Below, in pieces: positions 1-64,000 of a DNA stretch of 64,000 bases (positions within the stretch are counted from its first letter, which is position 1; each line of letters starts with the position of its first letter). The notes beneath the pieces were generated by a model. That model did no database searches. It was not told where the DNA came from and saw only the letters and a list, made by a program, of their open reading frames with translations. The stretch covers positions 907,699 to 971,698 of the forward strand of contig NZ_CP062310.1 in the NCBI RefSeq assembly GCF_014876775.1, read 5' to 3'. The stretch is from Infirmifilum lucidum (GTDB taxonomy: Archaea > Thermoproteota > Thermoprotei > Thermofilales > Thermofilaceae). The position numbers and the translations under genes were made by a program.

Positions 1-1647
1 GAGCTCGCGGAGTGGTTACAAGCAAAACCTGTCAGAGTAGACTGGAGGCCTGTCCCCCTCAAAGAGGGCGTGTACTACAATGGTGAAATATTCTACAGTG
101 ACGGCTCGTCGACAACCCTAGACGACCACGGCACGCCTCTATACGATTTGGCGTACGACACGCTTGAGAATGAAGGCCAGATACTAGTATTCAGCCCAAC
201 ACGCAGGTCAGCCGTGAGCGACGCGAAGAAGCTCTCAGCGATAACGGTCAAGTTCCTTAAACCGCAGGAGTTCAGAGTCATTAGAGAACACGTAAGCAGG
301 CTAAAGTCGGTGTATACAGATAAAGTTACCCTTGAGCTCCTAGAGCTACTCTCAAAAGGCGTGGCCTTCCACCACGCCGGCTTAGGCCTTGAGGCCAGGA
401 GTGCAGTTGAAAAGCTTTTCAGAGAACACTTGATCAAAGCAGTCATTGCAACTCCAACCCTTGCTGCCGGTGTGAACCTCCCGGCCAGGCGTGTGGTGAT
501 AACCGACTACAGGAGATTCAACGTTGAGCTAGGATATTATGAGAAAATACCTGTTATGGAGTACAAACAGATGGCGGGGAGGGCAGGTAGGCCTCGCTAT
601 GATAAAGAGGGCGAGGCAGTACTCATAGCCCGCTCATTACAAGAGCTAGAGTTCCTCCTCAACGAGTACATAAACGCAAGACCCGAGAAGTTACAATCGC
701 AACTGGCCTCGGAACCTGTCCTCCGCTCTCACATACTATCCATTATTGCAACATCCGAGAATGTTAGGAGCTACTCAACTCTTGGGAGATTCCTCACGAG
801 CACCTTTTACTTACACCAGAACAAGGACTATTTCTTCGTGATCGAAAGGGCAAGATCTATACTCGAGAAACTTGTAAGCTCCGGTTTCCTAGAAGTGGAG
901 GGAGAGAAACTCCTACCAACACAGCTTGGCGTGAGAGTAGCTGAGCTGTACATAGATCCGGAGACAGCGACTCAAGGCCTCAACTTCTTCAAGTCACGCG
1001 AGAAGGCCAGCACTCTGGCGTACCTGTATATGATATCCGCTACGCCGGATGCTCAGACAGTTCATGTTAGGCGTGGCGACGAGGAGTGGTTAGAGGAGAA
1101 ATTAAAGGTAATGAAGGAAGAACTGGGCTTTGAGCCTCCCGAGGACGATATAGAGTACGAGTTCTTTCTCCAGGTATTCAAGACAGCTCTCCTCCTAGAA
1201 GACTGGATAAACGAGGTTCCGGAGGATGTCATTGTGGAGAGGTATGATGTTGGACCGGGAGATATATACTCTCTCACGCTTACAGCTCAGTGGATTGCGT
1301 TCGCCCTATCGGAAATAGCCAAGCTCTCGGGATATGATGTCCATGCAGTCAATCTTGGAGTGCTAAGCAAGAGGATTGAGCACGGGGTTAAGGAAGAGCT
1401 CTTAGAGCTTGTCTCACTGAAGGGAATAGGACGTGTAAGAGCCAGGAATCTCTTCAACTTTGGTTACAAGTCGCTGATAGATTTAGCGGTGGCAAAGGAA
1501 GAAGAGCTCTCACGGGTTCCGGGAATAGGGAAAATGCTCGCAAAGTCGATTAAAAAACAGCTATCGTCGAGAGAAGAAGGAGAAGTTGACGAGGAACAGC
1601 CAGAGCTGGGAGAACCAGGCCCCCTCGACTTCTACCTAAGCTCTTAG
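1..1647 (+). CDS. hel308: Hel308-type superfamily 2 DNA helicase, 5' end cut by window edge
   Basis: The frame is open from base 1, so the gene starts upstream; about 548 C-terminal residues are visible, against roughly 700-720 in the family. The first residues (LAEWLQAK, then VDWRPVPL) match the segment after helicase motif III, so the ATP-binding RecA1 domain lies outside the window. Visible parts are the RecA2 domain with FHHAGL and ATPTLAAGVNLPAR (motifs IV/V), QMAGRAGRPR (motif VI), a winged helix and ratchet region, and a C-terminal helix-hairpin-helix stretch (KGIGRVRARNLF, then VPGIGKML). Hel308 is a 3'-5' helicase that acts at stalled replication forks. Family assignment is firm; ATPase integrity cannot be judged here. 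Confidence 0.93.
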   Translation, partial: ELAEWLQAKPVRVDWRPVPLKEGVYYNGEIFYSDGSSTTLDDHGTPLYDLAYDTLENEGQILVFSPTRRSAVSDAKKLSAITVKFLKPQEFRVIREHVSRLKSVYTDKVTLELLELLSKGVAFHHAGLGLEARSAVEKLFREHLIKAVIATPTLAAGVNLPARRVVITDYRRFNVELGYYEKIPVMEYKQMAGRAGRPRYDKEGEAVLIARSLQELEFLLNEYINARPEKLQSQLASEPVLRSHILSIIATSENVRSYSTLGRFLTSTFYLHQNKDYFFVIERARSILEKLVSSGFLEVEGEKLLPTQLGVRVAELYIDPETATQGLNFFKSREKASTLAYLYMISATPDAQTVHVRRGDEEWLEEKLKVMKEELGFEPPEDDIEYEFFLQVFKTALLLEDWINEVPEDVIVERYDVGPGDIYSLTLTAQWIAFALSEIAKLSGYDVHAVNLGVLSKRIEHGVKEELLELVSLKGIGRVRARNLFNFGYKSLIDLAVAKEEELSRVPGIGKMLAKSIKKQLSSREEGEVDEEQPELGEPGPLDFYLSS

Positions 1648-1689
1648 TTTTAAGGAAAAACAATATCAACCCTGATATTATAAGTAGAA

Positions 1690-1748
1690 TATCGATGATG
1701 AAAAGGCCTATCGGAACGGCATGAAGACCAGGAGTACCACTGAACTTT
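1690..1748 (+). ncRNA. C/D box guide sRNA candidate 1
   Basis: The layout fits an archaeal C/D box 2'-O-methylation guide: box C ATGATGA (1695-1701), a 10-nt guide (1702-1711), D' CGGA (1712-1715), a 5-nt spacer, C' ATGAAGA (1721-1727), a 12-nt guide (1728-1739) and box D CTGA (1740-1743). Spacing is canonical for an RNA of about 50 nt. Such RNAs assemble with L7Ae, Nop5 and fibrillarin. It lies 3' of hel308 and upstream of a second candidate. The D' box is degenerate and I did not identify the target. Confidence 0.72.
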
Positions 1749-1857
1749 TTAAAAAACTCGAATACTGACCGCGCGGTAATAGTTCCTTTGGAGTAAAGCT
1801 CGGAGATTCGAGGGCCCTCCGATAGACAAATGATTTAACCTAGATAGTTGTCTAGAG
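1744..1857. other. Spacer between the two C/D RNA candidates
   Basis: No ORF or third guide RNA was recognised. It holds an AT-rich run (TTTTTAAAAAA near 1746-1756) and a small GC-rich inverted repeat (CGGAG/CTCCG near 1800-1822). Either could be a promoter or processing element for the second RNA; no function is assigned. Confidence 0.4.
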
Positions 1858-1916
1858 TTATGGATGATGAATTTGCCGAGTGCCAAGCGATGACGAACCA
1901 TTCATGAACTGACATT
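1858..1916 (+). ncRNA. C/D box guide sRNA candidate 2
   Basis: Box C ATGATGA (1864-1870), a 12-nt guide (1871-1882), degenerate D' CCAA (1883-1886), a 3-nt spacer, C' ATGACGA (1890-1896), a 12-nt guide (1897-1908) and box D CTGA (1909-1912). Both guides have the 12-nt length expected for archaeal methylation guides. The RNA ends a few bases before the stop codon of aIF5B on the other strand, so it is tail-to-tail with that gene. The AT-rich stretch near 1829-1837 (TGATTTAAC) could be its TATA element. Confidence 0.72.
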
Positions 1917-1917
1917 T

Positions 1918-3723
1918 CTATGGGAACTCTATCTCGCTGGCAAGTTTTAGTTTGAACTTAAGGAGTCTCCGTAGGTACTCTTTTTCATTCTCAGTCATGT
2001 CGTTGGAGTATTTCTCGAGCAGAAGGTTGATTTCGTCTAGGGGGACGTCTGAATAGAGGTAGTCACCTTCGTCAACCTGTCTTCCAACAATTGCTTTGCT
2101 TCTAATCGAGATCGCTACCTCTGAACCCTCCTCGGCAACCTCTAGAACTCTGTCATGTTCTCTTATCTGCATTACATCGCCGACCTCTCTTCCGTCTCTC
2201 GTTACTAGCCTAACACCGGGCCTGAGCCTGCCCGCTACAACGCGCACCCCTACTATTATTGGGTTCCTTCTCCTAAACACGTAACCCGGGAGTATCTGGA
2301 CTACTACTGGGGGTGTGATTTTTTCGAAAATCTTCTTCTTCTCGAGCTCCCTCTGCTCACTATACCACTTTAAGTAGTTTTCTACAAGCCTGTATATTAT
2401 ACGCTCAGCGAAGATGGGTATTCCTTTCTGTGCGGCTTCTTCCCGTGACTCTGGCAAAACTTTTACGTTGAATGCCAGGACGGCGGCCAGTGGCGGGTCA
2501 AGGCTCTTTACGAAGGCAGCCTCTACTATATCCCTCTTCACTACGGGGCCCACGTCTGCAAGCCGAACAGGCACATTGTTCTTCTTCAAGTAGCCTATCA
2601 GCGCCTCGAGAGTACCTAGTGTATCCGCCTTAACAATAACACCTGCAATATCCCTCTGGAAACGCGTAGTCTGGATTTCTTCCTGGACATCTCTGAGAAT
2701 TTTATTCAATTCCTCTTCTCGTGACAAAACTACTAAAGGAGCGCCTGGGACGCTGGCTTCAAGGCCGTCTGCAACTATCTTGACTCCAGCCGCGGCGTAT
2801 ACCCTCTCGACTTCCAGGAAACGATCCTCTGGAGAGCGCATTTCGTCAAGTGGCTTTGGCATAAGTAGGAGTCTTATGCGAGTGACTACTGGCTTCTCAA
2901 GCCCTCCCACTACAGTTAAGTCGCCCTTCCTTAAAACACCGTCATAGACTATCACTGTGGCTGTTGTTCCCAGTCCGATTTCCTCTTTTAACTCTAGCAC
3001 GACGCCGCGAGCCGGGGCGACTCTTGCTACAAGCCTTTTTATCAGGAAGCGTTGAGATAGACCCGCCAGGACTAGCAAGAGGTCGGGTAGCCCCTCGCCC
3101 GTTAAGGCGCTTACGGGTACTAGTGCAACTATCTTCGTGAAATCCTTTATCCTATCGTATCTGTCCGCTCGGAATCCTATAGACTTGAATTGCTCAATGA
3201 TATATGAGAGCAATTCTTCTAGCTTTAAAGCTACAGCCTCGTCTTGCGACTTTATAGACTCTATAAATGGCCTGTTCGGGTTACTCCTCCACCCCGGAAT
3301 CTTGTCGATCTTGTTCACTGCGACGACAAACGGCACCCTCTTGCTTCTGAGAATCTCTATCGACTCAAAGGTCTGGGGTTCTAAGCCTTTCTGGACGTCT
3401 ACAACCAGTATAGCTATATCTGCAATACTCCCGCCGCGGCTGCGAAGGTTAGAAAAAGCCTCGTGTCCTGGGGTATCAATTACGAGAAAACCAGGAATTT
3501 TTATTTCGACGCGTATCCGTTCAAGGAGGGGACCCGAGATTTCCTCGAGCGCCTTCCAGGGTAGGAACGATGCGCCTATATGTTGGGTCATCGTCCCGGG
3601 TTCGCGTTTAGCAACAGCGGTACCTCTAATCTTGTCTAGGAGAGTGGTCTTACCAGCGTCGACGTGCCCTAATACAACAACAATAGGAGCACGGATGTAC
3701 GTCTCCTCCGAATACGCCATCAT
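1918..3723 (-). CDS. infB: Translation initiation factor aIF5B (IF2 family)
   Basis: This GTPase promotes ribosomal subunit joining and stabilises initiator tRNA binding. The 601-residue length is normal for archaeal aIF5B, which lacks the long eukaryotic N-terminus. Motifs are G1 GHVDAGKTT (residues 19-27), G3 DTPGHE (83-88) and G4 NKID (137-140), followed by beta-barrel domain II, an alpha/beta domain III and a C-terminal barrel with a terminal helix. Two adjacent ATG codons (3723 or 3720) can start it. L24e lies just upstream on the same strand, so the genes may be cotranscribed. There is no sign of an intein or frameshift. Confidence 0.97.
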   Translation of the reverse strand: MMAYSEETYIRAPIVVVLGHVDAGKTTLLDKIRGTAVAKREPGTMTQHIGASFLPWKALEEISGPLLERIRVEIKIPGFLVIDTPGHEAFSNLRSRGGSIADIAILVVDVQKGLEPQTFESIEILRSKRVPFVVAVNKIDKIPGWRSNPNRPFIESIKSQDEAVALKLEELLSYIIEQFKSIGFRADRYDRIKDFTKIVALVPVSALTGEGLPDLLLVLAGLSQRFLIKRLVARVAPARGVVLELKEEIGLGTTATVIVYDGVLRKGDLTVVGGLEKPVVTRIRLLLMPKPLDEMRSPEDRFLEVERVYAAAGVKIVADGLEASVPGAPLVVLSREEELNKILRDVQEEIQTTRFQRDIAGVIVKADTLGTLEALIGYLKKNNVPVRLADVGPVVKRDIVEAAFVKSLDPPLAAVLAFNVKVLPESREEAAQKGIPIFAERIIYRLVENYLKWYSEQRELEKKKIFEKITPPVVVQILPGYVFRRRNPIIVGVRVVAGRLRPGVRLVTRDGREVGDVMQIREHDRVLEVAEEGSEVAISIRSKAIVGRQVDEGDYLYSDVPLDEINLLLEKYSNDMTENEKEYLRRLLKFKLKLASEIEFP

Positions 3724-3761
3724 CTATCACATCTCAAATTAGTAAAAACACAAGAAACAAT

Positions 3762-3938
3762 CTATGTGCTTTTCACAACCCACTTAGTCTTGCGCGGGTT
3801 TCTGTGAAGCTTTACAGCGCTTTTAAAACACTTCGAGGAACAGTACCGCTCTATAGTCCCGTCAACGCGCACGTACATTACACCTTCTCCGGGCTTGATA
3901 GGCCTCTTGCAGAAACTGCAGTAAACAATCTTCGGCAT
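3762..3938 (-). CDS. rpl24e: 50S ribosomal protein L24e
   Basis: A small zinc-finger ribosomal protein of about 58 residues. It shows the family pattern CSFC near the N-terminus, the [11 protein letters not shown] segment, CSSKCF as the second cysteine pair and a basic tail NPRKTKW. The frame extends 7 codons upstream, but the family begins with MPKIVYC, and a GGGTG ribosome site sits about 8 nt before that ATG, so the start at 3938 is chosen. It lies 38 bp upstream of aIF5B on the same strand and 136 bp downstream of dnaG. Confidence 0.95.
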
Positions 3939-4031
3939 AGTAATACACCCTAGAGCCACAAACAGGGTTGCAATATATTGTTTGCGCTAGGGATCCGTAA
4001 GGTTTTTCTGGGCGAAGGGTACATAGAGTTA

Positions 4032-4088
4032 GCAATGATTTTACTGACCTGAGCTGATTGGTGATGAAATGCACCTATGATGAGCCCT
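4032..4088 (+). ncRNA. Possible C/D box sRNA antisense to the dnaG 3' end
   Basis: Spacing fits a C/D guide: box C-like ATGATTT (4035-4041), a 12-nt guide, D' CTGA (4054-4057), a 3-nt spacer, perfect C' GTGATGA (4061-4067), a 12-nt guide and D-like ATGA (4080-4083). The two outer boxes deviate from consensus, so this is much weaker than the candidates near 1.7-1.9 kb. It would overlap the last codons of dnaG on the opposite strand. Confidence 0.35.
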
Positions 4089-5340
4089 GATTAGAGTCCT
4101 CATCACTCTGTGTGGGAAGAGGCTTGACAAACTGGAAGGTCGTTATCACGAGGTCTTCCGGCTTTCTAATTATCTCCCCTACTCTAACCCCGATGAGAGT
4201 TTTCACACCTTTAGAGAACGCTGTGTCTACAAGTCTCTGTGTGATGATGCCATCTAGGACTACGTGTGAGGCACCGTCGAGTTCCTTTAGTTTATCCACG
4301 ACTTCTTTTACTGGTACGCGTATTATCTCCTTCCAGCTGCCGTCGTAGACTACGGCTTCAAGCGTACCCTTTAACTGCTCTATAGTATTTACAACTTCCT
4401 GTGGCACATATACTTCCTTTGCTATCGGCGGGTTGCTCTTTGATGCCTTAATAAGCTTCGAAGGTGGTATTACAACTTCTGCCTTAACTTCCCTCTGCTG
4501 CCTCCTCTCCCTCTCTATACTCTCGAGGAACTCCTGTACAGGCACTTTGTTCTGCAGAGCGCGTGCGACCTCTTTCCCTGTAAGCTCTTCGACCTCCCTG
4601 CCTGGAGGAGCTCTTGCAACAAAGTCTATGTCCAAGGCGTTTAGCACATTACGTGCAATGAGCTCGCCGCCTCTATCGCCGTCAACAAAGAGAATAACCT
4701 CCTTTTTCTTCCTGCAAAGTTCCCTAAGACTAGCAGGGACTGTTGCTCCACCTATTGCTATGACGTTCCTGTAGCCATGCTTCAGTAAGTTTAAGACATC
4801 AGCCCTGCCCTCCACGAGAATTATTGTATCAGAGGTATCGACGTCTGGGCCAGCCGGGAGCTTTTCTTCACTCCACTCTGTGATTTCAGCGGTTCTTACC
4901 CTCTCGAGTAACTCTTCTACAAGTTCTTTAGACTCCGGTACTGTACTTGCTAGTCGCTTATACAGCTCGACTGCCCGCTCGATAATCTTGCGTCTTTTCT
5001 CAGCCCTTACATCTTCAATACCAATAATCTCAGTAACAGCACTGTAAGGGCCGACCTTATCTATGCTCTCGATAGTAGCGGCAATTATAGCTGTCTCAGC
5101 CATATCTAGGTTAGACGGTACTTCTATCTCTGCAACTAGTTTGCCGTCTTGTTCTTGTGTATTTACCTCTATCCTTCCGATCCGCCCAACTCTCTGCAAC
5201 TCTCTGAGGTCAAGTTCCCTGCCAAGCAAACCTTCACTCTGCCCGAAGATAGCTCCTATAATGTCGTGCTTCTCGACTACACCTGAAACAGTCATTCTTG
5301 CCTTAATCACATACTTAGCTGATACGGGTAAGCCACCCAC
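4075..5340 (-). CDS. dnaG: Archaeal DnaG-type primase
   Basis: Archaeal DnaG carries a Toprim catalytic core and has been linked both to primer synthesis and to the RNA exosome. Sequence signs are the N-terminal VVEKHDIIGAIFGQSEGLLG block and the Toprim motif ILVEGRADVLNLLK, followed by IAIGGATVP and the metal-binding FVDGDRGG. The frame is open to 5412, but homologous proteins begin near the AKYVIKARM segment. The GTG at 5340 is preceded at 6 nt by GGGGTGG, so it is preferred; ATG at 5358 is the alternative. Exosome subunit Csl4 lies 4 kb away. Upstream is an unusual AT-rich repeat region. Confidence 0.93.
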   Translation of the reverse strand: MGGLPVSAKYVIKARMTVSGVVEKHDIIGAIFGQSEGLLGRELDLRELQRVGRIGRIEVNTQEQDGKLVAEIEVPSNLDMAETAIIAATIESIDKVGPYSAVTEIIGIEDVRAEKRRKIIERAVELYKRLASTVPESKELVEELLERVRTAEITEWSEEKLPAGPDVDTSDTIILVEGRADVLNLLKHGYRNVIAIGGATVPASLRELCRKKKEVILFVDGDRGGELIARNVLNALDIDFVARAPPGREVEELTGKEVARALQNKVPVQEFLESIERERRQQREVKAEVVIPPSKLIKASKSNPPIAKEVYVPQEVVNTIEQLKGTLEAVVYDGSWKEIIRVPVKEVVDKLKELDGASHVVLDGIITQRLVDTAFSKGVKTLIGVRVGEIIRKPEDLVITTFQFVKPLPTQSDEDSNQGSS

Positions 5341-5469
5341 GCGTCGCCACCCCACCATGATTGTTGAGCTTAAAACTGCACGCTGTACCCGCCAGTTATC
5401 ACACCTTTTCATCGCTGCAGACGGTACACCGTCTTAAGCTCGAGGTGCTCTCTGCTGGCGGCATACGCG

Positions 5470-5620
5470 TGCAGTTCTGCACTAATAATTTGGTGCGAAT
5501 TATAAAGTTTTTTGTTATACTTCAACAAAACATTGTTATATGTAATAGTAACAGAGTTATACTTAAATAAAATATTGTTTATTTCAAAATAAACAATGTT
5601 ATTGTTGATGCAGAACTGTA
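5470..5620. repeat. AT-rich element with nested direct and inverted repeats upstream of dnaG
   Basis: A stretch of about 150 bp, far more AT-rich than its surroundings, is bounded by inverted arms TGCAGTTCTGCA (5470-5481) and TGCAGAACTGTA (5609-5620; 11 of 12 match in inverse). Inside are an imperfect direct repeat starting GTTATACTT (5514-5539 and 5556-5582, about 3 mismatches in the first 24 positions) and a perfect 11-bp palindrome ATTGTTTATTT/AAATAAACAAT (5574-5584 and 5587-5597, loop CA). No ORF is supported. It could be a duplex-unwinding or origin-like site, a dnaG control region or a degenerate mobile-element footprint. The rest of the gap, 5341-5469 and 5621-5777, shows nothing I can name. 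Confidence 0.6.
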
Positions 5621-5777
5621 CAGACTTGAGGAAGTCGATTCCAGCTCATTACAACCTGTGAGCCGGAAGAAAAAGGGAAAGAGTTTTAACCTACGTGGCT
5701 TGTAGGCCCCGTTCCCTGAGGAAGGATTACAAGGATTACTAAGAACTACCAATCCTTATTACAGGTACAGGAAATTA

Positions 5778-5851
5778 CGGGCCCGCCGGGATTTGAACCC
5801 GGGACCTACGGCTTAGAAGGCCGCCGCGCTTCCGGACTGCGCCACGGGCCC
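5778..5851 (-). tRNA. tRNA-Arg(TCT), no intron
   Basis: A full cloverleaf of 74 nt on the minus strand: acceptor GGGCCCG/CGGGCCC with discriminator G, D-arm, anticodon stem GCGGC/GCCGT around loop CTTCTAA (anticodon TCT), variable loop AGGTC and T-arm with TTCAAAT. CCA is not encoded. A TATA-like box lies about 29 bp upstream. It differs at only about 3 of 74 positions from tRNA-Arg(TCG) at 22301-22404, which has gained an intron and an upstream insertion. Confidence 0.97.
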
Positions 5852-5873
5852 CTGCATACTACCTCACGCGTCG

Positions 5874-5887
5874 TCTGATAAATTTTT
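5874..5887. promoter_or_regulatory. TATA box for tRNA-Arg(TCT), perhaps shared with the Brix gene
   Basis: The plus strand reads CTGATAAATTT, giving AAATTTATCAG on the minus strand about 29 bp before the tRNA. The same AT block is about 45 bp before the plus-strand Brix gene. The 41-bp leader from here to the tRNA is conserved upstream of tRNA-Arg(TCG). Confidence 0.65.
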
Positions 5888-5926
5888 CTAGGGAGAGCGT
5901 GCCTGTGTAGCTGAGGGGTCGTAGAG

Positions 5927-6505
5927 GTGAGTGGCGGCGTTGACATCTTGGTAACTACATGCAGGCATGCGACTCCTCCTGTACGCAGGCTTGCGCGGGA
6001 GATTGCTTGGAGCCTAGGTTTTGCGAAGAGGGTGAATAGAGGGAGGATGAGCTTTGCAGAGGTTATCGAGCTTGCAAAATCGTGGAAGGCAGAGAGGGTT
6101 ATTATTGTTGGCCGTGGTTTGCACGGTAATCCTGGACTTGTGTCGTTTGTCAGTACAGCTGAGGGTGAGGAGGGTAGGCTCGTGTTATCGCTTAGGCTCA
6201 GGGGGGTCGTGTTTTCAGGCCTGAAGCGGAGGCCTCCCAAACCCGAGGTTAAGCCTCCTGTAGCATCAATCAATACCGAGGAGGAGCTTGCCGAAGTGCT
6301 TGCTCTGGCTCTGAATACAATATACCTTGGTGCTTACACCTTAGAGGGTTTGAAGGCGTTCTCCACGTTCAAGCGGGTAGTAGTACTCGAGCCCGTCAGG
6401 CAGAAGGGCTTTATTGGGGTAATAAAGTTTCTAGAAGAGGGGGGAGAAATAGGGCCAAAGCTCTTGGTGAGAAGCTTTTCAAGAGTGGGTGGCCAGCTTG
6501 TATAG
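5927..6505 (+). CDS. Brix domain protein, probable ribosome biogenesis factor
   Basis: A 192-residue single-domain protein of the archaeal Brix/Imp4-like type, expected to bind pre-rRNA during ribosome assembly. Supporting segments are ILVTTCRHATPPVRRLAREIAWSLG at the N-terminus (the Brix opening strand and helix), RGRMSFAEV, then RVIIVGRGLHGNPG and the strand LRLRGVVFSG. Archaeal Brix proteins are usually 150-220 residues, so this is full length. The start is GTG. The next gene, pcc1, begins inside its last 17 bases, so the two are translationally coupled. Confidence 0.85.
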   Translation: MSGGVDILVTTCRHATPPVRRLAREIAWSLGFAKRVNRGRMSFAEVIELAKSWKAERVIIVGRGLHGNPGLVSFVSTAEGEEGRLVLSLRLRGVVFSGLKRRPPKPEVKPPVASINTEEELAEVLALALNTIYLGAYTLEGLKAFSTFKRVVVLEPVRQKGFIGVIKFLEEGGEIGPKLLVRSFSRVGGQLV

Positions 6506-6734
6506 CAGCTGTATTGAGGTTCTAGGCGATCCCGAGGAGCTTAATATCCTGTTTAAGGCACTATATCCTGAAAGAAGCGGGGGTAAGAGGTATAGATCCA
6601 AAGTAGATATAGAGCTCGGAAAGGAGACTCTAAGGATATGCGTTTACAGTTCATCGCTGGCGTCTTTCAGAGCGGCGGTTAACACATTCTTACGCCTTTT
6701 ATCAATGATTTTGGATATTTCATGGTATTTTTAA
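6489..6734 (+). CDS. pcc1: KEOPS complex subunit Pcc1
   Basis: An 81-residue protein matching the small Pcc1 family by DPEELNILFKALYPE, the strand KVDIELGKETLRICVYSSS, and ASFRAAVNTFLR. Pcc1 is the dimerisation subunit of KEOPS, which makes the universal t6A37 modification of ANN-decoding tRNAs. The GTG start overlaps the Brix gene by 17 bases. The catalytic partners Kae1 and Bud32 are about 12 kb away at 18179-19851; no Cgi121 was recognised in the window. Confidence 0.88.
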   Translation: MASLYSSCIEVLGDPEELNILFKALYPERSGGKRYRSKVDIELGKETLRICVYSSSLASFRAAVNTFLRLLSMILDISWYF

Positions 6735-6786
6735 AAAACACACATATATATTATGGGTTTCTAAAATCTAGAACACGTGATCTGCT

Positions 6787-7872
6787 GTGGCTAGCAGTGT
6801 ACGAAAGCCTGGTACATGTTTGAACTGCCCACTCTACATAGCTTCAAGATCATACTGCCTTAAATTAAAGACTGCAGTGCAAGACCCCTACAACCCTCCA
6901 TGCAGGTTTGGCGAGCCTATAGCCTACCAAGCCCCCGTCCCGAACACAGTTACACAGCATGCTCCACAACAGGCTGTGGCAGGAACTCCCGTGGCTCAAC
7001 CCGTATACCCCCAGGCTCCTCCTCAGCAGAGCGCAGAGGGAGAGCCATACTACGACCCTGCAATGTATGCTGAAGACGTTTCTCTCTCCTCACACGGTTT
7101 GATGACGCAGAGGCTTGATTTGCTCGCTCCTACTGGTGTGCCCGGACTGGACGAGATACTTGCGGGAGGCTTCCTAAGGGGTAAAACATACCTTGTTGCG
7201 GGTGAAGCGGGCTGTGGAAAGACGATATTCTCAATACAGTTTCTAATTCACGGCGCTCTTAGGGGAGAACCAGGCCTATATATCGCCATAGACGAGCCTA
7301 CGAATCAGTTACTTAGGGGGCTTAAGCTCTTCGGGTGGGATCTCGGCGACTTAGTATCCTCGAGGAAGCTCATGTTCCTGGACATGAGGACACACTTTAG
7401 CAAAATATACATGCGAGAGGAAAGGAAACACATTGAGCCACGCTACATTATAGAGCAGATACTGAACGCTGCCAAGCGAATTAGTGCTAAGAGGCTTGTT
7501 ATTGACCCGATAGCACCGTTAGTCTATGGCGGTAGAGAGGAGGATGTGCTCTACGCCAGGGAGTTTCTCAGGGAAATGGTATTCGCTATTGAGAAGACAG
7601 GAGAGTTGACAACCATAATGACGAGTGAGATACCGACTGGGAGCACAAAGCTAAGCAGGTTTGGGGTGGAAGAGTTCCTGGCCTCCGGGATAATTGTGCT
7701 AGGGATTGAGGAGATATACGGGAACGTTGAACGCGTAATGTATATCAGGAAGGCTAGGTGGGCACCAGTAAAGCCCAGCAAGTATATATTTGACATAGTC
7801 TCAGGTAAGGGTATTGTGATCCGCGAACCCCTCAGTGAATATATCAAGAGGATCAGTCGCGGAACCAAATAA
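6787..7872 (+). CDS. KaiC-like RecA-superfamily ATPase with N-terminal cysteine cluster
   Basis: A 361-residue protein. Residues 11-39 hold four cysteines (C11, C14, C24, C39) that could bind metal. Residues about 45-90 form a Pro/Gln/Ala-rich, probably disordered linker. A single KaiC domain follows: Walker A GEAGCGKT (139-146), a YIAIDEP strand where KaiC has its catalytic acidic pair, and Walker B RLVIDPIAPL near 240, then the conserved SEIPTGS and FGVEEFLASG. Archaeal KaiC-like proteins are signalling or regulatory ATPases of mostly unknown role. A paralogue at 57588-58430 lacks the cysteine cluster. The start is GTG; a TATATATTA block lies about 35-40 bp upstream. Confidence 0.85.
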   Translation: MASSVRKPGTCLNCPLYIASRSYCLKLKTAVQDPYNPPCRFGEPIAYQAPVPNTVTQHAPQQAVAGTPVAQPVYPQAPPQQSAEGEPYYDPAMYAEDVSLSSHGLMTQRLDLLAPTGVPGLDEILAGGFLRGKTYLVAGEAGCGKTIFSIQFLIHGALRGEPGLYIAIDEPTNQLLRGLKLFGWDLGDLVSSRKLMFLDMRTHFSKIYMREERKHIEPRYIIEQILNAAKRISAKRLVIDPIAPLVYGGREEDVLYAREFLREMVFAIEKTGELTTIMTSEIPTGSTKLSRFGVEEFLASGIIVLGIEEIYGNVERVMYIRKARWAPVKPSKYIFDIVSGKGIVIREPLSEYIKRISRGTK

Positions 7873-7913
7873 ATATTTTTTAAAGTCCTCAAAGCATTAG
7901 AAGACATGGTACG

Positions 7914-8753
7914 ATGAAGATTTGGCTACGTTCGCGAAGTGCGGACTCCGAGCTATTAACATGGGTTAGGAAGATCGTGTCATACCTAACGGAAAACGGA
8001 GTCGAAGTGCTCGTCGACCCTATTCTCGGGCACTTCCTCCGACTAGAAAGCATGTCAGAGAGCGAGGCTTACAAAGCCGACTTCGCTGTAATAATTGGCG
8101 GCGATGGGACACTCCTCAGAACAGTTCAGAAGAGCGGTGGTAGGCTACCCCCCATTGTTGGTTTTACCACCAATAGCGTAGGCTACCTCTTGTTACACAA
8201 CGTCGCAGACTATGAGAGCGTCTTCACGCAGCTTTTCAACGGGAACTACGAATTGGAGGACGTTCAACTGGGCGAGTTCGAAAGCAAAGAGCTCAGAGCA
8301 GTTTTTCTCAACGAGGTTGCCGTGTGGGCGCACACGGGAAAGCTTATAGAACTTGAGGTGGCAGTAGGCGGAGAGAAGCTCTACCATTTGAGAGCTGACG
8401 GCGTAATTGTTTCAACGCCGGCGGGTAGCACGGGACATGCGCTGTCGTACGGAGCTCCTGTCGTCACTGCACTGGGTATCCCTGTCCTGGAAGTCGTATT
8501 TGTCGGGGCGCTGTCGCCCTTAATACGGCCTCTAATAACCTATAATACCCCTATAGAGATACAAGTTATGACGTGGCCATCAATGCTCGTCGTGGATGGA
8601 CATGTTACTTTGAGTCTTGAGTATTCTAGTATGCTGGTAGTAAAGCCGTCTGGTAAGACGCTGAGGTTTGTATCTGTAAAGGGTTACAGGAGGAAGTTTA
8701 GCGATAGACTTCGCTACAGGCTACTGGACAGGGGGCTAAGTAGCATCCTCTAA
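7914..8753 (+). CDS. nadK: NAD kinase
   Basis: Phosphorylates NAD (or NADH) to NADP. The family signatures are the nucleotide motif GGDGT (residues 62-66), the NE pair (133-134) and TPAGSTGH (168-175), followed by the beta-sandwich C-terminal domain. The 279-residue length is normal. It lies 41 bp downstream of the KaiC-like gene on the same strand. Its last 18 bases overlap the 3' end of the convergent gene 8736-9356. Confidence 0.96.
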   Translation: MKIWLRSRSADSELLTWVRKIVSYLTENGVEVLVDPILGHFLRLESMSESEAYKADFAVIIGGDGTLLRTVQKSGGRLPPIVGFTTNSVGYLLLHNVADYESVFTQLFNGNYELEDVQLGEFESKELRAVFLNEVAVWAHTGKLIELEVAVGGEKLYHLRADGVIVSTPAGSTGHALSYGAPVVTALGIPVLEVVFVGALSPLIRPLITYNTPIEIQVMTWPSMLVVDGHVTLSLEYSSMLVVKPSGKTLRFVSVKGYRRKFSDRLRYRLLDRGLSSIL

Positions 8754-9356
8754 CGAAGAGCCAAATAAGGCCTTCAAAGCTACATCATAGTTCACTTTTA
8801 GCGTGAGTTTCCCAGAGCTCTCTGTTAATATACCTAGCTTGGAAAGTTCTTCCACAGCTGAGTCTACGGGCTTGTTGTTGACGAAAGAATACAGGGATAT
8901 TAGGCGCCGGGCCTGAGCTGTTGTCTCGAGGCTTAGAACTTCCTTGTATATCACCGAGAGCCTCTCTACAACTTTAATTATTTCATTCAGTGTAGCATCA
9001 GTGTACAGTATATCTCCTTTAATAATTGCTTTGCGACCCTGTATTTTCAATGCTTCAACCAAAAGGGTCACCGGTACTGGTACCTCCAGCTTTGCCATGG
9101 AAAAAATAGAGGATATATCGTAGTTTTTCATGACGCCGTAGGAATACGGCTGGCGCTGTTGATTGTACAGTTGCTTGATTTTATGCATTGTTTTCTCGGA
9201 GTTCTCTGATTCTGGTATGAAAATTTTTACTTTATTTGCCTTCAGTTCACCAAGGAAGCTTTTGCCAGGCAAGAGTTTTTCGAGTGTTTTGAGAAAGTGG
9301 ACTGCCTCCTCGGGAGATGAGAAAACCAGAGTGAGGACGCGGCCCTTCACGTGCAC
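8736..9356 (-). CDS. Conserved archaeal protein, DUF2067-like
   Basis: A 206-residue soluble protein without known catalytic motifs. The N-terminal strand-helix segment (LVFSSPEEAVHFLKTLEKL, then NKVKIFI) and overall size resemble the archaeal DUF2067 family; that match is from memory and moderate. The C-terminal half (PVDSAVEELSKLGIL) could be a small winged-helix-like unit. Its GTG start overlaps the csl4 stop by one base, so it is coupled to an exosome gene and may act in RNA metabolism. It converges with, and overlaps, nadK. Confidence 0.55.
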   Translation of the reverse strand: MHVKGRVLTLVFSSPEEAVHFLKTLEKLLPGKSFLGELKANKVKIFIPESENSEKTMHKIKQLYNQQRQPYSYGVMKNYDISSIFSMAKLEVPVPVTLLVEALKIQGRKAIIKGDILYTDATLNEIIKVVERLSVIYKEVLSLETTAQARRLISLYSFVNNKPVDSAVEELSKLGILTESSGKLTLKVNYDVALKALFGSSLEDAT

Positions 9357-9922
9357 TAGCCTCTTAACACGTACTTTATGCTAATTTTCCTTTTTGCCTT
9401 AGTCTTACACGCTGGACAAACGAGATGCATGCCTTTAAGCCGTAGCGGCGTGAGGCATTTAGGGCACCTAGCCGTGACGACTCCGTACTCTCTGCCTTTT
9501 ATAGAGAGGAGATAGGGAGGCCCTCCCGGCTCTATGATGAAGGCTCTGAGTATGTCTCCATACCCTATCACGGCGTAGAGAGTCTTCACCCTACTCGTGG
9601 AGACGTTCGAAATGGTCAATATTCCCGATACCGGTGGAAAAACCTCGACGTTCCTGCTCTCGATGTAGAAAATCTTGAGATATGCCACGGGATCCCTTAT
9701 CAAGTCAACTACAGCGTAGACTGTATCTCCCTGCCTCAGAGGTAGCTTACTCTCCTTATAAGGCTTAACATCTATTATATGATGAACTTGATCAATATTG
9801 ACTAGACCGAGGAGCTTAGACTTCAAGTACCCGTCGGAGTCTACGTATACTCCGCCACCCGCGAGATACTCTTCTTCTACTCCCAGTTTGTCGCCGGGAA
9901 TAACAGCTTCTTCACCAGTCAT
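9356..9922 (-). CDS. csl4: Exosome RNA-binding cap subunit Csl4
   Basis: Csl4 is one of the two RNA-binding caps of the archaeal exosome and recruits DnaG. The 188-residue protein has the N-terminal domain (VIPGDKLGVEEEYLAGGGVYV), a central S1 domain from about residue 60 (GDTVYAVVDLI to IEPGGPPY) and a C-terminal zinc ribbon with CPKC and CPAC. The start ATG at 9922 follows a TATA-like CCTTAATATGC. The GTG of the next gene overlaps its stop codon. The methyltransferase and aRF1 genes lie upstream on the same strand. Confidence 0.93.
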   Translation of the reverse strand: MTGEEAVIPGDKLGVEEEYLAGGGVYVDSDGYLKSKLLGLVNIDQVHHIIDVKPYKESKLPLRQGDTVYAVVDLIRDPVAYLKIFYIESRNVEVFPPVSGILTISNVSTSRVKTLYAVIGYGDILRAFIIEPGGPPYLLSIKGREYGVVTARCPKCLTPLRLKGMHLVCPACKTKAKRKISIKYVLRG

Positions 9923-10099
9923 ATGCCGGTTATGAAAACTAGCATATTAAGGCTTTACTTTTCTGCCGTCAATTTTTCCCGCCCCTAGGCAGCTCTCTAA
10001 CTCTCCGCTCTGGAGCGTACTTGCCCTTTACTGTGGAGACTCTGGCACCTTCGAGCGTTCACGCACCTCGCGGGCCTTGAATCCGGGAGTTTTCGAGTC

Positions 10100-10774
10100 T
10101 TAATTGTCACGGGTTTCTGGAGCTTTTTCTGCTCTCACCACCACAACGGTGAAACAATGCATGCGTTTTCTGTGCCAGTAGAACATGGGTGGAAGGCACA
10201 CCCTGTCTCTGTATATAACTTCTACTCTAAACCCCTCTCTTTCAAGGAACGTTAGTACGTACTGGGAGGCCGACTCCTTATGAACTGAGTAGACTTTGTT
10301 CGAGAATTTCAGCGCCCCCCGAACAAATGACACGTCAGCCCCCCTCCTGTGAACACCGAATGGTGGGTTCTGGATCACTGTATCGAAGAGAAGTGTTCCC
10401 CGGAAGGGCAGGTGACTCACATCTGCCACAACAAGGTCTACACGTGAGTACAGCCCCTTCTCTCGGGCCCAGTCTCTAGCCACAAGTAGAGAGTCCTGAT
10501 CTATGTCTACAAGGGTTGCAATGTTGGCCCCAAGGAGGACTGCGCCAAGGCCAAGTCGCCCTGTGCCGGCTCCAAGGTCTAGAACTTTTTTATCTGATAG
10601 GTCGCTGAAGTGGAACTCCGCTATCCATAGGAGAGTGGAGGCGAGAGTCGAAGGGGTGATATACTGCTCTAACTCCACCTTTGGTCTCGGGTGAGCAGGT
10701 ATTGTGTTTAGCAATAGCTCAAGCTCGCGTTTGTGTTTTATTAGAGGATAATCCCCTCCAACTTCAATCCTCAT
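10100..10774 (-). CDS. METTL5-like RNA N6-adenine methyltransferase
   Basis: An S-adenosylmethionine methyltransferase of the COG2263/METTL5 type. It shows the SAM-binding motif LDLGAGTGRLGLGA, the acidic VDID strand and the N6-adenine signature NPPFG, here followed by VHRRGADVSF. Eukaryotic METTL5 makes m6A in 18S rRNA; an rRNA target in archaea is an inference. The 224-residue length is normal. Its start overlaps the aRF1 stop as ATGA, so the two genes are coupled. A 177-bp stretch to csl4 (9923-10099) holds no gene I recognise. Confidence 0.85.
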   Translation of the reverse strand: MRIEVGGDYPLIKHKRELELLLNTIPAHPRPKVELEQYITPSTLASTLLWIAEFHFSDLSDKKVLDLGAGTGRLGLGAVLLGANIATLVDIDQDSLLVARDWAREKGLYSRVDLVVADVSHLPFRGTLLFDTVIQNPPFGVHRRGADVSFVRGALKFSNKVYSVHKESASQYVLTFLEREGFRVEVIYRDRVCLPPMFYWHRKRMHCFTVVVVRAEKAPETRDN

Positions 10775-12003
10775 TTCTGCAGGCGGTACCTGAGAATAGC
10801 CCCTATTCCTCCAAATGTCCTTGCAAATTCCTTGCCCTCATTGGATTGTGTTGAAATAATGATGGTCTCGGCTCCGCCTTGCTCTGCAAGCTCTGCAAGC
10901 TCCTCTACAATATCTTTTTGCTCGATTATTTCTACATCTCCCCCGCACTTAGGACACTTCAGGGCACTGAGTGGAGTATTGTCGCGGACTGTTGCCTCAA
11001 ATTCATACTTACAGGCCTTGCAGACAGCATGGATACGTATCTTGTTCAGCCCCTCGGATATGAGGAGCTTCTCAACGGCATTGGCTTTCAGAGCTTCCCG
11101 AACTTCTTCTTCACCGTAGGTCACAAGTCCCGTATCCCGCGCTAAATGGTACAGGAACTGGTTAACAGCCTCGCGTTCTCTCATGAACCGAACGTCTTTG
11201 AGCAGATCCTTGGCTCTTTCCACAAGCTCGTAGACTCCAGCAGCGCCACCGTAGCCTACGTCGAAAACCCCTATGATTTTCTGTTTAAGCTCGTAGTGTA
11301 GATAATCACCCTCTGCAAACTCCTGCTTTGACAGACCGGGACCACCTATTATTATCCCCCTTAACTCATCCTTTATAGGTAGCAGTATCTTGTTAGCGTG
11401 CTCACCAACACGTTTATAGAATTCATGTACGAGTTGCTCGATAATCCTCTCAAAACGCCTCGCCGATTGGCCACCGGCTCGGTGCTTACCTGGGACACCG
11501 GCTGTGAGTTCATCGACTATTTCGAGGCTCTTCCCCCTAAGAAGGGCTATTGCTGCCTCATCCCTCTCGATGAGTATTAGGGCGTACACGTCCTTTACTT
11601 TTATCATGTCCTCAAGTATCTCGGTGTAGAACCTGGAGTCGCAGCGGTACAGCCAGACCTTGAGTTTCTGCGGCGGCTCGATCAAATATACTTCCATTTT
11701 CTCACGTCCTGGCACGTCGCTAGCTGTATAGCCCGCAAACACTACCAGCCCATTTGGTGGGGTTTCGCGGAAAAGCTTTAAACGATTGATTATTGTAGCC
11801 AGTGCGTCGAGGACGTGGTGCCTGGTAGTGCGATCCTTTATGTTTGAGGCAGTGGCATACTCATAGTTCAGCGTGTTCAGTACATCGGCTATTGGACGGC
11901 CAGCTGGTATGTACAGTGATACAAGTTCTGTTCCGCGCCCCTCTTTTTTCTTCAACTCTTCAATCAACTTCTCCAGCTTGTAGCGCTCCACGTCTTCGCG
12001 CAT
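10771..12003 (-). CDS. prf1: Peptide chain release factor aRF1
   Basis: Recognises all three stop codons and triggers peptide release. The stop-codon loop is TASNIKDR (NIKD at 54-57, a variant of the canonical NIKS) and the catalytic GGQ is at 177-179 in AGGQSARRFER. A zinc-ribbon-like mini-domain near residues 325-355 has paired cysteines (CKAC, CPKCGG). The 410-residue length is typical. It heads a four-gene minus-strand group with the METTL5-like enzyme, csl4 and the DUF2067-like gene, and diverges from pyrH. The related rescue factor Pelota is at 36102. Confidence 0.96.
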   Translation of the reverse strand: MREDVERYKLEKLIEELKKKEGRGTELVSLYIPAGRPIADVLNTLNYEYATASNIKDRTTRHHVLDALATIINRLKLFRETPPNGLVVFAGYTASDVPGREKMEVYLIEPPQKLKVWLYRCDSRFYTEILEDMIKVKDVYALILIERDEAAIALLRGKSLEIVDELTAGVPGKHRAGGQSARRFERIIEQLVHEFYKRVGEHANKILLPIKDELRGIIIGGPGLSKQEFAEGDYLHYELKQKIIGVFDVGYGGAAGVYELVERAKDLLKDVRFMREREAVNQFLYHLARDTGLVTYGEEEVREALKANAVEKLLISEGLNKIRIHAVCKACKYEFEATVRDNTPLSALKCPKCGGDVEIIEQKDIVEELAELAEQGGAETIIISTQSNEGKEFARTFGGIGAILRYRLQK

Positions 12004-12049
12004 TTCAAATCACGCGCTAGTCCTGTAACCTTCGGGGAGCCTGTGAGTT

Positions 12050-12065
12050 AATAAATCTTTATTTA
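12050..12065. promoter_or_regulatory. AT-rich palindromic promoter block between prf1 and pyrH
   Basis: AATAAATCTTTATT (12050-12063) is a perfect palindrome within the 91-bp divergent gap. It lies about 38 bp before pyrH and about 54 bp before prf1, so it could be a TATA element read in both directions. pyrH also has GGAG and GGGAG sites just before its ATG. Confidence 0.5.
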
Positions 12066-12094
12066 GCGCCGGCGACAGAGGAGTCTGAGGGAGT

Positions 12095-12781
12095 ATGGGT
12101 AGTTTTGTCATCAAACTTGGAGGGAGCCTCATCTTCGACGAGAACGGAGCACTCAAGGCAGAGTACCTTAGGGCTTTCGTCAGGCTTCTCAGGGATGTCG
12201 AATCTAGAGATAGGAAAATAGTGGTGGTGGTGGGAGGGGGCGCAGCAGCAAGGAGCTATATATCAGTAGCGCGTGATGTATGTAGAAACGAGTCTGCACT
12301 GGATCAGCTAGGAATACTAGCCTCCAGGCTAAATGCCTCCCTGTTGTTCACGATGTATTATGACCTGCCGCCGGTTATTCCATCATCGCTCGAGGAGCTT
12401 GTGAGGCTCTATCATTCAAACCTTCCTGTAATCTTTACTGGTGGCTTCCAGCCTGGACAGTCTACTACCACGGTTTCAGCTCTAACAGCAGAAGCCACAA
12501 AGTCCCAGCTCATCATTGCTACCAATGTTGACGGCGTCTATACATCTGACCCTAGGAGAGATCCGAACGCCACCCTCCTCAGGAAAGTGAGCATAGACCA
12601 GTTGCTGGACATGTTTTCACAGCCTCAGAAAGCCGGCGAATATAGACTTTTTGACATGATGACCCTGCAGGTAATAAAGCGCTCGAAGATCAATACAGTA
12701 GTGGTAAACGGTAACCCACCTGATAACATAAGGAGGGCTATGGAGGGCCTGAGCGTCGGGACAACTATAGTATTTCCCTGA
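12095..12781 (+). CDS. pyrH: Archaeal UMP kinase (amino acid kinase family)
   Basis: Phosphorylates UMP to UDP in pyrimidine synthesis. The sequence opens with VIKLGGSLIF, followed by VVVVGGGAAARSY, FTGGFQPGQSTTTVSALTA and ATNVDGVYTSDPR, all typical of archaeal UMP kinases. The 228-residue length is standard. Strong GGAG/GGGAG sites precede the ATG. It diverges from prf1 and overlaps the 3' end of sucD by 17 bases. Confidence 0.95.
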   Translation: MGSFVIKLGGSLIFDENGALKAEYLRAFVRLLRDVESRDRKIVVVVGGGAAARSYISVARDVCRNESALDQLGILASRLNASLLFTMYYDLPPVIPSSLEELVRLYHSNLPVIFTGGFQPGQSTTTVSALTAEATKSQLIIATNVDGVYTSDPRRDPNATLLRKVSIDQLLDMFSQPQKAGEYRLFDMMTLQVIKRSKINTVVVNGNPPDNIRRAMEGLSVGTTIVFP

Positions 12782-13637
12782 CAAGGTCTGCAAGCTCGGA
12801 GAGTGAGGAGGCAACCCTCACACCCGCCTCAGTAAGGGCCTTGACTTTGTTAGAGTAGCTCCCAGCACTACCGTAGACGATGGCCCCTGCATGTCCCATC
12901 TTCTTCCCGGGGGGCGCTGACCTCCCAGCTATGAATGCTACCACAGGTTTTTTCTCCTCAAGCTGCGAATAGAACTCTGCGAATTGCTCCTCCTTGTTTC
13001 CCCCAATCTCCCCTATTAACACTACAGCTTTGGTCTCCGGGTCGCGGGCAAAAAGTGTGTAAACGTCCTCAAAAGTAACCCCCGTTATTGGGTCACCGCC
13101 TATGCCGACCGCCGTTGAGACGCCAAGCCCCCTTTCCATTAAGTGAAGCGACACTTCATAGGTAAGCGTCCCACTTCTGGACATGAGACCAATGAGTCCC
13201 GGCTTGAAGTACTCGCCTGGCATTATCCCGACTTTGCACTTCGGCGGCGTTATGACCCCAGGCGTATTCGGTCCAATAATTAGAGCACCGTGGCTACGGG
13301 CATAGGATACGAACTTGAGCGTCTCGTGAACAGGTATATGCTCTGTGATGACGACAATCTTCCTGATACCTGCGTCTATTGCTTCGTATACGGCGTCAGG
13401 CGCTGCGGGTGCAGGCACAAATACTATCGATGTATCTATCTCGGGATGTGTTTCAACGGCTTCGCGTACGCTGTCATAGACAGGTATGCCGTGGATCTTG
13501 CCCCCTCCCTTTCCTGGAGTAACTCCTGCTACTACACGGGTTCCATACTTCAGCATTTCCCCTGTGTGGAGCATGCCCTGGCGCCCTGTAATACCCTGCA
13601 CGAGAACCCTAGTGTTTTCACCAACAATTATACCCAT
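12765..13637 (-). CDS. sucD: Succinyl-CoA ligase alpha subunit
   Basis: With SucC it interconverts succinyl-CoA, NDP and phosphate with succinate, CoA and NTP. The CoA-binding N-terminal domain (VLVQGITGRQGMLHT) is followed by IGPNTPGVI, SRSGTLTYE and the phospho-histidine segment KKMGHAGAIV (H249). The 290-residue length matches the family. Its ATG overlaps the sucC stop (TAATG), showing one operon. ADP or GDP specificity cannot be read from the sequence; a broader acyl-CoA synthetase role is possible but less likely. Confidence 0.94.
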   Translation of the reverse strand: MGIIVGENTRVLVQGITGRQGMLHTGEMLKYGTRVVAGVTPGKGGGKIHGIPVYDSVREAVETHPEIDTSIVFVPAPAAPDAVYEAIDAGIRKIVVITEHIPVHETLKFVSYARSHGALIIGPNTPGVITPPKCKVGIMPGEYFKPGLIGLMSRSGTLTYEVSLHLMERGLGVSTAVGIGGDPITGVTFEDVYTLFARDPETKAVVLIGEIGGNKEEQFAEFYSQLEEKKPVVAFIAGRSAPPGKKMGHAGAIVYGSAGSYSNKVKALTEAGVRVASSLSELADLVREIL

Positions 13638-14755
13638 TACCTCACCACCTCTCTTACTGCGTCTTCGAAACTCTTAAAGGCTCTAATTCCGTAATCCTCG
13701 AGTATCCTCCTCCCCTCTTCCTCCCTAAATCCTGATAACCGGAAGACTATCTTCATGTCTCTCCTTCCAGACTCCTTAAGAGCCTCTACAACCCCCTTAG
13801 CAACCTCGTCGCAACGGGTAATGCCGCCTAGGATGTTCACCAGTACGCGCTTTATACTCAGCTTGCCGAGGACAAGTGACATGGCTGCCTTCACGCGCTC
13901 TGCACTGGCGCCACCCCCGAGATCCAGGAACAGCCCTGGGCTACCACCCAGGGACACGAGAGCGTCGAGCGTGGCCATTGTTAAGCCTGCGCCGTTTCCA
14001 ATGACAGCAGTATCGCCGTTCAGGAGGACTACTGAGAAACCCATCTTCCTGGCTAATGCCTCCTCATCGGTGAGCTCAGACTCATAGCGTGATCTTATCT
14101 CACCCAGGCGTGGGTTCTGCTCCAAGGCATCATCGTCTACTATTGCCTTAGCGTCCAGGGCTATAATACCGTTCTCCGTAACCGCCAAGGGGTTAAGCTC
14201 CAGCAAGTGGAGATTGTAGTCCCAAATAGCCGAATACAACCCCTCTAGTATTCCTCGCAGGGGGTCTAGGGGCACGTCGAGGAACTTAGAAATGTAACGC
14301 ACCATGTAATCCCTAACTCCTTCGAATGGATCTATCTTAATCCTCAAGACCCCGTCTCTAGAAGCCTGTTCCTCCACTTCAACGCCGCCACTCCTCGATG
14401 CGAGGAGTAGTATATATGGAGGAGCATAGTTCACCATTACTGAAAGATAGAGCTCCCTCAAGATCCCCAAGCGCTTCGAGACCATCACATACCTTATGGG
14501 AGCTCCGCCGAATGTCCTGGCAAAGAGCTCTGCTACCCCTCTCCTAGCCTCCTCTCGGTCTTCTGCGAACTTCACCAGGCCGGCTTTAGCCCGTCCCCAG
14601 CCTCTCACCTGGGCTTTTACGACATACGGGGGGCTGATCTCGGAGAGGCACTCTTCAAGTGCCGTGTTGCTGTTACTAGCCACAATACAGTAGGGCTCGA
14701 CACGCACTCCCTTGCTCTTAACAATCTCCTTTACCTCGAACTCGTACGGTATCAC
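13637..14755 (-). CDS. sucC: Succinyl-CoA ligase beta subunit
   Basis: The ATP-grasp nucleotide-binding subunit of succinyl-CoA ligase, 372 residues. Signs are PPYVVKAQVRGWGRAKAG in the ATP-grasp fold, LLELNPLAVTENGIIALDAK, NGAGLTMATLDAL, and FLDLGGGA and ILGGITRCDEVA in the C-terminal domain. It is the first gene of the sucC-sucD pair. The AT-rich stretch TAAACTTAATTTAAC upstream could be its promoter. No other citric-acid-cycle gene is visible nearby. Confidence 0.94.
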   Translation of the reverse strand: MIPYEFEVKEIVKSKGVRVEPYCIVASNSNTALEECLSEISPPYVVKAQVRGWGRAKAGLVKFAEDREEARRGVAELFARTFGGAPIRYVMVSKRLGILRELYLSVMVNYAPPYILLLASRSGGVEVEEQASRDGVLRIKIDPFEGVRDYMVRYISKFLDVPLDPLRGILEGLYSAIWDYNLHLLELNPLAVTENGIIALDAKAIVDDDALEQNPRLGEIRSRYESELTDEEALARKMGFSVVLLNGDTAVIGNGAGLTMATLDALVSLGGSPGLFLDLGGGASAERVKAAMSLVLGKLSIKRVLVNILGGITRCDEVAKGVVEALKESGRRDMKIVFRLSGFREEEGRRILEDYGIRAFKSFEDAVREVVR

Positions 14756-14798
14756 GACTTATCGGGATATGAACAACGCATCTATTGATAAACTTAAT

Positions 14799-15644
14799 TT
14801 AACTCAACACGCCGCGTAGCAGGTATGCCGTGCCGAGAATAGCGGACACGGATTTCGTGAGTTCCAGATAGTTTTCTAACCCAACCCTTACCTCTATGAC
14901 TGCTGCAGAAGGAAATATCTGTTCCAAGAGCGTATTGGCTTCGACAAACACGGGAGCTGTGCAGAACGCGGCGCTCTCTAGTTGGCTTGCCGCTATGCTG
15001 AGGAGTTCGCGGAGCCTCTCATAGGATGACTTGGATACAACGAAACAGGATTTCTCTTCTGACCAGCACGACAAGTAGAGGACAAGTAGAGGTGGCGAAA
15101 TATTTTCTAGTAGTGCTTGCAGTGGTTTAACGAATAATTCTTCCGGTGCGCTAAGGAGCCTGATAGAGCCGTCGGGGGAAATGGCTATAACTGGGCCGTC
15201 CACCAGCTCCTGGGTGCTGTGGCTCAGAGCATCAAGCACCTCAGCTCTCTCTGTTACGACTAGAACTGTGTTGCCTATTCTGAACAGCTGAGATCCCTCA
15301 ATCTTAGGCGGTATGCCATAGCTCTTAATTTTCTCCAGTAGTTCATCGAGGGAGGTGGCTTCCTCTCCGGTCAGTACCTTTGAGAGCAGACGCAGGCCAC
15401 CACTAAGTGACGGAGACACGCAAGGTATAGCCAGTACGTGTGTGTCCCCCGCGTACCTTAGGATTGTGTCAGCTATAATCTCTGAAGAGCGCATACACCC
15501 GTAGAGGTCACCGAGTAGGACGACAGGGGGGTGCTCGGTGAGCCCATACTCGAAGGCCTTTACGGGTAGCCCAAAGAAGTCGCGCGACTTATAGGTCACG
15601 GTTGCCAACGCTTCGAGCGAAGGGTAGACATCTAGGCACGACAC
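14799..15644 (-). CDS. Hypothetical protein, possible degenerate peptidase M14-like fold
   Basis: A 281-residue soluble protein I do not recognise. The segment PPVVLLGDLYGCMRSSEIIADTI, then THVLAIPCVSPSLSGG, has the strand-loop-helix rhythm of zinc carboxypeptidases (M14/AstE), where the loop would read HGxE and the later strand NxDG; the zinc ligands are not present. Near the C-terminus AAVIEVRVGLENYLEL sits where M14 enzymes keep the catalytic glutamate. This is a pattern resemblance only. It uses a GTG start close to GAGGT, lies 43 bp upstream of sucC on the same strand and diverges from the CPSF-like gene. Confidence 0.6.
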   Translation of the reverse strand: MSCLDVYPSLEALATVTYKSRDFFGLPVKAFEYGLTEHPPVVLLGDLYGCMRSSEIIADTILRYAGDTHVLAIPCVSPSLSGGLRLLSKVLTGEEATSLDELLEKIKSYGIPPKIEGSQLFRIGNTVLVVTERAEVLDALSHSTQELVDGPVIAISPDGSIRLLSAPEELFVKPLQALLENISPPLLVLYLSCWSEEKSCFVVSKSSYERLRELLSIAASQLESAAFCTAPVFVEANTLLEQIFPSAAVIEVRVGLENYLELTKSVSAILGTAYLLRGVLS

Positions 15645-15708
15645 AATACCTCAAACATAAATGGGGGTTAAAGATTTGTTTGTGGATTAATGTCCCCAGG
15701 GGGTTGTA

Positions 15709-16977
15709 ATGAAGGTTAAACTATTAGGAGCAGCACAAGAGGTTGGGCGGTCAGGGATACTCCTAACGCTCGAAGACGGGAAGAAAGTACTGCTAGATTA
15801 CGGTGTCAGCCTAGAGGGGGAAGAGCCGCAGTTCCCGTTGCCAGTTAAACCGAGAGAACTTAGCCTTGTGGCTCTCTCACATGCACATCTCGACCACAGC
15901 GGTGCACTTCCATTGCTCTATGTATCCAGCTCTCCGCCATTACTGACGACGCCGCTCACTCTAAGCCTCTCAGACCTTCTGATAAGAGATTTCCTTAAAC
16001 TGTCGAAATATTACATACCCTACGAGTACTCGGAAGTCAAGAACATGATGGAGAACTCTCTACTCAGGGGGTATAGCGAGACATATGACCTAGGAGGGGT
16101 GTCTGTCACCCTGCTCGACGCTGGACACATACCTGGGAGCGCGATGATTAGCATAGACACGGGGAGCTACACGGTAGTGTACACTGGGGACTATGCGTTG
16201 CACGATACATGCCTTCTGAGGATGGGAGACAAGTCAGCCCTTTCGAGGGCAGATCTCGTGATAACTGAGTCTACGTATGCAGAGTTCGACCATCCTCCTA
16301 GGGATTGGGTGGAGCGAGAGTTTATCGAGACTGTTACAGAGATCGTGGAAGACGGTGGGACAGTTCTCATACCCTCCTTTGCCGTGGGGAGAGCCCAGGA
16401 AATACTCTGCGTCCTGGCTAAGTACAACTTCCCGCACAAAGTCTACATCGACGGGATGGCGAGAGCAGCGAATGACCTCATACTGGAAGACAGCCACATG
16501 CTCAGGGATCCTGGGCTCTTCGAGAAAGCTGTGAGCATGGTGTCCAAGGTGAGAGACTGGGATGACCGCAAGAAAGCAGTTGAGGAGCCCTCAGTCATAG
16601 TCTCGCCGGCCGGTATGTTGCATGGAGGCCCCAGTGAGTATTACATGGAGAAGATAATGGAGAAAGAGAAGAATGCGGTGATATTTGTTAGCTTCGCCAT
16701 ACCGGAGACTCCTGCGAGACAAGTCTTGGAAACGGGTATTTTCGCATCCCCTACAAAGAAAGGCATGGTAAAGGCTAGAATCGAGTGGTTCGACTTCTCG
16801 GCCCACTGCGGCAGGAGCGAGCTAGTAGAGTCGATAAAGATCTCAAAGAATAGTGCGAAGTTCTTGCTTGTTCACGGTGAGGCTGAAGCCGAAAAAACAC
16901 TGGCAAAACATGTTGAGGAGTATGGTCGGACAGCACTTGTGCCAGGGCTAGGCGAGGAGGTTGAGGTAGAGTTATAA
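15709..16977 (+). CDS. Beta-CASP metallo-beta-lactamase RNase, aCPSF2-like
   Basis: A two-metal RNase of the CPSF73-like family, acting in RNA processing or decay. Metal-binding motifs are HAHLDH (residues 58-63), GHIPGS and YTGDY; beta-CASP motifs include ITESTYAEF, PSFAVGRAQE and the FDFSAHCGR segment. At 422 residues it has no N-terminal KH domains, so it fits the short aCPSF2 group rather than aCPSF1. It converges with hsp20 at a 4-bp gap. Confidence 0.92.
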   Translation: MKVKLLGAAQEVGRSGILLTLEDGKKVLLDYGVSLEGEEPQFPLPVKPRELSLVALSHAHLDHSGALPLLYVSSSPPLLTTPLTLSLSDLLIRDFLKLSKYYIPYEYSEVKNMMENSLLRGYSETYDLGGVSVTLLDAGHIPGSAMISIDTGSYTVVYTGDYALHDTCLLRMGDKSALSRADLVITESTYAEFDHPPRDWVEREFIETVTEIVEDGGTVLIPSFAVGRAQEILCVLAKYNFPHKVYIDGMARAANDLILEDSHMLRDPGLFEKAVSMVSKVRDWDDRKKAVEEPSVIVSPAGMLHGGPSEYYMEKIMEKEKNAVIFVSFAIPETPARQVLETGIFASPTKKGMVKARIEWFDFSAHCGRSELVESIKISKNSAKFLLVHGEAEAEKTLAKHVEEYGRTALVPGLGEEVEVEL

Positions 16978-16981
16978 TAGG

Positions 16982-17491
16982 CTACTCGACCTTGATCCTG
17001 ACGCCTTTCTCCTTCTCCTTCTTGATCTTCTTCTCAACTGTAATTGTTAATACGCCATTCTTGTATTGCGCTTTGGCAGTCTCGGGCTTAATAGGATCTC
17101 TGAACGTCACCTCCTTGTAATACCTTCTCTCTCCGCTCGTAGAGATAGTTAGTGAATTCTCTGTAGCTTCAATGTTTATCTGCTCCTTATCAACACCAGG
17201 GATATCTACAACAATGCGGTAGTAGTCTCCCTCATCGAAGATATCAGTGAAGGGCTCTATAGTGTCTCTTATTACCGGTTTGACAGGGCCAGGCCTAATG
17301 TTCCCCCACTCCCTAACTTTAGGAACACCGTCAGGGCCTATTTCAACGGAAAAACCGTAGTAGTAAGGGCCTACCACGCGAGCGCCTCTACGCCCCTCTA
17401 TGAAGGGTTCGCGCGCTATTTCCTCGAACATTTTATCGAACTCATCCATCAGCTTCCTAACACGTTTAAACCACTCCTCGAACTCACTCAT
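16982..17491 (-). CDS. hsp20: Small heat shock protein, Hsp20/alpha-crystallin family
   Basis: A 169-residue ATP-independent chaperone that holds unfolding proteins. The alpha-crystallin domain covers about residues 85-160 (DIFDEGDYYRIVVDIPGV to YKNGVLTITVEKK), and the tail VRIKVE carries an I-x-I/V-like anchor. An AGGAG site precedes the ATG, and an AT-rich block (17522-17531) lies about 35 bp upstream. The gap to rps24e (17492-17685) holds only promoter-like sequence for both genes. Confidence 0.94.
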   Translation of the reverse strand: MSEFEEWFKRVRKLMDEFDKMFEEIAREPFIEGRRGARVVGPYYYGFSVEIGPDGVPKVREWGNIRPGPVKPVIRDTIEPFTDIFDEGDYYRIVVDIPGVDKEQINIEATENSLTISTSGERRYYKEVTFRDPIKPETAKAQYKNGVLTITVEKKIKKEKEKGVRIKVE

Positions 17492-17685
17492 AGGCTACTC
17501 CTAATATACTCTACAACTCGGAAATAAAAACTTTAATCGGACTCGCAGTTCAACTATTAATTCTACGGTTGCCTCTAGTTAGAGAGAAGGCATAGTAGTT
17601 TTCTCGCCCCTAATCTGCCTCCGGTAGCCCCGATTTTTCAGGAAAAATTTAATAATACTGCGACGTATGAGTCAGAGGAGCCTCT

Positions 17686-18000
17686 ATGTCTCAGAGTACG
17701 CTAAAGATAATCAGCGAGAGAGTAAACAGAATGGTGCCTAGAAGGGAGATAATTGTGGAGATAGAACACTGGGGTGGGGGTACTCCGACAAGACAACAGA
17801 TTGTAGAGACGGTCAGGAATATCCTAAACTTGCCCAGCTCTGATGTTGTTGTCGTGCGCAAGATACTTACGAGCTACGGTGCGTGCGTCACGAGGGCATA
17901 CATACACGTGTACGATTCCGAGAGCAGGGCCAGAGCCTTCGAGCCGAAGTACATACTCAAGAGAAACGGCCTGGTACAGGAGCAACAGCAGCAAGGGTGA
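17686..18000 (+). CDS. rps24e: 30S ribosomal protein S24e
   Basis: A 104-residue small-subunit protein, recognised by [23 protein letters not shown] near the N-terminus and the VRKILTSYG and [10 protein letters not shown] segments. The C-terminus ends in a glutamine run (QEQQQQ). A TATA-like AATTTAATAAT (about 17647-17657) lies near 30 bp upstream and GAGGAG sites precede the ATG. It leads an operon S24e-S27ae-kae1-bud32 with very short gaps. Confidence 0.95.
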
Positions 18001-18007
18001 GGAGCCA

Positions 18008-18169
18008 ATGGCAGAAGTTCACAAGCTGTACGAGTACGACTACAAAACCGGGACTATAAGGCTAAAGAACAAGAAGTGTCCCCGGTGCGGCTCTATAATG
18101 GCCCACCACCTCAAACCCGTCGAGCGCTGGGCTTGCGGTAAGTGCGGGTATACAGAGTTCGTTCAATAG
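18008..18169 (+). CDS. rps27ae: 30S ribosomal protein S27ae
   Basis: A 53-residue zinc ribbon protein with CPRCG and CGKCG pairs and the [10 protein letters not shown] opening typical of archaeal S27ae. Unlike the eukaryotic form it has no ubiquitin fusion. It starts 7 bases after the S24e stop with a GAGG site, and kae1 follows 9 bases later. Confidence 0.95.
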
Positions 18170-18178
18170 GGCTAAAGG

Positions 18179-19168
18179 ATGGTAGTTGTTCTCGGTATCG
18201 AGTCTACGGCGCACACTTTCGGTGTCGGTATAGCCACGGAACACGGGAATATTCTGGCCAATGCTAACAGAACTTACGTCCCACCGAGCGGGGGTATAAA
18301 GCCCAGTGAGGCTGCAGAGCACCATAGCCGAGTGGCCGCCGCCGTTCTCAGGCAGGCCTTGCAGGAGGCAGGCCTAGGCATCGGCGATGTGGATGCTATT
18401 GCCGTAGCTCTAGGGCCAGGCATGGGCCCCTGCTTGAGAGTGGGTGCGACCCTTGCAAGGTACCTTGCTCTGAAATTTAACAAGCCACTAGTCCCCGTTA
18501 ACCATGCAGTCGCGCACATCGAGGTAGCGTTACTGTCAACGGGCATGAGGGATCCAGTAGTAGTATACGTAGCCGGAGGGAACACTATTATCACGGCATT
18601 CAACGAAGGGAGGTATAGGATTTTCGGAGAGACGCTAGACATCCCCCTCGGGAACTGTCTCGACGCGTTCGCGAGGGAGGCAGGCCTAGGGTTCCCAGGC
18701 GTGCCTAAGGTGGAGGAGCTTGCAAGGCGAGGCTCGAGGTACATTGAGATGCCTTACGTTGTAAAAGGCCAGGATTTATCCTATAGCGGGTTGCTAACCT
18801 ACACCATTAAGCTCTATAGAGAGGGGAAGTACCCGCTGGAGGACATATGTTTCAGCCTTGTCGAAACAGCGTACTCCATGTTAGTGGAGGTTACAGAGCG
18901 CGCCCTCGCCCACACGGGGAAGCGGGAGGTCGTCTTAACCGGTGGAGTTGCCAGGAGCGAGATTTTGGCGAGTAAGCTAGAGCTTATGGCGAGAGCCAGG
19001 GGGGCTAGCTTCGCTAGAGTTCTCGGAGAGCTTGCGGGGGACAACGGCGCCATGATTGCCTACACTGGAGCCCTAGCGTACTCTGGCGGGGTCACGATAA
19101 ACGTGGAGGATAGCAGGATAAAGCCCATGTGGCGTCTGGACGAGGTAGACATCCCATGGAGGAGGTGA
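18179..19168 (+). CDS. kae1: KEOPS catalytic subunit Kae1 (tRNA threonylcarbamoyltransferase)
   Basis: Transfers the threonylcarbamoyl group to A37 of tRNAs to form t6A. The 329-residue ASKHA-fold protein has VLGIESTAHTFGVG at the N-terminus, the metal-binding histidines H109 and H113 in NHAVAHIEV, YVAGGNT, and GDNGAMIAYTG near the end. It is a separate gene, not the Kae1-Bud32 fusion seen in several euryarchaea. The bud32 ATG lies 13 bases inside its 3' end. Confidence 0.97.
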   Translation: MVVVLGIESTAHTFGVGIATEHGNILANANRTYVPPSGGIKPSEAAEHHSRVAAAVLRQALQEAGLGIGDVDAIAVALGPGMGPCLRVGATLARYLALKFNKPLVPVNHAVAHIEVALLSTGMRDPVVVYVAGGNTIITAFNEGRYRIFGETLDIPLGNCLDAFAREAGLGFPGVPKVEELARRGSRYIEMPYVVKGQDLSYSGLLTYTIKLYREGKYPLEDICFSLVETAYSMLVEVTERALAHTGKREVVLTGGVARSEILASKLELMARARGASFARVLGELAGDNGAMIAYTGALAYSGGVTINVEDSRIKPMWRLDEVDIPWRR

Positions 19169-19851
19169 TTCGCTATCTACGGGAACTGCTAGGCCTGGAA
19201 AATGCGGCAGTCATTGCCGTGGGCGCTGAAGCAGTACTTGTGAAGGGAGATATTTCTGGCGAGGCTGTCATAGTGAAGTACAGGCTAGAGAAGAGTTACC
19301 GCCATCCCTTGCTTGACGCTCACCTTCGAATGGGCAGGACTAACCTCGAAGCGCGGCTACTTGCAAAGGCAGGAATGTTGGGCATTAACGTCCCACATGT
19401 GATTTATATTGACGCTCAGAGAGGAATTCTCGTAACTAGCTTCATCAGAGGTAGGAGACTGAAGGAGGTTCTAGACGAGGGAGCCGACGGGGCGATGGTT
19501 AGTGAATTGCTGAGGCAGGCCGGGTTCATCGTTGCGAAGCTTCACACCAATGGAATCATTCACGGCGATTTGACTACGAGTAACTTTATAGTGTGCGACG
19601 GAGAGCTGTGGCTGATAGACTTCGGGCTAGGGTTCTTTTCGCAGCGCGACGAGGACAGGGGGACAGACATCCACCTGTTCTACAGAGTTTTAGAGAGCAC
19701 GCACCCACTAATCGCGCAACAGTTGTTGAAGTACTTCCTTGAGGGCTACCGAGTAGCTGCAGGCGAAGAATTCACAAAGCGAGTCCTCGACAGAGTATAC
19801 GACATAAGGCTTAGAGGACGCTACGTGTCCATTAGGCGGAAGAGCCTGTAA
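19156..19851 (+). CDS. bud32: KEOPS subunit Bud32 kinase/ATPase
   Basis: A minimal protein-kinase-like ATPase of about 231 residues that activates Kae1. It shows the lysine strand AVIVKYRLEKSYRHP, LEARLLAKAG, the catalytic loop HGDLTTSNF and the metal motif IDFGLGF. The frame is open slightly further upstream, but the family starts with a short segment like MEEVIRYLR, and this ATG is inside the end of kae1. Its last 20 bases overlap the convergent rio1 gene. Confidence 0.95.
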   Translation: MEEVIRYLRELLGLENAAVIAVGAEAVLVKGDISGEAVIVKYRLEKSYRHPLLDAHLRMGRTNLEARLLAKAGMLGINVPHVIYIDAQRGILVTSFIRGRRLKEVLDEGADGAMVSELLRQAGFIVAKLHTNGIIHGDLTTSNFIVCDGELWLIDFGLGFFSQRDEDRGTDIHLFYRVLESTHPLIAQQLLKYFLEGYRVAAGEEFTKRVLDRVYDIRLRGRYVSIRRKSL

Positions 19852-20572
19852 CCTCCTCAAAGAACTCCTCTGGATCTCCTGGATCAAGGCCTATCTCTCT
19901 GAAGTAACGGTACACGTTGCGAATGTCGTTACGCAGGAATTCTAGCGCATTTGGATGCGACTTCAGGACTGCTGAGCCGAAATCTATCACGATAACCTCA
20001 TCCCCCTCCTTAATCATTACATTATACTCAGATAAATCTGCGTGTACCAGCCCGGCTTCCTGGTAAAGTCTACGTATGAAACTCCTTAGAACATCTAGCA
20101 CTTTTTCGGGGTTGCTTGGCGGGCTATCCTTGAGTAGGGGGTAGGGCGAGCCGTTGCCTCCAACGAATTCCATGACTAGAATGTTCTCTTCGAAGGCTAT
20201 TGGCCTAGGAACCGGAAGGCCCACCGAATAGGCGCGCTTTAAATTGCGGAACTCCTTCCTGCACCAAGTATTCACAAATCCTATTGGGTCGCGCGGCGCG
20301 TTCTCAAAGCGGGGGTCGCCTAGAATATATTTTAGCCTACTCTTCCTGAACTCCGACGTCCAGACAAGATATATTTTCACTGCAACGTCTTCCCCTTTAG
20401 GGGTCTTCCCCCAATATACGCGGGCCTCCTTACCCGTGGAAACAGTACCGTACAGCTTAGCAAGAATCCCCCTGTTCATCAGCCTATATACGGCCATAAC
20501 AGTTCTATAGTCGAATACGTCCTCGAGAACCTTTCTTAACTCAGAGTCCCTCTCTAGTCTTCTTTCTCTCAT
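19832..20572 (-). CDS. rio1: RIO1 family atypical serine kinase
   Basis: Rio1 acts as kinase/ATPase in late 40S (here 30S) subunit maturation. Signs are the STGKEARVYWG nucleotide loop, VAVKIYLVWTSEFR, WCRKEFRNLKRAY, the catalytic loop HADLSEYN and IDFGSAVLKSHPNA. The 246-residue length is normal. It lies 3 bp downstream of a KH-domain gene on the same strand; that Dim2-Rio1 pairing is common in archaea. It overlaps bud32, another kinase-fold gene, tail to tail. Confidence 0.95.
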   Translation of the reverse strand: MRERRLERDSELRKVLEDVFDYRTVMAVYRLMNRGILAKLYGTVSTGKEARVYWGKTPKGEDVAVKIYLVWTSEFRKSRLKYILGDPRFENAPRDPIGFVNTWCRKEFRNLKRAYSVGLPVPRPIAFEENILVMEFVGGNGSPYPLLKDSPPSNPEKVLDVLRSFIRRLYQEAGLVHADLSEYNVMIKEGDEVIVIDFGSAVLKSHPNALEFLRNDIRNVYRYFREIGLDPGDPEEFFEEVTGSSA

Positions 20573-20575
20573 AAA

Positions 20576-21160
20576 TTAGACCTGGCTCCACCTCTCCCAC
20601 AGCTCCATCCTCCGCCTTTTAAGGCCGAAGCTCTCTCTTTCAAGGAACCTTGTGACGGTTTGATGCGACTGCCCCCTAACTAGCCTGGAAATGGCTTCCT
20701 TAGCAAGCCTCAACTGCTCGAAGTCTCCTATTAGGCCCACAACCTTGTCCCCGACGACTACTCTCACACCTACAATTTCTTCGAGTGTTTTCTTAAACCT
20801 GCCCTCTGAGCCTATGATTCGCGCCTTGATCCTCACGAGATCTGACTGGTTCCTGGCAACCTCGCTCAGATCTAAGACCTCAAAGTCATAGACATCGTCC
20901 GTGAGAAGTAACACGTCTTCAAGCGGGAACCCCAGGGCTAAGGCCTCAATAGCCTTCTTGGCCCTGAAGACATTGTACATTGTAGCCCCCTCTTTAGGCT
21001 CTACAAAGACAAGCCCCTTTTCACTGTCAACCTCCACCCTTACGTGGAATTCTTCCTCTATTCTACTCTTATTCAGACCGCCACGCCCAATCACGACTCC
21101 CAGCCGCTGGGGGTCTACGGGAATGGGCAGACGACCACTGATGCTCAACGCTAGGCACAC
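20576..21160 (-). CDS. KH domain protein, archaeal Dim2/Pno1-like ribosome assembly factor
   Basis: A 194-residue protein with two KH-like domains. The first carries the binding loop VVIGRGGLNKSRIEEE (about residues 21-36); the second has ARIIGSEGRFKKTLEEI near 135. Eukaryotic Dim2/Pno1 binds the 3' end of small-subunit rRNA, and the archaeal form interacts with aIF2 alpha; the role here is inferred. It forms a unit with rio1 and may begin at a slightly later codon than 21160. Confidence 0.88.
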   Translation of the reverse strand: MCLALSISGRLPIPVDPQRLGVVIGRGGLNKSRIEEEFHVRVEVDSEKGLVFVEPKEGATMYNVFRAKKAIEALALGFPLEDVLLLTDDVYDFEVLDLSEVARNQSDLVRIKARIIGSEGRFKKTLEEIVGVRVVVGDKVVGLIGDFEQLRLAKEAISRLVRGQSHQTVTRFLERESFGLKRRRMELWERWSQV

Positions 21161-21238
21161 CCCGTGAGTAACACAGATAAGTTGTTTAAAAGCGCTTTGC
21201 CAGAATTAGACAGTACTCCCAGAAGGATGACGCTCGAG

Positions 21239-21323
21239 TGCGGGGGCCGGGATTCGAACCCGGGCAGGCCGACGCCAGCGGAGCCTCAGTCCGCCCCCTT
21301 TGACCTAGCTCGGGCACCCCCGC
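21239..21323 (-). tRNA. tRNA-Leu(GAG)
   Basis: An 85-nt class II tRNA: acceptor GCGGGGG/CCCCCGC with discriminator A, anticodon stem GCGGA/TCCGC around loop CTGAGGC (anticodon GAG), a long variable arm of 14 nt and T-loop TTCGAAT. No intron. It sits between the Dim2-like gene and the methyltransferase gene at 21383. Confidence 0.96.
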
Positions 21324-21382
21324 GTCACCCTTTTCTGTCAACAAGTGGTATTAATTTTTTCCTTTCATTTTCTTATCTTGTA

Positions 21383-22237
21383 ATGTCCAGGAAGTACTTG
21401 TTCAAGCCAAGACCTGGAATTACTGTCACTCCGGGCACTGCAAAGAGTGTCCTTTGTGGAGCTAGCGAAGCTAGCATCGACTACGGCCTTGGGAGAGTCT
21501 CTGTTAAGCTTGAGGGGGATCACGCTGTTTTTGAAGCAGAAACAGGCGTTTTCCGCGTAAGTTTAGAGCTTTTGCGAGGCCTGGCCGAGTGGGATCGGGT
21601 GCTCTTTGTGCCACCTTCTGAGGAGCCGTACTTGGTTGAAGTCAGAGGCGAGCATTACTACAAGCTTAAATACCTGGGTGAGCTTGTAGCCCCCACTCTT
21701 GAGATAGACGGGGTACACATGCACAATATTGTCGGCACAACTCCCACGCGCGACGCCATGCGCAAGATTAGCCTCCTGAAAGTAAAGGAGGGGGAGAAGG
21801 GGCTTGACGTCTGTACAGGACTGGGCTATACGGCGATCGAAGCATGGCGACGTGGCGCGGAAGTGGTGACAGTGGAGGCCGACGCGAACGTGCTCTACGT
21901 CGCAGAGCACAACCCGTTTTCGCGGCAACTAGAGAAGGTAGAGATAGTTCTAGGCGATGCTTTTCAAGTTTTAGACGAGATGCCGGAGGAGGAGTTCGAT
22001 TTCGTGCTACACGACCCCCCTGTCTTCGCATTTGCTCCACGGCTTTACAGCCGAGAGTTCTACTTGAAGCTCACTAGGATTCTGAAAGAAGGGGGGAGGC
22101 TTTTCCACTACACGGGTGCTCCCGGCAAGCACAGGGGGATAGACATACAGAGGGGGGTTATAAAGAGACTGAGGGAAGCTGGCTTCGCAGTCACTCGAGT
22201 CGAAAGGGGGTACGGAGTAGTAGCGGTCAAGGTGTGA
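21383..22237 (+). CDS. SAM-dependent methyltransferase, archaeal COG2521 type
   Basis: The frame is open from 21164 across the antisense of tRNA-Leu, but the real start is ATG 21383, giving 284 residues. An N-terminal domain of about 120 residues precedes a Rossmann methyltransferase: GLDVCTGLGYTAIEA (SAM loop), VVTVEADANVL and the catalytic-loop-like LHDPPVFAFA. The family is conserved in archaea; its substrate is not known to me. GGRLFHYTGAPGKHRG near the end is also typical of this group. Confidence 0.85.
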   Translation: MSRKYLFKPRPGITVTPGTAKSVLCGASEASIDYGLGRVSVKLEGDHAVFEAETGVFRVSLELLRGLAEWDRVLFVPPSEEPYLVEVRGEHYYKLKYLGELVAPTLEIDGVHMHNIVGTTPTRDAMRKISLLKVKEGEKGLDVCTGLGYTAIEAWRRGAEVVTVEADANVLYVAEHNPFSRQLEKVEIVLGDAFQVLDEMPEEEFDFVLHDPPVFAFAPRLYSREFYLKLTRILKEGGRLFHYTGAPGKHRGIDIQRGVIKRLREAGFAVTRVERGYGVVAVKV

Positions 22238-22300
22238 AAATCAGCGGGGCTCGACTCCTCATCCATCGGGCCTCGCAAAGGCTCATCATTCTCACAGTTA

Positions 22301-22404
22301 CGGGCCCGCCGGGACTTGAACCCGGGACATCCGCCGAGCAGCGGCGACGCCGCCACGTCTACGGCTCCGAAGGCCGCCGCGCTTCCGGACTGCGCCACGG
22401 GCCC
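22301..22404 (-). tRNA. tRNA-Arg(TCG) with a 30-nt intron in the variable loop
   Basis: Outside the intron the 74-nt body matches tRNA-Arg(TCT) at 5778-5851 except for about 3 bases. The anticodon loop is CTTCGGA (TCG). An extra 30 nt (22329-22358) interrupts the variable loop after CCGTAG and before GTCCC. A bulge-helix-bulge site fits: exon CCGT pairs with intron GCGG, with 3-nt bulges AG^A and AT^G. This position is non-canonical. A closely similar intron sits at the same place in tRNA-Lys (51158-51298). A 62-nt insertion lies directly upstream. Confidence 0.95.
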
Positions 22405-22466
22405 CTGGCGTCATCTCACCTCCTTGTCATCACTCGTCAGGTGTCAACGCTCAATTCATCCGCCAC
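22405..22466 (-). ncRNA. C/D box sRNA candidate joined to the 5' end of tRNA-Arg(TCG)
   Basis: This 62-nt block separates the conserved tRNA-Arg promoter leader from the tRNA body and is absent from the sister tRNA-Arg(TCT). Read on the minus strand it has a 4-bp terminal stem GGCG (22461-22464)/CGCC (22407-22410), box C core GATGA (22456-22460), D' CTGA (22437-22440), a 3-nt spacer, perfect C' GTGATGA (22427-22433), a 12-nt guide and D-like ATGA (22411-22414). The predicted transcription start is about at its 5' edge, so sRNA and tRNA would be made as one transcript. The outer boxes deviate from consensus. Confidence 0.6.
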
Positions 22467-22488
22467 CTGCACCCTACTTCACGTGCTG

Positions 22489-22500
22489 TCTGATAAATTT
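22489..22500 (-). promoter_or_regulatory. TATA box for the sRNA/tRNA-Arg(TCG) unit
   Basis: AAATTTATCAG on the minus strand, with a flanking leader closely matching the one before tRNA-Arg(TCT) (about 34 of 41 positions). It lies about 26 bp before the inserted sRNA but about 90 bp before the tRNA itself. That distance supports a joint transcript. Confidence 0.65.
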
Positions 22501-22552
22501 TTTCTAAAGTAGTAACAGAAATCCCGTAGCAGGAAGGACGCTAGTGACTTGA

Positions 22553-25468
22553 TTACTGGATGATAATTGCGGGTCTCGCTGGGAGTGCTTGACGGGCCTT
22601 TGGCGCGCCCCTGGCCTCCTCCTCGGACAGAACCCTCACTCTCTTCCCAGTAACCTCCTCGTAGAGGCGTATCGCATCTCTGAGGGTTTGTTCTTCAATC
22701 TCTGGACTCACTAATAGGTCTAGCACGTCAGTGTTCTTGACTATAACTTCTACGAGCTTAACAGCCTCCTTCTGGTATCTGCGGTCAAGCTTGCTTAAAG
22801 CCTCGCGTATTGCCTGCTGGACTTTCCCGTGCTCGCGGAAGCTCTGGTTTACCATGTTGAGGAAGTCATACTTCCACCTAGAAGGCAGGACTATCGCTAT
22901 CTCGCCAATACTCTCGCTCTTTATAACTCTCAGTAATTCTTGTATGTCTTGGAGTACTTTCTGTACTATCCTCTCCGCTCTCTCCACCTCGTCATTAATC
23001 TTAGCCGCCTCGGGTTCTGGCCAGCGCTCTTTCACGATCAAAGTCCCCTTTCCTATCTTCTCCCATACTTCCTCGGCTATGTGGGGCGTGATCGGGGCAA
23101 GTATGAGGGTCTGGAGCTCTATGAAGCGCTTCAGCAGTTCCCTGTTTGGCGTACCCCTGCGCTTCAGGTACCACTTGAAGGCGTTTTGGAGGTTAAACAG
23201 GCCCTCCGTTATAACGTTCTTGGTGTTGAGCTTTTCGTATTCCTCCTCGACGTACCTCAGTGTGCGGTTCAAAACACTCTCAAACCACTTGTCGATGAAC
23301 TTCCACTCGACGTCGCCCTTGCCATAGTTCTCAACAGCAAAGGTATACCACTCATAGAGGAGATCTACGGCTCTTGAGGCGAACTCTGGCTCGAAGTTCC
23401 CGTCGTCTAGTCCGGTATTGCCCGCGTAGGCACTCGTTAGCCTTGTCGCATCGGCACCCCAGTAGTCGAGTGCCTCTCTCAGTAGGATGAAGTTGCCCTT
23501 GGACTTGGACATCTTCTCGCCAGCCACGTTAATCCAGCCGTTTATTGCGATACCCCTCGGCCAGTGCTCTGGCGGGAAAATTGCTACATGGTGCATTATG
23601 AAGAACACGAGGTGGTTCGGCACGAGGTCTTTACCCGAGACTCTGAGGTTCACGGGGTACCAGTAGAGGAACTCCTCTCGCATCTTCTCTACTAACTCAG
23701 TGCTGATGCCCAATTTTCTGCTCACTTCCTTGGCATCCCCTATCCCCAAGAAGACATAGTCGAACAACGAGTTGTCGAGCTTTTCCCAGTCTATCCCGTA
23801 TACCTCTGGGTGCTGGAGATACTTTGAGATAGTGTAGTATGCCATGTAGATCGTTGAGTCGCTTAGTGATTCGAGAACCCACTTCTCGTCCCATGGCAGC
23901 GGAGTCCCGAGCTCCCTTTCGTGTGTACACGCCCAATCTTCATACCAGTCTACGAGCCTGTGAAACTCCTGCTTGAGCTCAGCCGGCAGAAAGACCATTG
24001 AGTCTATGCACTTGTGGGCTTTAGCCTTCCATTCCCTGTCACTATACCTCAGGAACCACTGATCCTTAACTATTTTCACGTGGGTACGGGCCCCGCACCT
24101 GCAGTATACAGGCCTTGGAAGAGTGTAATGCCTCAAGGCGGCGCCTAGGCCGACAAGGTACTTTATTATATCCTCCTTAACTTCGTAGACTCTCTTGCCG
24201 CCCCACTTTTCACCATAGACTTCCGTCTTGAGAATACCATTGTAGAACTCCTTGGAGTAGACCTCACGCGTCGCCTCCTCCAGCCTCTCTCTATCGCCTT
24301 GGTAGCTAACCCCGTATTTCCTGACCACAGTTTCAGCGGGATACTTACCGTATCCCCCGAGCTCTATCAAGCTTACAGGCTGTACGGCGTCGAGTATGGA
24401 GGGATCTACGTTATACCTGTCGAGGAAGTGGGGATCCCGCTTCAAGTCTTCGAGGGCAACCCAGTCGAAGGGCGCGTGGGCAGGCACAGACATCACTACG
24501 CCAGTACCTGTGTCGTGCGCCACAAACGTAGCCGGTAGGACGGGAACCCTCCACCCTGTCACGGGATTTAGAGCGTAGTGTCCAACAAACTCCGCCCCTC
24601 TTACACGCCCAAGAACCCGGACGCTGTGGCCCTGATCTGCAAGCTCTTCGGCACCGTACGCTCCGAGAACCCACTTCTCCCCATCTACTTCGGCTATAAC
24701 ATATTCTGCATCAGGGTTCACCCAGATATTAACAGCCCCCCATACTGTTTCTGGGCGGTAAGTCAGGCAGGGATACGTGAGGCCGTCCTCCCCCCTGAAT
24801 TTAACTATTACTACCTCCTCTGGACTCACTCCGGCGTACTCGTCTGGTCTATCGTGATCCCCTACAACCTTTTTCTCCTTGGGGCACCAGACAACGGGGT
24901 GTGAGCCCTTTGTTATAAGCCCCTTCTTCCGCAGGAGAGTGTACTGCCACTGGATGAACTTGTTATAAGGGGGGTTGAGGTACGTGGTGAAGAACTCGCG
25001 CCTCCAATCAATGGACAAGCCATACCTGCTGAAATCCTCTCTAAAACCCTTTGAGAAGAAGCGCACCCAATACTCCGGATCCTTGAACTTTTCAACGTCC
25101 TCATCGCTGATACCCATCGACTTGAGTATGCCAATCTGTTTCGGATCCCCTTCTCTTACCCTCAGAGCAGCGGCGACTATAGGACCCCCTGTGGCGTGCC
25201 AGCCCTGGGCAAACAGGACGTTGTAACCTTTCATCCTCTTGAACCTGGCAATTATGTCCACTCTAAGAACAGTGTAGGCAGTTCCTAAGTGGGGGTACGA
25301 GTTGATATAGGGGTAGGGGAACGTCACAAAGAACTTGGGTCTACGAGGATCCGGATCCGCCTCAAAAACACCTAGCTCAGCCCAACGCCTCTGCCACTTA
25401 GCCTCAATGCTCTTCAGGAAATCCCTCTTCCTCTCGTCAACTTTTGGGAAGCGATCTCTGCTAGCAAT
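22553..25468 (-). CDS. leuS: Leucyl-tRNA synthetase, probable ATT start
   Basis: Class I synthetase charging tRNA-Leu. The HIGH-like motif PHLGTAY lies near the N-terminus, the editing domain is inserted in the middle and KMSKSKGN precedes the anticodon-binding helical region. The first ATG/GTG/TTG in frame is GTG 25327. However, upstream codons encode the conserved lead-in RDRFPKVDERKRDFLKSIE, then KWQRRW, back to a TGA just before. The only well-placed start is ATT at 25468-25466, 6 nt after GAGGTGG. With it the protein is about 971 residues, normal for archaeal LeuRS. The alternative is a truncated start at 25327. Confidence 0.93.
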   Translation of the reverse strand: MASRDRFPKVDERKRDFLKSIEAKWQRRWAELGVFEADPDPRRPKFFVTFPYPYINSYPHLGTAYTVLRVDIIARFKRMKGYNVLFAQGWHATGGPIVAAALRVREGDPKQIGILKSMGISDEDVEKFKDPEYWVRFFSKGFREDFSRYGLSIDWRREFFTTYLNPPYNKFIQWQYTLLRKKGLITKGSHPVVWCPKEKKVVGDHDRPDEYAGVSPEEVVIVKFRGEDGLTYPCLTYRPETVWGAVNIWVNPDAEYVIAEVDGEKWVLGAYGAEELADQGHSVRVLGRVRGAEFVGHYALNPVTGWRVPVLPATFVAHDTGTGVVMSVPAHAPFDWVALEDLKRDPHFLDRYNVDPSILDAVQPVSLIELGGYGKYPAETVVRKYGVSYQGDRERLEEATREVYSKEFYNGILKTEVYGEKWGGKRVYEVKEDIIKYLVGLGAALRHYTLPRPVYCRCGARTHVKIVKDQWFLRYSDREWKAKAHKCIDSMVFLPAELKQEFHRLVDWYEDWACTHERELGTPLPWDEKWVLESLSDSTIYMAYYTISKYLQHPEVYGIDWEKLDNSLFDYVFLGIGDAKEVSRKLGISTELVEKMREEFLYWYPVNLRVSGKDLVPNHLVFFIMHHVAIFPPEHWPRGIAINGWINVAGEKMSKSKGNFILLREALDYWGADATRLTSAYAGNTGLDDGNFEPEFASRAVDLLYEWYTFAVENYGKGDVEWKFIDKWFESVLNRTLRYVEEEYEKLNTKNVITEGLFNLQNAFKWYLKRRGTPNRELLKRFIELQTLILAPITPHIAEEVWEKIGKGTLIVKERWPEPEAAKINDEVERAERIVQKVLQDIQELLRVIKSESIGEIAIVLPSRWKYDFLNMVNQSFREHGKVQQAIREALSKLDRRYQKEAVKLVEVIVKNTDVLDLLVSPEIEEQTLRDAIRLYEEVTGKRVRVLSEEEARGAPKARQALPARPAIIIQ

Positions 25469-25481
25469 AAGGAGCCACCTC
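25466..25481 (-). promoter_or_regulatory. Ribosome binding site and ATT start of leuS
   Basis: The minus strand reads GAGGTGG (25481-25475), 6 nt, then ATT GCT AGC. No ATG, GTG or TTG occurs in this frame between the upstream TGA and codon GTG 25327, so this site decides the start. Confidence 0.6.
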
Positions 25482-25495
25482 TTTCAACTCCTACA

Positions 25496-25765
25496 CTAGC
25501 GCGGCTCTAAAAAGCTTTCCCCAGCCTCATCAGCTTTATCTTTTCGAACTACGCCTAAGATATCAAACACATCTCCGCTCCTAACCATCTCCTCGTAGAC
25601 CTTCCACACTCTCTTTGCCGTGACAAGCCCCGTGAAGAAACCCCTCTCCTCGAGCCTCTCCTTGACGCGATCCACGAAATCCACTGGTTTGATAAGGGGG
25701 TCTCGTGACAGGACGTCTAATATAGCCTCCTTAATATCCACATTGTGCGGATAAGCTTTCCTCAC
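25496..25765 (-). CDS. Small conserved-looking protein upstream of leuS
   Basis: An 89-residue protein I cannot assign. Its predicted helices (DIKEAILDVLSRD, VDFVDRVKERLEE, TAKRVWKVYEEMVRSG) alternate in a way that would suit a winged-helix or small helical domain. It uses a GTG start. The stop is 27 bp upstream of the leuS ATT codon on the same strand, so the pair is probably cotranscribed. It diverges from the membrane protein gene at 25806 over 40 bp. Confidence 0.6.
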   Translation of the reverse strand: MRKAYPHNVDIKEAILDVLSRDPLIKPVDFVDRVKERLEERGFFTGLVTAKRVWKVYEEMVRSGDVFDILGVVRKDKADEAGESFLEPR

Positions 25766-25805
25766 AGGACTAAAATGTTATTAGCATGCTATTCTATTTT
25801 CTGTC

Positions 25806-26393
25806 GTGTGGCTCGTAGATAAGGTTCACCAGTTCATCCACTTGAGGATACGTACTCCAGTGACAGCAAGCATTCTCCCAAAGGTCGTGAGGCGATACAT
25901 AGCGATAAACCTGTATGACGGTACTCTACTCGCTATAGGTGTTGTGGTTAGCTCCATGATGCTTAACCTACCACCCGTGGACACCATTATAAATGGGCTA
26001 CTAATAGGGCTGTCATCTGCAGTCTCCGGTTTCATGGGAGCTTTCCTTATAGAGCACGCTGAGCTGGCCCGGGAAGTCCAGGAGCTCGAGAAGCACCTCT
26101 TCATATCTATAGGCAGAAGGCAGGTCTACCTTGCTGGCCTAGTGCTAAGCCTACTCAATGCTCTGAGTACTCCTACGCCGATAATACTCTCACTTGTACC
26201 CTTCGTGCTCGCACACTTCGGATTCCTATCTTCGTTCCTAGCATACATTACCGCCTTCGCGGCGGCTTTCTCCATGTTGTTACTCTTGGGATTCTGGCTC
26301 GCAAGGATCGCTAGTGGGAACAGAGCCAAGTATACTCTGCTGGTAATATCCTCTGGAGCCATAATCGTGCTAATAGACCTGCTACTGCACTAG
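25806..26393 (+). CDS. Integral membrane protein, VIT1/CCC1-like
   Basis: A 195-residue protein with about five hydrophobic segments. The opening RRYIAINLYDGTLLAIGVVV, then GLSSAVSGFMGAFLIEHAE, recalls the VIT1/CCC1 family of iron/manganese transporters, which have a conserved first helix and a GxGAYLA-like second helix with acidic residues. The cytosolic metal-binding helix bundle of plant VIT1 is not obvious, so substrate is uncertain. It would act in the cytoplasmic membrane. The start is GTG. Confidence 0.6.
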   Translation: MWLVDKVHQFIHLRIRTPVTASILPKVVRRYIAINLYDGTLLAIGVVVSSMMLNLPPVDTIINGLLIGLSSAVSGFMGAFLIEHAELAREVQELEKHLFISIGRRQVYLAGLVLSLLNALSTPTPIILSLVPFVLAHFGFLSSFLAYITAFAAAFSMLLLLGFWLARIASGNRAKYTLLVISSGAIIVLIDLLLH

Positions 26394-26423
26394 TTTTTTA
26401 AGCCTTCATAGGGGTGACGTAGT

Positions 26424-26687
26424 GTGAGTAAAGAGCCCTCGATTACGCGCATACTTATTGATGCTTTAAAGCCGCGTGATGTCACCATAGTGGAGATTGC
26501 ACGTTCACTGATTAGCTTAGACAGAATCAGCAGGGTTGAGATTAACGTCGCGGAGGTTGACGTGAGAACCGAGACCCTCAAGATCAACATCGCAGGTAGT
26601 AATATTGACCTCAAGGAGGTCGAGAAAATCCTCGAGAAACACGCGACGGTTATCAGGAGTATAGACTACGTGGTGGCCGAGAAGTGA
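26424..26687 (+). CDS. DUF211 family protein
   Basis: An 87-residue ferredoxin-like-fold protein matching archaeal DUF211 (COG1888): ITRILIDALKPRD at the N-terminus, ISRVEINVAEVD in the middle and IEKHATVIRSIDYVVA-like ending. Its function is unknown. The stop codon is overlapped by the GTG start of the arginase-family gene, so the two are coupled, as is the VIT-like gene 30 bp upstream. Confidence 0.85.
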   Translation: MSKEPSITRILIDALKPRDVTIVEIARSLISLDRISRVEINVAEVDVRTETLKINIAGSNIDLKEVEKILEKHATVIRSIDYVVAEK

Positions 26688-27559
26688 AGGACTTCGAGTT
26701 CTACTTAGCGCCCGTCGCTCCAACTATTTTTGGCCGTAAGGGTAGAGCCGAAGACGGGGTTGTTGTTTTTGGAGTTCCCTTTGACAGTTCGTCTTCGCGG
26801 ATGCCGGGCCAGAGGTTTGCGCCGAGGAGGATACGCGAGGTGTCTGTCGAGCTTGAAACCTTCTCCCCGTCTCTTGGAGTCAGCGTAGAGGAGCTCAGCT
26901 TCTACGATGCTGGAGACCTACCAGTAGTAACTGATTATGTCGTGATGCAGGAGCTCGTAGCAAAGGTTGTAGGAGGTTTATCTGAGGCTGGGAAGCTACC
27001 CGTAGCTCTCGGAGGAGATCACTCTATAACGTTGCCCATAGTTGCAAAGCTAGTAGAGAAACTCGGCAAGCTACTTGTAGTTGTCTTCGATGCTCACATG
27101 GATCTCCGGGACGAATGGCCCTGGGGCGTTCGCTTTTCGCATGCAACAGTGATGAGAAGGTTGCTTGAAGCATCCGAGAAAATCTCTATAGCTTACTATT
27201 CTCCTCGTGCTTTCTCAGAGGAGGAGTACAGGTATGCCAAGTCGAGCAGTAGAATCCATGTTCTAGAGAGCGTAGAGAAACTAAAAGATGTGGTGGGCTC
27301 TTCGAGCCCTGTATACATCTCGCTCGATATTGACAGCGTGGATCCGGCTTTTGCACCGGGTACGGGAACTCCAGAGCCTATGGGGCTAACGCCACGCGAG
27401 GCTGTCACAGCCCTAAGAACAGTCATAGAGCAAGCTGGAGAAGTTGTGGGCTTCGACGTAGTCGAGGTTAACCCCCTCGTGGACTGCAACGACATAACAT
27501 CGTTGCTAGCCGCTAAACTAGTAATGGAGTTTCTATTCTGGTTTCACTCGAGAAAGTAG
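26684..27559 (+). CDS. speB: Arginase/agmatinase family ureohydrolase
   Basis: A binuclear manganese enzyme of 291 residues. Metal-binding motifs are ALGGDHSITLP, VFDAHMDLRDEWP and SLDIDSVDPAFAPGTGTPEPMG. In archaea most such enzymes are agmatinases that make putrescine for polyamines, but arginase or a related ureohydrolase cannot be excluded. The GTG start overlaps the DUF211 stop. It converges with the DUF2070 gene over 43 bp. Confidence 0.87.
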   Translation: MKDFEFYLAPVAPTIFGRKGRAEDGVVVFGVPFDSSSSRMPGQRFAPRRIREVSVELETFSPSLGVSVEELSFYDAGDLPVVTDYVVMQELVAKVVGGLSEAGKLPVALGGDHSITLPIVAKLVEKLGKLLVVVFDAHMDLRDEWPWGVRFSHATVMRRLLEASEKISIAYYSPRAFSEEEYRYAKSSSRIHVLESVEKLKDVVGSSSPVYISLDIDSVDPAFAPGTGTPEPMGLTPREAVTALRTVIEQAGEVVGFDVVEVNPLVDCNDITSLLAAKLVMEFLFWFHSRK

Positions 27560-27602
27560 AGCTGGGATAATTTATCTCCTTTGAGACCCCTAGCTGGGGA
27601 AT

Positions 27603-29243
27603 TTATCCGATAGTCAGGAGAATAACATACGACAAGAATGCCAGGGTTGCCAGGGCTAAGCCGTCTCTGACGTTTAGACGCGTGGCTAGGGATAAGCCTT
27701 TTAGCTTGGCGCTATCCATGAAGTAAGAATTCACCGGAAAAATACCATGCGACACACTGCTCTCCTTCATGTTTTCTCTGGCCTCACTCAGGCATTTCTG
27801 TGCAACGTCAAGTAATGTATTGTCGTTTACCGTTCCTACGGGGTAGTAGTCTACTCCCTGGAACGTCCCAGTCATCACATGAGTATCTGTTGTTCCCACG
27901 ATGAGGTGATCGACCTCTTTGCCGAGTTCGCGGAAGAGTTTACTCTTGAAATCGGGTGTCATGTTGTTTCCGTCAAAGCTTAGAATGCCTACGGTCTTTC
28001 CTCCCACTTCTACCACTACGCACGAGACACCAGCTTTCCCCACGGTAATCCCGTCGCTGTAGCTACTCCACGCGAACCCAGCCTTTATCCGCCCGCGAGC
28101 AATCTCCGATGACAGGGACTCCTGTATAGTCTGCTTCACTTCCAGGTAGAGTTCGGGTGAATCTTCGGGGTCATCGGGCAACTGTAGATATTCCCTGCTG
28201 ATAGAATTATGTAGATCTACTAGTACAACACCCCTACTTTCGAACTCCTCTCTTAGAATTGCTGGTATGTCTTCCATTGGAATCTGGGGGTCGAGGAAGC
28301 ATAACGTAACACCGTTTGACAGCTTAATTGACAGGCTGTTAACGAGCTTGCCCTGCGCAAAGCCCAGCGTTGCCTCAGTGGACTCCTCGCTTGACGGCGT
28401 CACGTCGCAGATAGCGTCGGCGACTCTATCGACTTCGTTGCTTAGAGCGAGGTTCTCTCCGTGTCCTGCCGGTGCCTTGAGGAAGACCGACCGAAGGCAC
28501 CTCGTAACGACTTTTTCTGGGATCGTGCTACTACCAAGTGTTCTCAACGGTCCTGGGTGAACCCCTGAAACTACTAGCCTACCTAGAACTTCACCGTTGT
28601 CCCTGAAGGTAAATACATGTATGGGGATTGTTCGCCTGCTAGAGGAGGCCTTGATGCACTCCTCTATCTTGTTTTTCTCACCGGCTAGAGCGTATCTTAG
28701 AAATCCATTGAGAAATTTCAGACCCCCTACTCCGGTTACCTTTCTAACTCTCCTGTCAATGTTGTACAGAACAGGCAATGAGGCAAGGACATAGAGGGAT
28801 ATCTCCACTAACGAGGGGAGGAAAAACTGCGGGTACAGGAAGTACAGAAGAGCCAGGTATGAGGAGAGGAATATTACGAGCGAGGCTTCTCCCGATGTGG
28901 CAATAAAGACGAGGAAGGAGAGCAGGACAACGGCTGTCGAGGCAACAACAGGGGTTTTCCTGAGGAGGATTGCCGGGAGGAGTAGAATGAGAAAGACTGT
29001 AAAGAAACCTAGTATCCTCCTCCACGTGAGAATTTTTCTATCTACTATGTGGGATGCTATGTACGGTAGGAACACCGCAAGCAGGTTTTTTGCAAGCTCC
29101 TGTACACTATAGTTCACCGCTATGGAGAGTACAAGTTCAAGCAATAGGGTTCCAGACACTACTGCCACCATTGTACACGTACCCGGTAATCTGAAGAGCC
29201 ACTTGTAACTCCTCCTGAAGCCTTCGAATTTAGCGTCCGTCAT
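27603..29243 (-). CDS. DUF2070 family membrane protein
   Basis: A 546-residue protein typical of archaeal DUF2070. About six hydrophobic segments fill residues 20-160, followed by a large hydrophilic region with VVSGVHPGPLRTLGSSTIPE, PAGHGENLALS, LSFDGNNMTPD and GTTDTHVMTGTFQGVDYYPVG, and a last membrane segment at the C-terminus. The conserved His, Asp and Gly residues suggest an enzymatic head, perhaps a hydrolase, but no function is known to me. It diverges from trmJ. Confidence 0.8.
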   Translation of the reverse strand: MTDAKFEGFRRSYKWLFRLPGTCTMVAVVSGTLLLELVLSIAVNYSVQELAKNLLAVFLPYIASHIVDRKILTWRRILGFFTVFLILLLPAILLRKTPVVASTAVVLLSFLVFIATSGEASLVIFLSSYLALLYFLYPQFFLPSLVEISLYVLASLPVLYNIDRRVRKVTGVGGLKFLNGFLRYALAGEKNKIEECIKASSSRRTIPIHVFTFRDNGEVLGRLVVSGVHPGPLRTLGSSTIPEKVVTRCLRSVFLKAPAGHGENLALSNEVDRVADAICDVTPSSEESTEATLGFAQGKLVNSLSIKLSNGVTLCFLDPQIPMEDIPAILREEFESRGVVLVDLHNSISREYLQLPDDPEDSPELYLEVKQTIQESLSSEIARGRIKAGFAWSSYSDGITVGKAGVSCVVVEVGGKTVGILSFDGNNMTPDFKSKLFRELGKEVDHLIVGTTDTHVMTGTFQGVDYYPVGTVNDNTLLDVAQKCLSEARENMKESSVSHGIFPVNSYFMDSAKLKGLSLATRLNVRDGLALATLAFLSYVILLTIG

Positions 29244-29307
29244 TCTGAGGATCGGGCGTGAACACAGTAATAACCACTAAAATATTACGCTACCCCGTTA
29301 CGGTATT

Positions 29308-30063
29308 GTGGGCAGTTCCTGCTCCAGGTTTAGTGGAATAGGCGTAATATTCGTGCAACCACTCTACGAGCAGAACATCGGCTACATTGCCCGCTGTATG
29401 AAGAACTTCTGTCTGGCTGAGCTCGTACTCGTAAAGCCTAGGTGCTCGCTAGGATCTGAGAGTCGGAAGTATGCGATGCATGGAGCCGAAATCCTTGAGA
29501 GGGTGAAGATAGTAGATAGCTTCGAGGAGGCAATAAAGGGCTTCGACCTCGTTGTGTGCACCACAGGAGTAAAAGGTGGAGGTGTACTCCGGAGGTATGT
29601 TGTACCGCGAGACGCGGCCAGCATAATCGCTGAAAACACTGGTCGGCGCGCAATAGTTATTGGGCGCGAGGACTGGGGCCTTACAAATGAGGAGCTATCT
29701 CTCTGCGACCTTGTAGTCACGATAGAGGCTAATCCCGACTATCCCTCACTGAATGCCTCCCATGCAGCTGTGATCGTCTTTTACGAGATCTTCAATGCCG
29801 TAACACAGGTAGAGTCTCCGAGAATCGAGAGGCCCTCCCGCAACGAGGTCGACAAGCTACTTGAGTACTTAGACCTCTTGGGACGCGAACTAGGATATGA
29901 TGAGGCCAGGCTTAGGAAGAGCAAGTTGATCATGCGACGCATAGTCACGGAGGCAAGGTTTTCAGCGCTCGACTTGAGGATGCTCATGGGTTATTTCGGA
30001 GATAGCCTAAAGAGAATCCGCGAGTGCCGAAGAAGTTTAACCGAGCTCGGCCGCGCGGTTTAG
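29308..30063 (+). CDS. trmJ: TrmJ-like SPOUT RNA 2'-O-methyltransferase
   Basis: A SPOUT (TrmH/SpoU) methyltransferase of 251 residues. Motif 1 is VQPLYEQNIGYIARCMKNF, motif 2 IVIGREDWGLTNEEL and motif 3 PSLNASHAAVIVFYEI. Archaeal TrmJ methylates the 2'-O of position 32 in tRNAs; an rRNA target is a lesser possibility. The start is GTG. The upstream divergent gap has an inverted repeat GTAATA/TATTAC that overlaps promoter-like sequence. Confidence 0.85.
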   Translation: MGSSCSRFSGIGVIFVQPLYEQNIGYIARCMKNFCLAELVLVKPRCSLGSESRKYAMHGAEILERVKIVDSFEEAIKGFDLVVCTTGVKGGGVLRRYVVPRDAASIIAENTGRRAIVIGREDWGLTNEELSLCDLVVTIEANPDYPSLNASHAAVIVFYEIFNAVTQVESPRIERPSRNEVDKLLEYLDLLGRELGYDEARLRKSKLIMRRIVTEARFSALDLRMLMGYFGDSLKRIRECRRSLTELGRAV

Positions 30064-30474
30064 TCTTCCTAAGCATTGCAAGCCCCATGCACACCAGCAT
30101 CGTCGGCGTTTTCCTTGCCTTCCTGAAAGCAGACTGTTCTGGCGACCTGCAGTACCTCTTCTAGTGACAGGGACGGCGTTGCTGTTGTGCTATCGGCCGG
30201 TCGTGCGTGGGGCGGCACACCCGTTGCACAGGGCAGTGTGGCGTGCAGCCCCTCAAAAACCCAGCCGGGATTGCCTGACCAGCCGCGCCTTAGCCCAGGC
30301 CTGTAGTCTGCAGGGGCGGTGAAGAGGAACGGGCCCGAATGGTGACGAGAGCCCTGTCCGGAGGCGGCCAGCCAAAGGGGGATCAAAGGAGGGGGCACTA
30401 GGATAGATGCCAGGAAGTAGGAAAACTTATAATTGGACATTTTCTTTAAGGCTTTTAGAGCTAGGTGGTACAGC
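30064..30474. other. GC-rich 411-bp gap, no gene assigned; possible structured RNA
   Basis: No convincing protein gene is seen. The region is GC-rich with many complementary blocks and would fold strongly. I looked for RNase P RNA (GAGGAAAGTCC and CCGGCTTAT-type motifs) and SRP RNA (GGAAG plus AGCAG) and found neither in proper form; CTGTCCGGAGGCGGCCAGCC near 30354-30373 is only a weak echo of SRP helix 8. The last 50 bp hold the rpl10e promoter (CTTATAATT, 30426-30434). Confidence 0.45.
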
Positions 30475-30981
30475 ATGCCGCTACGACCAGGTAGGTGCTA
30501 CAGACACTTTGGGACACCACCTTACACTAGGCTAGAGTACATTAAGAGCAACCCCCCAGTGCTGATACCGAAGTTTGACTTGGGCAACCCCCAGGGGAAC
30601 TTTAACACAACGCTTAAGCTAGTTGTGACTAGACCCGGCCAGATTCGGGCAAACGCGCTTGAGGCGGCTAGGCAACATGCGAACAAGTACCTCTCGTCGA
30701 AAGTTGGCGACTCAAACTACTTCCTTAGGATAGCTGTATACCCTCATCACATTCTACGCGAGAACAAGATGATGGCTATGGCTGGAGCAGACAGGCTCCA
30801 GGACGGTATGAGGCTCTCATTCGGGACTCCGATTGGCAGGGCTGCGAGAGTCGAGGCAAACCAAGCTATAATTATAGTGAAAGTGGACTTCAAGAATATC
30901 GAGCATGCAAAAGAGGCTCTGCGAAGGGCTGCGTCGAAGATCTCGTTGCCGTCGCGCATTGTTGTCGAGATGGCTAGCTAG
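30475..30981 (+). CDS. rpl10e: 50S ribosomal protein L10e (uL16 family)
   Basis: A 168-residue ribosomal protein near the peptidyl-transferase and tRNA sites. It begins MPLRPGRCYRHF and contains RIAVYPHHILRENKMMAMAGADR and FGTPIGRAARV. The frame is open 14 codons further upstream, but the family starts at MPLRPG, preceded by AGGTGG. The TATA box at 30426-30434 puts the transcript start about 15-20 nt before the ATG. Confidence 0.96.
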   Translation: MPLRPGRCYRHFGTPPYTRLEYIKSNPPVLIPKFDLGNPQGNFNTTLKLVVTRPGQIRANALEAARQHANKYLSSKVGDSNYFLRIAVYPHHILRENKMMAMAGADRLQDGMRLSFGTPIGRAARVEANQAIIIVKVDFKNIEHAKEALRRAASKISLPSRIVVEMAS

Positions 30982-31003
30982 CGGGGATTCTCGGTGAACA
31001 GCA

Positions 31004-31708
31004 TTGCAAGGCCTTCACAAGAAGCGGATTGAAGTAGCTGTAAATATTTGGGGAGAAGTCCTACAGGGGTCTTTTTCAAGTAGGGCTGAACTCGTTGAGT
31101 ACTTGCGTGAGATATACCAGGAGAACGATCTCGAGCCAATACGCGGCAAGACTAAGATAGACATATATGACAAAGAGCTGGCGACGGTGTACCTCGTGGG
31201 CAAGTATGGCTTGGGGCTCGAGGAGGAAATGGAGAAGTACGCTGATATCTTCACGATAGAGTTCAGGAGCGACAGAGTTCTAGATAAAGTCTTACGGGGT
31301 GAGAGCCCGCGTAAATCAATGCTCGAGGTATTCGGCTTGCTCGATGAAAACATGGTGTTCCGCGTCCTCCGCCTCGCCATGACGGCTGTTATTCTGGGTT
31401 TTATGCCGGAGGAGAAGTTCATAACTATCCTAACAGCGTTTGAGAAGGAGTTTCCCGAGCTCGAGAAAAACATAACAGGCTTTAAACGCTTTTACATAGC
31501 CTTTAGGCTTGCGGAGGAGATCGCGGCTGGAAAGATTAGAAACCGGATAGAGAAAGAGACGCTAAAGCATGCCATGTGTGTGCGCCTAAATGCTGAGAAA
31601 GCCGCACCACCAGACTGGTTTATCAGGGAGATAGCAGTTGAGGCTCTCAAGATTCCCGAATACAGGGTGAACACAGTTCTCTCATTTTCCGATCGTAGCC
31701 GCGAATAA
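31004..31708 (+). CDS. Crenarchaeal conserved protein, DUF2192-like
   Basis: A 234-residue, mostly helical soluble protein beginning LHKKRIEVAVNIWGEVLQG. It resembles crenarchaeal proteins grouped as DUF2192; that assignment is from memory and moderate. No catalytic motif is visible. The start is TTG, 22 bp after rpl10e, and rps26e follows 41 bp later, so it sits inside a ribosomal protein string and may serve ribosome or tRNA biology. Confidence 0.6.
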   Translation: MQGLHKKRIEVAVNIWGEVLQGSFSSRAELVEYLREIYQENDLEPIRGKTKIDIYDKELATVYLVGKYGLGLEEEMEKYADIFTIEFRSDRVLDKVLRGESPRKSMLEVFGLLDENMVFRVLRLAMTAVILGFMPEEKFITILTAFEKEFPELEKNITGFKRFYIAFRLAEEIAAGKIRNRIEKETLKHAMCVRLNAEKAAPPDWFIREIAVEALKIPEYRVNTVLSFSDRSRE

Positions 31709-31749
31709 TTTATATACGTTACACCCTTATCCCCCTAGGGTTCATCGGC

Positions 31750-32046
31750 ATGCCCAAGAAGAGAAAGTCACGTGGCCGTCACAAAGGCGGTAAAGGTAAG
31801 GAGGATCTCGTCCAGTGCGACGAGTGCGGGGCGCTACTACCCAGATCCAAGGCCGTTAAAATCACTAAGCCCGTCGTGCCTGTAGACCCACAGCTGATAA
31901 AAGAGCTACGTGATAAGGGCGCCGTCATCCCACAGTACACTGTGACAAAGTATCTCTGTCTCCGGTGCGCAATACACAGGGGCATAATCAAGATAAGACC
32001 CGAGGAGGAGCGTAAGAAGGAAAACATCAAATGGAACTTCTTTTAG
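31750..32046 (+). CDS. rps26e: 30S ribosomal protein S26e
   Basis: A 98-residue zinc-binding ribosomal protein: basic start MPKKRKSRGRHKGGKG, CDECG and the later CLRCAIHRGIIKIR. It is normal in size for archaeal S26e. TATA-like TAATTTATATAC lies about 40 bp upstream. The trmY start lies inside its last codons (16-bp overlap). Confidence 0.95.
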   Translation: MPKKRKSRGRHKGGKGKEDLVQCDECGALLPRSKAVKITKPVVPVDPQLIKELRDKGAVIPQYTVTKYLCLRCAIHRGIIKIRPEEERKKENIKWNFF

Positions 32047-32618
32047 CCGGCTACCGCCGCTTATTCATTCTCTTCTCTAACACAGGCGTGACAGCGCCTG
32101 TCTTCTCAGAGAAAACCTTAGCAACAGAGGGCGGACGAATGGACGTAGTTGCGAGAGGCGCGATGTACGCTATCTGGGACACCGAGAGACCCAGGGAGGA
32201 CACTGCCTTCATCGCGGTTCTGAACGGGCCGCCCAACCCTCCGTTAACTCTAGTGTTCCGGCCTACCCGCATCTCCCTAAGCGAGGTATCCATTGGTGCT
32301 GAGATACTTAGAGCCCTGAGGGGAGAGTCTAAGTTAATAAACATCGTGCGCCTTGACATACTGAGTCTGCTAGGTATCGTGAAGAGGCTAGGATTTCTGC
32401 TAGTCCTGTTAATAGAGGGGGGTGAAGACATAGCAAGTTTCTCTATGCCCCTCGATGGCAAGATCACTTTCATTCTCGGCGACCACATAGGGTTCCCTGT
32501 ATCTCTCCTCAAGTCACTGGAAGGGGTTGTTGACGCTAGGCTGAGCTTAGGCAGAGTGTCGTATCTCGGGAGTCACTGCATCGCATTTGTCAACGAGATC
32601 CTTGACGCTCTTAGCTAG
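32031..32618 (+). CDS. trmY: tRNA pseudouridine-54 N1-methyltransferase TrmY
   Basis: A SPOUT methyltransferase that converts pseudouridine 54 to N1-methylpseudouridine in the T-loop of archaeal tRNAs. Family segments are GRMDVVARGAMYAIW, FILGDHIGFP and the knot ending SLGRVSYLGSHCIAFVNEILD. The 195-residue length is normal. It overlaps rps26e at its start and the HTH gene by 4 bases at its end. Nep1, a fold relative that acts on 16S rRNA, is 3 kb away. Confidence 0.9.
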   Translation: MELLLAGYRRLFILFSNTGVTAPVFSEKTLATEGGRMDVVARGAMYAIWDTERPREDTAFIAVLNGPPNPPLTLVFRPTRISLSEVSIGAEILRALRGESKLINIVRLDILSLLGIVKRLGFLLVLLIEGGEDIASFSMPLDGKITFILGDHIGFPVSLLKSLEGVVDARLSLGRVSYLGSHCIAFVNEILDALS

Positions 32619-34480
32619 ACCTGTGCTACCACACGGTTCTCGACTTCCTCGAGCGCCCATGGGTCAAGGCTGTCCCTCTGCACGTAGGCTAGCCCGTACC
32701 TGCTGAGCTCTGATAGCTCGCGCGAATAGCACCTGGGGCATCTCGACACCTTTGCGTGAACTATGTTCCCGCAAACGTTGCACACGTGCAGGCCTACTAT
32801 CGTTACTGTAAACTGCTTCAAGCCTGCCTTCTGCATTCTCGAGATGATCTCCTTCAATTGTATCGCAGTAAGACCCCTGACCCGTAGTTCTAGGATGCTG
32901 GCTATACCTCCAAGGACTGTTTGGATGCCCGACTCTAGCTCCAGGAGGTCTTGCGTTGAACGTGTTCTACTATTAAACGAGAACGGGCTGAGAGGGTTCA
33001 CGTCTAAATGATGTTGCTTGAAGCGAAGAGCGATTAGCATTGACAGGTTGCTGCTCGGTGTGTAGAACGTATCAACTACTTTAACGCCTACGAGTTCCTG
33101 TATCTTCGAGGTTGCAAAATACTCGTCCAGTATCTTCCTGATTACTATGCGCTTGTAGTTATTCGTCTCGGAGAACAGCTCCCTGAGAGAGGGAGTTTTT
33201 AGGATAATGCCACCCTCGAAGCCTGCCAGCGATATTTGAAAAACATAGTCTACTGGAGGAGTATTCTCTAACTCCAGGATCCTCGCGACCCTGGTACTCT
33301 GCTTCTTTAAATACTGGACGATCTTCTCCAATCTCTGCACAGTTTTGCCGATAAATTCTGAGGTATCACGTATACTAGTCTGGCTAAGTACAATAGGCAT
33401 GGGAAACGTTACTGCCCCTAAGTGTAATGTAGGGGCTTCTCCACGTGGGAAAGCGAGGGAGCGCAGGGATGGGAAAACATCGCTACTTGTGAAGACAAGG
33501 GGTACTCCATTGTTTATTAGTCTCGTTAATAACAGCGTTATCTCGTCTCGGATTCTCTCCCAACCATAGACAACTACCATGCTCCTGCTGTGCGGGAGGT
33601 GAGCAACCATATCTGAGAGAAATCTCTGTAGGAAGTCTTCATTATCCGATGCGTCCACTAGGTATGTTACCGGCATACCTGAGTCGGTCAAGAACAGCAT
33701 AGAGAGCGCTTTCTCAGCACCGCTATCGAGGTCAGGCCTAGCATTCACCACGAGTTCCGGAAATGCCTCTCTCCTCCTAAAAACGAGCTTCAGAAGAGGG
33801 GGGCTTAAATAGGGCATGTACAGTGCCGAGGCCCCACTTGTCCATCCCGCACTAAACACTATGAGGTTTGAGGCAAGTAAGTCCAGTAGCCCAGACTCTG
33901 CAAGCACGTCTAGAGCATGTGGATTAATCGCCTCGTAACTCTCCATAGTAAATTGACTCTGAACATTCTTCCCGTAAATACAGTGATTCTTGGCAAGAAC
34001 CCAGTGGAGGAAGGAGTCCACAAACTGCTGTAAGACGTACCCATACGAGTAACCCTCAGCTTGCAACTCGTCGGCTAACATGCCTAGAATCTTCTGTTGA
34101 GAGCACCGGCCCGACGTTACAACACCATGTAGCCGCAGAAAGGTCTCCACATAGTATTTAAGCGGAAGTGAGAAGCCCCAGCGTGTAATGACACTTAGGT
34201 CGCCGACCGCCGCAATTTCAATATTGTCGATCACCGCGAGTATGTTTTTCCCAAGCTGGGTTATCCCGTAGACCTCTCCCCGGTGCTCAACAAGCCCCTT
34301 AGACTCGAGTTTCTTTATGTGGTGGGCCAGTCCAGCCTGTGAGACGCCCACTCTCTCGGCTATCTCGCTATAACGCTTCGGCGATTCCATGAGAAGCCTC
34401 AGTATCTCTACTCTGACGGGGTTTGACAAGACTTCGAGAATCCCTCCTATTTCACGTGCTCTTCTACTGTGCTTCGACAT
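32615..34480 (-). CDS. HTH regulator fused to an anaerobic-ribonucleotide-reductase (NrdD)-like domain
   Basis: A 621-residue protein from ATG 34480, which follows TATA-like GCTTAAACG at about 36 bp; the frame is open to 34585. Residues about 8-75 form an ArsR-type winged helix (SNPVRVEILRLL, VSQAGLAHHIKKLESKG). The long middle part includes INPHALDVLAESGLLDLL, reminiscent of the NrdD N-terminal core. The C-terminus has a zinc ribbon with C567, C570, C581 and C584, then LSRYGLAY (G596), placed like the NrdD glycyl-radical loop. It may be a regulator built on a retired reductase. The HTH call is firm; the NrdD relation is inferred from the pattern. Confidence 0.7.
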   Translation of the reverse strand: MSKHSRRAREIGGILEVLSNPVRVEILRLLMESPKRYSEIAERVGVSQAGLAHHIKKLESKGLVEHRGEVYGITQLGKNILAVIDNIEIAAVGDLSVITRWGFSLPLKYYVETFLRLHGVVTSGRCSQQKILGMLADELQAEGYSYGYVLQQFVDSFLHWVLAKNHCIYGKNVQSQFTMESYEAINPHALDVLAESGLLDLLASNLIVFSAGWTSGASALYMPYLSPPLLKLVFRRREAFPELVVNARPDLDSGAEKALSMLFLTDSGMPVTYLVDASDNEDFLQRFLSDMVAHLPHSRSMVVVYGWERIRDEITLLLTRLINNGVPLVFTSSDVFPSLRSLAFPRGEAPTLHLGAVTFPMPIVLSQTSIRDTSEFIGKTVQRLEKIVQYLKKQSTRVARILELENTPPVDYVFQISLAGFEGGIILKTPSLRELFSETNNYKRIVIRKILDEYFATSKIQELVGVKVVDTFYTPSSNLSMLIALRFKQHHLDVNPLSPFSFNSRTRSTQDLLELESGIQTVLGGIASILELRVRGLTAIQLKEIISRMQKAGLKQFTVTIVGLHVCNVCGNIVHAKVSRCPRCYSRELSELSRYGLAYVQRDSLDPWALEEVENRVVAQV

Positions 34481-34601
34481 TCTAAACCGATAGGGAAAAA
34501 ACTGCCTAATACGTTTAAGCGATGAGGAAGAAATTTCATCAGAAACCCGACGGGAAGCAGAGAAGTCTCCAAAGCGCAGGGGCATGTATGGGATACGTAT
34601 T

Positions 34602-34630
34602 TCGAAAGTAATTCTCTCGAAAGGTAATTC
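34602..34630. promoter_or_regulatory. Tandem operator-like repeat between two divergent HTH genes
   Basis: Two near-identical direct repeats, TCGAAAGTAATTC (34602-34614) and TCGAAAGGTAATTC (34617-34630), are spaced 15 bp start to start. A TATA-like CTTTTTAAG follows. They lie in the gap between the HTH-NrdD-like gene and the small wHTH gene, so either regulator could bind here. Confidence 0.5.
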
Positions 34631-34715
34631 CTTTTTAAGTGTTTACCGGAAAAACCCCTGGATTGGAAAAATCGTCGTGACAACAAGTATTTACCGTAAC
34701 TATAGCGAGTTTAGC

Positions 34716-35036
34716 ATGAATGTTGTCCTAACACTCATCGAGATGATCAGGCACACGAAGGGTGGGATGATAACCTTCAACTCTAAAAAGATAGCTGTCC
34801 TGGCAGGTATGGTCACTCACCCTGTTATCCTAACACTGATAAAAGATGTACTAGAGAGGCTTAAGGAAAAGGGCTACATTATGGAGGTGGGCAGGACGAA
34901 ACACGGCGTGAAGTACTCTGTAACTCGTGAAAGCCCGCTCTGGATCCTCGCGAAGAGCTACGAAAAAATAACCATCAGGAGTCTAGAGGATCTCGACGAA
35001 GTAATCGAGAAGCTCGCCCTGAAAGCACTAGCGTAG
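34716..35036 (+). CDS. Small winged-helix DNA-binding protein
   Basis: About 106 residues starting at ATG 34716 (the frame is open from 34584). The sequence MNVVLTLIEMIRHTKGGMI, VTHPVILTLIKDVLERLKEKGYI and GVKYSVTRESP has helix-turn-helix-wing order, suggesting a transcription regulator. TATA-like AAGTATTTACC lies about 26 bp before the ATG, so the mRNA is probably leaderless. The stop codon directly abuts the stop of rnp4 on the other strand. Confidence 0.65.
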   Translation: MNVVLTLIEMIRHTKGGMITFNSKKIAVLAGMVTHPVILTLIKDVLERLKEKGYIMEVGRTKHGVKYSVTRESPLWILAKSYEKITIRSLEDLDEVIEKLALKALA

Positions 35037-35399
35037 TCAGTTGATCCTCCTCCTGTAGAAGACGTACCATGGCCTTGGAGGTACTTTTCTGCGGTTGAGA
35101 GGGTATCTGCGCGTGTAGCCACACTTTAAGCAGGTCACCGAGATATACTTCATCTTTCCTCTGTTCTTCACACGCACTCGAACACTCTTCCCGGGCACTA
35201 AGAAGGCCCCGCACCTCCTGCAAACTCTCGCCTTTAGGAAATCAGGGTACTTAATCTGCGCCTTGCGCGCAATGGCCAGAGCTAGCTCCCCATACCTATC
35301 CGCGAGTCCTGGCTCCACCTTGTAGACCTTACTAGCGAGCTCCAGCAGGCGCGAGATGCGTTGCAACGCTAAGTCTTTTATTTCATCTCGTCTACGCAT
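35037..35399 (-). CDS. rnp4: RNase P protein component 4 (Rpp21)
   Basis: A zinc-ribbon subunit of archaeal RNase P that works with Rpp29 on the specificity domain of the RNA. The 120-residue protein starts MRRRDEIKDLALQR, has CRRCG and CLKCG pairs and a very basic end (YRRRIN). The frame is open to 35543, but the family starts at this ATG, which is leaderless relative to the TATA at 35423-35434. The nep1 ATG is only 13 bp away on the other strand. The partner rnp1 is at 52802. Confidence 0.92.
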   Translation of the reverse strand: MRRRDEIKDLALQRISRLLELASKVYKVEPGLADRYGELALAIARKAQIKYPDFLKARVCRRCGAFLVPGKSVRVRVKNRGKMKYISVTCLKCGYTRRYPLNRRKVPPRPWYVFYRRRIN

Positions 35400-35434
35400 C
35401 TTGTGGGGTCTAATGAGAGAGGTATATTTAATAC
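35374..35434. promoter_or_regulatory. Interlocked divergent promoters of rnp4 and nep1
   Basis: TATATTTAATAC (35423-35434) lies inside nep1 and about 29 bp before the rnp4 ATG. TCTTTTATTT (35374-35383) lies inside rnp4 and about 34 bp before the nep1 ATG. Each promoter is within the coding region of the other gene. Confidence 0.6.
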
Positions 35435-36105
35435 TAGCCGATGCCGCAGTAGAGCTTGTCCCTCCAGAGATCAGAAGACATCCCGCCGTGCTAACCAATG
35501 CAAGTCGGAGAGGGAAGAGTCCCGCTGAGATACTCCTCGACAAGTCTATACATTACCCCGCGATGAAGAGGCTAAAAGATCATGAAAAGAGGGGTCGCCC
35601 AGACATCGTACACGTCTGCCTCCTCAACGCCCACAGCAGCCGCCTAAACAGGGAAGGGTTGCTTAGAGTCATCATACACACAATTAGAGGCGAGGTTATC
35701 GAAATAGATCCTATGACCAGGATTCCGCGCAATTATCTGCGCTTTACAGGCGTCATGGAGCAATTGCTGGTCAAGGGGAGAGTACCACCTAAGGGGGATA
35801 CTGTTCTCATGCGAAGGCTAGGCTCCAGGCTCAGAGATGAGATAAGGAACAGGGGGATTGACTTCGTAGTGCTGTTGAATGAGGGAGGAACGCTCATAAC
35901 CCCGAGGAGGCTTGCTGAGACTTTGGCGGCACACGAGAGACCGGCGTTTGTCGTCGGAGCTTTTCCGAGAGGTGATTTTTCCGAGGAGGTATATGGTGTC
36001 GTCGATCAGGTCTACTCTCTTGGGAACATGCTTCTCGACGCATGGTATGTTGTATCACGTATTATTGCGAGTCTTGAGGACGTCGTGGGGGTGTGGGACA
36101 AATGA
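35413..36105 (+). CDS. nep1: rRNA small-subunit pseudouridine methyltransferase Nep1
   Basis: A SPOUT enzyme (Emg1/Nep1) that makes N1-methylpseudouridine in 16S rRNA and assists small-subunit assembly. The 230-residue protein starts MREVYLILADAAVELVP and contains KSIHYPAMKRL, GRPDIVHVCLLNAHSS and the late FVVGAFPRGDFSEE segment. ATG 35413 is chosen over the open frame upstream (35356). Its stop overlaps the pelota start (ATGA). Confidence 0.94.
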   Translation: MREVYLILADAAVELVPPEIRRHPAVLTNASRRGKSPAEILLDKSIHYPAMKRLKDHEKRGRPDIVHVCLLNAHSSRLNREGLLRVIIHTIRGEVIEIDPMTRIPRNYLRFTGVMEQLLVKGRVPPKGDTVLMRRLGSRLRDEIRNRGIDFVVLLNEGGTLITPRRLAETLAAHERPAFVVGAFPRGDFSEEVYGVVDQVYSLGNMLLDAWYVVSRIIASLEDVVGVWDK

Positions 36106-37160
36106 GGGTTCTCGAGGTCGACGAAAAGCGCAACAGGCTACGGCTTGTCATAGAGACTCCAGAGGATCTCTACTACTTGCTGTTACTAGTAAGAAGGGGG
36201 GACATCGTGTATGCGTGGACAACTCGCCAGCTACGTATTGAACGCGAGACGGGGTTTGAGAGAGGAGAAAGAGTCAGAGTTTACGTGGGAATAGATGTAG
36301 AGAAGGTGAACTACAGTAAGTTCACAAAGGCTATGAGGCTGACTGGTAGAGTGGTGAATGCCCCCGAAGATCTCCACATAAAAGGTAGCTACCATACCCT
36401 CAGTATCAACGTGGGGGATGAGGTAGAGATCCTGAAGAGGAGTGGGATAGGAGCGCTTGATAGAGAGGTTTTAGCGCGGGCTACGTCTATCATAAGGAGA
36501 CTCCTCCTAATATCAATAGGAGATGACGAGATAACCGTAGGTATATTGTCCCCAGTGGGCGTCGAGATACGGAGTTCTGTGCCTTATTACCCTAGGCGCA
36601 CCGACAGAGACACTAGCATCAGGGAAACCATAGTTCCGGCTCTGACACAACACTTAGAGTTGCTGAAAAGTCATTATCATTTCGAGGAGTACGAGGACAT
36701 CGTTGTCTTAACGACTGAGAGGTTGTTCGAGGCCGTTGAGGAGGCCCTAAGTAAAACAGGCATAAAGGCCCGTGTTATTAAAGTCAGCGAGGGCGGTGAG
36801 GCAGGGGTGTATGAGTTACTGAGGAGACCAGACTTAAGGCCTATGTTCGCCGAGATCCGATCTCTCGTTGAGGCTCAGGAGGCATCGAGCTTAATTGAGG
36901 AACTGTTCAAGGGCCTGAGAAGGGTTATAACGGGTCTAGACGCAGTAGAAAAGGTTAGCGAGTGGGGGGTTCTGGAGAAGGTGGTTATTGCGGATGATGT
37001 CTTCTTCGACGAGAACACGAGGGACAGAGTTCTGGATCTCCTAGACAAAGCCTCCTCGGCTAAAATAATCCTAGTGGACTCTGAGAGCGAGGTGGGTAAG
37101 GTGTTAAAGAAGCTGGGAGGAGCTGTTGCAAAGCTTTACTACCCTCTACCGAACACATAG
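36102..37160 (+). CDS. pelA: Pelota (aPelo/Dom34), ribosome rescue factor
   Basis: A release-factor relative that opens stalled ribosomes with ABCE1. The 352-residue protein has the Sm-like N-terminal domain (MRVLEVDEKRNRLRLVIETPED), a central domain without GGQ (instead YYPRRTDRDTS) and a C-terminal eL30-like domain. The lack of GGQ distinguishes it from aRF1. It is coupled to nep1 by ATGA. The last 22 bases overlap trm14 tail to tail. Confidence 0.94.
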   Translation: MRVLEVDEKRNRLRLVIETPEDLYYLLLLVRRGDIVYAWTTRQLRIERETGFERGERVRVYVGIDVEKVNYSKFTKAMRLTGRVVNAPEDLHIKGSYHTLSINVGDEVEILKRSGIGALDREVLARATSIIRRLLLISIGDDEITVGILSPVGVEIRSSVPYYPRRTDRDTSIRETIVPALTQHLELLKSHYHFEEYEDIVVLTTERLFEAVEEALSKTGIKARVIKVSEGGEAGVYELLRRPDLRPMFAEIRSLVEAQEASSLIEELFKGLRRVITGLDAVEKVSEWGVLEKVVIADDVFFDENTRDRVLDLLDKASSAKIILVDSESEVGKVLKKLGGAVAKLYYPLPNT

Positions 37161-38119
37161 ATCCACGACGCCAAGCCCCCCTCGTTAATCACTATTTCCC
37201 GCTCGAGGTATAAAGACTTCGCTTGAACAAGTTCCCTGCGGGGGGTTATCATGACCAGCTTGCCCTTACTTGAAAGCAACTCTTCAGCCATCATAAAGAG
37301 GGCCTCGTAGACCCTCCTAAGCCTGCCAACAGCTTTCTCGCGTATCCCGAACGGGGGGTTCGTAATAATAGCGTCTACTTCTAAACCCTTCCTGAGAGCA
37401 GGTTTCAAGACGTCCTGCACGTATATATGGGCTAGGCCCTCCGTCTTTGCGTTCTCGGATGCCTTGAGAGCAGTTTCAGTTTCTACGTCGCCACAAAGCC
37501 CTTCAGCTTCAGGATAAAGACTAAGGTATTCAAGCACGATAGTGCCGCTTCCACAGAATGGATCGAGGATCCTCCTCGCAGGGCCCGCGAGACGGCACAT
37601 AGCATACGCGATTATCGGGTTCAGAGCAGACTTGTGCAATGCTTTACGGTAGGGGCGGTCCCTCAGCGTCGAGAAGGGGGTTATGTCGACACCAAACCTG
37701 TATACCCCCCTATCGTATTCGACGTAGAAGACAATGTCGGGGGCGTCTAGCTGTACGCGTAATCCAAGTTTCTCCAAGAGTATTCTCCCAGCTTCACGTG
37801 CAAGATCGAGAGACGTAAACCCTACCTCCTTTGTTACACGCTCAGCGTGTACGGCGAAGGTTCGTAGCCCCTTGGAGAGATCTCTAACTTCATCCAAAGA
37901 TCTCTCAATAGCTCCCTCGAGAGTCCTGTCCTCTTCGAGAATAAACCTTATATTCTCAACAGACCTCAACGCCAGCACTCTCGCTATGGGTTCCTTTACT
38001 TCTGCGAAAACCCTGCCCGTAAGCACGTTGAAGTGTATGTCTAAGTGACCGTATGCCTCGCTCATTTCCTCCTTGACAATGAACTCTAGGCCTGGCACAG
38101 TAGTCAAGAGGAGCTTCAT
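37139..38119 (-). CDS. trm14: THUMP-domain RNA methyltransferase, Trm14-like
   Basis: Residues 1-150 hold an NFLD/THUMP RNA-binding domain (LTTVPGLEFIVKEEM to TFAVHAERVTKE). The C-terminal methyltransferase has LDPFCGSGTIVLEYL and the catalytic TNPPFGIREKA. This matches Trm14, which forms N2-methylguanosine at position 6 of tRNAs; a related 23S enzyme is possible. The 326-residue length is slightly short for the family but complete. Its start overlaps the stop of the small gene upstream. Confidence 0.87.
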   Translation of the reverse strand: MKLLLTTVPGLEFIVKEEMSEAYGHLDIHFNVLTGRVFAEVKEPIARVLALRSVENIRFILEEDRTLEGAIERSLDEVRDLSKGLRTFAVHAERVTKEVGFTSLDLAREAGRILLEKLGLRVQLDAPDIVFYVEYDRGVYRFGVDITPFSTLRDRPYRKALHKSALNPIIAYAMCRLAGPARRILDPFCGSGTIVLEYLSLYPEAEGLCGDVETETALKASENAKTEGLAHIYVQDVLKPALRKGLEVDAIITNPPFGIREKAVGRLRRVYEALFMMAEELLSSKGKLVMITPRRELVQAKSLYLEREIVINEGGLASWIYVFGRG

Positions 38120-38457
38120 GGATGATCCTTGAAAAGCGCGACTAGGGCTTTAAAGAAGTGTTTCCTGGCGAGTTCCTGCGCCATCGCAGGGTTGCTTGCC
38201 TTGAACGTGTGCCAATAGGAGAGGAAAAACACGCCCACGAGTACTCTGTAGAGTATATTGTCTGGCGTGGACTTCTCTATTAGAATAGTATTCCCGACCA
38301 AGTCCACGTCTAGACCATCCATGAGTCTTAGCCTGGGCTTGTAGATGTTGTCCACGACAACAACTGTCACGTCAGGGGGAGAAAGCCCCTCTAGCGAAGC
38401 AAGAGACTCCGCTATTTCGAGCGTGCGGGCTACGAGCCTCTTGTTGTCGAGTTCCAT
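38116..38457 (-). CDS. Hypothetical protein upstream of trm14
   Basis: About 113 residues, not recognised. It is an alpha/beta protein with strands DVTVVVVD and NTILIEKS, and an aromatic-rich helix (FFLSYWHTF). The frame also permits ATG 38475, but the shared TATA at 38487-38498 would put the transcript start near 38466, favouring ATG 38457. It is coupled to trm14 by a 4-base overlap and may have a related RNA role; that is only context. Confidence 0.55.
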   Translation of the reverse strand: MELDNKRLVARTLEIAESLASLEGLSPPDVTVVVVDNIYKPRLRLMDGLDVDLVGNTILIEKSTPDNILYRVLVGVFFLSYWHTFKASNPAMAQELARKHFFKALVALFKDHP

Positions 38458-38486
38458 ACCTATATATAGGAACATGGGGCGGCAAG

Positions 38487-38498
38487 TAATATTTATCG
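38487..38498. promoter_or_regulatory. Shared TATA element for divergent genes at 38457(-) and 38524(+)
   Basis: TAATATTTATCG is the only AT-rich block in the 66-bp gap. It lies about 32 bp before the plus-strand ATG and about 35 bp before the minus-strand ATG, so it can serve as a TATA box in both directions. Confidence 0.55.
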
Positions 38499-38523
38499 TT
38501 CGGGCAGGGAATAGTGGTGGGCA

Positions 38524-40053
38524 ATGATCCGGGTACGGGGGATCTTCGCCACGGCGATAGCAGGACTATTGGACAGTTCAGGCTACACCTTTAGCGATGT
38601 AAGCGAGCAGCTGCTGAAAAGACTGGGCAGTCTTAGAATTTCTAGAGAGGGTGTCCGGGTCACTGTGAAGGATCTCGATTCACGCAAGGGCGTCCTAATA
38701 GTGGGTGAAAGAGACGTAGCCTTGCAAGTACTCTCCCTTGTAAAAGCGTGTATGGGAGGGGTCGGCGTCGTGGTAGTACAGGGCCCCTATACACTGTACC
38801 GAGCTAGAGTATCCGAGAAAACCGAGGGCGGATACATAGTTGAACTCCCTGGTGCGAGGCGCGGGTACCTTAGAACAAAGAGGATGCACGGCATTGGGGG
38901 GCTTGTTACAGCGCACGTTGTTAGGCCTGACCCCATCTTGCCAGTTCTAGAGGAAGGGGTGGCCGTGACTGGGCGATACGCAAGGGTTATCGAAGGTAGT
39001 GTGCACTCTGTCAGTGAACATATAAAGGACGGTGAGTTTACACTCGAACTTCTATCGCTTGCATCCCAGCTAGCGCCTGAAGGCTGGGGAGTTCGGTTTC
39101 GTAGCGCCGCAAAGAGTGCGAGTATCCTAGAGGTGATGGAGGAATTGAGGAGACTTTTGGAGGAGGCGAGGAAACTAAAGGACTTTGCTCTGAATGTCCA
39201 CGAACCCACCTTGGTAAAAGAGGGGGAGGCTATCATCTTTCTACACTTCGAGCCGGAGAACATGTTTGTAGCAGACAGCTTGAGGAGCAGGTTCCACCCA
39301 ACCTTAGAGGGGCACCATCTGATCAAATCACTAGGAGACAACCTTATGAGCGACAAGCTTGACTCGCTGGAGGAGAAGGGGATACTTTCAGAGGATACTC
39401 TTGACTGGTACGCTAGGGGGCTCCTGAGTATACTGTCGGGTAGGAGCGTGAGGATAATACACGACAAGCCGTTCGGAAGGGGCTTCGTGTGGCATGCCAG
39501 CGCAAGAGTAAACAGCGATGGCTTCGTGTACCTTGAGAGGAGCATTACTTCTAATGGCTATTACGATGGGTTAGGGGTTAAGAAGGAAGCAGGTGATAAG
39601 ATACTCACAGTGACATATCCGTTTTCGAGGTTCCTTGCCCACTACTATTTCTCTGCATCGGGGAGCCTTAAAGGGGTATATATTAACCTCAACTTGCCCC
39701 TCGACTACGTGCTCTCGCCGCCTGCTCTCTGGTACCTGGATGTTTTCCTTGACGTTGTGTGGACTCGTGAAGGGAGAGTAGGCCTTATCGACGTCGAGGA
39801 GTACGAGGCGTTAAAGGCTCTAGACGCGTACCCCAACGAGAAGCTTGGTAAGTACCGCGAAGCGGCGGAAGCTCTTACGAGTGTTCTCCTGAAGGATCCC
39901 GAGTACCCCCTGAAAAACCCCCAGTTCCTCGTAGACCTCCAGAAGGAGATCTGGGGAGACTCCGAAAAATATTCAAGGAGCCTACTCGATAAAATTAGAG
40001 CGGTGGTGGGCGTTGGACGTCCTGTGGGCTCCATGGAGGATGAAGTACATTGA
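38524..40053 (+). CDS. FAU-1 family ribonuclease (RNase E/G-like N-terminus, DUF402)
   Basis: A 509-residue protein of the archaeal FAU-1 family, reported to bind AU-rich RNA and to act in 5S rRNA processing. The N-terminal half resembles the RNase E/G S1-like region (RVRGIFATAIAGLL to RGYLRTKRMHGIGG), and the C-terminal part is DUF402 (YLDVFLDVVW, VGLIDVEEYEAL). Length is slightly above the usual 430-480. The HIT gene starts 41 bases before its end in another frame. Confidence 0.86.
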   Translation: MIRVRGIFATAIAGLLDSSGYTFSDVSEQLLKRLGSLRISREGVRVTVKDLDSRKGVLIVGERDVALQVLSLVKACMGGVGVVVVQGPYTLYRARVSEKTEGGYIVELPGARRGYLRTKRMHGIGGLVTAHVVRPDPILPVLEEGVAVTGRYARVIEGSVHSVSEHIKDGEFTLELLSLASQLAPEGWGVRFRSAAKSASILEVMEELRRLLEEARKLKDFALNVHEPTLVKEGEAIIFLHFEPENMFVADSLRSRFHPTLEGHHLIKSLGDNLMSDKLDSLEEKGILSEDTLDWYARGLLSILSGRSVRIIHDKPFGRGFVWHASARVNSDGFVYLERSITSNGYYDGLGVKKEAGDKILTVTYPFSRFLAHYYFSASGSLKGVYINLNLPLDYVLSPPALWYLDVFLDVVWTREGRVGLIDVEEYEALKALDAYPNEKLGKYREAAEALTSVLLKDPEYPLKNPQFLVDLQKEIWGDSEKYSRSLLDKIRAVVGVGRPVGSMEDEVH

Positions 40054-40528
40054 ATACGCTAAGCTGGAACGCGCCACCGAGTGCTTCATATGTAGGGCCT
40101 TCAATGAGAGCGACAATGAGAGAAACCTCGTCATCTACAAGAGCGATGCTGTAATAGTTCTGATGAACAATTTCCCCTACAATACCGGCCATTTACTCGT
40201 AGCACCCACTAAACATGTTCCAGACTTTAGCCTCCTCACGGATGAAGAGTTATGCCTGCTGGCAAAAGCAGTAAAAGCTTCAGTAGAGGTTCTCAAGAGG
40301 GCGCTGTCCCCAGACGGCTTCAATGTCGGCGTGAACCTCGGTAGAGTGGCGGGAGCTGGACTTGAGAGCCATGTTCACCTGCACATTGTTCCACGCTGGA
40401 GCGGCGACACGAACTTCATGCCAATAATTGCCGATACAAAAGTTATTCCAGAGGCACTAAGAGACACATACAGCAAGCTTGTACAGCATCGCGAACTCTT
40501 TAGGGGGGTCGAAAAGTGCTCTATTTGA
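40013..40528 (+). CDS. HIT family nucleotide hydrolase or phosphorylase
   Basis: A 171-residue histidine-triad protein with the catalytic motif HVHLHIVPRW. The N-terminal WAPWRMKYIE and CFIC are typical of the Ap4A-phosphorylase-like HIT branch. Likely substrates are dinucleoside polyphosphates or adenylylated compounds. The TTG start lies inside the FAU-1 gene (41-bp overlap), and the end overlaps aIF2 gamma by 8 bases. Confidence 0.9.
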   Translation: MDVLWAPWRMKYIEYAKLERATECFICRAFNESDNERNLVIYKSDAVIVLMNNFPYNTGHLLVAPTKHVPDFSLLTDEELCLLAKAVKASVEVLKRALSPDGFNVGVNLGRVAGAGLESHVHLHIVPRWSGDTNFMPIIADTKVIPEALRDTYSKLVQHRELFRGVEKCSI

Positions 40529-41789
40529 TGAAGCCGTAACCGATGAGCCTCCACCTGCCGGCTATCTGCCTTGATAGGGCTACGCGCGTACCACTGCCAG
40601 CGACGACAGGGATCTTGAGCTTTAGGTGTACACTGTCAGATCTCGCTGAGGTCACCGTACCAACTGATAAGGATGTCCCTACATTCAGCATTATTACCTC
40701 GTTCGTTTTCAAGGGTTCAACCTTAAGAGGCTGCTCGGCGCCAACAACTCTCTCCAACAGGTGGATTTCGACCTCCAGGTCGTAGAGAGGTTCTGGCAGC
40801 GTCCCAGGCTTCCCCACAACGTTGCCGATGAGGTTGTCTGCTTTTGTTATACTTGGATCCAGCTCCGTACCTATGGCTATAAGGCCGCCGGGGTAAGCTA
40901 CTTCTAACGGCTCGTTCCCAGATTTCAGCGACGTTATTGTTGTGTAAAGGGGCTCATAGACTTCCTGGCCCCCCTTCTTCACCTTAAGGCCAGGCCGAAT
41001 CTCTATTTCATCTCCAACTCTGAATTTCCCTTGGATTACTGTCCCACCGAGGACACCCCCGGCAAGCTCACTCACAGGCGTTCCTGGCTTGTTCACATCA
41101 AAAGACCTAGCCACAAGCATCTTAGGTGGCAGTGTGTGGTCGCGCTGGGGTATCGGCACATATTTTTCTAGAGCCCAGACTAAAGCGTCAATGTTAGCCC
41201 TATGGAGAGCCGATACAGGGATTATTGGGGCACTCTCGGCCCAAGTGCCCTCTAGGAAGCGCCTTATCTCCTTATAGCTCTCTTTAGCCCTCTCCCTACT
41301 GACGATATCTATCTTATTTTGGATGACCACGAGTTTCCTCACGCCTATTATACTCAGAGCAGTAAAGTGCTCCCGTGTCTGCGGCTGGGGACACTCCTTA
41401 GTGGCGTCTATCACGAGTAAAGCCGCGTCCATCATTGCGGCTCCGGCGAGCATTATAGACATGAGCATCTCGTGTCCTGGGACGTCCACGAAGGAGACCT
41501 TCCTTACATACTCCAGGGGCGTGCCGCAGTACCTGCACCTCATGTCCTCCGGGAGGTTCGCGGAAGTATAGTACTTCTGAGGTGGTGGACACTTGGGGCA
41601 TTGATAGATCGCGGTGTCGGCGTACCCTATCTTCAGTGTAATACCCCTCTTAAGCTCCTCTGAGTGATGCGACGCCCAGATCCCAGTGAGAGCCTGTATC
41701 AGCGTAGTCTTGCCATGGTCAACATGTCCGGCTGTGCCTATGTTCACGAGAGGCTGCCTCTTAATAGCCTCCTCGAATTCTCTGTCCAT
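40521..41789 (-). CDS. eif2g: Translation initiation factor aIF2 gamma subunit
   Basis: The GTP-binding core of aIF2, which delivers initiator Met-tRNA. The 422-residue protein has GHVDHGKTTL (G1), a zinc knuckle with CPKCPPP and CRYCG, DVPGHE (G3) and QNKIDIV (G4), followed by two beta-barrel domains ending RQIAGRWRLIGYGFI. The open frame extends 8 codons upstream, but MDREFEEAIKRQPLVNIG is the natural start. An AATATATT box lies about 27 bp upstream. argS lies just upstream on the same strand. Confidence 0.97.
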   Translation of the reverse strand: MDREFEEAIKRQPLVNIGTAGHVDHGKTTLIQALTGIWASHHSEELKRGITLKIGYADTAIYQCPKCPPPQKYYTSANLPEDMRCRYCGTPLEYVRKVSFVDVPGHEMLMSIMLAGAAMMDAALLVIDATKECPQPQTREHFTALSIIGVRKLVVIQNKIDIVSRERAKESYKEIRRFLEGTWAESAPIIPVSALHRANIDALVWALEKYVPIPQRDHTLPPKMLVARSFDVNKPGTPVSELAGGVLGGTVIQGKFRVGDEIEIRPGLKVKKGGQEVYEPLYTTITSLKSGNEPLEVAYPGGLIAIGTELDPSITKADNLIGNVVGKPGTLPEPLYDLEVEIHLLERVVGAEQPLKVEPLKTNEVIMLNVGTSLSVGTVTSARSDSVHLKLKIPVVAGSGTRVALSRQIAGRWRLIGYGFIK

Positions 41790-41825
41790 ACCCAACACCA
41801 CAATATGGCACAATATATTGTTTAG

Positions 41826-43748
41826 CTACATGCGCTCGGGCGGCTCAATCCCGAGTAGGTACATTCCATTGGCCAAAGTCTGCGCGACTGACTTTACTAG
41901 CATGAGCCTTGCCTCACGCTTCCCCTCCGGGGCTTTAAGCACGGGAGTTGTATCGTAGTACTTATTGAACTCTACCGCCAGATTGTTGAGGTACGATGTA
42001 ACTAGGTCAGGCCTTAGGCTCTCGGCCGCGCTCCTCACCACTGATGGGAACTCTCCGAGGAGTAGTACCACTGGTTTTTCTTCTTCTCCGAGGAGGCTTG
42101 GGTCACCCTTAGCACTAGCTATACCTTGCTCCTCCGCTTTTCTAAGTATGCTCAGCGCCCTAACGTAGGAGTACTGCACGAAGGGCCCGCTGTTCTGCTC
42201 GAAATCCAGGACACGCTCCCAGCTAAAGGTAATAGTTCGGCTGGGAGTTTGGCTCAAGAAGAAGAATTTCAAAGCTCCTACTCCTATCTTCTCTGCATCC
42301 TTCTCACTACCTAGCCCTCTCTTCCTTATCTCCTCGCGCGCCCTGTCCACCGCCTCCTGTAATATTTCGTCGGCACTGACGTACACACCCTTCCTGCTAG
42401 TCATTCTCACTCCAGGTAGGACAACCATCTCGTAGGCATAGTGTACCAACCTCCTACCAATATCGCGGTAGCCCAGGGCATAGAGGGCGAGTCTTAGCTG
42501 AGCCTGTGCCAGGCTCTGCTGTGTTGCTATGACGTTTATGACCTTGTCTGCCCTAGCTAGCTTCCAGATGGAGTACGCTATATCTCTCGTAGTATAGAGG
42601 GTGGTGCCGTCGGATCTCTTGAGGGTTAATGGTGTTACAGAGAAGCCTGGAGGGATCGCCGCCGCCTCGCGAACCTCGTTGGACTCCGCCAGGAGGTCTG
42701 CCCGAAAGACCAGTGCTCCATCCCTCTTCTCCACAAGTCCTGTTTCGGCTAGTTTTTCAACAACCTCTTCCGTAGCGCCACTCCAAACGGTGATCTCGCT
42801 CTCCCAGTCCCAACTATCGAAAGCCACCCCGAGCCTCTCCAGAGTCTGCTTTATTCCCTCAAGACACGTGTTTATTGTTTCACGAGTTAGCTTCACAGCC
42901 CAAGGCCCGCCTTCCTCGTAACCCCTGTTTATCGCCCTTATCTCGCCTTCAGGATCGGCGCTGTGCATTATCACATCGGCGAGCTTGTTGAACACGTCTG
43001 GATACTTTTCGCTGTAATCTTTCAGCCTGGCAACGTACTCGTCTATCTTACTGTTAAGCTCTGCTATGCGCTTAGGGTCATTCTCCCTGGAGACTGACTC
43101 CTTCAGTTTCCTAACCTCGACGAGCAAATTTACCATGGTGTACACTGCACCTACAAAGTGATCTGGCTTCTCTTTTCCTTGCGCCTCTTTCACATGCTTG
43201 AAGCCATACACGGCATATGCCACTTGTAACCCGACATCATCGACGTAAAAGTGGGATCTAACGTCGTGGCCGCGGGATTTCAAAAGCCTGACTAAGGCTT
43301 CTCCAAGTACAGCGTTCCTCAAGTGGCCAACATGCAGGGGGTGAATGGGATTGGCACTCACGAACTCTACTATAATCCTCTCCTCCTCCTCGCTTGGAAC
43401 ACTGCCGTACCGGACGCCCAGGCTCAGGATGGAGTCAATAACAACTGGAGCGTACTCTCTGATATTGACCTCCAAGTTCAGGTAATCGTTCACTATTCCC
43501 CTCGGCGTAAGCATGGAATGCCCAACGCTGCCCAGAACCCTACTAATCCTCTCGCGGATGGTCTCCGCCGGAAGGCCTGCCTCCTTGTACAATTTGAAAA
43601 GCGGCACGGAGACATCGCCGTATTGCCTGAGCGGTCTGCGAACCTCCACAGCACTCAGATCGAGGCTTAGACCTGCTACCTCGGCAACCCTAGCCAGGTA
43701 CTCTCTAACCCTCTCCTTGAGGTAGTCGGAAGGCGAGACAACACTCAT
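41826..43748 (-). CDS. argS: Arginyl-tRNA synthetase
   Basis: A 640-residue class I synthetase. It has the N-terminal Add1 domain for D-loop recognition, the HIGH-type motif HVGHLRNAVLGEA, the KMS-like region GVRMTSRKGVYVSA and a C-terminal DALR anticodon-binding domain. ATG 43748 is chosen over GTG 43757 because TATA-like CCTTTAAATTG puts transcription start close to it. It is 36 bp upstream of aIF2 gamma. Both tRNA-Arg genes of this window are its substrates. Confidence 0.96.
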   Translation of the reverse strand: MSVVSPSDYLKERVREYLARVAEVAGLSLDLSAVEVRRPLRQYGDVSVPLFKLYKEAGLPAETIRERISRVLGSVGHSMLTPRGIVNDYLNLEVNIREYAPVVIDSILSLGVRYGSVPSEEEERIIVEFVSANPIHPLHVGHLRNAVLGEALVRLLKSRGHDVRSHFYVDDVGLQVAYAVYGFKHVKEAQGKEKPDHFVGAVYTMVNLLVEVRKLKESVSRENDPKRIAELNSKIDEYVARLKDYSEKYPDVFNKLADVIMHSADPEGEIRAINRGYEEGGPWAVKLTRETINTCLEGIKQTLERLGVAFDSWDWESEITVWSGATEEVVEKLAETGLVEKRDGALVFRADLLAESNEVREAAAIPPGFSVTPLTLKRSDGTTLYTTRDIAYSIWKLARADKVINVIATQQSLAQAQLRLALYALGYRDIGRRLVHYAYEMVVLPGVRMTSRKGVYVSADEILQEAVDRAREEIRKRGLGSEKDAEKIGVGALKFFFLSQTPSRTITFSWERVLDFEQNSGPFVQYSYVRALSILRKAEEQGIASAKGDPSLLGEEEKPVVLLLGEFPSVVRSAAESLRPDLVTSYLNNLAVEFNKYYDTTPVLKAPEGKREARLMLVKSVAQTLANGMYLLGIEPPERM

Positions 43749-43839
43749 AGTGCCCACATACTAAAGAAGGCACTCAATTTAAAGGATACGCCCGTCCGAG
43801 CTAAAACTTTTATAGCATCTCGTGATAGCATAAATACCA

Positions 43840-43930
43840 GGGCCCGTGGTCTAGCGGTTAGGATGTCGCCCTTACAAGGCTAAAAGCTTAAGATCGGCGG
43901 AGATCCCGGGTTCGAATCCCGGCGGGCCCA
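43840..43930 (+). tRNA. tRNA-Val(TAC) with an 18-nt canonical intron
   Basis: A 91-nt gene: acceptor GGGCCCG/CGGGCCC with discriminator A, anticodon stem TCGCC/GGCGG. The intron at 43877-43894 (between positions 37 and 38) leaves loop CTTACAC, anticodon TAC. The splice motif is very good: exon CTTA pairs fully with intron TAAG across two 3-nt bulges. CTTTTATAGC about 28 bp upstream is the TATA box. Confidence 0.95.
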
Positions 43931-44071
43931 TATTTTATCGTGTTTTGCAAAAGAGGGTCTGCCAGTCTGCCCGTTTTGCCTTAACGCTTGGCGGAGCTGC
44001 CTATGGAATAGAGAGAATGCTTAAATATTGCCCTTTGTAACAAATAACGGTACGGGCAAGGCAAAAACAAA

Positions 44072-44144
44072 GCCGGGGTAGCTCAGCTGGGAGAGCGCTC
44101 GGCTGAAGACCGAGAGGCCCCGGGTTCGAATCCCGGCCCCGGCA
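44072..44144 (+). tRNA. tRNA-Phe(GAA), no intron
   Basis: A 73-nt cloverleaf with acceptor GCCGGGG/CCCCGGC, discriminator A, D-arm GCTCAGCTGGGAGAGC and anticodon stem CTCGG/CCGAG around loop CTGAAGA. A T-run (TTTTTT) follows within 5 bases and may end transcription. The flanks 43931-44071 and 44145-44260 hold no gene. Confidence 0.97.
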
Positions 44145-44260
44145 TCATTTTTTCGTTATTTGTAAAGTGAAGGTTTGCCTGATAAGAGAGGCATATCCAT
44201 GCGCCCCGAGCACTCCTCGAGCCTTCAACTGCCTGGAATTACCTAATACCGCTTGTTAGA

Positions 44261-45274
44261 CTAGACGGGTGTCTCCTCAACGCTCATCCAGTTTAGAAGT
44301 GGCGCTCTTTCGACCACTCTCCCACGGCTCATGATATCGATCAAGAAGAAATGGAGCACGCCTGGAGGGTAGTAGTGTGCAACCTCACCGGCCTCGTGCT
44401 TGAGCTCGGTGTATTCTAGTTCAAGCGTGGTGCCTTCGTCTGTCACGAGTTGGTGGGGTTTTGAGACGAGTGTAGCAGTTCGGTAGTAACGGAGGCCTGT
44501 CTGCTGGTAGTCTTTGACTGCTACTGGGCAGAAGTGTACGGCTACGCTGTACATCTTCTTCTCGGCCATTTGTATGACTTTTAGCGCTGTGCCTCTGCTG
44601 CTTCGGGCGCTCCTGTAGTCTTTCTTCATCCTGTAGCCCCTGAGCAGGAGGGAGGAGTAGTTGGTCTCTGTGAACTCGAGCTCGTTCAGGTTCACAAACT
44701 GGAGCTCGTACTTCTCAGCTAGATCTATCACTTTGGCGAGAGCCTCTTCTCCGCCAGGGAGAGAGGGGTACTCGAGTCCTAGGTCTAGTTTGTCGTTGTA
44801 CTCTCTTACGAGTTTGAGCCTATCCTCCAGGATATCGAAGGGTGCGTGGATCCTCAGCTCGTCGAGCCCTGCGTCGGCGAGGCTCTGCACAGCCTCTCGC
44901 GTAAGCGGGACACCACTCGTGTAAAGGTGTATGTGAAAGCTCGCGCCAAACCTCTCCTTTAGTCCCCTTATTACCTCGACGGCCCTCTTGAGCTGTACCA
45001 GTGGCTCGCCACCCGTGAGGCTAGCCCCTCTCGAGGCAGACCTTAGAACCTCGAATACTGTTACCTCCACCAGCCTAGGCTCGTCCGTGTTCGCCTCGTT
45101 GACGAATATGACGTCTCTGTTTTTCCTCTCAGCGCCTAGGGGGCAGTAGAAACATCGGAGCGGGCACAAACCAGTCAGAAAAATAACTGTTTTTAGCCCC
45201 TCTTGGCAGAGCCTACAGCCTCGGGGCAGGTTACCGTATACAATGCTACCCGTGGGCAGTCTTCGCACGCTCAT
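44261..45274 (-). CDS. Radical SAM protein, archaeal COG2108 type
   Basis: A 337-residue radical SAM enzyme. The cluster-binding motif is CPLRCFYC (CxxxCxxC), preceded by GCRLCQEG, which may hold extra metal-binding cysteines; TGGEPL is the SAM-binding GGE motif. The set matches COG2108 archaeal proteins related to glycyl-radical-activating enzymes, with substrate unknown. The start overlaps the stop of the UPF0147 gene, so the two are coupled. It may have a link to the NrdD-like protein at 32.6 kb, but nothing here shows it. Confidence 0.82.
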   Translation of the reverse strand: MSVRRLPTGSIVYGNLPRGCRLCQEGLKTVIFLTGLCPLRCFYCPLGAERKNRDVIFVNEANTDEPRLVEVTVFEVLRSASRGASLTGGEPLVQLKRAVEVIRGLKERFGASFHIHLYTSGVPLTREAVQSLADAGLDELRIHAPFDILEDRLKLVREYNDKLDLGLEYPSLPGGEEALAKVIDLAEKYELQFVNLNELEFTETNYSSLLLRGYRMKKDYRSARSSRGTALKVIQMAEKKMYSVAVHFCPVAVKDYQQTGLRYYRTATLVSKPHQLVTDEGTTLELEYTELKHEAGEVAHYYPPGVLHFFLIDIMSRGRVVERAPLLNWMSVEETPV

Positions 45275-45537
45275 TAATCTTTGACCTGCTCCAGAAGGGA
45301 CGTTACCTGCCAGATTTTCGTGCGCGCAAACAGCGGCATGTTGGGATCTGTCGAGATTTCGTCTAACTTGGATATCACGGTTGCCGCACGCAGCCCTGTA
45401 GACATCTTCGCGTCCATTAGAATCTCAATAGACTCTGTTGCAACTCTTCTAATATTCCTCGGGACACCCCTATCATCGGCAATCTGCTTGAGAATTTCAA
45501 TAGCGTTTCTTATTTGAGGAGGCATTTCCTGCGCCAT
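45274..45537 (-). CDS. UPF0147 family protein
   Basis: An 87-residue helical protein of the archaeal UPF0147 family, recognised by IADDRGVPRNIRRVA and NMPLFARTKIWQVTSLLE. Function unknown. ATG 45537 fits the family start; the frame opens 4 codons earlier. It is translationally coupled with the radical SAM gene. Confidence 0.85.
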   Translation of the reverse strand: MAQEMPPQIRNAIEILKQIADDRGVPRNIRRVATESIEILMDAKMSTGLRAATVISKLDEISTDPNMPLFARTKIWQVTSLLEQVKD

Positions 45538-45676
45538 AGCCAACCCCAACCCCCCTCTAACCTAAAACACAGATATAATTTTTTGTTTCCTTGCGCCCGG
45601 ACTCTGCCCCTAAGATCTTTCCTACTCTCCAACTACAGACAATAAAAATTAGTAGGGCGAGCCTACCAATACATCT

Positions 45677-46867
45677 GTGGGTATTAAGACGTATATTGAG
45701 AGGGTTACAGATGACCTCTACGTCCTACGCGTAGATGACGCGAATATAGAGTTCTTCGAGGCTCTGTGGGAGATCCCCGAGAAAATCTCTTATAACGCGT
45801 ATTTACTCGTGAAAGAAGACCACGTCGTGCTCTTCGACGGCTGGAAAGCAGAGTACTCCCAGCTACTCCTCGAGAGTATTGGGAAGGTTATTGACCCACG
45901 AGGCATTACGGAAGTCGTCGTCCACCATGTAGAGCCCGACCACTCTGGGAGCATCCCGGAGATAGCAAGGGTGAGCGAAAAGGCAGTGTTCCTGGGGCAC
46001 CCACTCGCAGGTAGAATGCTTTCAAGCTTCTACGGCGTTAGAAGATTCAAACCATTACAGGACGGCGCTGTTGCTGACTTCGGAGTTAAAGCTAGGTTCA
46101 TCCACACCCCATGGCTCCACTGGCCCGAGACGGCCGTCACCTATCTTGAGGATGAGGGAGTACTCCTGTCATGTGACGCCTTCGGTAGCTACTCACTCCC
46201 ACCTCTTTTCGACGACCAGGCAGACTTTACGGGGCTCGAGCGGGCGGCTAGGAAGTACTTCGCCACCGTGATAGGCCACTATGCGCCTTTCGTGAGCAAG
46301 GCTTTGGAGAAACTGAACAAGCTTGGCGTGAGGCCGCAGATAATCGCGCCTGGACACGGCACCATATGGAGGAGGAACGTGGATCAGGTGCTCAAGCTCT
46401 ATGCCAACCTTGCTGGCGAAGAATTAGGCGGTGAGGCAACGATAGTCTATGTCTCTATGTACGGCAACGTCGAGTCTGCGGCTCAGCTCGTGGAGAAGGC
46501 TCTTAAAGAGAGAGGATTAAAAGTCAACGTGTATAAATTTACAGACAAGGCACGGGCAAGCATGGGAGACGTGCTAGAGAGCATAAGCAGGTCTAAGATT
46601 GTCGTTGTCGGCGCGTCGACATATGAATCGGAAGTCCAACCCTTGATGAGATATCTTTTAGGGATCATCTGTGAAAAGTTCTCGTACAGGAAAAAGCTCT
46701 CGTTCCTAGTGCTCTCTCCTTACGGCTGGAGCGGCACTGGGGGGAAGAAGCTCGGCGAGGCTCTCAGGGGATTTGGCTTCTCGAGGGTCGAAGTTGTTGA
46801 GTGGGAAGGCCGTCTAACAGACGACGTATCTAAGAGGATGCTGGATGCATTAGAGAGAGTTCTATAG
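45677..46867 (+). CDS. fprA: Flavodiiron protein (A-type flavoprotein)
   Basis: Reduces O2 to water or NO to N2O, protecting an anaerobe. The metallo-beta-lactamase domain carries the diiron ligands H84-x-E86-x-D88-H89 (HHVEPDHSG), HTPWLHWPET, CDAFGSY and APGHGTIWR. A flavodoxin domain follows from about residue 250, with the FMN loop SMYGNVESA and GASTYESE. The 396-residue length is standard, without extra rubredoxin domain. The start is GTG; the gene stands alone. Confidence 0.94.
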   Translation: MGIKTYIERVTDDLYVLRVDDANIEFFEALWEIPEKISYNAYLLVKEDHVVLFDGWKAEYSQLLLESIGKVIDPRGITEVVVHHVEPDHSGSIPEIARVSEKAVFLGHPLAGRMLSSFYGVRRFKPLQDGAVADFGVKARFIHTPWLHWPETAVTYLEDEGVLLSCDAFGSYSLPPLFDDQADFTGLERAARKYFATVIGHYAPFVSKALEKLNKLGVRPQIIAPGHGTIWRRNVDQVLKLYANLAGEELGGEATIVYVSMYGNVESAAQLVEKALKERGLKVNVYKFTDKARASMGDVLESISRSKIVVVGASTYESEVQPLMRYLLGIICEKFSYRKKLSFLVLSPYGWSGTGGKKLGEALRGFGFSRVEVVEWEGRLTDDVSKRMLDALERVL

Positions 46868-47021
46868 GAACCTTTTCCGGTGTGGCTTGTAGGCCTCTAT
46901 TTCTCCAGCGGCGCCCGGGCTACTAAGGCACGTGGCGTGGCCAGCCTCTTAGGCTTAATGGAGCTACTCCTACCACACCACTTCCCAGGCGTTTAAGCAC
47001 TTAAACAGCAAAACCTCATAT
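46868..47021. other. Spacer downstream of the flavodiiron gene
   Basis: No gene was recognised. A perfect 7-bp palindrome GTTTAAG-CA-CTTAAAC lies at about 46991-47006. The rest is unremarkable. Confidence 0.35.
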
Positions 47022-47043
47022 TCGGCTAAAAACGTAGATTGAG
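47022..47043 (-). repeat. 3' flank of tRNA-Ser(CGA), shared with tRNA-Ser(GGA)
   Basis: Immediately after the tRNA the minus strand reads CTCAATCTACG, five T's, then AGCCGA. The same sequence with one more T follows tRNA-Ser(GGA) at 49445-49467. The T-run may act as terminator. The identity suggests the two tRNA genes arose by a duplication that included the 3' flank. Confidence 0.75.
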
Positions 47044-47142
47044 CGCCGGGGCCGGGATTCGAACCCGGGCACCCTCAGAGGGGCAGTGGATTTCACGTGG
47101 AGATCTCGAGTCCACCGCCTTAGTCCGCTCGGCCACCCCGGC
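47044..47142 (-). tRNA. tRNA-Ser(CGA) with a 13-nt intron
   Basis: A 99-nt class II tRNA: acceptor GCCGGGG/CCCCGGC, discriminator G, anticodon stem GTGGA/TCCAC, long variable arm (GCCCCTCTGAGGGTGC). Removing 13 nt (47092-47104) at position 37/38 leaves loop CTCGAGA, anticodon CGA, and a mature length of 86. The splice helix has one mismatch (exon CTCG against intron CGTG). Confidence 0.92.
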
Positions 47143-47216
47143 GCTTTCTGGAATCTATTCTACCTGCATGCATTAAACTTTTTCTACGCCCTATGTATAC
47201 CCGCTTCAGGAGTGCT

Positions 47217-47966
47217 ATGAAGAGTGTTGTCCTCTTCATTGGTCCAGCTGGTAGTGGGAAGACTTCGCTGACTGCAGCGTTCGGCAAGTGGCTGTGGAGC
47301 AGGATGGTTACGCCAGCGGCGTATGTGAACCTCGACCCAGGAGTGGAGTATCTGCCCTACAGGCCCGACATAGATATCCGCCAGTACGTAACTGTCGAGG
47401 AAGTCATGAAGAAGTACGGTCTCGGACCCAACGGGGCGCTAATCAAAAGCATCGAAATAGCGTGTAAATACCTCGACGATATCCTCGAGAGGGCCTCTAA
47501 ACTCCCGGCTCCATATGTTCTAGTCGATACCCCCGGCCAAATGGAGCTCTTCTTGTTTAGAGAGTTTGGCCCCAGGTTCGTGGAGAAGTTCAAGAAGGCG
47601 GGCCACATAATAGGTGTCGTAATTTTGGATCCGACACTTATGCGTAAGGCCCAGGACATCGTGTCCCTCAAGCTCCTGTCTTTGCTTACCAGTTTAAGAC
47701 TTGGGGTGGACGTTATACCGGTGATAAACAAGGCCGACGCCGTGGAAGAGGGTGAGATCCTTAGGGACGATGAGCGCCTACGGCTAGAACTTAGCAGGGA
47801 GAGCGAGGGGGTCATAGGTGAGATCTCGGAGAGGATTCTAGACCTGCTTAACGACTACAGGCTCGCGACCCGAGTGCCTCTCGTCTCCGCGACTACTGGG
47901 AAGGGACTGGAAGAGCTTTACGACATGCTACACGAGATATTCTGCGCATGTGGAGACTTGACTTAG
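47217..47966 (+). CDS. GPN-loop GTPase
   Basis: A 249-residue GTPase of the Gpn family. It has the P-loop GPAGSGKTS, the family-defining GPNG in KKYGLGPNGA, DTPGQMELFLFRE and NKAD. Eukaryotic relatives support RNA polymerase assembly; the archaeal role is unsettled. ATG 47217 follows AGGAGTG closely and matches the family start, though the frame opens at 47193. It overlaps cdc6 by 4 bases tail to tail. Confidence 0.93.
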   Translation: MKSVVLFIGPAGSGKTSLTAAFGKWLWSRMVTPAAYVNLDPGVEYLPYRPDIDIRQYVTVEEVMKKYGLGPNGALIKSIEIACKYLDDILERASKLPAPYVLVDTPGQMELFLFREFGPRFVEKFKKAGHIIGVVILDPTLMRKAQDIVSLKLLSLLTSLRLGVDVIPVINKADAVEEGEILRDDERLRLELSRESEGVIGEISERILDLLNDYRLATRVPLVSATTGKGLEELYDMLHEIFCACGDLT

Positions 47967-49156
47967 CCAATGCCAAATAGAGTCTTTAGTATGGAGTCTG
48001 ATGCCAGCCCCTCTTCTACATTCTTCAGCGGCACACCTATTGATACGACTTTGGTTCTGCCGTAGCGGCCGAGACTTATAACCCTGGCATTTATAATCCC
48101 CACAATGTCTAGTTCATTTATAATATCGCTTATCCTGCGCGAAGTCACAGGCTCCATGCCGAGCTTCGAGGCCAGCTCCTTGTATTTGTCGTAGATCAGG
48201 CCTGTAGTTATCATTCTTGAGCTATTGTCCCTTGATAGGAGGTAGATAGATGCTAGGACGAGCTTCACGTGTAGCGGCATTGTCTTTATAATATCTACTG
48301 CCAAGTTCTTCTCTATCTCGTTCCTGGCCTTGTCAACGTGCACTTGGGTTATCTTATCAGCTCCCTCTCTGTCTGCAATATCAGCAGCCTTCAAGAGGAT
48401 GTCAAGCGCTAACCGACAGTCTCCGTTCTGCCTAGCAGCTATAGCCGCAACTTTCTTCAGTACTTCATCGTCGACGACGCCATCCTTCAAGGCCTCCCGG
48501 GCTCTACGCCTTAAAATGTCTTCGAGCTGCACCGCATTGTAGGGCGGGAAGACGAGCTCCTCTTCTCCAAGGCTACTCTTTACACGTGCATCGAGGAACT
48601 CTGTGAACTTCAAGTCGTTTGTTATGCCTATGACGCTAACCTTAGAGCTTGTCAGCTCCTCGTTTACACGCGTCAAGAAGTATAGTACATCGTCACCGTT
48701 CCTCTTGACAAGGTTGTCAACTTCGTCCAGAACTACTACAATTATACCCCGGTGGCGTTCAAGGCCTTGAACAAGCCTCTTCATAACCTCCCCCAGGGCT
48801 AGGCCCGTGAATGGAACCTTCACGCCCAGGTGCTTCGCTAGTTCGGCGAGCACACGGTAGCTAGTGTTGTTCTGACGGCAATTGATGTAAACATAGTCCA
48901 CCTTGTGCTGAGCTTTTTCCCTAATCTTTCTAAGCACGTACTTAGTAACAGCAGTCTTCCCAGTGCCTGTCAACCCGTATATGAACACGTTGGATGGACG
49001 GGATCCTGTGAGAGCTGGTGCGAGAACCTTTGCCAGCGTGACGATTTGTTCATCCCTGTGCGGCAGTTCCTCAGGCACGTAGTCTGGTAGTAACTTCTCC
49101 CTATCCCTGAATACCTTAGAGTCCAAGTACTGGTGAAATATTTCCTCGATAGACAT
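47963..49156 (-). CDS. cdc6: Orc1/Cdc6 replication initiator
   Basis: An AAA+ origin-binding protein of 397 residues: Walker A GLTGTGKTAV, Walker B VVVLDEVDNL, sensor IGITNDLKF and a C-terminal winged helix (KYKELASKLGMEPVTSRRISDIINELD). ATG 49156 after GGAGG is chosen over the open frame to 49186. Archaeal origins often lie next to such genes. The 193 bp upstream hold AT-rich promoter sequence, but I could not recognise a clear origin recognition box. Confidence 0.95.
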   Translation of the reverse strand: MSIEEIFHQYLDSKVFRDREKLLPDYVPEELPHRDEQIVTLAKVLAPALTGSRPSNVFIYGLTGTGKTAVTKYVLRKIREKAQHKVDYVYINCRQNNTSYRVLAELAKHLGVKVPFTGLALGEVMKRLVQGLERHRGIIVVVLDEVDNLVKRNGDDVLYFLTRVNEELTSSKVSVIGITNDLKFTEFLDARVKSSLGEEELVFPPYNAVQLEDILRRRAREALKDGVVDDEVLKKVAAIAARQNGDCRLALDILLKAADIADREGADKITQVHVDKARNEIEKNLAVDIIKTMPLHVKLVLASIYLLSRDNSSRMITTGLIYDKYKELASKLGMEPVTSRRISDIINELDIVGIINARVISLGRYGRTKVVSIGVPLKNVEEGLASDSILKTLFGIG

Positions 49157-49349
49157 AAACCTCCAGACGTTTTCTCTAATCAGCAACTAAATTTACAAAT
49201 TACACCGTTTTAGCCCTAATCACAACTTATGATGCTCGAAATATAATCGTATAATGCCTCCATACACTAGAACCTGGGGCAGGAAAAAGGAACATGCGAG
49301 AGCGATGTCTTTATATCTACAACATTCTAAAACTCTAGAGTGGAGAGTA

Positions 49350-49444
49350 GCCGGGGTGGCCGAGCGGACCAAGGCGATGGCCTGGAGTCCTCAGAAAGCC
49401 ATTACCCCCCTGAGGGTGCCCGGGTTCGAATCCCGGCCCCGGCG
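49350..49444 (+). tRNA. tRNA-Ser(GGA) with a 9-nt intron
   Basis: A 95-nt class II tRNA almost identical to tRNA-Ser(CGA) outside the anticodon arm: acceptor GCCGGGG/CCCCGGC, stem ATGGC/GCCAT, variable arm ending CCCTGAGGGTGC. A 9-nt insert TCCTCAGAA (49388-49396) at position 37/38 must be removed to give loop CTGGAGA (anticodon GGA) and mature length 86. Exon CTGG can pair with intron TCAG (one G-U), leaving a bulge-helix-loop site. TATA TCTTTATATC is about 35 bp upstream. Confidence 0.94.
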
Positions 49445-49467
49445 CTCAATCTACGTTTTTTAGCCGA
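49445..49467 (+). repeat. 3' flank of tRNA-Ser(GGA), shared with tRNA-Ser(CGA)
   Basis: CTCAATCTACG, six T's, then AGCCGA directly follows the tRNA and matches the 3' flank of tRNA-Ser(CGA) except for one T. Sequence beyond it is not similar. The remaining gap to 49707 contains a small hairpin AGGCTT-TTC-AAGCCT (49531-49545) and the tRNA-Glu TATA (about 49672-49682), and no gene. Confidence 0.75.
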
Positions 49468-49707
49468 CCTAACTGTGCTTCGTAAGAGAAGGTTTGGTGG
49501 CCTACCCGGTGGGGTTCCGCGCCCTTTGCAAGGCTTTTCAAGCCTCGCCTCCTCTTAGGCTCTCCGAAGCCGATTTCTGCAGTAAGACTATGTAACGCGG
49601 TGACAGGCTTCCAACATGTACAGCACTTTCTCGAGTAGCTTAAAGGCACTTTTCCAGTTAGGAGTAGCGGAAGGTTTATCTATTATCTCCTATTCAGTAT
49701 CTCGCGA

Positions 49708-49820
49708 GCCCCGGTCGTCTAGCCCGGTCAGCCCGCGCGGGGGCCGAGAGGATATCGGCCTTTCGAGGTGATGGAGCCAGAGAAAGCCGAGGATCCCGGG
49801 TTCGAATCCCGGCCGGGGCA
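49708..49820 (+). tRNA. tRNA-Glu(TTC) with two introns (D-loop and 37/38)
   Basis: A 113-nt gene; mature length 76. Acceptor GCCCCGG/CCGGGGC with discriminator A. Intron 1 (49731-49748, 18 nt) splits the D-loop: exon CGGT pairs with intron GCCG, bulges CA^G and AG^A, leaving D-arm GTCTAGCCCGGTCAAGGAT. Intron 2 (49766-49784, 19 nt) is canonical: exon CTTT pairs with AGAG (one G-U), leaving loop CTTTCGA, anticodon TTC, with stem TCGGC/GCCGA. A TATA box lies about 30 bp upstream. Confidence 0.92.
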
Positions 49821-49866
49821 TAATTTTCCGAAGAAGATAAATATCCACATGTACTAGGAGTTGGGG

Positions 49867-51015
49867 ATGTCCTCGGAAGGATATAGTATTACGCCATGGG
49901 AGGCTAGGGGTAAGATAGACTACGATAAACTCGTTGAGGAGTTTGGAGTGGAGAAGATCAGTGATGATCTACTGGAGCAGATAAGGAGACTTGCGGGAGA
50001 TCTGCACCCTTTGATCCGGAGGAAGTTCTTCTTCGCTCACCGCGACCTCAATCTAGTCCTGGACGACTACGCTAATGAGAGGGGGTTTTTCCTGTATACG
50101 GGCCGCGCTCCCAGCAAGGCGCCTATGCACTTAGCGCACATTGTTCCATTCATAATGACGAAGTGGCTTCAGGAGAAATTCGGCGTAAACACGTACATCG
50201 AGATCCCAGACGAAGAGAAGTTTCTCGCGAAGAAGGTTGACTCGCTAGAAGAAGTAGAACCCTACGTTAGGCAGGATATACTCAACATTGCTGCTTTGGG
50301 TTTTAACGAGGACAAGACCTTCATCTTCAGGGACTCTGAGTTCATAGGCAGGATGTACAAGCCTGCAGTACTAGTGGCGCGCTACATAAACTTTTCAACT
50401 GCTAGGGCAGTTTTCGGCTTTGATGGAGAGACAAGCATAGGGTTGATATTCTACCCGGCTCTACAGATAGTACCAACGCTTTTCGAGAAGAAACGCCCAC
50501 TAATACCCTGCGGTATCGACCAAGATCCTTACTTCAGGCTTCAGCGAGACATAGCCCCAAGGCTCAACAGGTTCAAGGCTTCTGAGCTACTCGCGAAGCT
50601 AGCCTGGGGCCTCACAGGCCCCGAAAGCAAGATGTCAGCATCAGAGCCGGAGACCGCCATAATGCTGAACGACCCGCCGGATACTGTCAGGAGGAAGGTC
50701 ATGAACGCCTATACCGGTGGCCGTGCAACGGTAGAGGAGCAGCGCAGATTGGGTGGTGTTCCCGAGGTCTGCACGGTCTTCCACTGGTATACTCTGCTAT
50801 TCGAGGAGGACGACAAGAAGTTAGAAGAGCGTTACTGGGCTTGCAAGACGGGGAAACTGCTGTGCGGCGAGTGTAAAGCCGAGCTCGTGAAGAGAATAAA
50901 TAACTTCCTCGCGCTCCACAACAAACGCGTTGCTGATGCTGAGAAGAGGATAACGAAGTACATGTACGACGGCAAACTAGCAAGCGAAATGTGGAAATGG
51001 GAGTTCAGGCCGTAA
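49867..51015 (+). CDS. trpS: Tryptophanyl-tRNA synthetase
   Basis: A 382-residue class I synthetase of the archaeal/eukaryotic type. The HIGH-like motif is PSKAPMHLAHIVP, the tryptophan-binding region includes CGIDQDPYFRLQRDIA, and the KMSKS loop is SKMSASEPETAI. ATG 49867 is two codons inside the longest frame, which opens with TTG at 49861. It lies 46 bp after tRNA-Glu. No tRNA-Trp was found in the window. Confidence 0.96.
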   Translation: MSSEGYSITPWEARGKIDYDKLVEEFGVEKISDDLLEQIRRLAGDLHPLIRRKFFFAHRDLNLVLDDYANERGFFLYTGRAPSKAPMHLAHIVPFIMTKWLQEKFGVNTYIEIPDEEKFLAKKVDSLEEVEPYVRQDILNIAALGFNEDKTFIFRDSEFIGRMYKPAVLVARYINFSTARAVFGFDGETSIGLIFYPALQIVPTLFEKKRPLIPCGIDQDPYFRLQRDIAPRLNRFKASELLAKLAWGLTGPESKMSASEPETAIMLNDPPDTVRRKVMNAYTGGRATVEEQRRLGGVPEVCTVFHWYTLLFEEDDKKLEERYWACKTGKLLCGECKAELVKRINNFLALHNKRVADAEKRITKYMYDGKLASEMWKWEFRP

Positions 51016-51118
51016 GACTCGGGTGGGGGTAGGAAGCCTCTCCGGGCCTTGCTGGTTCTTTCCCGTCACTTCGTCATTTAGCGTACCAACCCGCCTCGTG
51101 GACAGTAAACTCTCTTTC

Positions 51119-51157
51119 ACAAAAAACAATTATCCAGTTAAAATACACAAAAATTTA
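51119..51157 (-). repeat. 3' flank of tRNA-Lys resembling that of tRNA-Cys
   Basis: The 39 bp after tRNA-Lys share blocks ACAAAAAAC, CAGTTAAAAT and ACAAAA (plus-strand reading), in the same order and spacing, with the 3' flank of tRNA-Cys at 54672-54708. The two copies are in the same orientation, 3.5 kb apart. They may be transcription end signals. Confidence 0.6.
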
Positions 51158-51298
51158 CGGGCCGGCCGGGATTCGAACCCGGGACTTCCGCCGAGCGGCG
51201 GATTCCCACGACAGGGCACCGCCGCTGCGACTACGGGTTAAGAGCTTCGACCCAGTTTTCCAGCCGACCGCCGCTCTACCTAGCTGAGCTACCGGCCC
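51158..51298 (-). tRNA. tRNA-Lys(CTT) with two non-canonical introns
   Basis: A 141-nt gene; mature length 74. Acceptor GGGCCGG/CCGGCCC, discriminator G. Intron 1 (51246-51267, 22 nt) interrupts the 5' anticodon stem at 30/31; exon CGGC pairs with intron GTCG. Intron 2 (51186-51230, 45 nt) interrupts the variable loop; exon CCGT pairs with intron GCGG, bulges AG^T and AA^G. Removal leaves stem GCGGG/CCCGT around CTCTTAA, anticodon CTT. The canonical 37/38 site is uninterrupted. Intron 2 matches the tRNA-Arg(TCG) intron in position and 3' sequence. Confidence 0.93.
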
Positions 51299-51439
51299 AA
51301 ACTCTCTTTGCTCTGGTGTTATTCTTGTGGGTGGTATTTAAGCATTCTCTTTTCCTTTTATCGCCGTTGAGGTAGTCGAGAACGCAGATTACCCGGAAAG
51401 GAGGGCCAGAGGATGGGGGGTACATCTCGGTGAAAAACC

Positions 51440-51447
51440 TTTATATT
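51440..51447 (+). promoter_or_regulatory. TATA box of the L22 ribosomal operon
   Basis: TTTATATT lies about 34 bp before the rpl22 ATG. No other promoter-like box is obvious before the downstream ribosomal genes, except an AT-rich stretch before rps17 (AAATTTTAAAAG, about 53096-53107). Confidence 0.55.
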
Positions 51448-51477
51448 ATGTTGTTCAGTGGGAGACTGAGGTTGGGT

Positions 51478-51933
51478 ATGCCTACGTGGCGGTATAGTGT
51501 CGAGCTAGATCCTTCGAGAACGGCTAGAGCTTCGCTGAGAGACGTGAGCATGTCGTATAAGGCTACAGTGGAGACTTTAAGACTGATTAGGGGTAAAAAG
51601 CTCAGCGAGGCGAGGAGGATTCTGGAGGAAATAGCCTCCATGAAGAGACCTGTACCCTTCAAGCGGTTTTATCGGAAAGTAGGACATAAGAGAGGGATTA
51701 GTGGATCCGGCAGGTACCCTGTTAAGGTCGCGAAGAATCTGCTGAGCCTTCTAGACAACCTAGAGAACAACGCTGAATTCAAGGGGCTAGACGTAGATAA
51801 CCTTTGGATTGTCCACGCTGCGGCGCACCAGAGCTTCAAGATACGGAATTATCTCCCGAGGGCATTTGGGAGGGCTACGCCGTATTATGACCAGCTCGTT
51901 CACGTTGAGATAGTAGCTGAAGAGAGGACTTAG
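51478..51933 (+). CDS. rpl22: 50S ribosomal protein L22
   Basis: A 151-residue large-subunit protein lining the exit tunnel. The archaeal form starts MPTWRYSVELDPSRTARASLRDV, followed by KRPVPFKRFYRKVGHKRG and HAAAHQSFKIRNYLPRAFGRATPY. ATG 51478 follows GAGGTTGGG; the frame opens at 51430. It leads the string L22-S3-L29-Rnp1-S17-L14. Usual upstream members (L2, S19) are not here, so the classical S10/spc cluster is broken in this genome. Confidence 0.96.
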   Translation: MPTWRYSVELDPSRTARASLRDVSMSYKATVETLRLIRGKKLSEARRILEEIASMKRPVPFKRFYRKVGHKRGISGSGRYPVKVAKNLLSLLDNLENNAEFKGLDVDNLWIVHAAAHQSFKIRNYLPRAFGRATPYYDQLVHVEIVAEERT

Positions 51934-51941
51934 GTGGTTGT

Positions 51942-52568
51942 ATGTCGTCCATAGCGCGTAAGACTGTGAAACAAGGCATTCAGTACATGATGCTACACGA
52001 ATACGTCCAGAGGCAGTTTGTGCGTGCAAATTATGTGTACACTCAGTTCTTCAAGACACCCATAGGGACGAAAGTCATAATCTACGCGGGGGTTCCAGGT
52101 ATGGTCATAGGCAGGCGTGGTGCTAACATAAAGGCCCTAGCAGAGGTGCTTGAGAAAGAGTTTGGACTAGAGAACCCTCAGATCGACGTTGTTGAAGTGC
52201 CAAACCAGGATCTTAATGCCAAGATAATGGCCTACAGGATTGCAAGGGCGCTGGCGAGAGGCGTAAAGTTCCGCAGGGCGGCGATGGTTGCACTGAATAG
52301 GATTATGGCTGCTGGTGCGAGAGGGGCAGAGGTCGTGATAAGCGGGAAGCTCACGAGCCAGAGGCACAGGACGGAGAGGTTTACGAGAGGATATCTACCT
52401 AAATCGGGGGAGCCAGGAGAAGAGCTTGTGGAGGAGGCATGCGTCCATGTGTTGCTGAAGCTTGGAATGTATGGAGTTAAAGTGCGCATCATGAAGCCCA
52501 CACGGATGCCTGATAACATAGAGTTTAAGGCACCCCAGATGGCTGCAGAAGAGGCCGGTAAAAGTTAA
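51942..52568 (+). CDS. rps3: 30S ribosomal protein S3
   Basis: A 208-residue small-subunit protein at the mRNA entry site. It has the type-2 KH domain with VIGRRGANIKALAEVLEKEFG and the C-terminal KLTSQRHRTERFTRGYLPKSGEP. It starts 8 bases after rpl22. Confidence 0.96.
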   Translation: MSSIARKTVKQGIQYMMLHEYVQRQFVRANYVYTQFFKTPIGTKVIIYAGVPGMVIGRRGANIKALAEVLEKEFGLENPQIDVVEVPNQDLNAKIMAYRIARALARGVKFRRAAMVALNRIMAAGARGAEVVISGKLTSQRHRTERFTRGYLPKSGEPGEELVEEACVHVLLKLGMYGVKVRIMKPTRMPDNIEFKAPQMAAEEAGKS

Positions 52569-52593
52569 TAGGGGTCAGAGCTGGTGGTTTGTT

Positions 52594-52812
52594 GTGCCTA
52601 AAGGCCTGATGAGAATTGAGGAGATAAGGAGCATGAACCCTGAAGACCGCAAGAAGAAGTTGGCCGAGTTAAGAGCAGAGCTGGCGAGATTAAAGGCTCA
52701 AGCGAAGCGCGGCTCTCTAGAGAAGACAGCACTCATTAGGAAGATAAGGAGGACAATAGCGATGATACTTACCGTCGAAAGAGAGGAAGCAATGAAGAAG
52801 CATGAGGGTTAA
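52594..52812 (+). CDS. rpl29: 50S ribosomal protein L29
   Basis: A 72-residue two-helix protein near the exit tunnel: MRIEEIRSMNPEDRKKKLAELR and RKIRRTIAMILTVERE. The start is GTG at 52594; an internal ATG (MRIEE) is possible. rnp1 begins 11 bases before its end. Confidence 0.93.
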   Translation: MPKGLMRIEEIRSMNPEDRKKKLAELRAELARLKAQAKRGSLEKTALIRKIRRTIAMILTVEREEAMKKHEG

Positions 52813-53086
52813 CCCGAGGAATATTCTTCGCCACGAACTCATAGGTTTGCAGGCAGAAGTCGTCGAGGCGCGGAACCCTTACCTAGTTGGCATAAGAGGC
52901 ATTGTACTGGATGAGACGAAGAACACGCTGGTCATAGGAGAGCCAGGCGGCGGGAGAAAAACGGTGTTGAAATTCCAGGCAGTTTTCCGTTTCATCCTAC
53001 CAGATGGCACTAAGGTTCTCGTAGACGGGAAGTACCTTGTTGGCCGGCCTGAAGAGAGGCTTAAAAAGCTGTACCATAGGTGGTAG
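52802..53086 (+). CDS. rnp1: RNase P protein component 1 (Rpp29/Pop4)
   Basis: A 94-residue Sm-like beta-barrel subunit of RNase P: HELIGLQAEVVEARNPYLVGIRG, VLDETKNTLVIGEPGG and VDGKYLVGRPEERLKKLYHRW. It sits between L29 and S17, its usual archaeal location, and overlaps rpl29. It pairs with Rpp21 (rnp4, 35037-35399). Confidence 0.93.
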   Translation: MRVNPRNILRHELIGLQAEVVEARNPYLVGIRGIVLDETKNTLVIGEPGGGRKTVLKFQAVFRFILPDGTKVLVDGKYLVGRPEERLKKLYHRW

Positions 53087-53145
53087 ACTGTTACAAAAAT
53101 TTTAAAAGAGCCCTTAATGTAGAGTGTTCAGGCTTGGTGTAAAGT

Positions 53146-53472
53146 ATGGCTAAGAGGCATGTAGGCATTCCAGGCCTCAACCCTCCGGAGAAGAAATGCA
53201 ACGACCCACTGTGCCCGTGGCATGGAACACTTCCTGTTAGAGGGCAGATACTCAGGGTTAGAGTCGAAGACATGAAGATGAACAGAGCAGCTGTGGTTGT
53301 CCACGAGTACCTGCACTATAACCCGAAGTACAAGAGGTACGAGCGCCGCAGGACAAAGAAGCATGTGCGCGTGCCACCATGCATTGATGTTAAGCCTGGG
53401 GACGAGGTAATAATAGGTGAGACAAGGCCCCTGGCGAAATCCATATCTTTTGTTGTGTTAGGCAAGGCTTAG
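53146..53472 (+). CDS. rps17: 30S ribosomal protein S17
   Basis: A 108-residue OB-fold protein. The archaeal start MAKRHVGIPGLNPPEKKCNDP is followed by the KYKRYERRRTKKHVRVPPC and GETRPLAKSISFVVLG segments. It lies 59 bp after rnp1 with its own AT-rich stretch, so a second promoter is possible. Confidence 0.95.
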   Translation: MAKRHVGIPGLNPPEKKCNDPLCPWHGTLPVRGQILRVRVEDMKMNRAAVVVHEYLHYNPKYKRYERRRTKKHVRVPPCIDVKPGDEVIIGETRPLAKSISFVVLGKA

Positions 53473-53483
53473 GGGTGGTCTGA

Positions 53484-53909
53484 ATGGCTAAGAGGGGGCC
53501 TAAAACAGTAGGAGTATCCTATAGGCTCGGCTTGACGCCGGGCATATTCATGGAGAGCCTCGTCAAGGTCGCCGATAACTCCGGGGCCACTCTGGCAAAG
53601 GTTATAGGCGTTCCCCACTATAAGGCTGTGTGGAGGAGGATACCTGGAGCGGCTGTCGGCGATGTTGTCATAGTTTCCATTCGCGCTGGGAAGCCAGAGC
53701 TGAGGAAGCAGGTCATGAGGGCGATCGTTATCAGGCAGAAGAGGCCCTACAGAAGGGCTGACGGCACCTGGATAGCCTTTGAGGACAATGCCGTAGTAAT
53801 CATAACACCCGAAGGCGACCCGAAGGGAACAGAGATACGGGGACCCCTAGCCAAGGAAGCGGCTGAGAGGTGGCCCAAACTCCCTCCGATGGCATCAATA
53901 ATAGTATAG
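53484..53909 (+). CDS. rpl14: 50S ribosomal protein L14
   Basis: A 141-residue protein of the subunit interface: [39 protein letters not shown] and [29 protein letters not shown]. It closes the ribosomal string; instead of the usual L24 and S4e, an unrelated nuclease-like gene follows 13 bp later. Confidence 0.96.
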
Positions 53910-53922
53910 CCAGGATGGTACA

Positions 53923-54621
53923 TTGACACATATAAGGTCAGAAATAGTACTGGCTTTTATCGCTCGCTACCTATCCCAGCATGGCACAGTGAGCATAGCA
54001 GAAGTGGAGCGCGAGACTGGCATTAACAGGATCTTCGTCGAAGAGCTTCTGAGAAGCCTAAACATAGCTGTTGAAGACGGCGTTATACGGGAGCGCCTGA
54101 GCGGGGTACTCTTGAAGGCCTGGCTAGCGGGCCACGATATAGTTTCCCTGGCTCTCAACTCTGGCTGGAGTAGTCTAGAGGAACTCGTATCCCATGTTCT
54201 GAGTGAATCCGGCTACAGAACCTACAGGACTGTGAGGTTCAGGTTCCAAGGTAGGAGGTTTGAGGTCGATGTCTTAGCCTTTAAGACAGGCCTCGCGCTT
54301 TGTATTGATTGTAAGAGGTGGAAGCGATTACGGGAGGGCATGCTACGAAGAGCCGCGGAGGCACAACACGCAAGGTGCGGGATTCTCTCAAAGGCTCTAG
54401 AGGCAGGGTTATTAATCTACGACGTGCCAGCAGGCGAGTACAAAATGTTGCCCCTCATAGTCTCGCTGTACGAGCCATCAACAGTCATCCACTCTAACAC
54501 AATCATAACTGGGCTCAGGGGGCTCGTCGAGCTAACATCTGAAGACACGGTATACATGCTAGCATCGGCATCTATCCAGCCTGTCTCATTTACGGTTCCG
54601 AGGAGGATACGCCTTTTTTAA
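53923..54621 (+). CDS. HTH plus PD-(D/E)XK nuclease-like protein
   Basis: A 232-residue protein. The N-terminal 60 residues (VSIAEVERETGINRIFVEELLRSL) look like a winged helix. From about residue 85, LVSHVLSESGYRTYRTVRFRFQGRRFEVDVLAFK, then ALCIDCKRWKR, gives the restriction-endonuclease order helix, EVD, D-x-K, as in Mrr-like nucleases. All candidate catalytic residues are present. The TTG start lies 13 bp after rpl14, so it is probably read with the ribosomal string. A repair or defence role is possible but not shown. Confidence 0.65.
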   Translation: MTHIRSEIVLAFIARYLSQHGTVSIAEVERETGINRIFVEELLRSLNIAVEDGVIRERLSGVLLKAWLAGHDIVSLALNSGWSSLEELVSHVLSESGYRTYRTVRFRFQGRRFEVDVLAFKTGLALCIDCKRWKRLREGMLRRAAEAQHARCGILSKALEAGLLIYDVPAGEYKMLPLIVSLYEPSTVIHSNTIITGLRGLVELTSEDTVYMLASASIQPVSFTVPRRIRLF

Positions 54622-54622
54622 A

Positions 54623-54644
54623 GCTCTTTCCTATAGTAAAGAGC
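54623..54644 (+). terminator. Stem-loop after the nuclease-like gene
   Basis: GCTCTTT (54623-54629) and AAAGAGC (54638-54644) form a perfect 7-bp stem with an 8-nt loop directly after the stop codon. A CCCCCTTTT stretch follows about 20 bp later. It could mark the operon end; archaeal termination usually needs only T-runs, so the role is uncertain. Confidence 0.4.
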
Positions 54645-54671
54645 CAGGGCATGCAATAATAACCCCCTTTT

Positions 54672-54708
54672 ACAAAAAACGGCAATTCAGTTAAAATTAA
54701 CAAAATTA
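54672..54708 (-). repeat. 3' flank of tRNA-Cys resembling that of tRNA-Lys
   Basis: ACAAAAAAC (54672-54680), CAGTTAAAAT (54688-54697) and AACAAAATTA match the corresponding positions after tRNA-Lys at 51119-51157. Confidence 0.6.
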
Positions 54709-54801
54709 AGCCGGGGCCGGGACTCGAACCCGGGGAATAATCGGGTTTCACCGGCTAGGTACCACTGCAGCCCGACGCCTTGACCACTCGGCCACCCCGG
54801 C
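54709..54801 (-). tRNA. tRNA-Cys(GCA) with an intron of about 18 nt
   Basis: A 93-nt gene: acceptor GCCGGGG/CCCCGGC with discriminator T, as in tRNA-Cys generally. D-arm GGCCGAGTGGTCAAGGC, anticodon stem TCGGG/CCCGA. Loop CTGCAG followed by about 18 extra nt, then A, gives anticodon GCA and a mature length near 75. The expected 4-bp splice helix does not form well at 37/38, so exact boundaries are uncertain. The variable loop also seems 2 nt long for the class. Confidence 0.85.
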
Positions 54802-54896
54802 CCTGTCTAAGTTTATGTAGGCCCCGTCACTCTAATAAACTTTCTTAGCCAGGGACAACCTTAATACCATGCATGCTCTTTGCCAGACGTAAAGAG

Positions 54897-56042
54897 ATGG
54901 TATTCGCGAGGGAAATATACGACGAGGTACATGGTTTTGTAGACCTTACACCCCTTGAGGAGGAGCTGATCAAGAGCTGCCCCCTGACACGCCTCCACAG
55001 GGTAAAGCAACTTGGTCCAGCATTTTACATATACCCCTCGGCGACGCACACGCGGCTAGCCCACTCAATAGGGACGATGCACTTAGCTGACAGAATGTAC
55101 GCCTCGGCCGTGAACGGCGACGCCTACGAGCGACAACTAATACGCCTCGCGGGGCTCCTTCACGACGTCGGGCATCTCCCATTTTCCCACGCGCTACCCG
55201 GAGACCATGAGGCGCTGGGCCTCGAGGTGATAAGAAACCTCCTGTCTGACATCATCTCGGAATACCTACTTGACTTAATCGAAGTTCTCACAGGGCGCCA
55301 CAAGCTCTCACCCATCATAGCCTCCGAGATAGACGCGGATCGCCTCGACTACCTCCTGAGAGACGCCCACCACCTCGGCCTCCCCTACAGGATGGTCGAC
55401 CTCGAACGCATACTACGTAGCGCGAAGTTGGCCAGGGTTGACGGGAAGTGGGTGCTCGCCTTCGAGCAGGGCGCGGAGGTCGCTGTCGAGGCCCTACTCG
55501 TGACCCGCCTGAGCCTCTTCCGGAGGGTCTACCTTCATAAACACGTAGCGGGGCTCGAAGCTCTCTTAGCCCGCATCTACATGAAAATGGTGGAAGAGGG
55601 CTTCGTTGAACCACCTCTGGAGCTTGTCAAGAGCGAGAAGTGGTGTTTCTTCGATGATTGTGCACTACTCGAGGCCATGAAAGCGGCATCTACTGGGAAG
55701 GGCTGGCTCGCCGAGGCTTCTCATATGTTCCTCAAGGGGGAACTGTTACAGATGGTTTTTGAAGCGCGGTTGGGTAGCGACGAAGAACTCCAGGAGGCCG
55801 TGTCTCAGTGCCCGGTGCCGCGCGAATGGGTTTTCCTACACAGGCCTAAACTCGTGCCGTTTAGAGACCCCTCTAAAATACTCATCGAAGTCGGGGGAGA
55901 AGTTGTGCGGCTATCAGAGCTAGGGGGGACTCTCCTGGAGAAGCTCGCGAGCTACGTTTACTCGCCCGTCCGAGTGTATACAAAGCCTGAGTATGCACGC
56001 GCGCTCTGGGAGTGCCTGTATAAGAGACTACTAAAGCCTTAA
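54897..56042 (+). CDS. HD superfamily phosphohydrolase (COG1078, SAMHD1/dGTPase-like)
   Basis: A 381-residue protein with the HD metal site: HTRLAHSIG, LLHDVGHLPFSH and the later EIDADRLDYLLRDAHHLG. This set marks the SAMHD1/dGTPase-like COG1078 group, which hydrolyses (d)NTPs or related nucleotides; the substrate here is unknown. ATG 54897 (MVFAREIYDEVHG) is preferred over the frame start at 54873 because a TATA (CTTAATACC) sits about 35 bp upstream. It overlaps the convergent radical SAM gene by 12 bases. Confidence 0.87.
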   Translation: MVFAREIYDEVHGFVDLTPLEEELIKSCPLTRLHRVKQLGPAFYIYPSATHTRLAHSIGTMHLADRMYASAVNGDAYERQLIRLAGLLHDVGHLPFSHALPGDHEALGLEVIRNLLSDIISEYLLDLIEVLTGRHKLSPIIASEIDADRLDYLLRDAHHLGLPYRMVDLERILRSAKLARVDGKWVLAFEQGAEVAVEALLVTRLSLFRRVYLHKHVAGLEALLARIYMKMVEEGFVEPPLELVKSEKWCFFDDCALLEAMKAASTGKGWLAEASHMFLKGELLQMVFEARLGSDEELQEAVSQCPVPREWVFLHRPKLVPFRDPSKILIEVGGEVVRLSELGGTLLEKLASYVYSPVRVYTKPEYARALWECLYKRLLKP

Positions 56043-57512
56043 CCACATTGCTCGTGGGTGAAGTCTTATAAAGTCCCAGGGGTGCGGCTGCTCGAGCTTC
56101 CCAGTGTATCTCTCTAGGTTTAGGCCTGTGTTAACAACTGCTCTACGCCATGATCCAAGCCCTCCGCCTAGGCTAGCCCACTCAGCGAGTGTTCTTCCAA
56201 CGTGTGGATCGCCTCGGGAGATTACGGTCTGTACTAGGGCGAGCCTCGGATCGTATACTCTGATGTCTGCTATTCCAGCCAGCCTCCTCTCGAGGTATAG
56301 TATCCGCTTTCGAGCTTCCTTTACGCCAACGAAGGCTTCGTCTTGGAGCGGCGTGTGAGGCTTCGGGACAAACGGGCTAATAGTTACCTTGAGCTCTTTC
56401 TCGCCCTTAAAACCGCTTGCACCCGAGAGCCTGAGCACGTAAGAGGCCGTCTCCTCGAGGTCTTCTGGGCTCTCGCTCGGTAGGCCGACCATTAGGTAGA
56501 TCTTAAGGCTTCTGAAGCCGAGCCTCTTTGCCGTTAATGCGACCTCTATTGACCTCTCGAGGCTTATATACTTGCCCGTCCTGAGGGCGAGCTTCTTGGA
56601 GCCGGTCTCTGGGGCTATCGTGATCGTTTTCTGGCCCCCGAGCTTCACCAGCTCTAACCTTCTCTCATTTAGCGTCTCTGCTCTGAGGCTTGGCGCTGAA
56701 AAATTGAAGTGCTCGTCTAGGAGTTTCTCGAGGATTGCCTCTGCTCTGCTGTGGTCGAAGAACGATAGACTCACCAGCTTCACCAGCGACGACTTATTTG
56801 CCTCGCGGCCCTTTAGCGCTATTTCAATGACGTCGTCTAGAGGCCTCTCCCTCATAACGTTGAATATTCTGCCTTCGAGGCAGAACTTGCACCCCCTGAA
56901 GCACCCGCGGGCCGTCTCGATGGCCGTGCGTAGCCTCCAGTCAGGATCCCCGTAAGGCTGAAACTGCGCAACCGGATGGAACTCCAGCGGCAAACTCCTG
57001 GGGTAGGTGAACGTGACCTCCTCGCTTTGGTTGAGCTCGGGTACATAGAAGCCTCTCTCGGGGGCAAGTTTCTCCAAAATGCCCCTCTTCTCTCCGCGGT
57101 GCTCCCTAAGAGTGTCGAGTAAGAGGGGCATTATCTCCTCTATTTCCCCAATCGCGAGAACATCTATGAAGTCGGCGAGGGGTGTTGGGTTAGCTATTAT
57201 AGGAGGGCCTCCGGCTACGAACAGCGGCCTGGCTCTATCGCGGGATCTGAGAGGCACCCCCGCTGCAAGCATGAACCGCAGAATATTCACGAAGTCCAGC
57301 TCGTAGTGGACGGAGATGACTATCACGTCAAACGAGTCTAGAGAAGCGCGGCTCTCAAGGCTAGCTACCAGGGGGGCCCCGTCATTACCGAGCACAAAGC
57401 GCTCTGCAACAACGTCGTCCTGGGAGTTCAAGTAGTAATAGAGCATCTGGAAGGCCAGCGAGTCCGCGGCCACGTGGTAGAGAGACGGGTACAGAAGGCC
57501 TACTCTAAGCAT
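56031..57512 (-). CDS. B12-binding radical SAM protein
   Basis: A 493-residue protein of the COG1032 type. The N-terminal cobalamin-binding-like Rossmann domain (residues about 1-170, with VISVHYELDF and FVAGGPPIIANP) precedes a radical SAM domain with ARGCFRGCKFCLEG (CxxxCxxC) and LKIYLMVGLPSES. Members methylate or rearrange diverse substrates; none can be assigned here. The start at 57512 follows GGAGAGG; GTG 57557 is an upstream alternative. It shares a divergent promoter with the KaiC-like gene. Confidence 0.85.
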   Translation of the reverse strand: MLRVGLLYPSLYHVAADSLAFQMLYYYLNSQDDVVAERFVLGNDGAPLVASLESRASLDSFDVIVISVHYELDFVNILRFMLAAGVPLRSRDRARPLFVAGGPPIIANPTPLADFIDVLAIGEIEEIMPLLLDTLREHRGEKRGILEKLAPERGFYVPELNQSEEVTFTYPRSLPLEFHPVAQFQPYGDPDWRLRTAIETARGCFRGCKFCLEGRIFNVMRERPLDDVIEIALKGREANKSSLVKLVSLSFFDHSRAEAILEKLLDEHFNFSAPSLRAETLNERRLELVKLGGQKTITIAPETGSKKLALRTGKYISLERSIEVALTAKRLGFRSLKIYLMVGLPSESPEDLEETASYVLRLSGASGFKGEKELKVTISPFVPKPHTPLQDEAFVGVKEARKRILYLERRLAGIADIRVYDPRLALVQTVISRGDPHVGRTLAEWASLGGGLGSWRRAVVNTGLNLERYTGKLEQPHPWDFIRLHPRAMWLRL

Positions 57513-57554
57513 TCCTCTCCGGTACTTCTTGCGTATAGTGTTAAGCTCCCGAAT

Positions 57555-57568
57555 CACTTATTAATCGC
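57555..57568. promoter_or_regulatory. Shared TATA element of divergent radical SAM and KaiC-like genes
   Basis: CACTTATTAATCGC: TTATTAA centred at 57561 is 27 bp before the plus-strand ATG 57588 (leaderless) and about 49 bp before the minus-strand ATG 57512 (about 23-nt leader with a ribosome site). No other AT-rich block fits. Confidence 0.55.
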
Positions 57569-57587
57569 ATCTGCATCTTCGAAATTA

Positions 57588-58430
57588 ATGTTTAGCCGGA
57601 AGAGACATGAACAACTCCAGGAGGGACAAGATCGAGAAGAATCCGCTCCCATTCAAGAGGAGATAGTGCAGGAGCGGCACATCGAGGGCTCTCGGCGCGG
57701 AGTGGGGTACGAGCTAGTCAAAACGGGGATAGAGGGGCTCGACGAAAGAATAGGCGGACTACTGCGCGGGAGGTCTTACCTTGTCACGGGCGAGACCGGT
57801 ACCGGTAAGACGTTGTTCTCCATGACATTCCTGGTCAGAGGAGCTATGATGGGTGAGCCGGGCATATACGTCCTCGTAGACGAAGATTACGATGACTTTG
57901 CCAGAGGCGCCTACGACTTCGGCTGGGATATTGAGGCGCTGATGAGCCAAAGGCTTCTGAGCGTCCTTACTCTCATGCCCGACTTTGTCGAGAAATTAAA
58001 GAACAAGCCGGCAGACGTCGTAGTAGGCTCCATTGTAAGCGGGATACTAGAGGAGGCCGCGAGGATAAAGGCTAGGAGGCTAGTAATCGACCCTATAGCC
58101 CCGCTGATGGTAAATGAAGGTGACGTTGCCTGGACGCGTGAGTACATTAAAAGCCTCATAATAAACCTTGAGAAGAGAATAGGCACGACGAACATTATCG
58201 TCTCGGAAATACCGACGGGTAGCACAGCGCTAAGCCGCTTTGGGGTGGAAGAGTTCCTGGCTGCAGGTGTCTTCGTGCTAGGCCTCGAGCGAGTCAGGAA
58301 CACGTTTTACCGAACTCTCTTCATAAGGAAGATGAGATGGCGTCCAGTCCCCCCGGACATTTTTGTCTTCGACATAGTCGAGAAGAAGGGTGTTGTTGTA
58401 AAGGACAAGCTATCTAGGATCGTAGTGTAG
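57588..58430 (+). CDS. KaiC-like RecA-superfamily ATPase
   Basis: A 280-residue single-domain KaiC-like protein: about 35 charged N-terminal residues, GIEGLDERIGGLLRG, Walker A GETGTGKT, VLVDEDYDDF, Walker B RLVIDPIAPL, then SEIPTGSTALSRFGVEEFLAAG. It is clearly paralogous to the protein at 6787-7872 but lacks the cysteine cluster and linker. It starts at ATG 57588, which TATA spacing supports as leaderless; the frame opens at 57474. Role unknown, probably regulatory. Confidence 0.85.
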   Translation: MFSRKRHEQLQEGQDREESAPIQEEIVQERHIEGSRRGVGYELVKTGIEGLDERIGGLLRGRSYLVTGETGTGKTLFSMTFLVRGAMMGEPGIYVLVDEDYDDFARGAYDFGWDIEALMSQRLLSVLTLMPDFVEKLKNKPADVVVGSIVSGILEEAARIKARRLVIDPIAPLMVNEGDVAWTREYIKSLIINLEKRIGTTNIIVSEIPTGSTALSRFGVEEFLAAGVFVLGLERVRNTFYRTLFIRKMRWRPVPPDIFVFDIVEKKGVVVKDKLSRIVV

Positions 58431-58487
58431 GTCAGCCCTGATGTCATCACTCATCGCGTCATAAATACCAACCGTCATCATCCCCCT
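58428..58487 (-). ncRNA. C/D box guide sRNA candidate
   Basis: On the minus strand: box C ATGATGA (58481-58475), a 12-nt guide, D' ATGA (58462-58459), a 4-nt spacer, C'-like ATGAGTG (58454-58448), a 12-nt guide (58447-58436) and box D CTGA (58435-58432). Both guides have canonical length. It fills most of the gap between the KaiC-like and DUF424 genes, antisense to both. C' and D' are imperfect. Confidence 0.62.
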
Positions 58488-58519
58488 ATTATCCAGAGGC
58501 TCCGAGTAAAAAGGGTTGT

Positions 58520-58885
58520 GTGAGACTAAATTTTTATTACTCTTCTGCGTATTCTCCACCGAGGGATGCTGTGAGGCGGATAGCCGTCAAGGTTCACACA
58601 AGCGGTCAATACACGTTGCTCGCAATGTGCGACGAAGACCTGCTGGGGAAAGAAGTTAACCACGGCAGGGTAAGGGTCAAGTTCACCGAGGGCTTCTTCG
58701 GCGACAATCTACTAGACCCAGACTCCCCCGAACTCGATGCTATGCTTGCTCGGGCTGACAGCATAACAGCTTTCGGCAGGACTTGCGTTGAGCGGCTAGC
58801 GAGGACTTTCCCAAGCGTCTCAGAGGCTATGATCGAAGTCGGGGGTATCCCTCATGTACAGATTTTTAAGGTGCCATTCGAATAG
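58520..58885 (+). CDS. DUF424 family protein
   Basis: A 121-residue archaeal protein matching DUF424: AVKVHTSGQYTLLAMCDEDLLGKEV, VKFTEGFFG and the ending GGIPHVQIF. Such genes commonly neighbour aIF2 beta or Nmd3, as here (nmd3 starts 13 bp later), suggesting a translation or ribosome role. The GTG start gives about 20 residues more than the core domain, so a later start is possible. Confidence 0.8.
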   Translation: MRLNFYYSSAYSPPRDAVRRIAVKVHTSGQYTLLAMCDEDLLGKEVNHGRVRVKFTEGFFGDNLLDPDSPELDAMLARADSITAFGRTCVERLARTFPSVSEAMIEVGGIPHVQIFKVPFE

Positions 58886-58898
58886 GCTCTAGTAGGTT

Positions 58899-60002
58899 AT
58901 GCGTAGAGTGCTGGTGTGTCCAGTTTGCGGTAGACATGTGGATAAGCTGGTAGACGGGATGTGCGAGGAGTGTTTCCGCAGAGAGCACTCGCTTGTCAGC
59001 CTCAAAGTGAAACAACTAGAGATAGAGGTCTGCAGGAGCTGTGGGTCGCTAAGGTTCAGGAAAGGCAAGTGGCACTCGGACGTGAAAGAGCTTGAAAGAG
59101 AGATGGTCAGAGAGGCATCGAGGCTCGTGAGGGCAAGAGGTAGCGTAAGCGCCGTGGAGGCGGAGCTCTCCAGGGATCTCTCGCTTCTCGTATTGAGAGT
59201 CACCGGTAAGGCATCGCCTGAGTTAAGTTACGAGTATACAGAGGAGTACGTACTCAGAGTGTCAACTATTAGAACACTCTGCGAGACGTGTCTAGGTCAT
59301 GTATCAAAGAAGAAAAACGCGCTTATACAGATAAGAGTTCATGGTAGGAGACTCACACAGTCAGAGCTACGGGAGCTCTCGAAGCAGGTAGAAGACAGTA
59401 TATCCGAGCTAGCAACACAAGACCCTGGCGTTGTGCCGGTCGAGATGGAAGAAAAACCAGAAGGTCTAGACATCTACTTCTCTGAGTACAGTGCAGCTAG
59501 AAAAGTCGCCGAGGCACTCTCGCGGAAAATTTACGTCGAGGTTCTCGAAACGGCTAAGCTCATAGGCGTGGATGATAGCGGACGGGAAAAGTACAAGAGG
59601 ACGATAAGGCTCCTGCTCCCAGGATTTAGGACAGGAGATGTCATTAAATTCAAAGAGAATATTTTCTGCGTGGTTAACGTTACTCCGAGGCATGTCGAGC
59701 TCTTAAACCTTGAGAACTATACCCTCAGCAGCTTCCGCTTGAGCCGTAATTTCACCTCTAGGGTAACAGTTCTGGCCCACGCAAGCGAGTTGCCAGAAGC
59801 AGTTGTCGTCTCGAGTAGTGGTAACTTCATCCAGGTTATGGACTTATCGTCCTACAAGGCACTGGAGGTACGTCTCGACTCCCAAGCCTCTCTGAGACTA
59901 CTTGCTGGCCAGGAAAGGCTGAGGATATACTCCGCTGGGGAGAAAACATATCTTATACCTTCCCAGTATATTCTTCAAGGAGCACCTCGACGGCATGCCT
60001 GA
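58899..60002 (+). CDS. nmd3: Nmd3 family protein
   Basis: Eukaryotic Nmd3 is the 60S export adaptor; the archaeal form binds the large subunit. The 367-residue protein starts with zinc-binding pairs CPVCG, CEECF, CRSCG and the later CETCL, followed by barrel domains (GFRTGDVIKFKENIFCVVNV). It is coupled with DUF424. Its last 50 bases overlap the antisense ribbon-helix-helix gene. Confidence 0.88.
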   Translation: MRRVLVCPVCGRHVDKLVDGMCEECFRREHSLVSLKVKQLEIEVCRSCGSLRFRKGKWHSDVKELEREMVREASRLVRARGSVSAVEAELSRDLSLLVLRVTGKASPELSYEYTEEYVLRVSTIRTLCETCLGHVSKKKNALIQIRVHGRRLTQSELRELSKQVEDSISELATQDPGVVPVEMEEKPEGLDIYFSEYSAARKVAEALSRKIYVEVLETAKLIGVDDSGREKYKRTIRLLLPGFRTGDVIKFKENIFCVVNVTPRHVELLNLENYTLSSFRLSRNFTSRVTVLAHASELPEAVVVSSSGNFIQVMDLSSYKALEVRLDSQASLRLLAGQERLRIYSAGEKTYLIPSQYILQGAPRRHA

Positions 60003-60186
60003 CGAGCTCTGAAATAGAAGAGTACTTGCCTTGTTCAACAATCCTCCTCATCTCCATGTACTCTCTCTGTGTTACTCGGACGTTGACTTTCACTAAATCG
60101 CTTTTAGAATCTCCATCCACGGTATCGATTGAAGTTGCATCCTTATAATTAATCTTTACGGGGCGCGCGATGAGCGGAGCAGGCAA
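59953..60186 (-). CDS. Ribbon-helix-helix (CopG-like) DNA-binding protein
   Basis: A 77-residue protein; the last 45 residues form an RHH fold: VKVNVRVTQREYMEMRRIV, GKYSSISELVRHAVEVLLEEY. The first 30 residues are poorly ordered, and translation could start later. It overlaps the nmd3 3' end by 50 bp and diverges from rps6e. No toxin partner is seen, so it is more likely a transcription regulator than an antitoxin. Confidence 0.75.
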   Translation of the reverse strand: MPAPLIARPVKINYKDATSIDTVDGDSKSDLVKVNVRVTQREYMEMRRIVEQGKYSSISELVRHAVEVLLEEYTGKV

Positions 60187-60226
60187 AAACTTTTTAGGTA
60201 TATCCTAGGCTTGAATGCTGAGTCAT

Positions 60227-60598
60227 ATGCCAGAGTTCAAGGTCGTGATCTCAGACCCTTCGACAGGCAGGGCAGAGCAAGTCGAGCTGAAGGGAGACCA
60301 AGCCGCTAGGCTCATAGGGCTTAAAATAGGCGACATTATTGACGGGGCTCTCGTGGGCAAGCCTGGAGTCAAGCTGCAGATAAGGGGTGGCTCCGGTAGG
60401 GCCGGCGAGCCCATGAGGCCCGATATACCTGGGGCTAGGAAAGGCTACTTCCTGCTCTCAGGCCCCCCGGGCTACTGGCCTAAGGAGAAGGGTGAGCGGA
60501 GGCGTAAGTACGTCAGGGGTAATACGATCACGGATGACATTGTACAAATAAATATGGTGGTTCTCCGCGAGAGCCAGGAAGCCTCCCAGAAGACCTAA
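60227..60598 (+). CDS. rps6e: 30S ribosomal protein S6e
   Basis: A 123-residue archaeal S6e: MPEFKVVISDPSTGRAEQVELKG, KIGDIIDGALVGKPGVKLQIRGGS and ERRRKYVRGNTITDDIVQIN. ATG 60227 is preferred over the frame start at 60215. An AAACTTTTTAGG-type AT block lies about 30-40 bp upstream. aIF1A follows. Confidence 0.95.
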   Translation: MPEFKVVISDPSTGRAEQVELKGDQAARLIGLKIGDIIDGALVGKPGVKLQIRGGSGRAGEPMRPDIPGARKGYFLLSGPPGYWPKEKGERRRKYVRGNTITDDIVQINMVVLRESQEASQKT

Positions 60599-60633
60599 AC
60601 CTTTATAAGCTTAGGGAGGCTTAGACACATTAT

Positions 60634-60966
60634 ATGAGTAAAGGTAGAGATAGCGAGGAGAGTAGTGGAGAAGAGGTAGAGATCCCGCTACCCGATGGCC
60701 AGACGTCGATTCTATGCATAATACAACAACTTCTGGGCTTCGACAGGGCCAGGGTTTTCTGCAGTGACGGCAAGGTTCGGCTGTGCAGGATCCCCGGGAA
60801 GTTCAAGAAGAGAATGTGGATGAAGGTGGGCGACGTCGTGCTTGTAGCACCCTGGGACTTTCAGCCGGAGAGGGGCGACATACTCTACAGGTATACATCG
60901 ACTGAGCTCCAAAGGCTCGAGAGGAAGGGGCTACTAAAAGAATTGAAGGAGCTGCTAGGAGGATAG
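60634..60966 (+). CDS. eif1A: Translation initiation factor aIF1A
   Basis: A 110-residue OB-fold factor that binds the A site during initiation. It has an acidic N-terminal tail, then GFDRARVFCSDGKVRLCRIPGKFKKRMW and VLVAPWDFQPERGDILYRY. TATA CTTTATAAGC (60600-60609) is about 29 bp before the ATG, so the mRNA is leaderless or nearly so. It overlaps thioredoxin by 12 bases at the 3' end. Confidence 0.95.
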   Translation: MSKGRDSEESSGEEVEIPLPDGQTSILCIIQQLLGFDRARVFCSDGKVRLCRIPGKFKKRMWMKVGDVVLVAPWDFQPERGDILYRYTSTELQRLERKGLLKELKELLGG

Positions 60967-61284
60967 GCTTTTAATAAGCCTTGTAAGCTCCACCCCGAAG
61001 TTCCTAGGTACTCCAGAGAAACGCCTTACTTCTACACCATTCTGGAAGACTATCACCGTGGGAAGGCCGTACACCTCGAACCTCCCTAAGGCATCCTTCT
61101 CCTTCTCGACGTCTATCCTCAAGAAGGCTATATCACTCCTGGATCGGAAAACTCTCAAGACCTGCTCAAGAATCTCCTCTACGGCTTTACAAGGAATACA
61201 CCACTCAGCATAGAAGTCTAGGATCACTACTTTCAAGCTCTTGATCAGGTTCTCAGCCTCCCTCAAACTTGTCTCTTGAATCAT
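60955..61284 (-). CDS. Thioredoxin family protein
   Basis: A 109-residue single-domain thioredoxin with active site FYAEWCIPCK (CxxC) and the cis-proline segment GLPTVIVFQNG. The frame is open to 61494, but ATG 61284 (MIQETSLREAENLIK) fits a normal thioredoxin. It diverges from fen1 over 39 bp and reduces cytoplasmic disulfides. Confidence 0.9.
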   Translation of the reverse strand: MIQETSLREAENLIKSLKVVILDFYAEWCIPCKAVEEILEQVLRVFRSRSDIAFLRIDVEKEKDALGRFEVYGLPTVIVFQNGVEVRRFSGVPRNFGVELTRLIKSLSS

Positions 61285-61323
61285 AACCAAAAGTAGATTT
61301 GTAGCCTCTTGAAAAATCTTAAC

Positions 61324-62349
61324 GTGGGCACCGGCCTCACGCCCATAATACCGCGTGTCAAGACCGGGCTCAGAGGGGTCAAAGGTAAAGTGCTGGCAGT
61401 GGATGCTCTGAACGCTATATACCAGTTCTTGGCCCTCGTACGTGGGTTCCAAGGCGAGCCCCTTAGAAACAGGCATGGGATGGTGACCTCGCATCTAGTC
61501 GGCCTAGCAAGTCGATTTTCGAAGCTCGCCGCGGACTACTACTGCAAGTTCATATTCGTCTTCGACGGCCCACCTCTACCACTCAAGCAACGGGAGCTCG
61601 AGAAGAGGAGGGCTCTCAGGGAGAAGGCTGAAAAAGAGCTTCGCGAACTATTAGCTAGAGGCGAGTATGAGAAGGCTTTCTCGAAAGCTGTCGTGGCCTT
61701 GAGGGTAGATGAGTGGATTATAGAGAGCTCGAAGAAGCTTATCTCACTCATGGGATGGCCTGTCGTGGAGGCCCCAAGCGACGCTGAGGCGCAGGCTGCC
61801 TACATTGTCTCGAAGGGCGACGCGTGGGCGGTAGCGACGCTCGACTGGGACGCTCTTCTTTACGGGTCGCCCCGCATGCTACGTTACCTGACTTTAACCG
61901 GTACGGAGTGGCTGCCGAGCAAGGGCGTAGCGAGGAGGCTTGAGCCCGAGCTCGTCGAGCTCGAGAACGTACTAAGAGCGCTCGGAATAACCAGACGCCA
62001 GCTTGTAGAGGTTGCCATTCTAATAGGGACAGACTTCAATGAGGGGATCAAGGGTATAGGGCCTAAGAAGGCTCTCCGGCTAATAAAGACGTACGGGAGT
62101 ATAGAGAGGTTACCGAGGGGCATCAGGGAGAAGATACCAGAGTACGAGGAAGTACTCGAGATATTTTTGAACCCGAGAGTGAGGGAGGACTATGCGCTCG
62201 AGTTTCGAGAACCAGCTTATGACGAGCTTGAGCGCTTTCTAGTGGACGAGAACTCTTTTTCAGAGGACAGGGTCAAGACCATAGTGGAGCGGCTACGTGC
62301 CTCGTGGCACAGGGGGGAGCAGCTAACCCTCAACAGTTTCAAAGAATAA
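61324..62349 (+). CDS. fen: Flap endonuclease 1
   Basis: A structure-specific nuclease that trims Okazaki flaps. The 341-residue protein has the N-region (KGKVLAVDALNAIYQFL), FVFDGPPLPLKQRELEKRR, the I-region PSDAEAQAAYI, ATLDWDALLYG, IGTDFNEGIKGIGPKKAL (helix-hairpin-helix) and a C-terminal PCNA-binding motif QLTLNSFKE. GTG 61324 matches the family start better than TTG 61309. DNA ligase follows 37 bp downstream, a sensible pairing for Okazaki maturation. Confidence 0.95.
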   Translation: MGTGLTPIIPRVKTGLRGVKGKVLAVDALNAIYQFLALVRGFQGEPLRNRHGMVTSHLVGLASRFSKLAADYYCKFIFVFDGPPLPLKQRELEKRRALREKAEKELRELLARGEYEKAFSKAVVALRVDEWIIESSKKLISLMGWPVVEAPSDAEAQAAYIVSKGDAWAVATLDWDALLYGSPRMLRYLTLTGTEWLPSKGVARRLEPELVELENVLRALGITRRQLVEVAILIGTDFNEGIKGIGPKKALRLIKTYGSIERLPRGIREKIPEYEEVLEIFLNPRVREDYALEFREPAYDELERFLVDENSFSEDRVKTIVERLRASWHRGEQLTLNSFKE

Positions 62350-62386
62350 GATTATACCTCGCCCTCCAACTTATTACTGGGGTAGC

Positions 62387-63988
62387 GTGACCCTAACATT
62401 CACTGAGCTTGTAGAAACGGCTAAGAGGGTTGAGGCAACCCAAAGCAGGCTCGAGAAAGTCAGGGTGCTTGCCGCCTTCTTCCAAAGGCTAACTCCTGAC
62501 GAGGCCGCACTCGCGGCTAGGTTTCTGGTAGGAACAGTCTTTCCAGAGGGGGATGAGCGCGAGCTAGGAGTAGGCTACGCGACGATCTCGAGCGTAATAG
62601 AGCAGTTGAGGAGTAGCAAAATAAGCCCCCTCATCCAGGAGCCTCCAACACTCCAGGAGGTCTACGCGACTCTCGACAAAGTATCCCGGGCGAGCGGTGA
62701 AGGGGCCAGGGAGAGAAAGCTCGTACTCCTCCGCGGCCTTTTCTCAAGGCTGAGCAGAGAAGAGCTGGAGTACCTTCTGAGGATGCTCTTTGGCGAAGTC
62801 AGGATAGGCGCGAGCGCCGGAGTTGTCCTGGAGGCCCTAGCGAGACTTGGAGGGTACACCGACGAGGAGATCAGAAGGGGTTACATGCTACTCGGGGACA
62901 TAGGCGAACTAGCCAAGAGGGTTATAGCTCGCGAGGACATAAGAGCCTTGAGCCTAGAGCTCTTCAGGCCCGTTAAGCCGATGCTTGCAGACATGTCGTA
63001 TAGCCCCCTAGAGGTTCTGCGCGAGCACGCTAACTACACTTCTGCCGAGTACAAGTACGACGGGATCCGCGTACAGGTACATGTGAGGAATGGGAGAGTT
63101 GAAGTATACTCGAGGCGGCTACACAGGATAACGGAATTCCTGCCTGACGTAGTTCAGAAGGTGCGTGAGCACCTACGAGCTAGCTCTGCTGTGCTCGACG
63201 GCGAGGCTGTCGGCATCATCGCGGGCAAGCCAGTGGCCTTTCAGGAATTAGTCCGCAGGGTTCGGAGAAAGAATGAGAGGGAGGGCTTCCTCAAAAGCAT
63301 ACCTTTCCAGGTCTACTTTTTCGACGTGCTGTTTCTGGATGGTAGAGTGCTCATAGATGAGCCCTACACGGTGCGCAGGAGGCTATTGGCAGACGCTCTT
63401 GACGGAGAACTACTCTCGACTCAGAGGTTCGTCTCCAGCGTGGACGAGCTCAAGGACTTCTTCGAGGAAGCGGTTAAGAAGGGCCACGAAGGAGTTATGT
63501 GTAAGGCTCCTTACTCTAACTATGAGCCCGGGATCCGTGGGAGGAAGTGGCTGAAGCTGAAAAGAGCAGACACGATTGACTGTGTGATAGTCGCTGCGGA
63601 GTGGGGCCACGGCAGGCGGGCTAGGTGGCTCAGCGACTATTACCTTGCTATTAGGGACGAGAGAACAGGGGGTTTCGCTGTCATCGGTAAGACCTTCAAG
63701 GGCCTAACCGATGCCGAGTTCGAGGAGATGACTAGAAGACTGCTGGAGCTAAAGGTGCGCGAAGAGGGGTGGGTTGTTCACGTAAAGCCTCAGATAGTAG
63801 TTGAGGTTGAATACTCCGAGATCCAGAGGAGCCCGAGGTACAACTCTGGCCTGGCCTTAAGGTTTGCGAGAATAAAGCGTATCAGGTTCGACAAGAGCCC
63901 CGATGATGTCACAACGCTACAGGAGCTCTGGAAGAGGTACTCTGAACAACGGGGTGCGAAGGCGGTAGGAGATGCTTCGGGTTGGTAG
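62387..63988 (+). CDS. lig: ATP-dependent DNA ligase
   Basis: Seals nicks after Fen-1 action. The 533-residue protein has an N-terminal DNA-binding domain (residues about 1-200), the adenylated lysine K223 in EYKYDGIRVQV, DGEAVGI, EGVMCKAP and KWLKLKRA, and an OB domain at the end. It is somewhat shorter than many archaeal ligases (about 560-610), mainly at the C-terminus, but all motifs are present. The start is GTG. Only 12 bases of the window follow it. Confidence 0.95.
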   Translation: MTLTFTELVETAKRVEATQSRLEKVRVLAAFFQRLTPDEAALAARFLVGTVFPEGDERELGVGYATISSVIEQLRSSKISPLIQEPPTLQEVYATLDKVSRASGEGARERKLVLLRGLFSRLSREELEYLLRMLFGEVRIGASAGVVLEALARLGGYTDEEIRRGYMLLGDIGELAKRVIAREDIRALSLELFRPVKPMLADMSYSPLEVLREHANYTSAEYKYDGIRVQVHVRNGRVEVYSRRLHRITEFLPDVVQKVREHLRASSAVLDGEAVGIIAGKPVAFQELVRRVRRKNEREGFLKSIPFQVYFFDVLFLDGRVLIDEPYTVRRRLLADALDGELLSTQRFVSSVDELKDFFEEAVKKGHEGVMCKAPYSNYEPGIRGRKWLKLKRADTIDCVIVAAEWGHGRRARWLSDYYLAIRDERTGGFAVIGKTFKGLTDAEFEEMTRRLLELKVREEGWVVHVKPQIVVEVEYSEIQRSPRYNSGLALRFARIKRIRFDKSPDDVTTLQELWKRYSEQRGAKAVGDASGW

Positions 63989-64000
63989 CGCTACAATAAT

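Follow-up and report, generated by a model that had tools for sequence, protein, structure and literature searches.

A small RNA encoded ahead of a tRNA-Arg gene in a heat-loving archaeon, and its probable role as a guide for ribosome modification

In a heat-loving archaeon, a short stretch of DNA between leuS and tRNA-Arg(TCG) holds what is very probably a gene for a dual-guide C/D box sRNA whose promoter also drives the tRNA, with release by RNase P, two guided methylations of 16S rRNA, and an sRNA that stood behind leuS first. The wider claim could fall either way: that across the order (presumably Thermofilales) a C/D sRNA 2'-O-methylates a C of the anti-Shine-Dalgarno sequence, and that within the genus this sRNA makes up the promoter-proximal half of one transcript with tRNA-Arg, which RNase P then cuts. 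The anatomy of the sRNA, its conservation, complementarity to 16S rRNA, promoter spacing and synteny can be read from the DNA itself. The locus lies in a 64,000-nucleotide stretch (the window) of a genome forming a single contig of 1,625,846 bases. It was compared within the genus (seven genomes, presumably Thermofilum/Infirmifilum), the order (27 genomes) and the phylum (398 genomes).

Results

Layout of the locus

Along the minus strand, leuS is followed by the promoter, a 60-nt C/D-like RNA, one spacer base and tRNA-Arg(TCG), and an insert of 62 nt (22405-22466) separates a tRNA-type promoter from the tRNA (Table 1). A first-pass annotation of the window had compared this gene with tRNA-Arg(TCT) and had called the exons nearly identical; without its 30-nt intron the TCG gene indeed equals the TCT gene at 71 of 74 bases, and the length of exactly 62 nt given there for the insert relative to the TCT gene holds, give or take a one-nucleotide sliding ambiguity.

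Table 1. Features of the leuS-sRNA-tRNA-Arg(TCG) locus and of the comparison gene (positions in the window)
Feature	Position	Strand	Basis or remark
leuS (leucyl-tRNA synthetase)	22553..25327	-	co-directional, upstream of the sRNA; conserved sRNA neighbour
Leader common to tRNA-Arg(TCG), tRNA-Arg(TCT) and tRNA-Arg(GCG)	22467..22508	-	leader comparison
BRE/TATA promoter element AGAAAAAATTTATC	22492..22505	-	motif learned from 38 tRNA leaders
C/D box sRNA, 60 nt	22406..22465	-	kept in 7/7 genus genomes; covarying terminal stem
Terminal stem, 5' arm TGGCG	22461..22465	-	pairs with 22406-22410; 3 compensated pairs, 6 sequences
C box GATGA	22456..22460	-	3-nt bulge GAT plus kink-turn GA; anatomy alike in 13/13 related RNAs
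D' guide GCGTTGAC	22443..22450	-	complement of 16S GUCAACGC, 16S 932-939 of the window genome
D' box CTGA	22437..22440	-	
C' box GTGATGA	22427..22433	-	
D guide AAGGAGGTGA	22416..22425	-	complement of 16S 3' end UCACCUCCUU, the anti-Shine-Dalgarno
D box ATGA	22411..22414	-	in the genus only GA is constant; other genera have CTGA
Terminal stem, 3' arm CGCCA	22406..22410	-	
tRNA-Arg(TCG), 30-nt intron	22301..22404	-	starts 1 nt past the sRNA
tRNA-Arg(TCT), paralogue without insert	5778..5851	-	comparison gene

Conservation and kink-turn of the sRNA

The C/D architecture that the first-pass annotation had seen in the insert is real, and where that annotation had left room for an insert absent from relatives, or for boxes that are not conserved, each of the seven genus genomes proved to have the C/D RNA. 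The pattern GCGTTGAC-N(12-32)-AGGAGGTG has a match in every one of them; read backwards, it has none there and a single one among the 27 genomes searched. Within the genus the guide cores GCGTTGAC and AAGGAGGTG do not change, while the spacers and parts of the boxes vary. In the terminal stem 93% of the cells are paired and three pairs have changes on both sides (6 sequences); with slid partners at most 58% are paired, and two of the six slides (-3 and +3) give one or two compensated pairs. The covariance search that had been suggested as a check recovers the RNA throughout the genus (E about 1e-19 to 1e-22), as well as in the sister genus g3 (E 3e-15 and 2e-9) and, more weakly, relatives across the order.

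A flush GC stem, a three-nucleotide RAT bulge and a GA on each of the C and D sides are common to all 13 related RNAs, and in all 13 the bases past the GA/GA tandem are partly paired. On our reading of the alignment, the C box, a poor fit to RUGAUGA when the final UGA is insisted on, would consist of stem, a three-nucleotide bulge (GAU) and GA, that is, a regular kink-turn. The C' box (GTGATGA) and D' box (CTGA) fit the RUGAUGA/CUGA consensus; the C box (GATGA) and D box (ATGA) fit it only partly. None of the Rfam C/D families reaches its cut-off, the best being sR12 with 15.6 of 38 bits; as the Rfam sR families represent individual guides, the cut-off is not defining for a new guide RNA. Other families of the class have further C/D-like RNAs in which GATGA directly adjoins a GGTG/CACC stem and the D box is ATGA (L082 and L087, around 1501-1560); this box variant may be common there.

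Guides and predicted 16S targets

The D guide (AAGGAGGUGA) complements the 3' end of 16S rRNA, UCACCUCCUU, over ten bases (predicted -17.3 kcal/mol), and the D' guide (GCGUUGAC) complements GUCAACGC, with N+5 on a C, at what we take to be about 960-967 of E. coli 16S. Among 2000 shuffles, 76 reached the match of the D guide and 455 the eight contiguous Watson-Crick pairs of the D' guide; single-sequence matches are thus not compelling by shuffling, and the case rests on the conservation of guide and register. Both guides stand in a fixed N+5 register to 16S rRNA, and the register is conserved: that of the D guide falls on one and the same C of UCACCUCCUU, presumably E. coli C1535, in 15 of the 16 tabulated sequences, the guide of G004 being off by one base. 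The D guide is present in at least 16 of the 27 genomes of the order (those of the genus and of g3 counted), and the pattern of C' box, D guide and D box, with one mismatch, occurs in 11 of 398 phylum genomes, nine of the 11 being in the order; the reversed control had no match among the 398. Other genera of the order likewise have the D' guide GCGTTGA, set in the same register to the D' position, and in some of them the D guide differs.

In another family of the order (L077, L078 and L080, around 1501-1560) the D' guide GCGTTGA is kept and the D guide is replaced by GAYGGGCGG, which we take to match the decoding-site sequence of 16S rRNA, CCGCCCGUC; this hints at a modular exchange of guides among sister C/D RNAs. 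Outside the order, TGATTATAAGGAGGTGAGCTGA was seen in two genomes (L107 and L108, 1501-1522) and may belong to a C/D RNA with an anti-Shine-Dalgarno guide or to an ordinary ribosome-binding site. No target of the D' guide in 23S rRNA was accepted, as the best match in the LSU locus (5016) falls outside the 23S gene and 23S rRNA does not contain GTCAACGC.

Promoter, leader and probable joint transcript

A promoter motif, GAGAAAAnTTTATA, was derived from 38 other tRNA leaders of the window genome and starts 38-59 nt upstream of the respective tRNAs; the site of the TCG gene lies 101 nt from the tRNA and 40 nt from the sRNA. Apart from this site and its one-nucleotide shifts, nothing in the 200 nt before tRNA-Arg(TCG) scores above -2, and the scan of the window genome thus gives one promoter ahead of sRNA and tRNA and none between them. 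With the sole match 40 nt before the sRNA and 101 nt before the tRNA, transcription is expected to start at the 5' edge of the sRNA, in agreement with the start proposed earlier at the 5' edge of the insert. In G001, G002, G003 and G005 a site stands before the sRNA at a similar spacing (37-41 nt) with weak motif scores; in these genomes part of the transcription may come from leuS read-through.

No second TCG gene was seen among the 40 tRNA loci found in the window genome, and the sRNA-tRNA arrangement must therefore deliver tRNA-Arg(TCG). Together with the promoter spacing and the gap of 1-8 nt in six genomes, this argues for the joint sRNA-tRNA transcript that the first-pass annotation had put forward. 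RNase P RNA was found in all seven genomes of the genus (in three of them below the curated cut-off), and genes for fibrillarin and Nop5 in the window genome.

When the TCG leader was compared with those of 39 other tRNA loci, the TCT leader (23) and the GCG leader (20) stood out (mean 4.9, sd 4.7). The common leader described for the TCG and TCT genes is real (30 of 42 bases ungapped, more with one gap), but is not confined to them: as the TCT and GCG leaders resemble the TCG leader more than any other tRNA leader does, the leaders form a trio rather than a pair. Of the proposed comparison of Arg loci in relatives, the TCG/sRNA locus could be followed across the genus; TCT genes were not found in the other genomes with a short pattern, its matches in G001 and G002 not being tRNAs. 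Within the window genome the leaders of TCG (22467-22508), TCT (5852-5893) and GCG (L042) are alike, possibly because leaders were duplicated or underwent gene conversion; in G001 and G005, by contrast, the GCG leaders do not look alike. The introns of tRNA-Arg TCG (22329-22358) and CCG are identical over 30 nt, and the GCG intron is longer, related and in the same place (L041, L042), which suggests that an intron spread between the Arg tRNA genes of this genome.

Synteny with leuS

Every one of the seven genomes of the genus has the sRNA immediately after leuS, and in six of them tRNA-Arg follows the sRNA after 1-8 nt. The anticodon of this tRNA is TCG in G000, G001 and G006 and, by inspection, TCG in G002 and G005 and apparently CCG in G003. 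G004 has the sRNA behind leuS without a tRNA next to it, its tRNA-Arg(TCG) occupying another site with a promoter of its own; in two genomes of an outgroup sister genus (G008 and G013) the sRNA is again behind leuS, with no tRNA found beside it. A search of more distant leuS loci gave no further copies of the sRNA, and an exact DNA search for the sRNA-tRNA junction among the genome contigs gave no match. In the leuS tree G004, the pair G002 and G003, and the other four form a trichotomy, so a single arrival of the tRNA would either postdate the split of G004 or have been followed by loss in G004.

Under either reading of the tree the sRNA was most likely at leuS before the tRNA. Since it is behind leuS in all seven genomes and, without a tRNA, in the outgroup genus, tRNA-Arg(TCG) most likely joined an existing sRNA locus, the opposite direction to the capture of a guide RNA into a tRNA unit that the first-pass annotation had proposed. 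The TCT gene, which had been taken for the state before the capture, is a paralogue with a similar leader, and the supposed pair includes the GCG gene as a third member.

Alternative explanations

That the sRNA gene was instead inserted into a pre-existing tRNA-Arg(TCG) unit would agree with the likeness of the window-genome leader to those of the TCT and GCG genes, both without an insert, but is improbable, as the sRNA stays behind leuS in all genomes, including G004 and the two outgroup genomes, where no tRNA follows it. We consider it very unlikely that sRNA and tRNA are transcribed separately, from a tRNA promoter hidden inside the sRNA: G001 does have a TATA-like match (8.3) within the sRNA, but the distance of this match from the tRNA exceeds the usual spacing, and in the window nothing besides the -101 site and its shifts exceeds a score of -2. 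Practically no weight is left for a reading of AAGGAGGTGA as the Shine-Dalgarno sequence of a short frame running into the tRNA, with the insert as a translation leader; the ATG that closely follows AAGGAGGTGA in the window is not conserved in relatives (ACACGACG, ATGGACG, CAGGAGCC), in which the stem pairs and boxes are conserved instead, and the short frame was rejected on this ground.

The remaining alternative accepts a real C/D sRNA but makes its D guide a folding chaperone of the 16S 3' end, or a blocker that covers this end until the small subunit is mature. In its favour, the complementarity extends over ten bases, the D box is degenerate in the genus (ATGA, ACGA, TGGA, AGGA), the guide of G004 is shifted by a base, and chaperone roles have been proposed for dual-guide sRNAs in a pan-archaeal survey (PMC4644070). 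We nevertheless hold this role to be unlikely: a fixed N+5 in 15 of 16 sequences, a base between guide and D box that varies freely, and the canonical CTGA as the D box in seven genomes are what a methylation guide requires.

Discussion

We propose that transcription would start near the 5' end of the sRNA and run through sRNA and tRNA. RNase P would cut at the 5' end of the tRNA, at once freeing the tRNA and making the 3' end of the sRNA, one nucleotide past the closing stem; the 5' end of the sRNA would be the transcription start or be trimmed. L7Ae would bind the C/D kink-turn and the C'/D' motif, and Nop5/fibrillarin would 2'-O-methylate, with the D' guide, the C in helix 31 of 16S rRNA (GU[C]AACGC) and, with the D guide, the C of the anti-Shine-Dalgarno (UCA[C]CUCCUU). 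In the history of the locus the sRNA would have come first behind leuS, and tRNA-Arg would have been placed after it within the genus. The transcription, cleavage and methylation steps of this scheme are predictions from genome sequence.

Joint transcripts of a tRNA and a C/D sRNA are known in archaea, as the first-pass annotation had noted: sRNA8-tRNA-Val of N. equitans, and the tRNA-Ser of I. hospitalis, tRNA-Pro of T. tenax and sR44-tRNA-Arg of T. kodakarensis dicistrons (PMC3491384, PMC7994747, PMC4247193). As in the locus described here, a single transcript carries both RNAs and tRNA processing makes one end of the sRNA; in those dicistrons, however, the sRNA follows the tRNA or its release is ascribed to RNase Z, whereas here it is upstream, so that RNase P would define its 3' end. 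In the dicistronic tRNA-snoRNA genes of plants the tRNA precedes the snoRNA, and RNase Z cuts them apart. These plant genes likewise combine a tRNA and a C/D RNA in a joint transcript (cited in PMC7994747). Among the papers covered we found none with an sRNA ahead of a tRNA; earlier reports are possible in the 2018 survey of Pyrobaculum C/D sRNAs.

With the archaeal dual-guide C/D sRNAs (the Rfam sR families and snoPyro_CD) the RNA shares the order C-D'-C'-D, a length of about 60 nt, two guides, a kink-turn and the N+5 rule; it differs from them in a C box, GATGA, flush with a GC stem, in a D box NNGA, and in scoring below all Rfam cut-offs. The main text of the pan-archaeal survey (PMC4644070) makes no mention of an anti-Shine-Dalgarno target, and in the main texts covered we found no description of a C/D guide against this sequence.

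The locus would be a conserved case in which the guide RNA comes first, compared with the described archaeal dicistrons in which the guide is behind the tRNA, and RNase P would be the enzyme that matures the sRNA. With one sRNA and one tRNA, the genus offers a natural comparison of the fused and unfused states. The predicted target of the D guide is the sequence that ribosomes use to find the start sites of messages, and a guide against it throughout the order would place a ribose methylation at the core of an rRNA sequence that has been studied in depth. If this is true, an arginine tRNA would be tied to a guide for the end of the ribosome that reads start sites.
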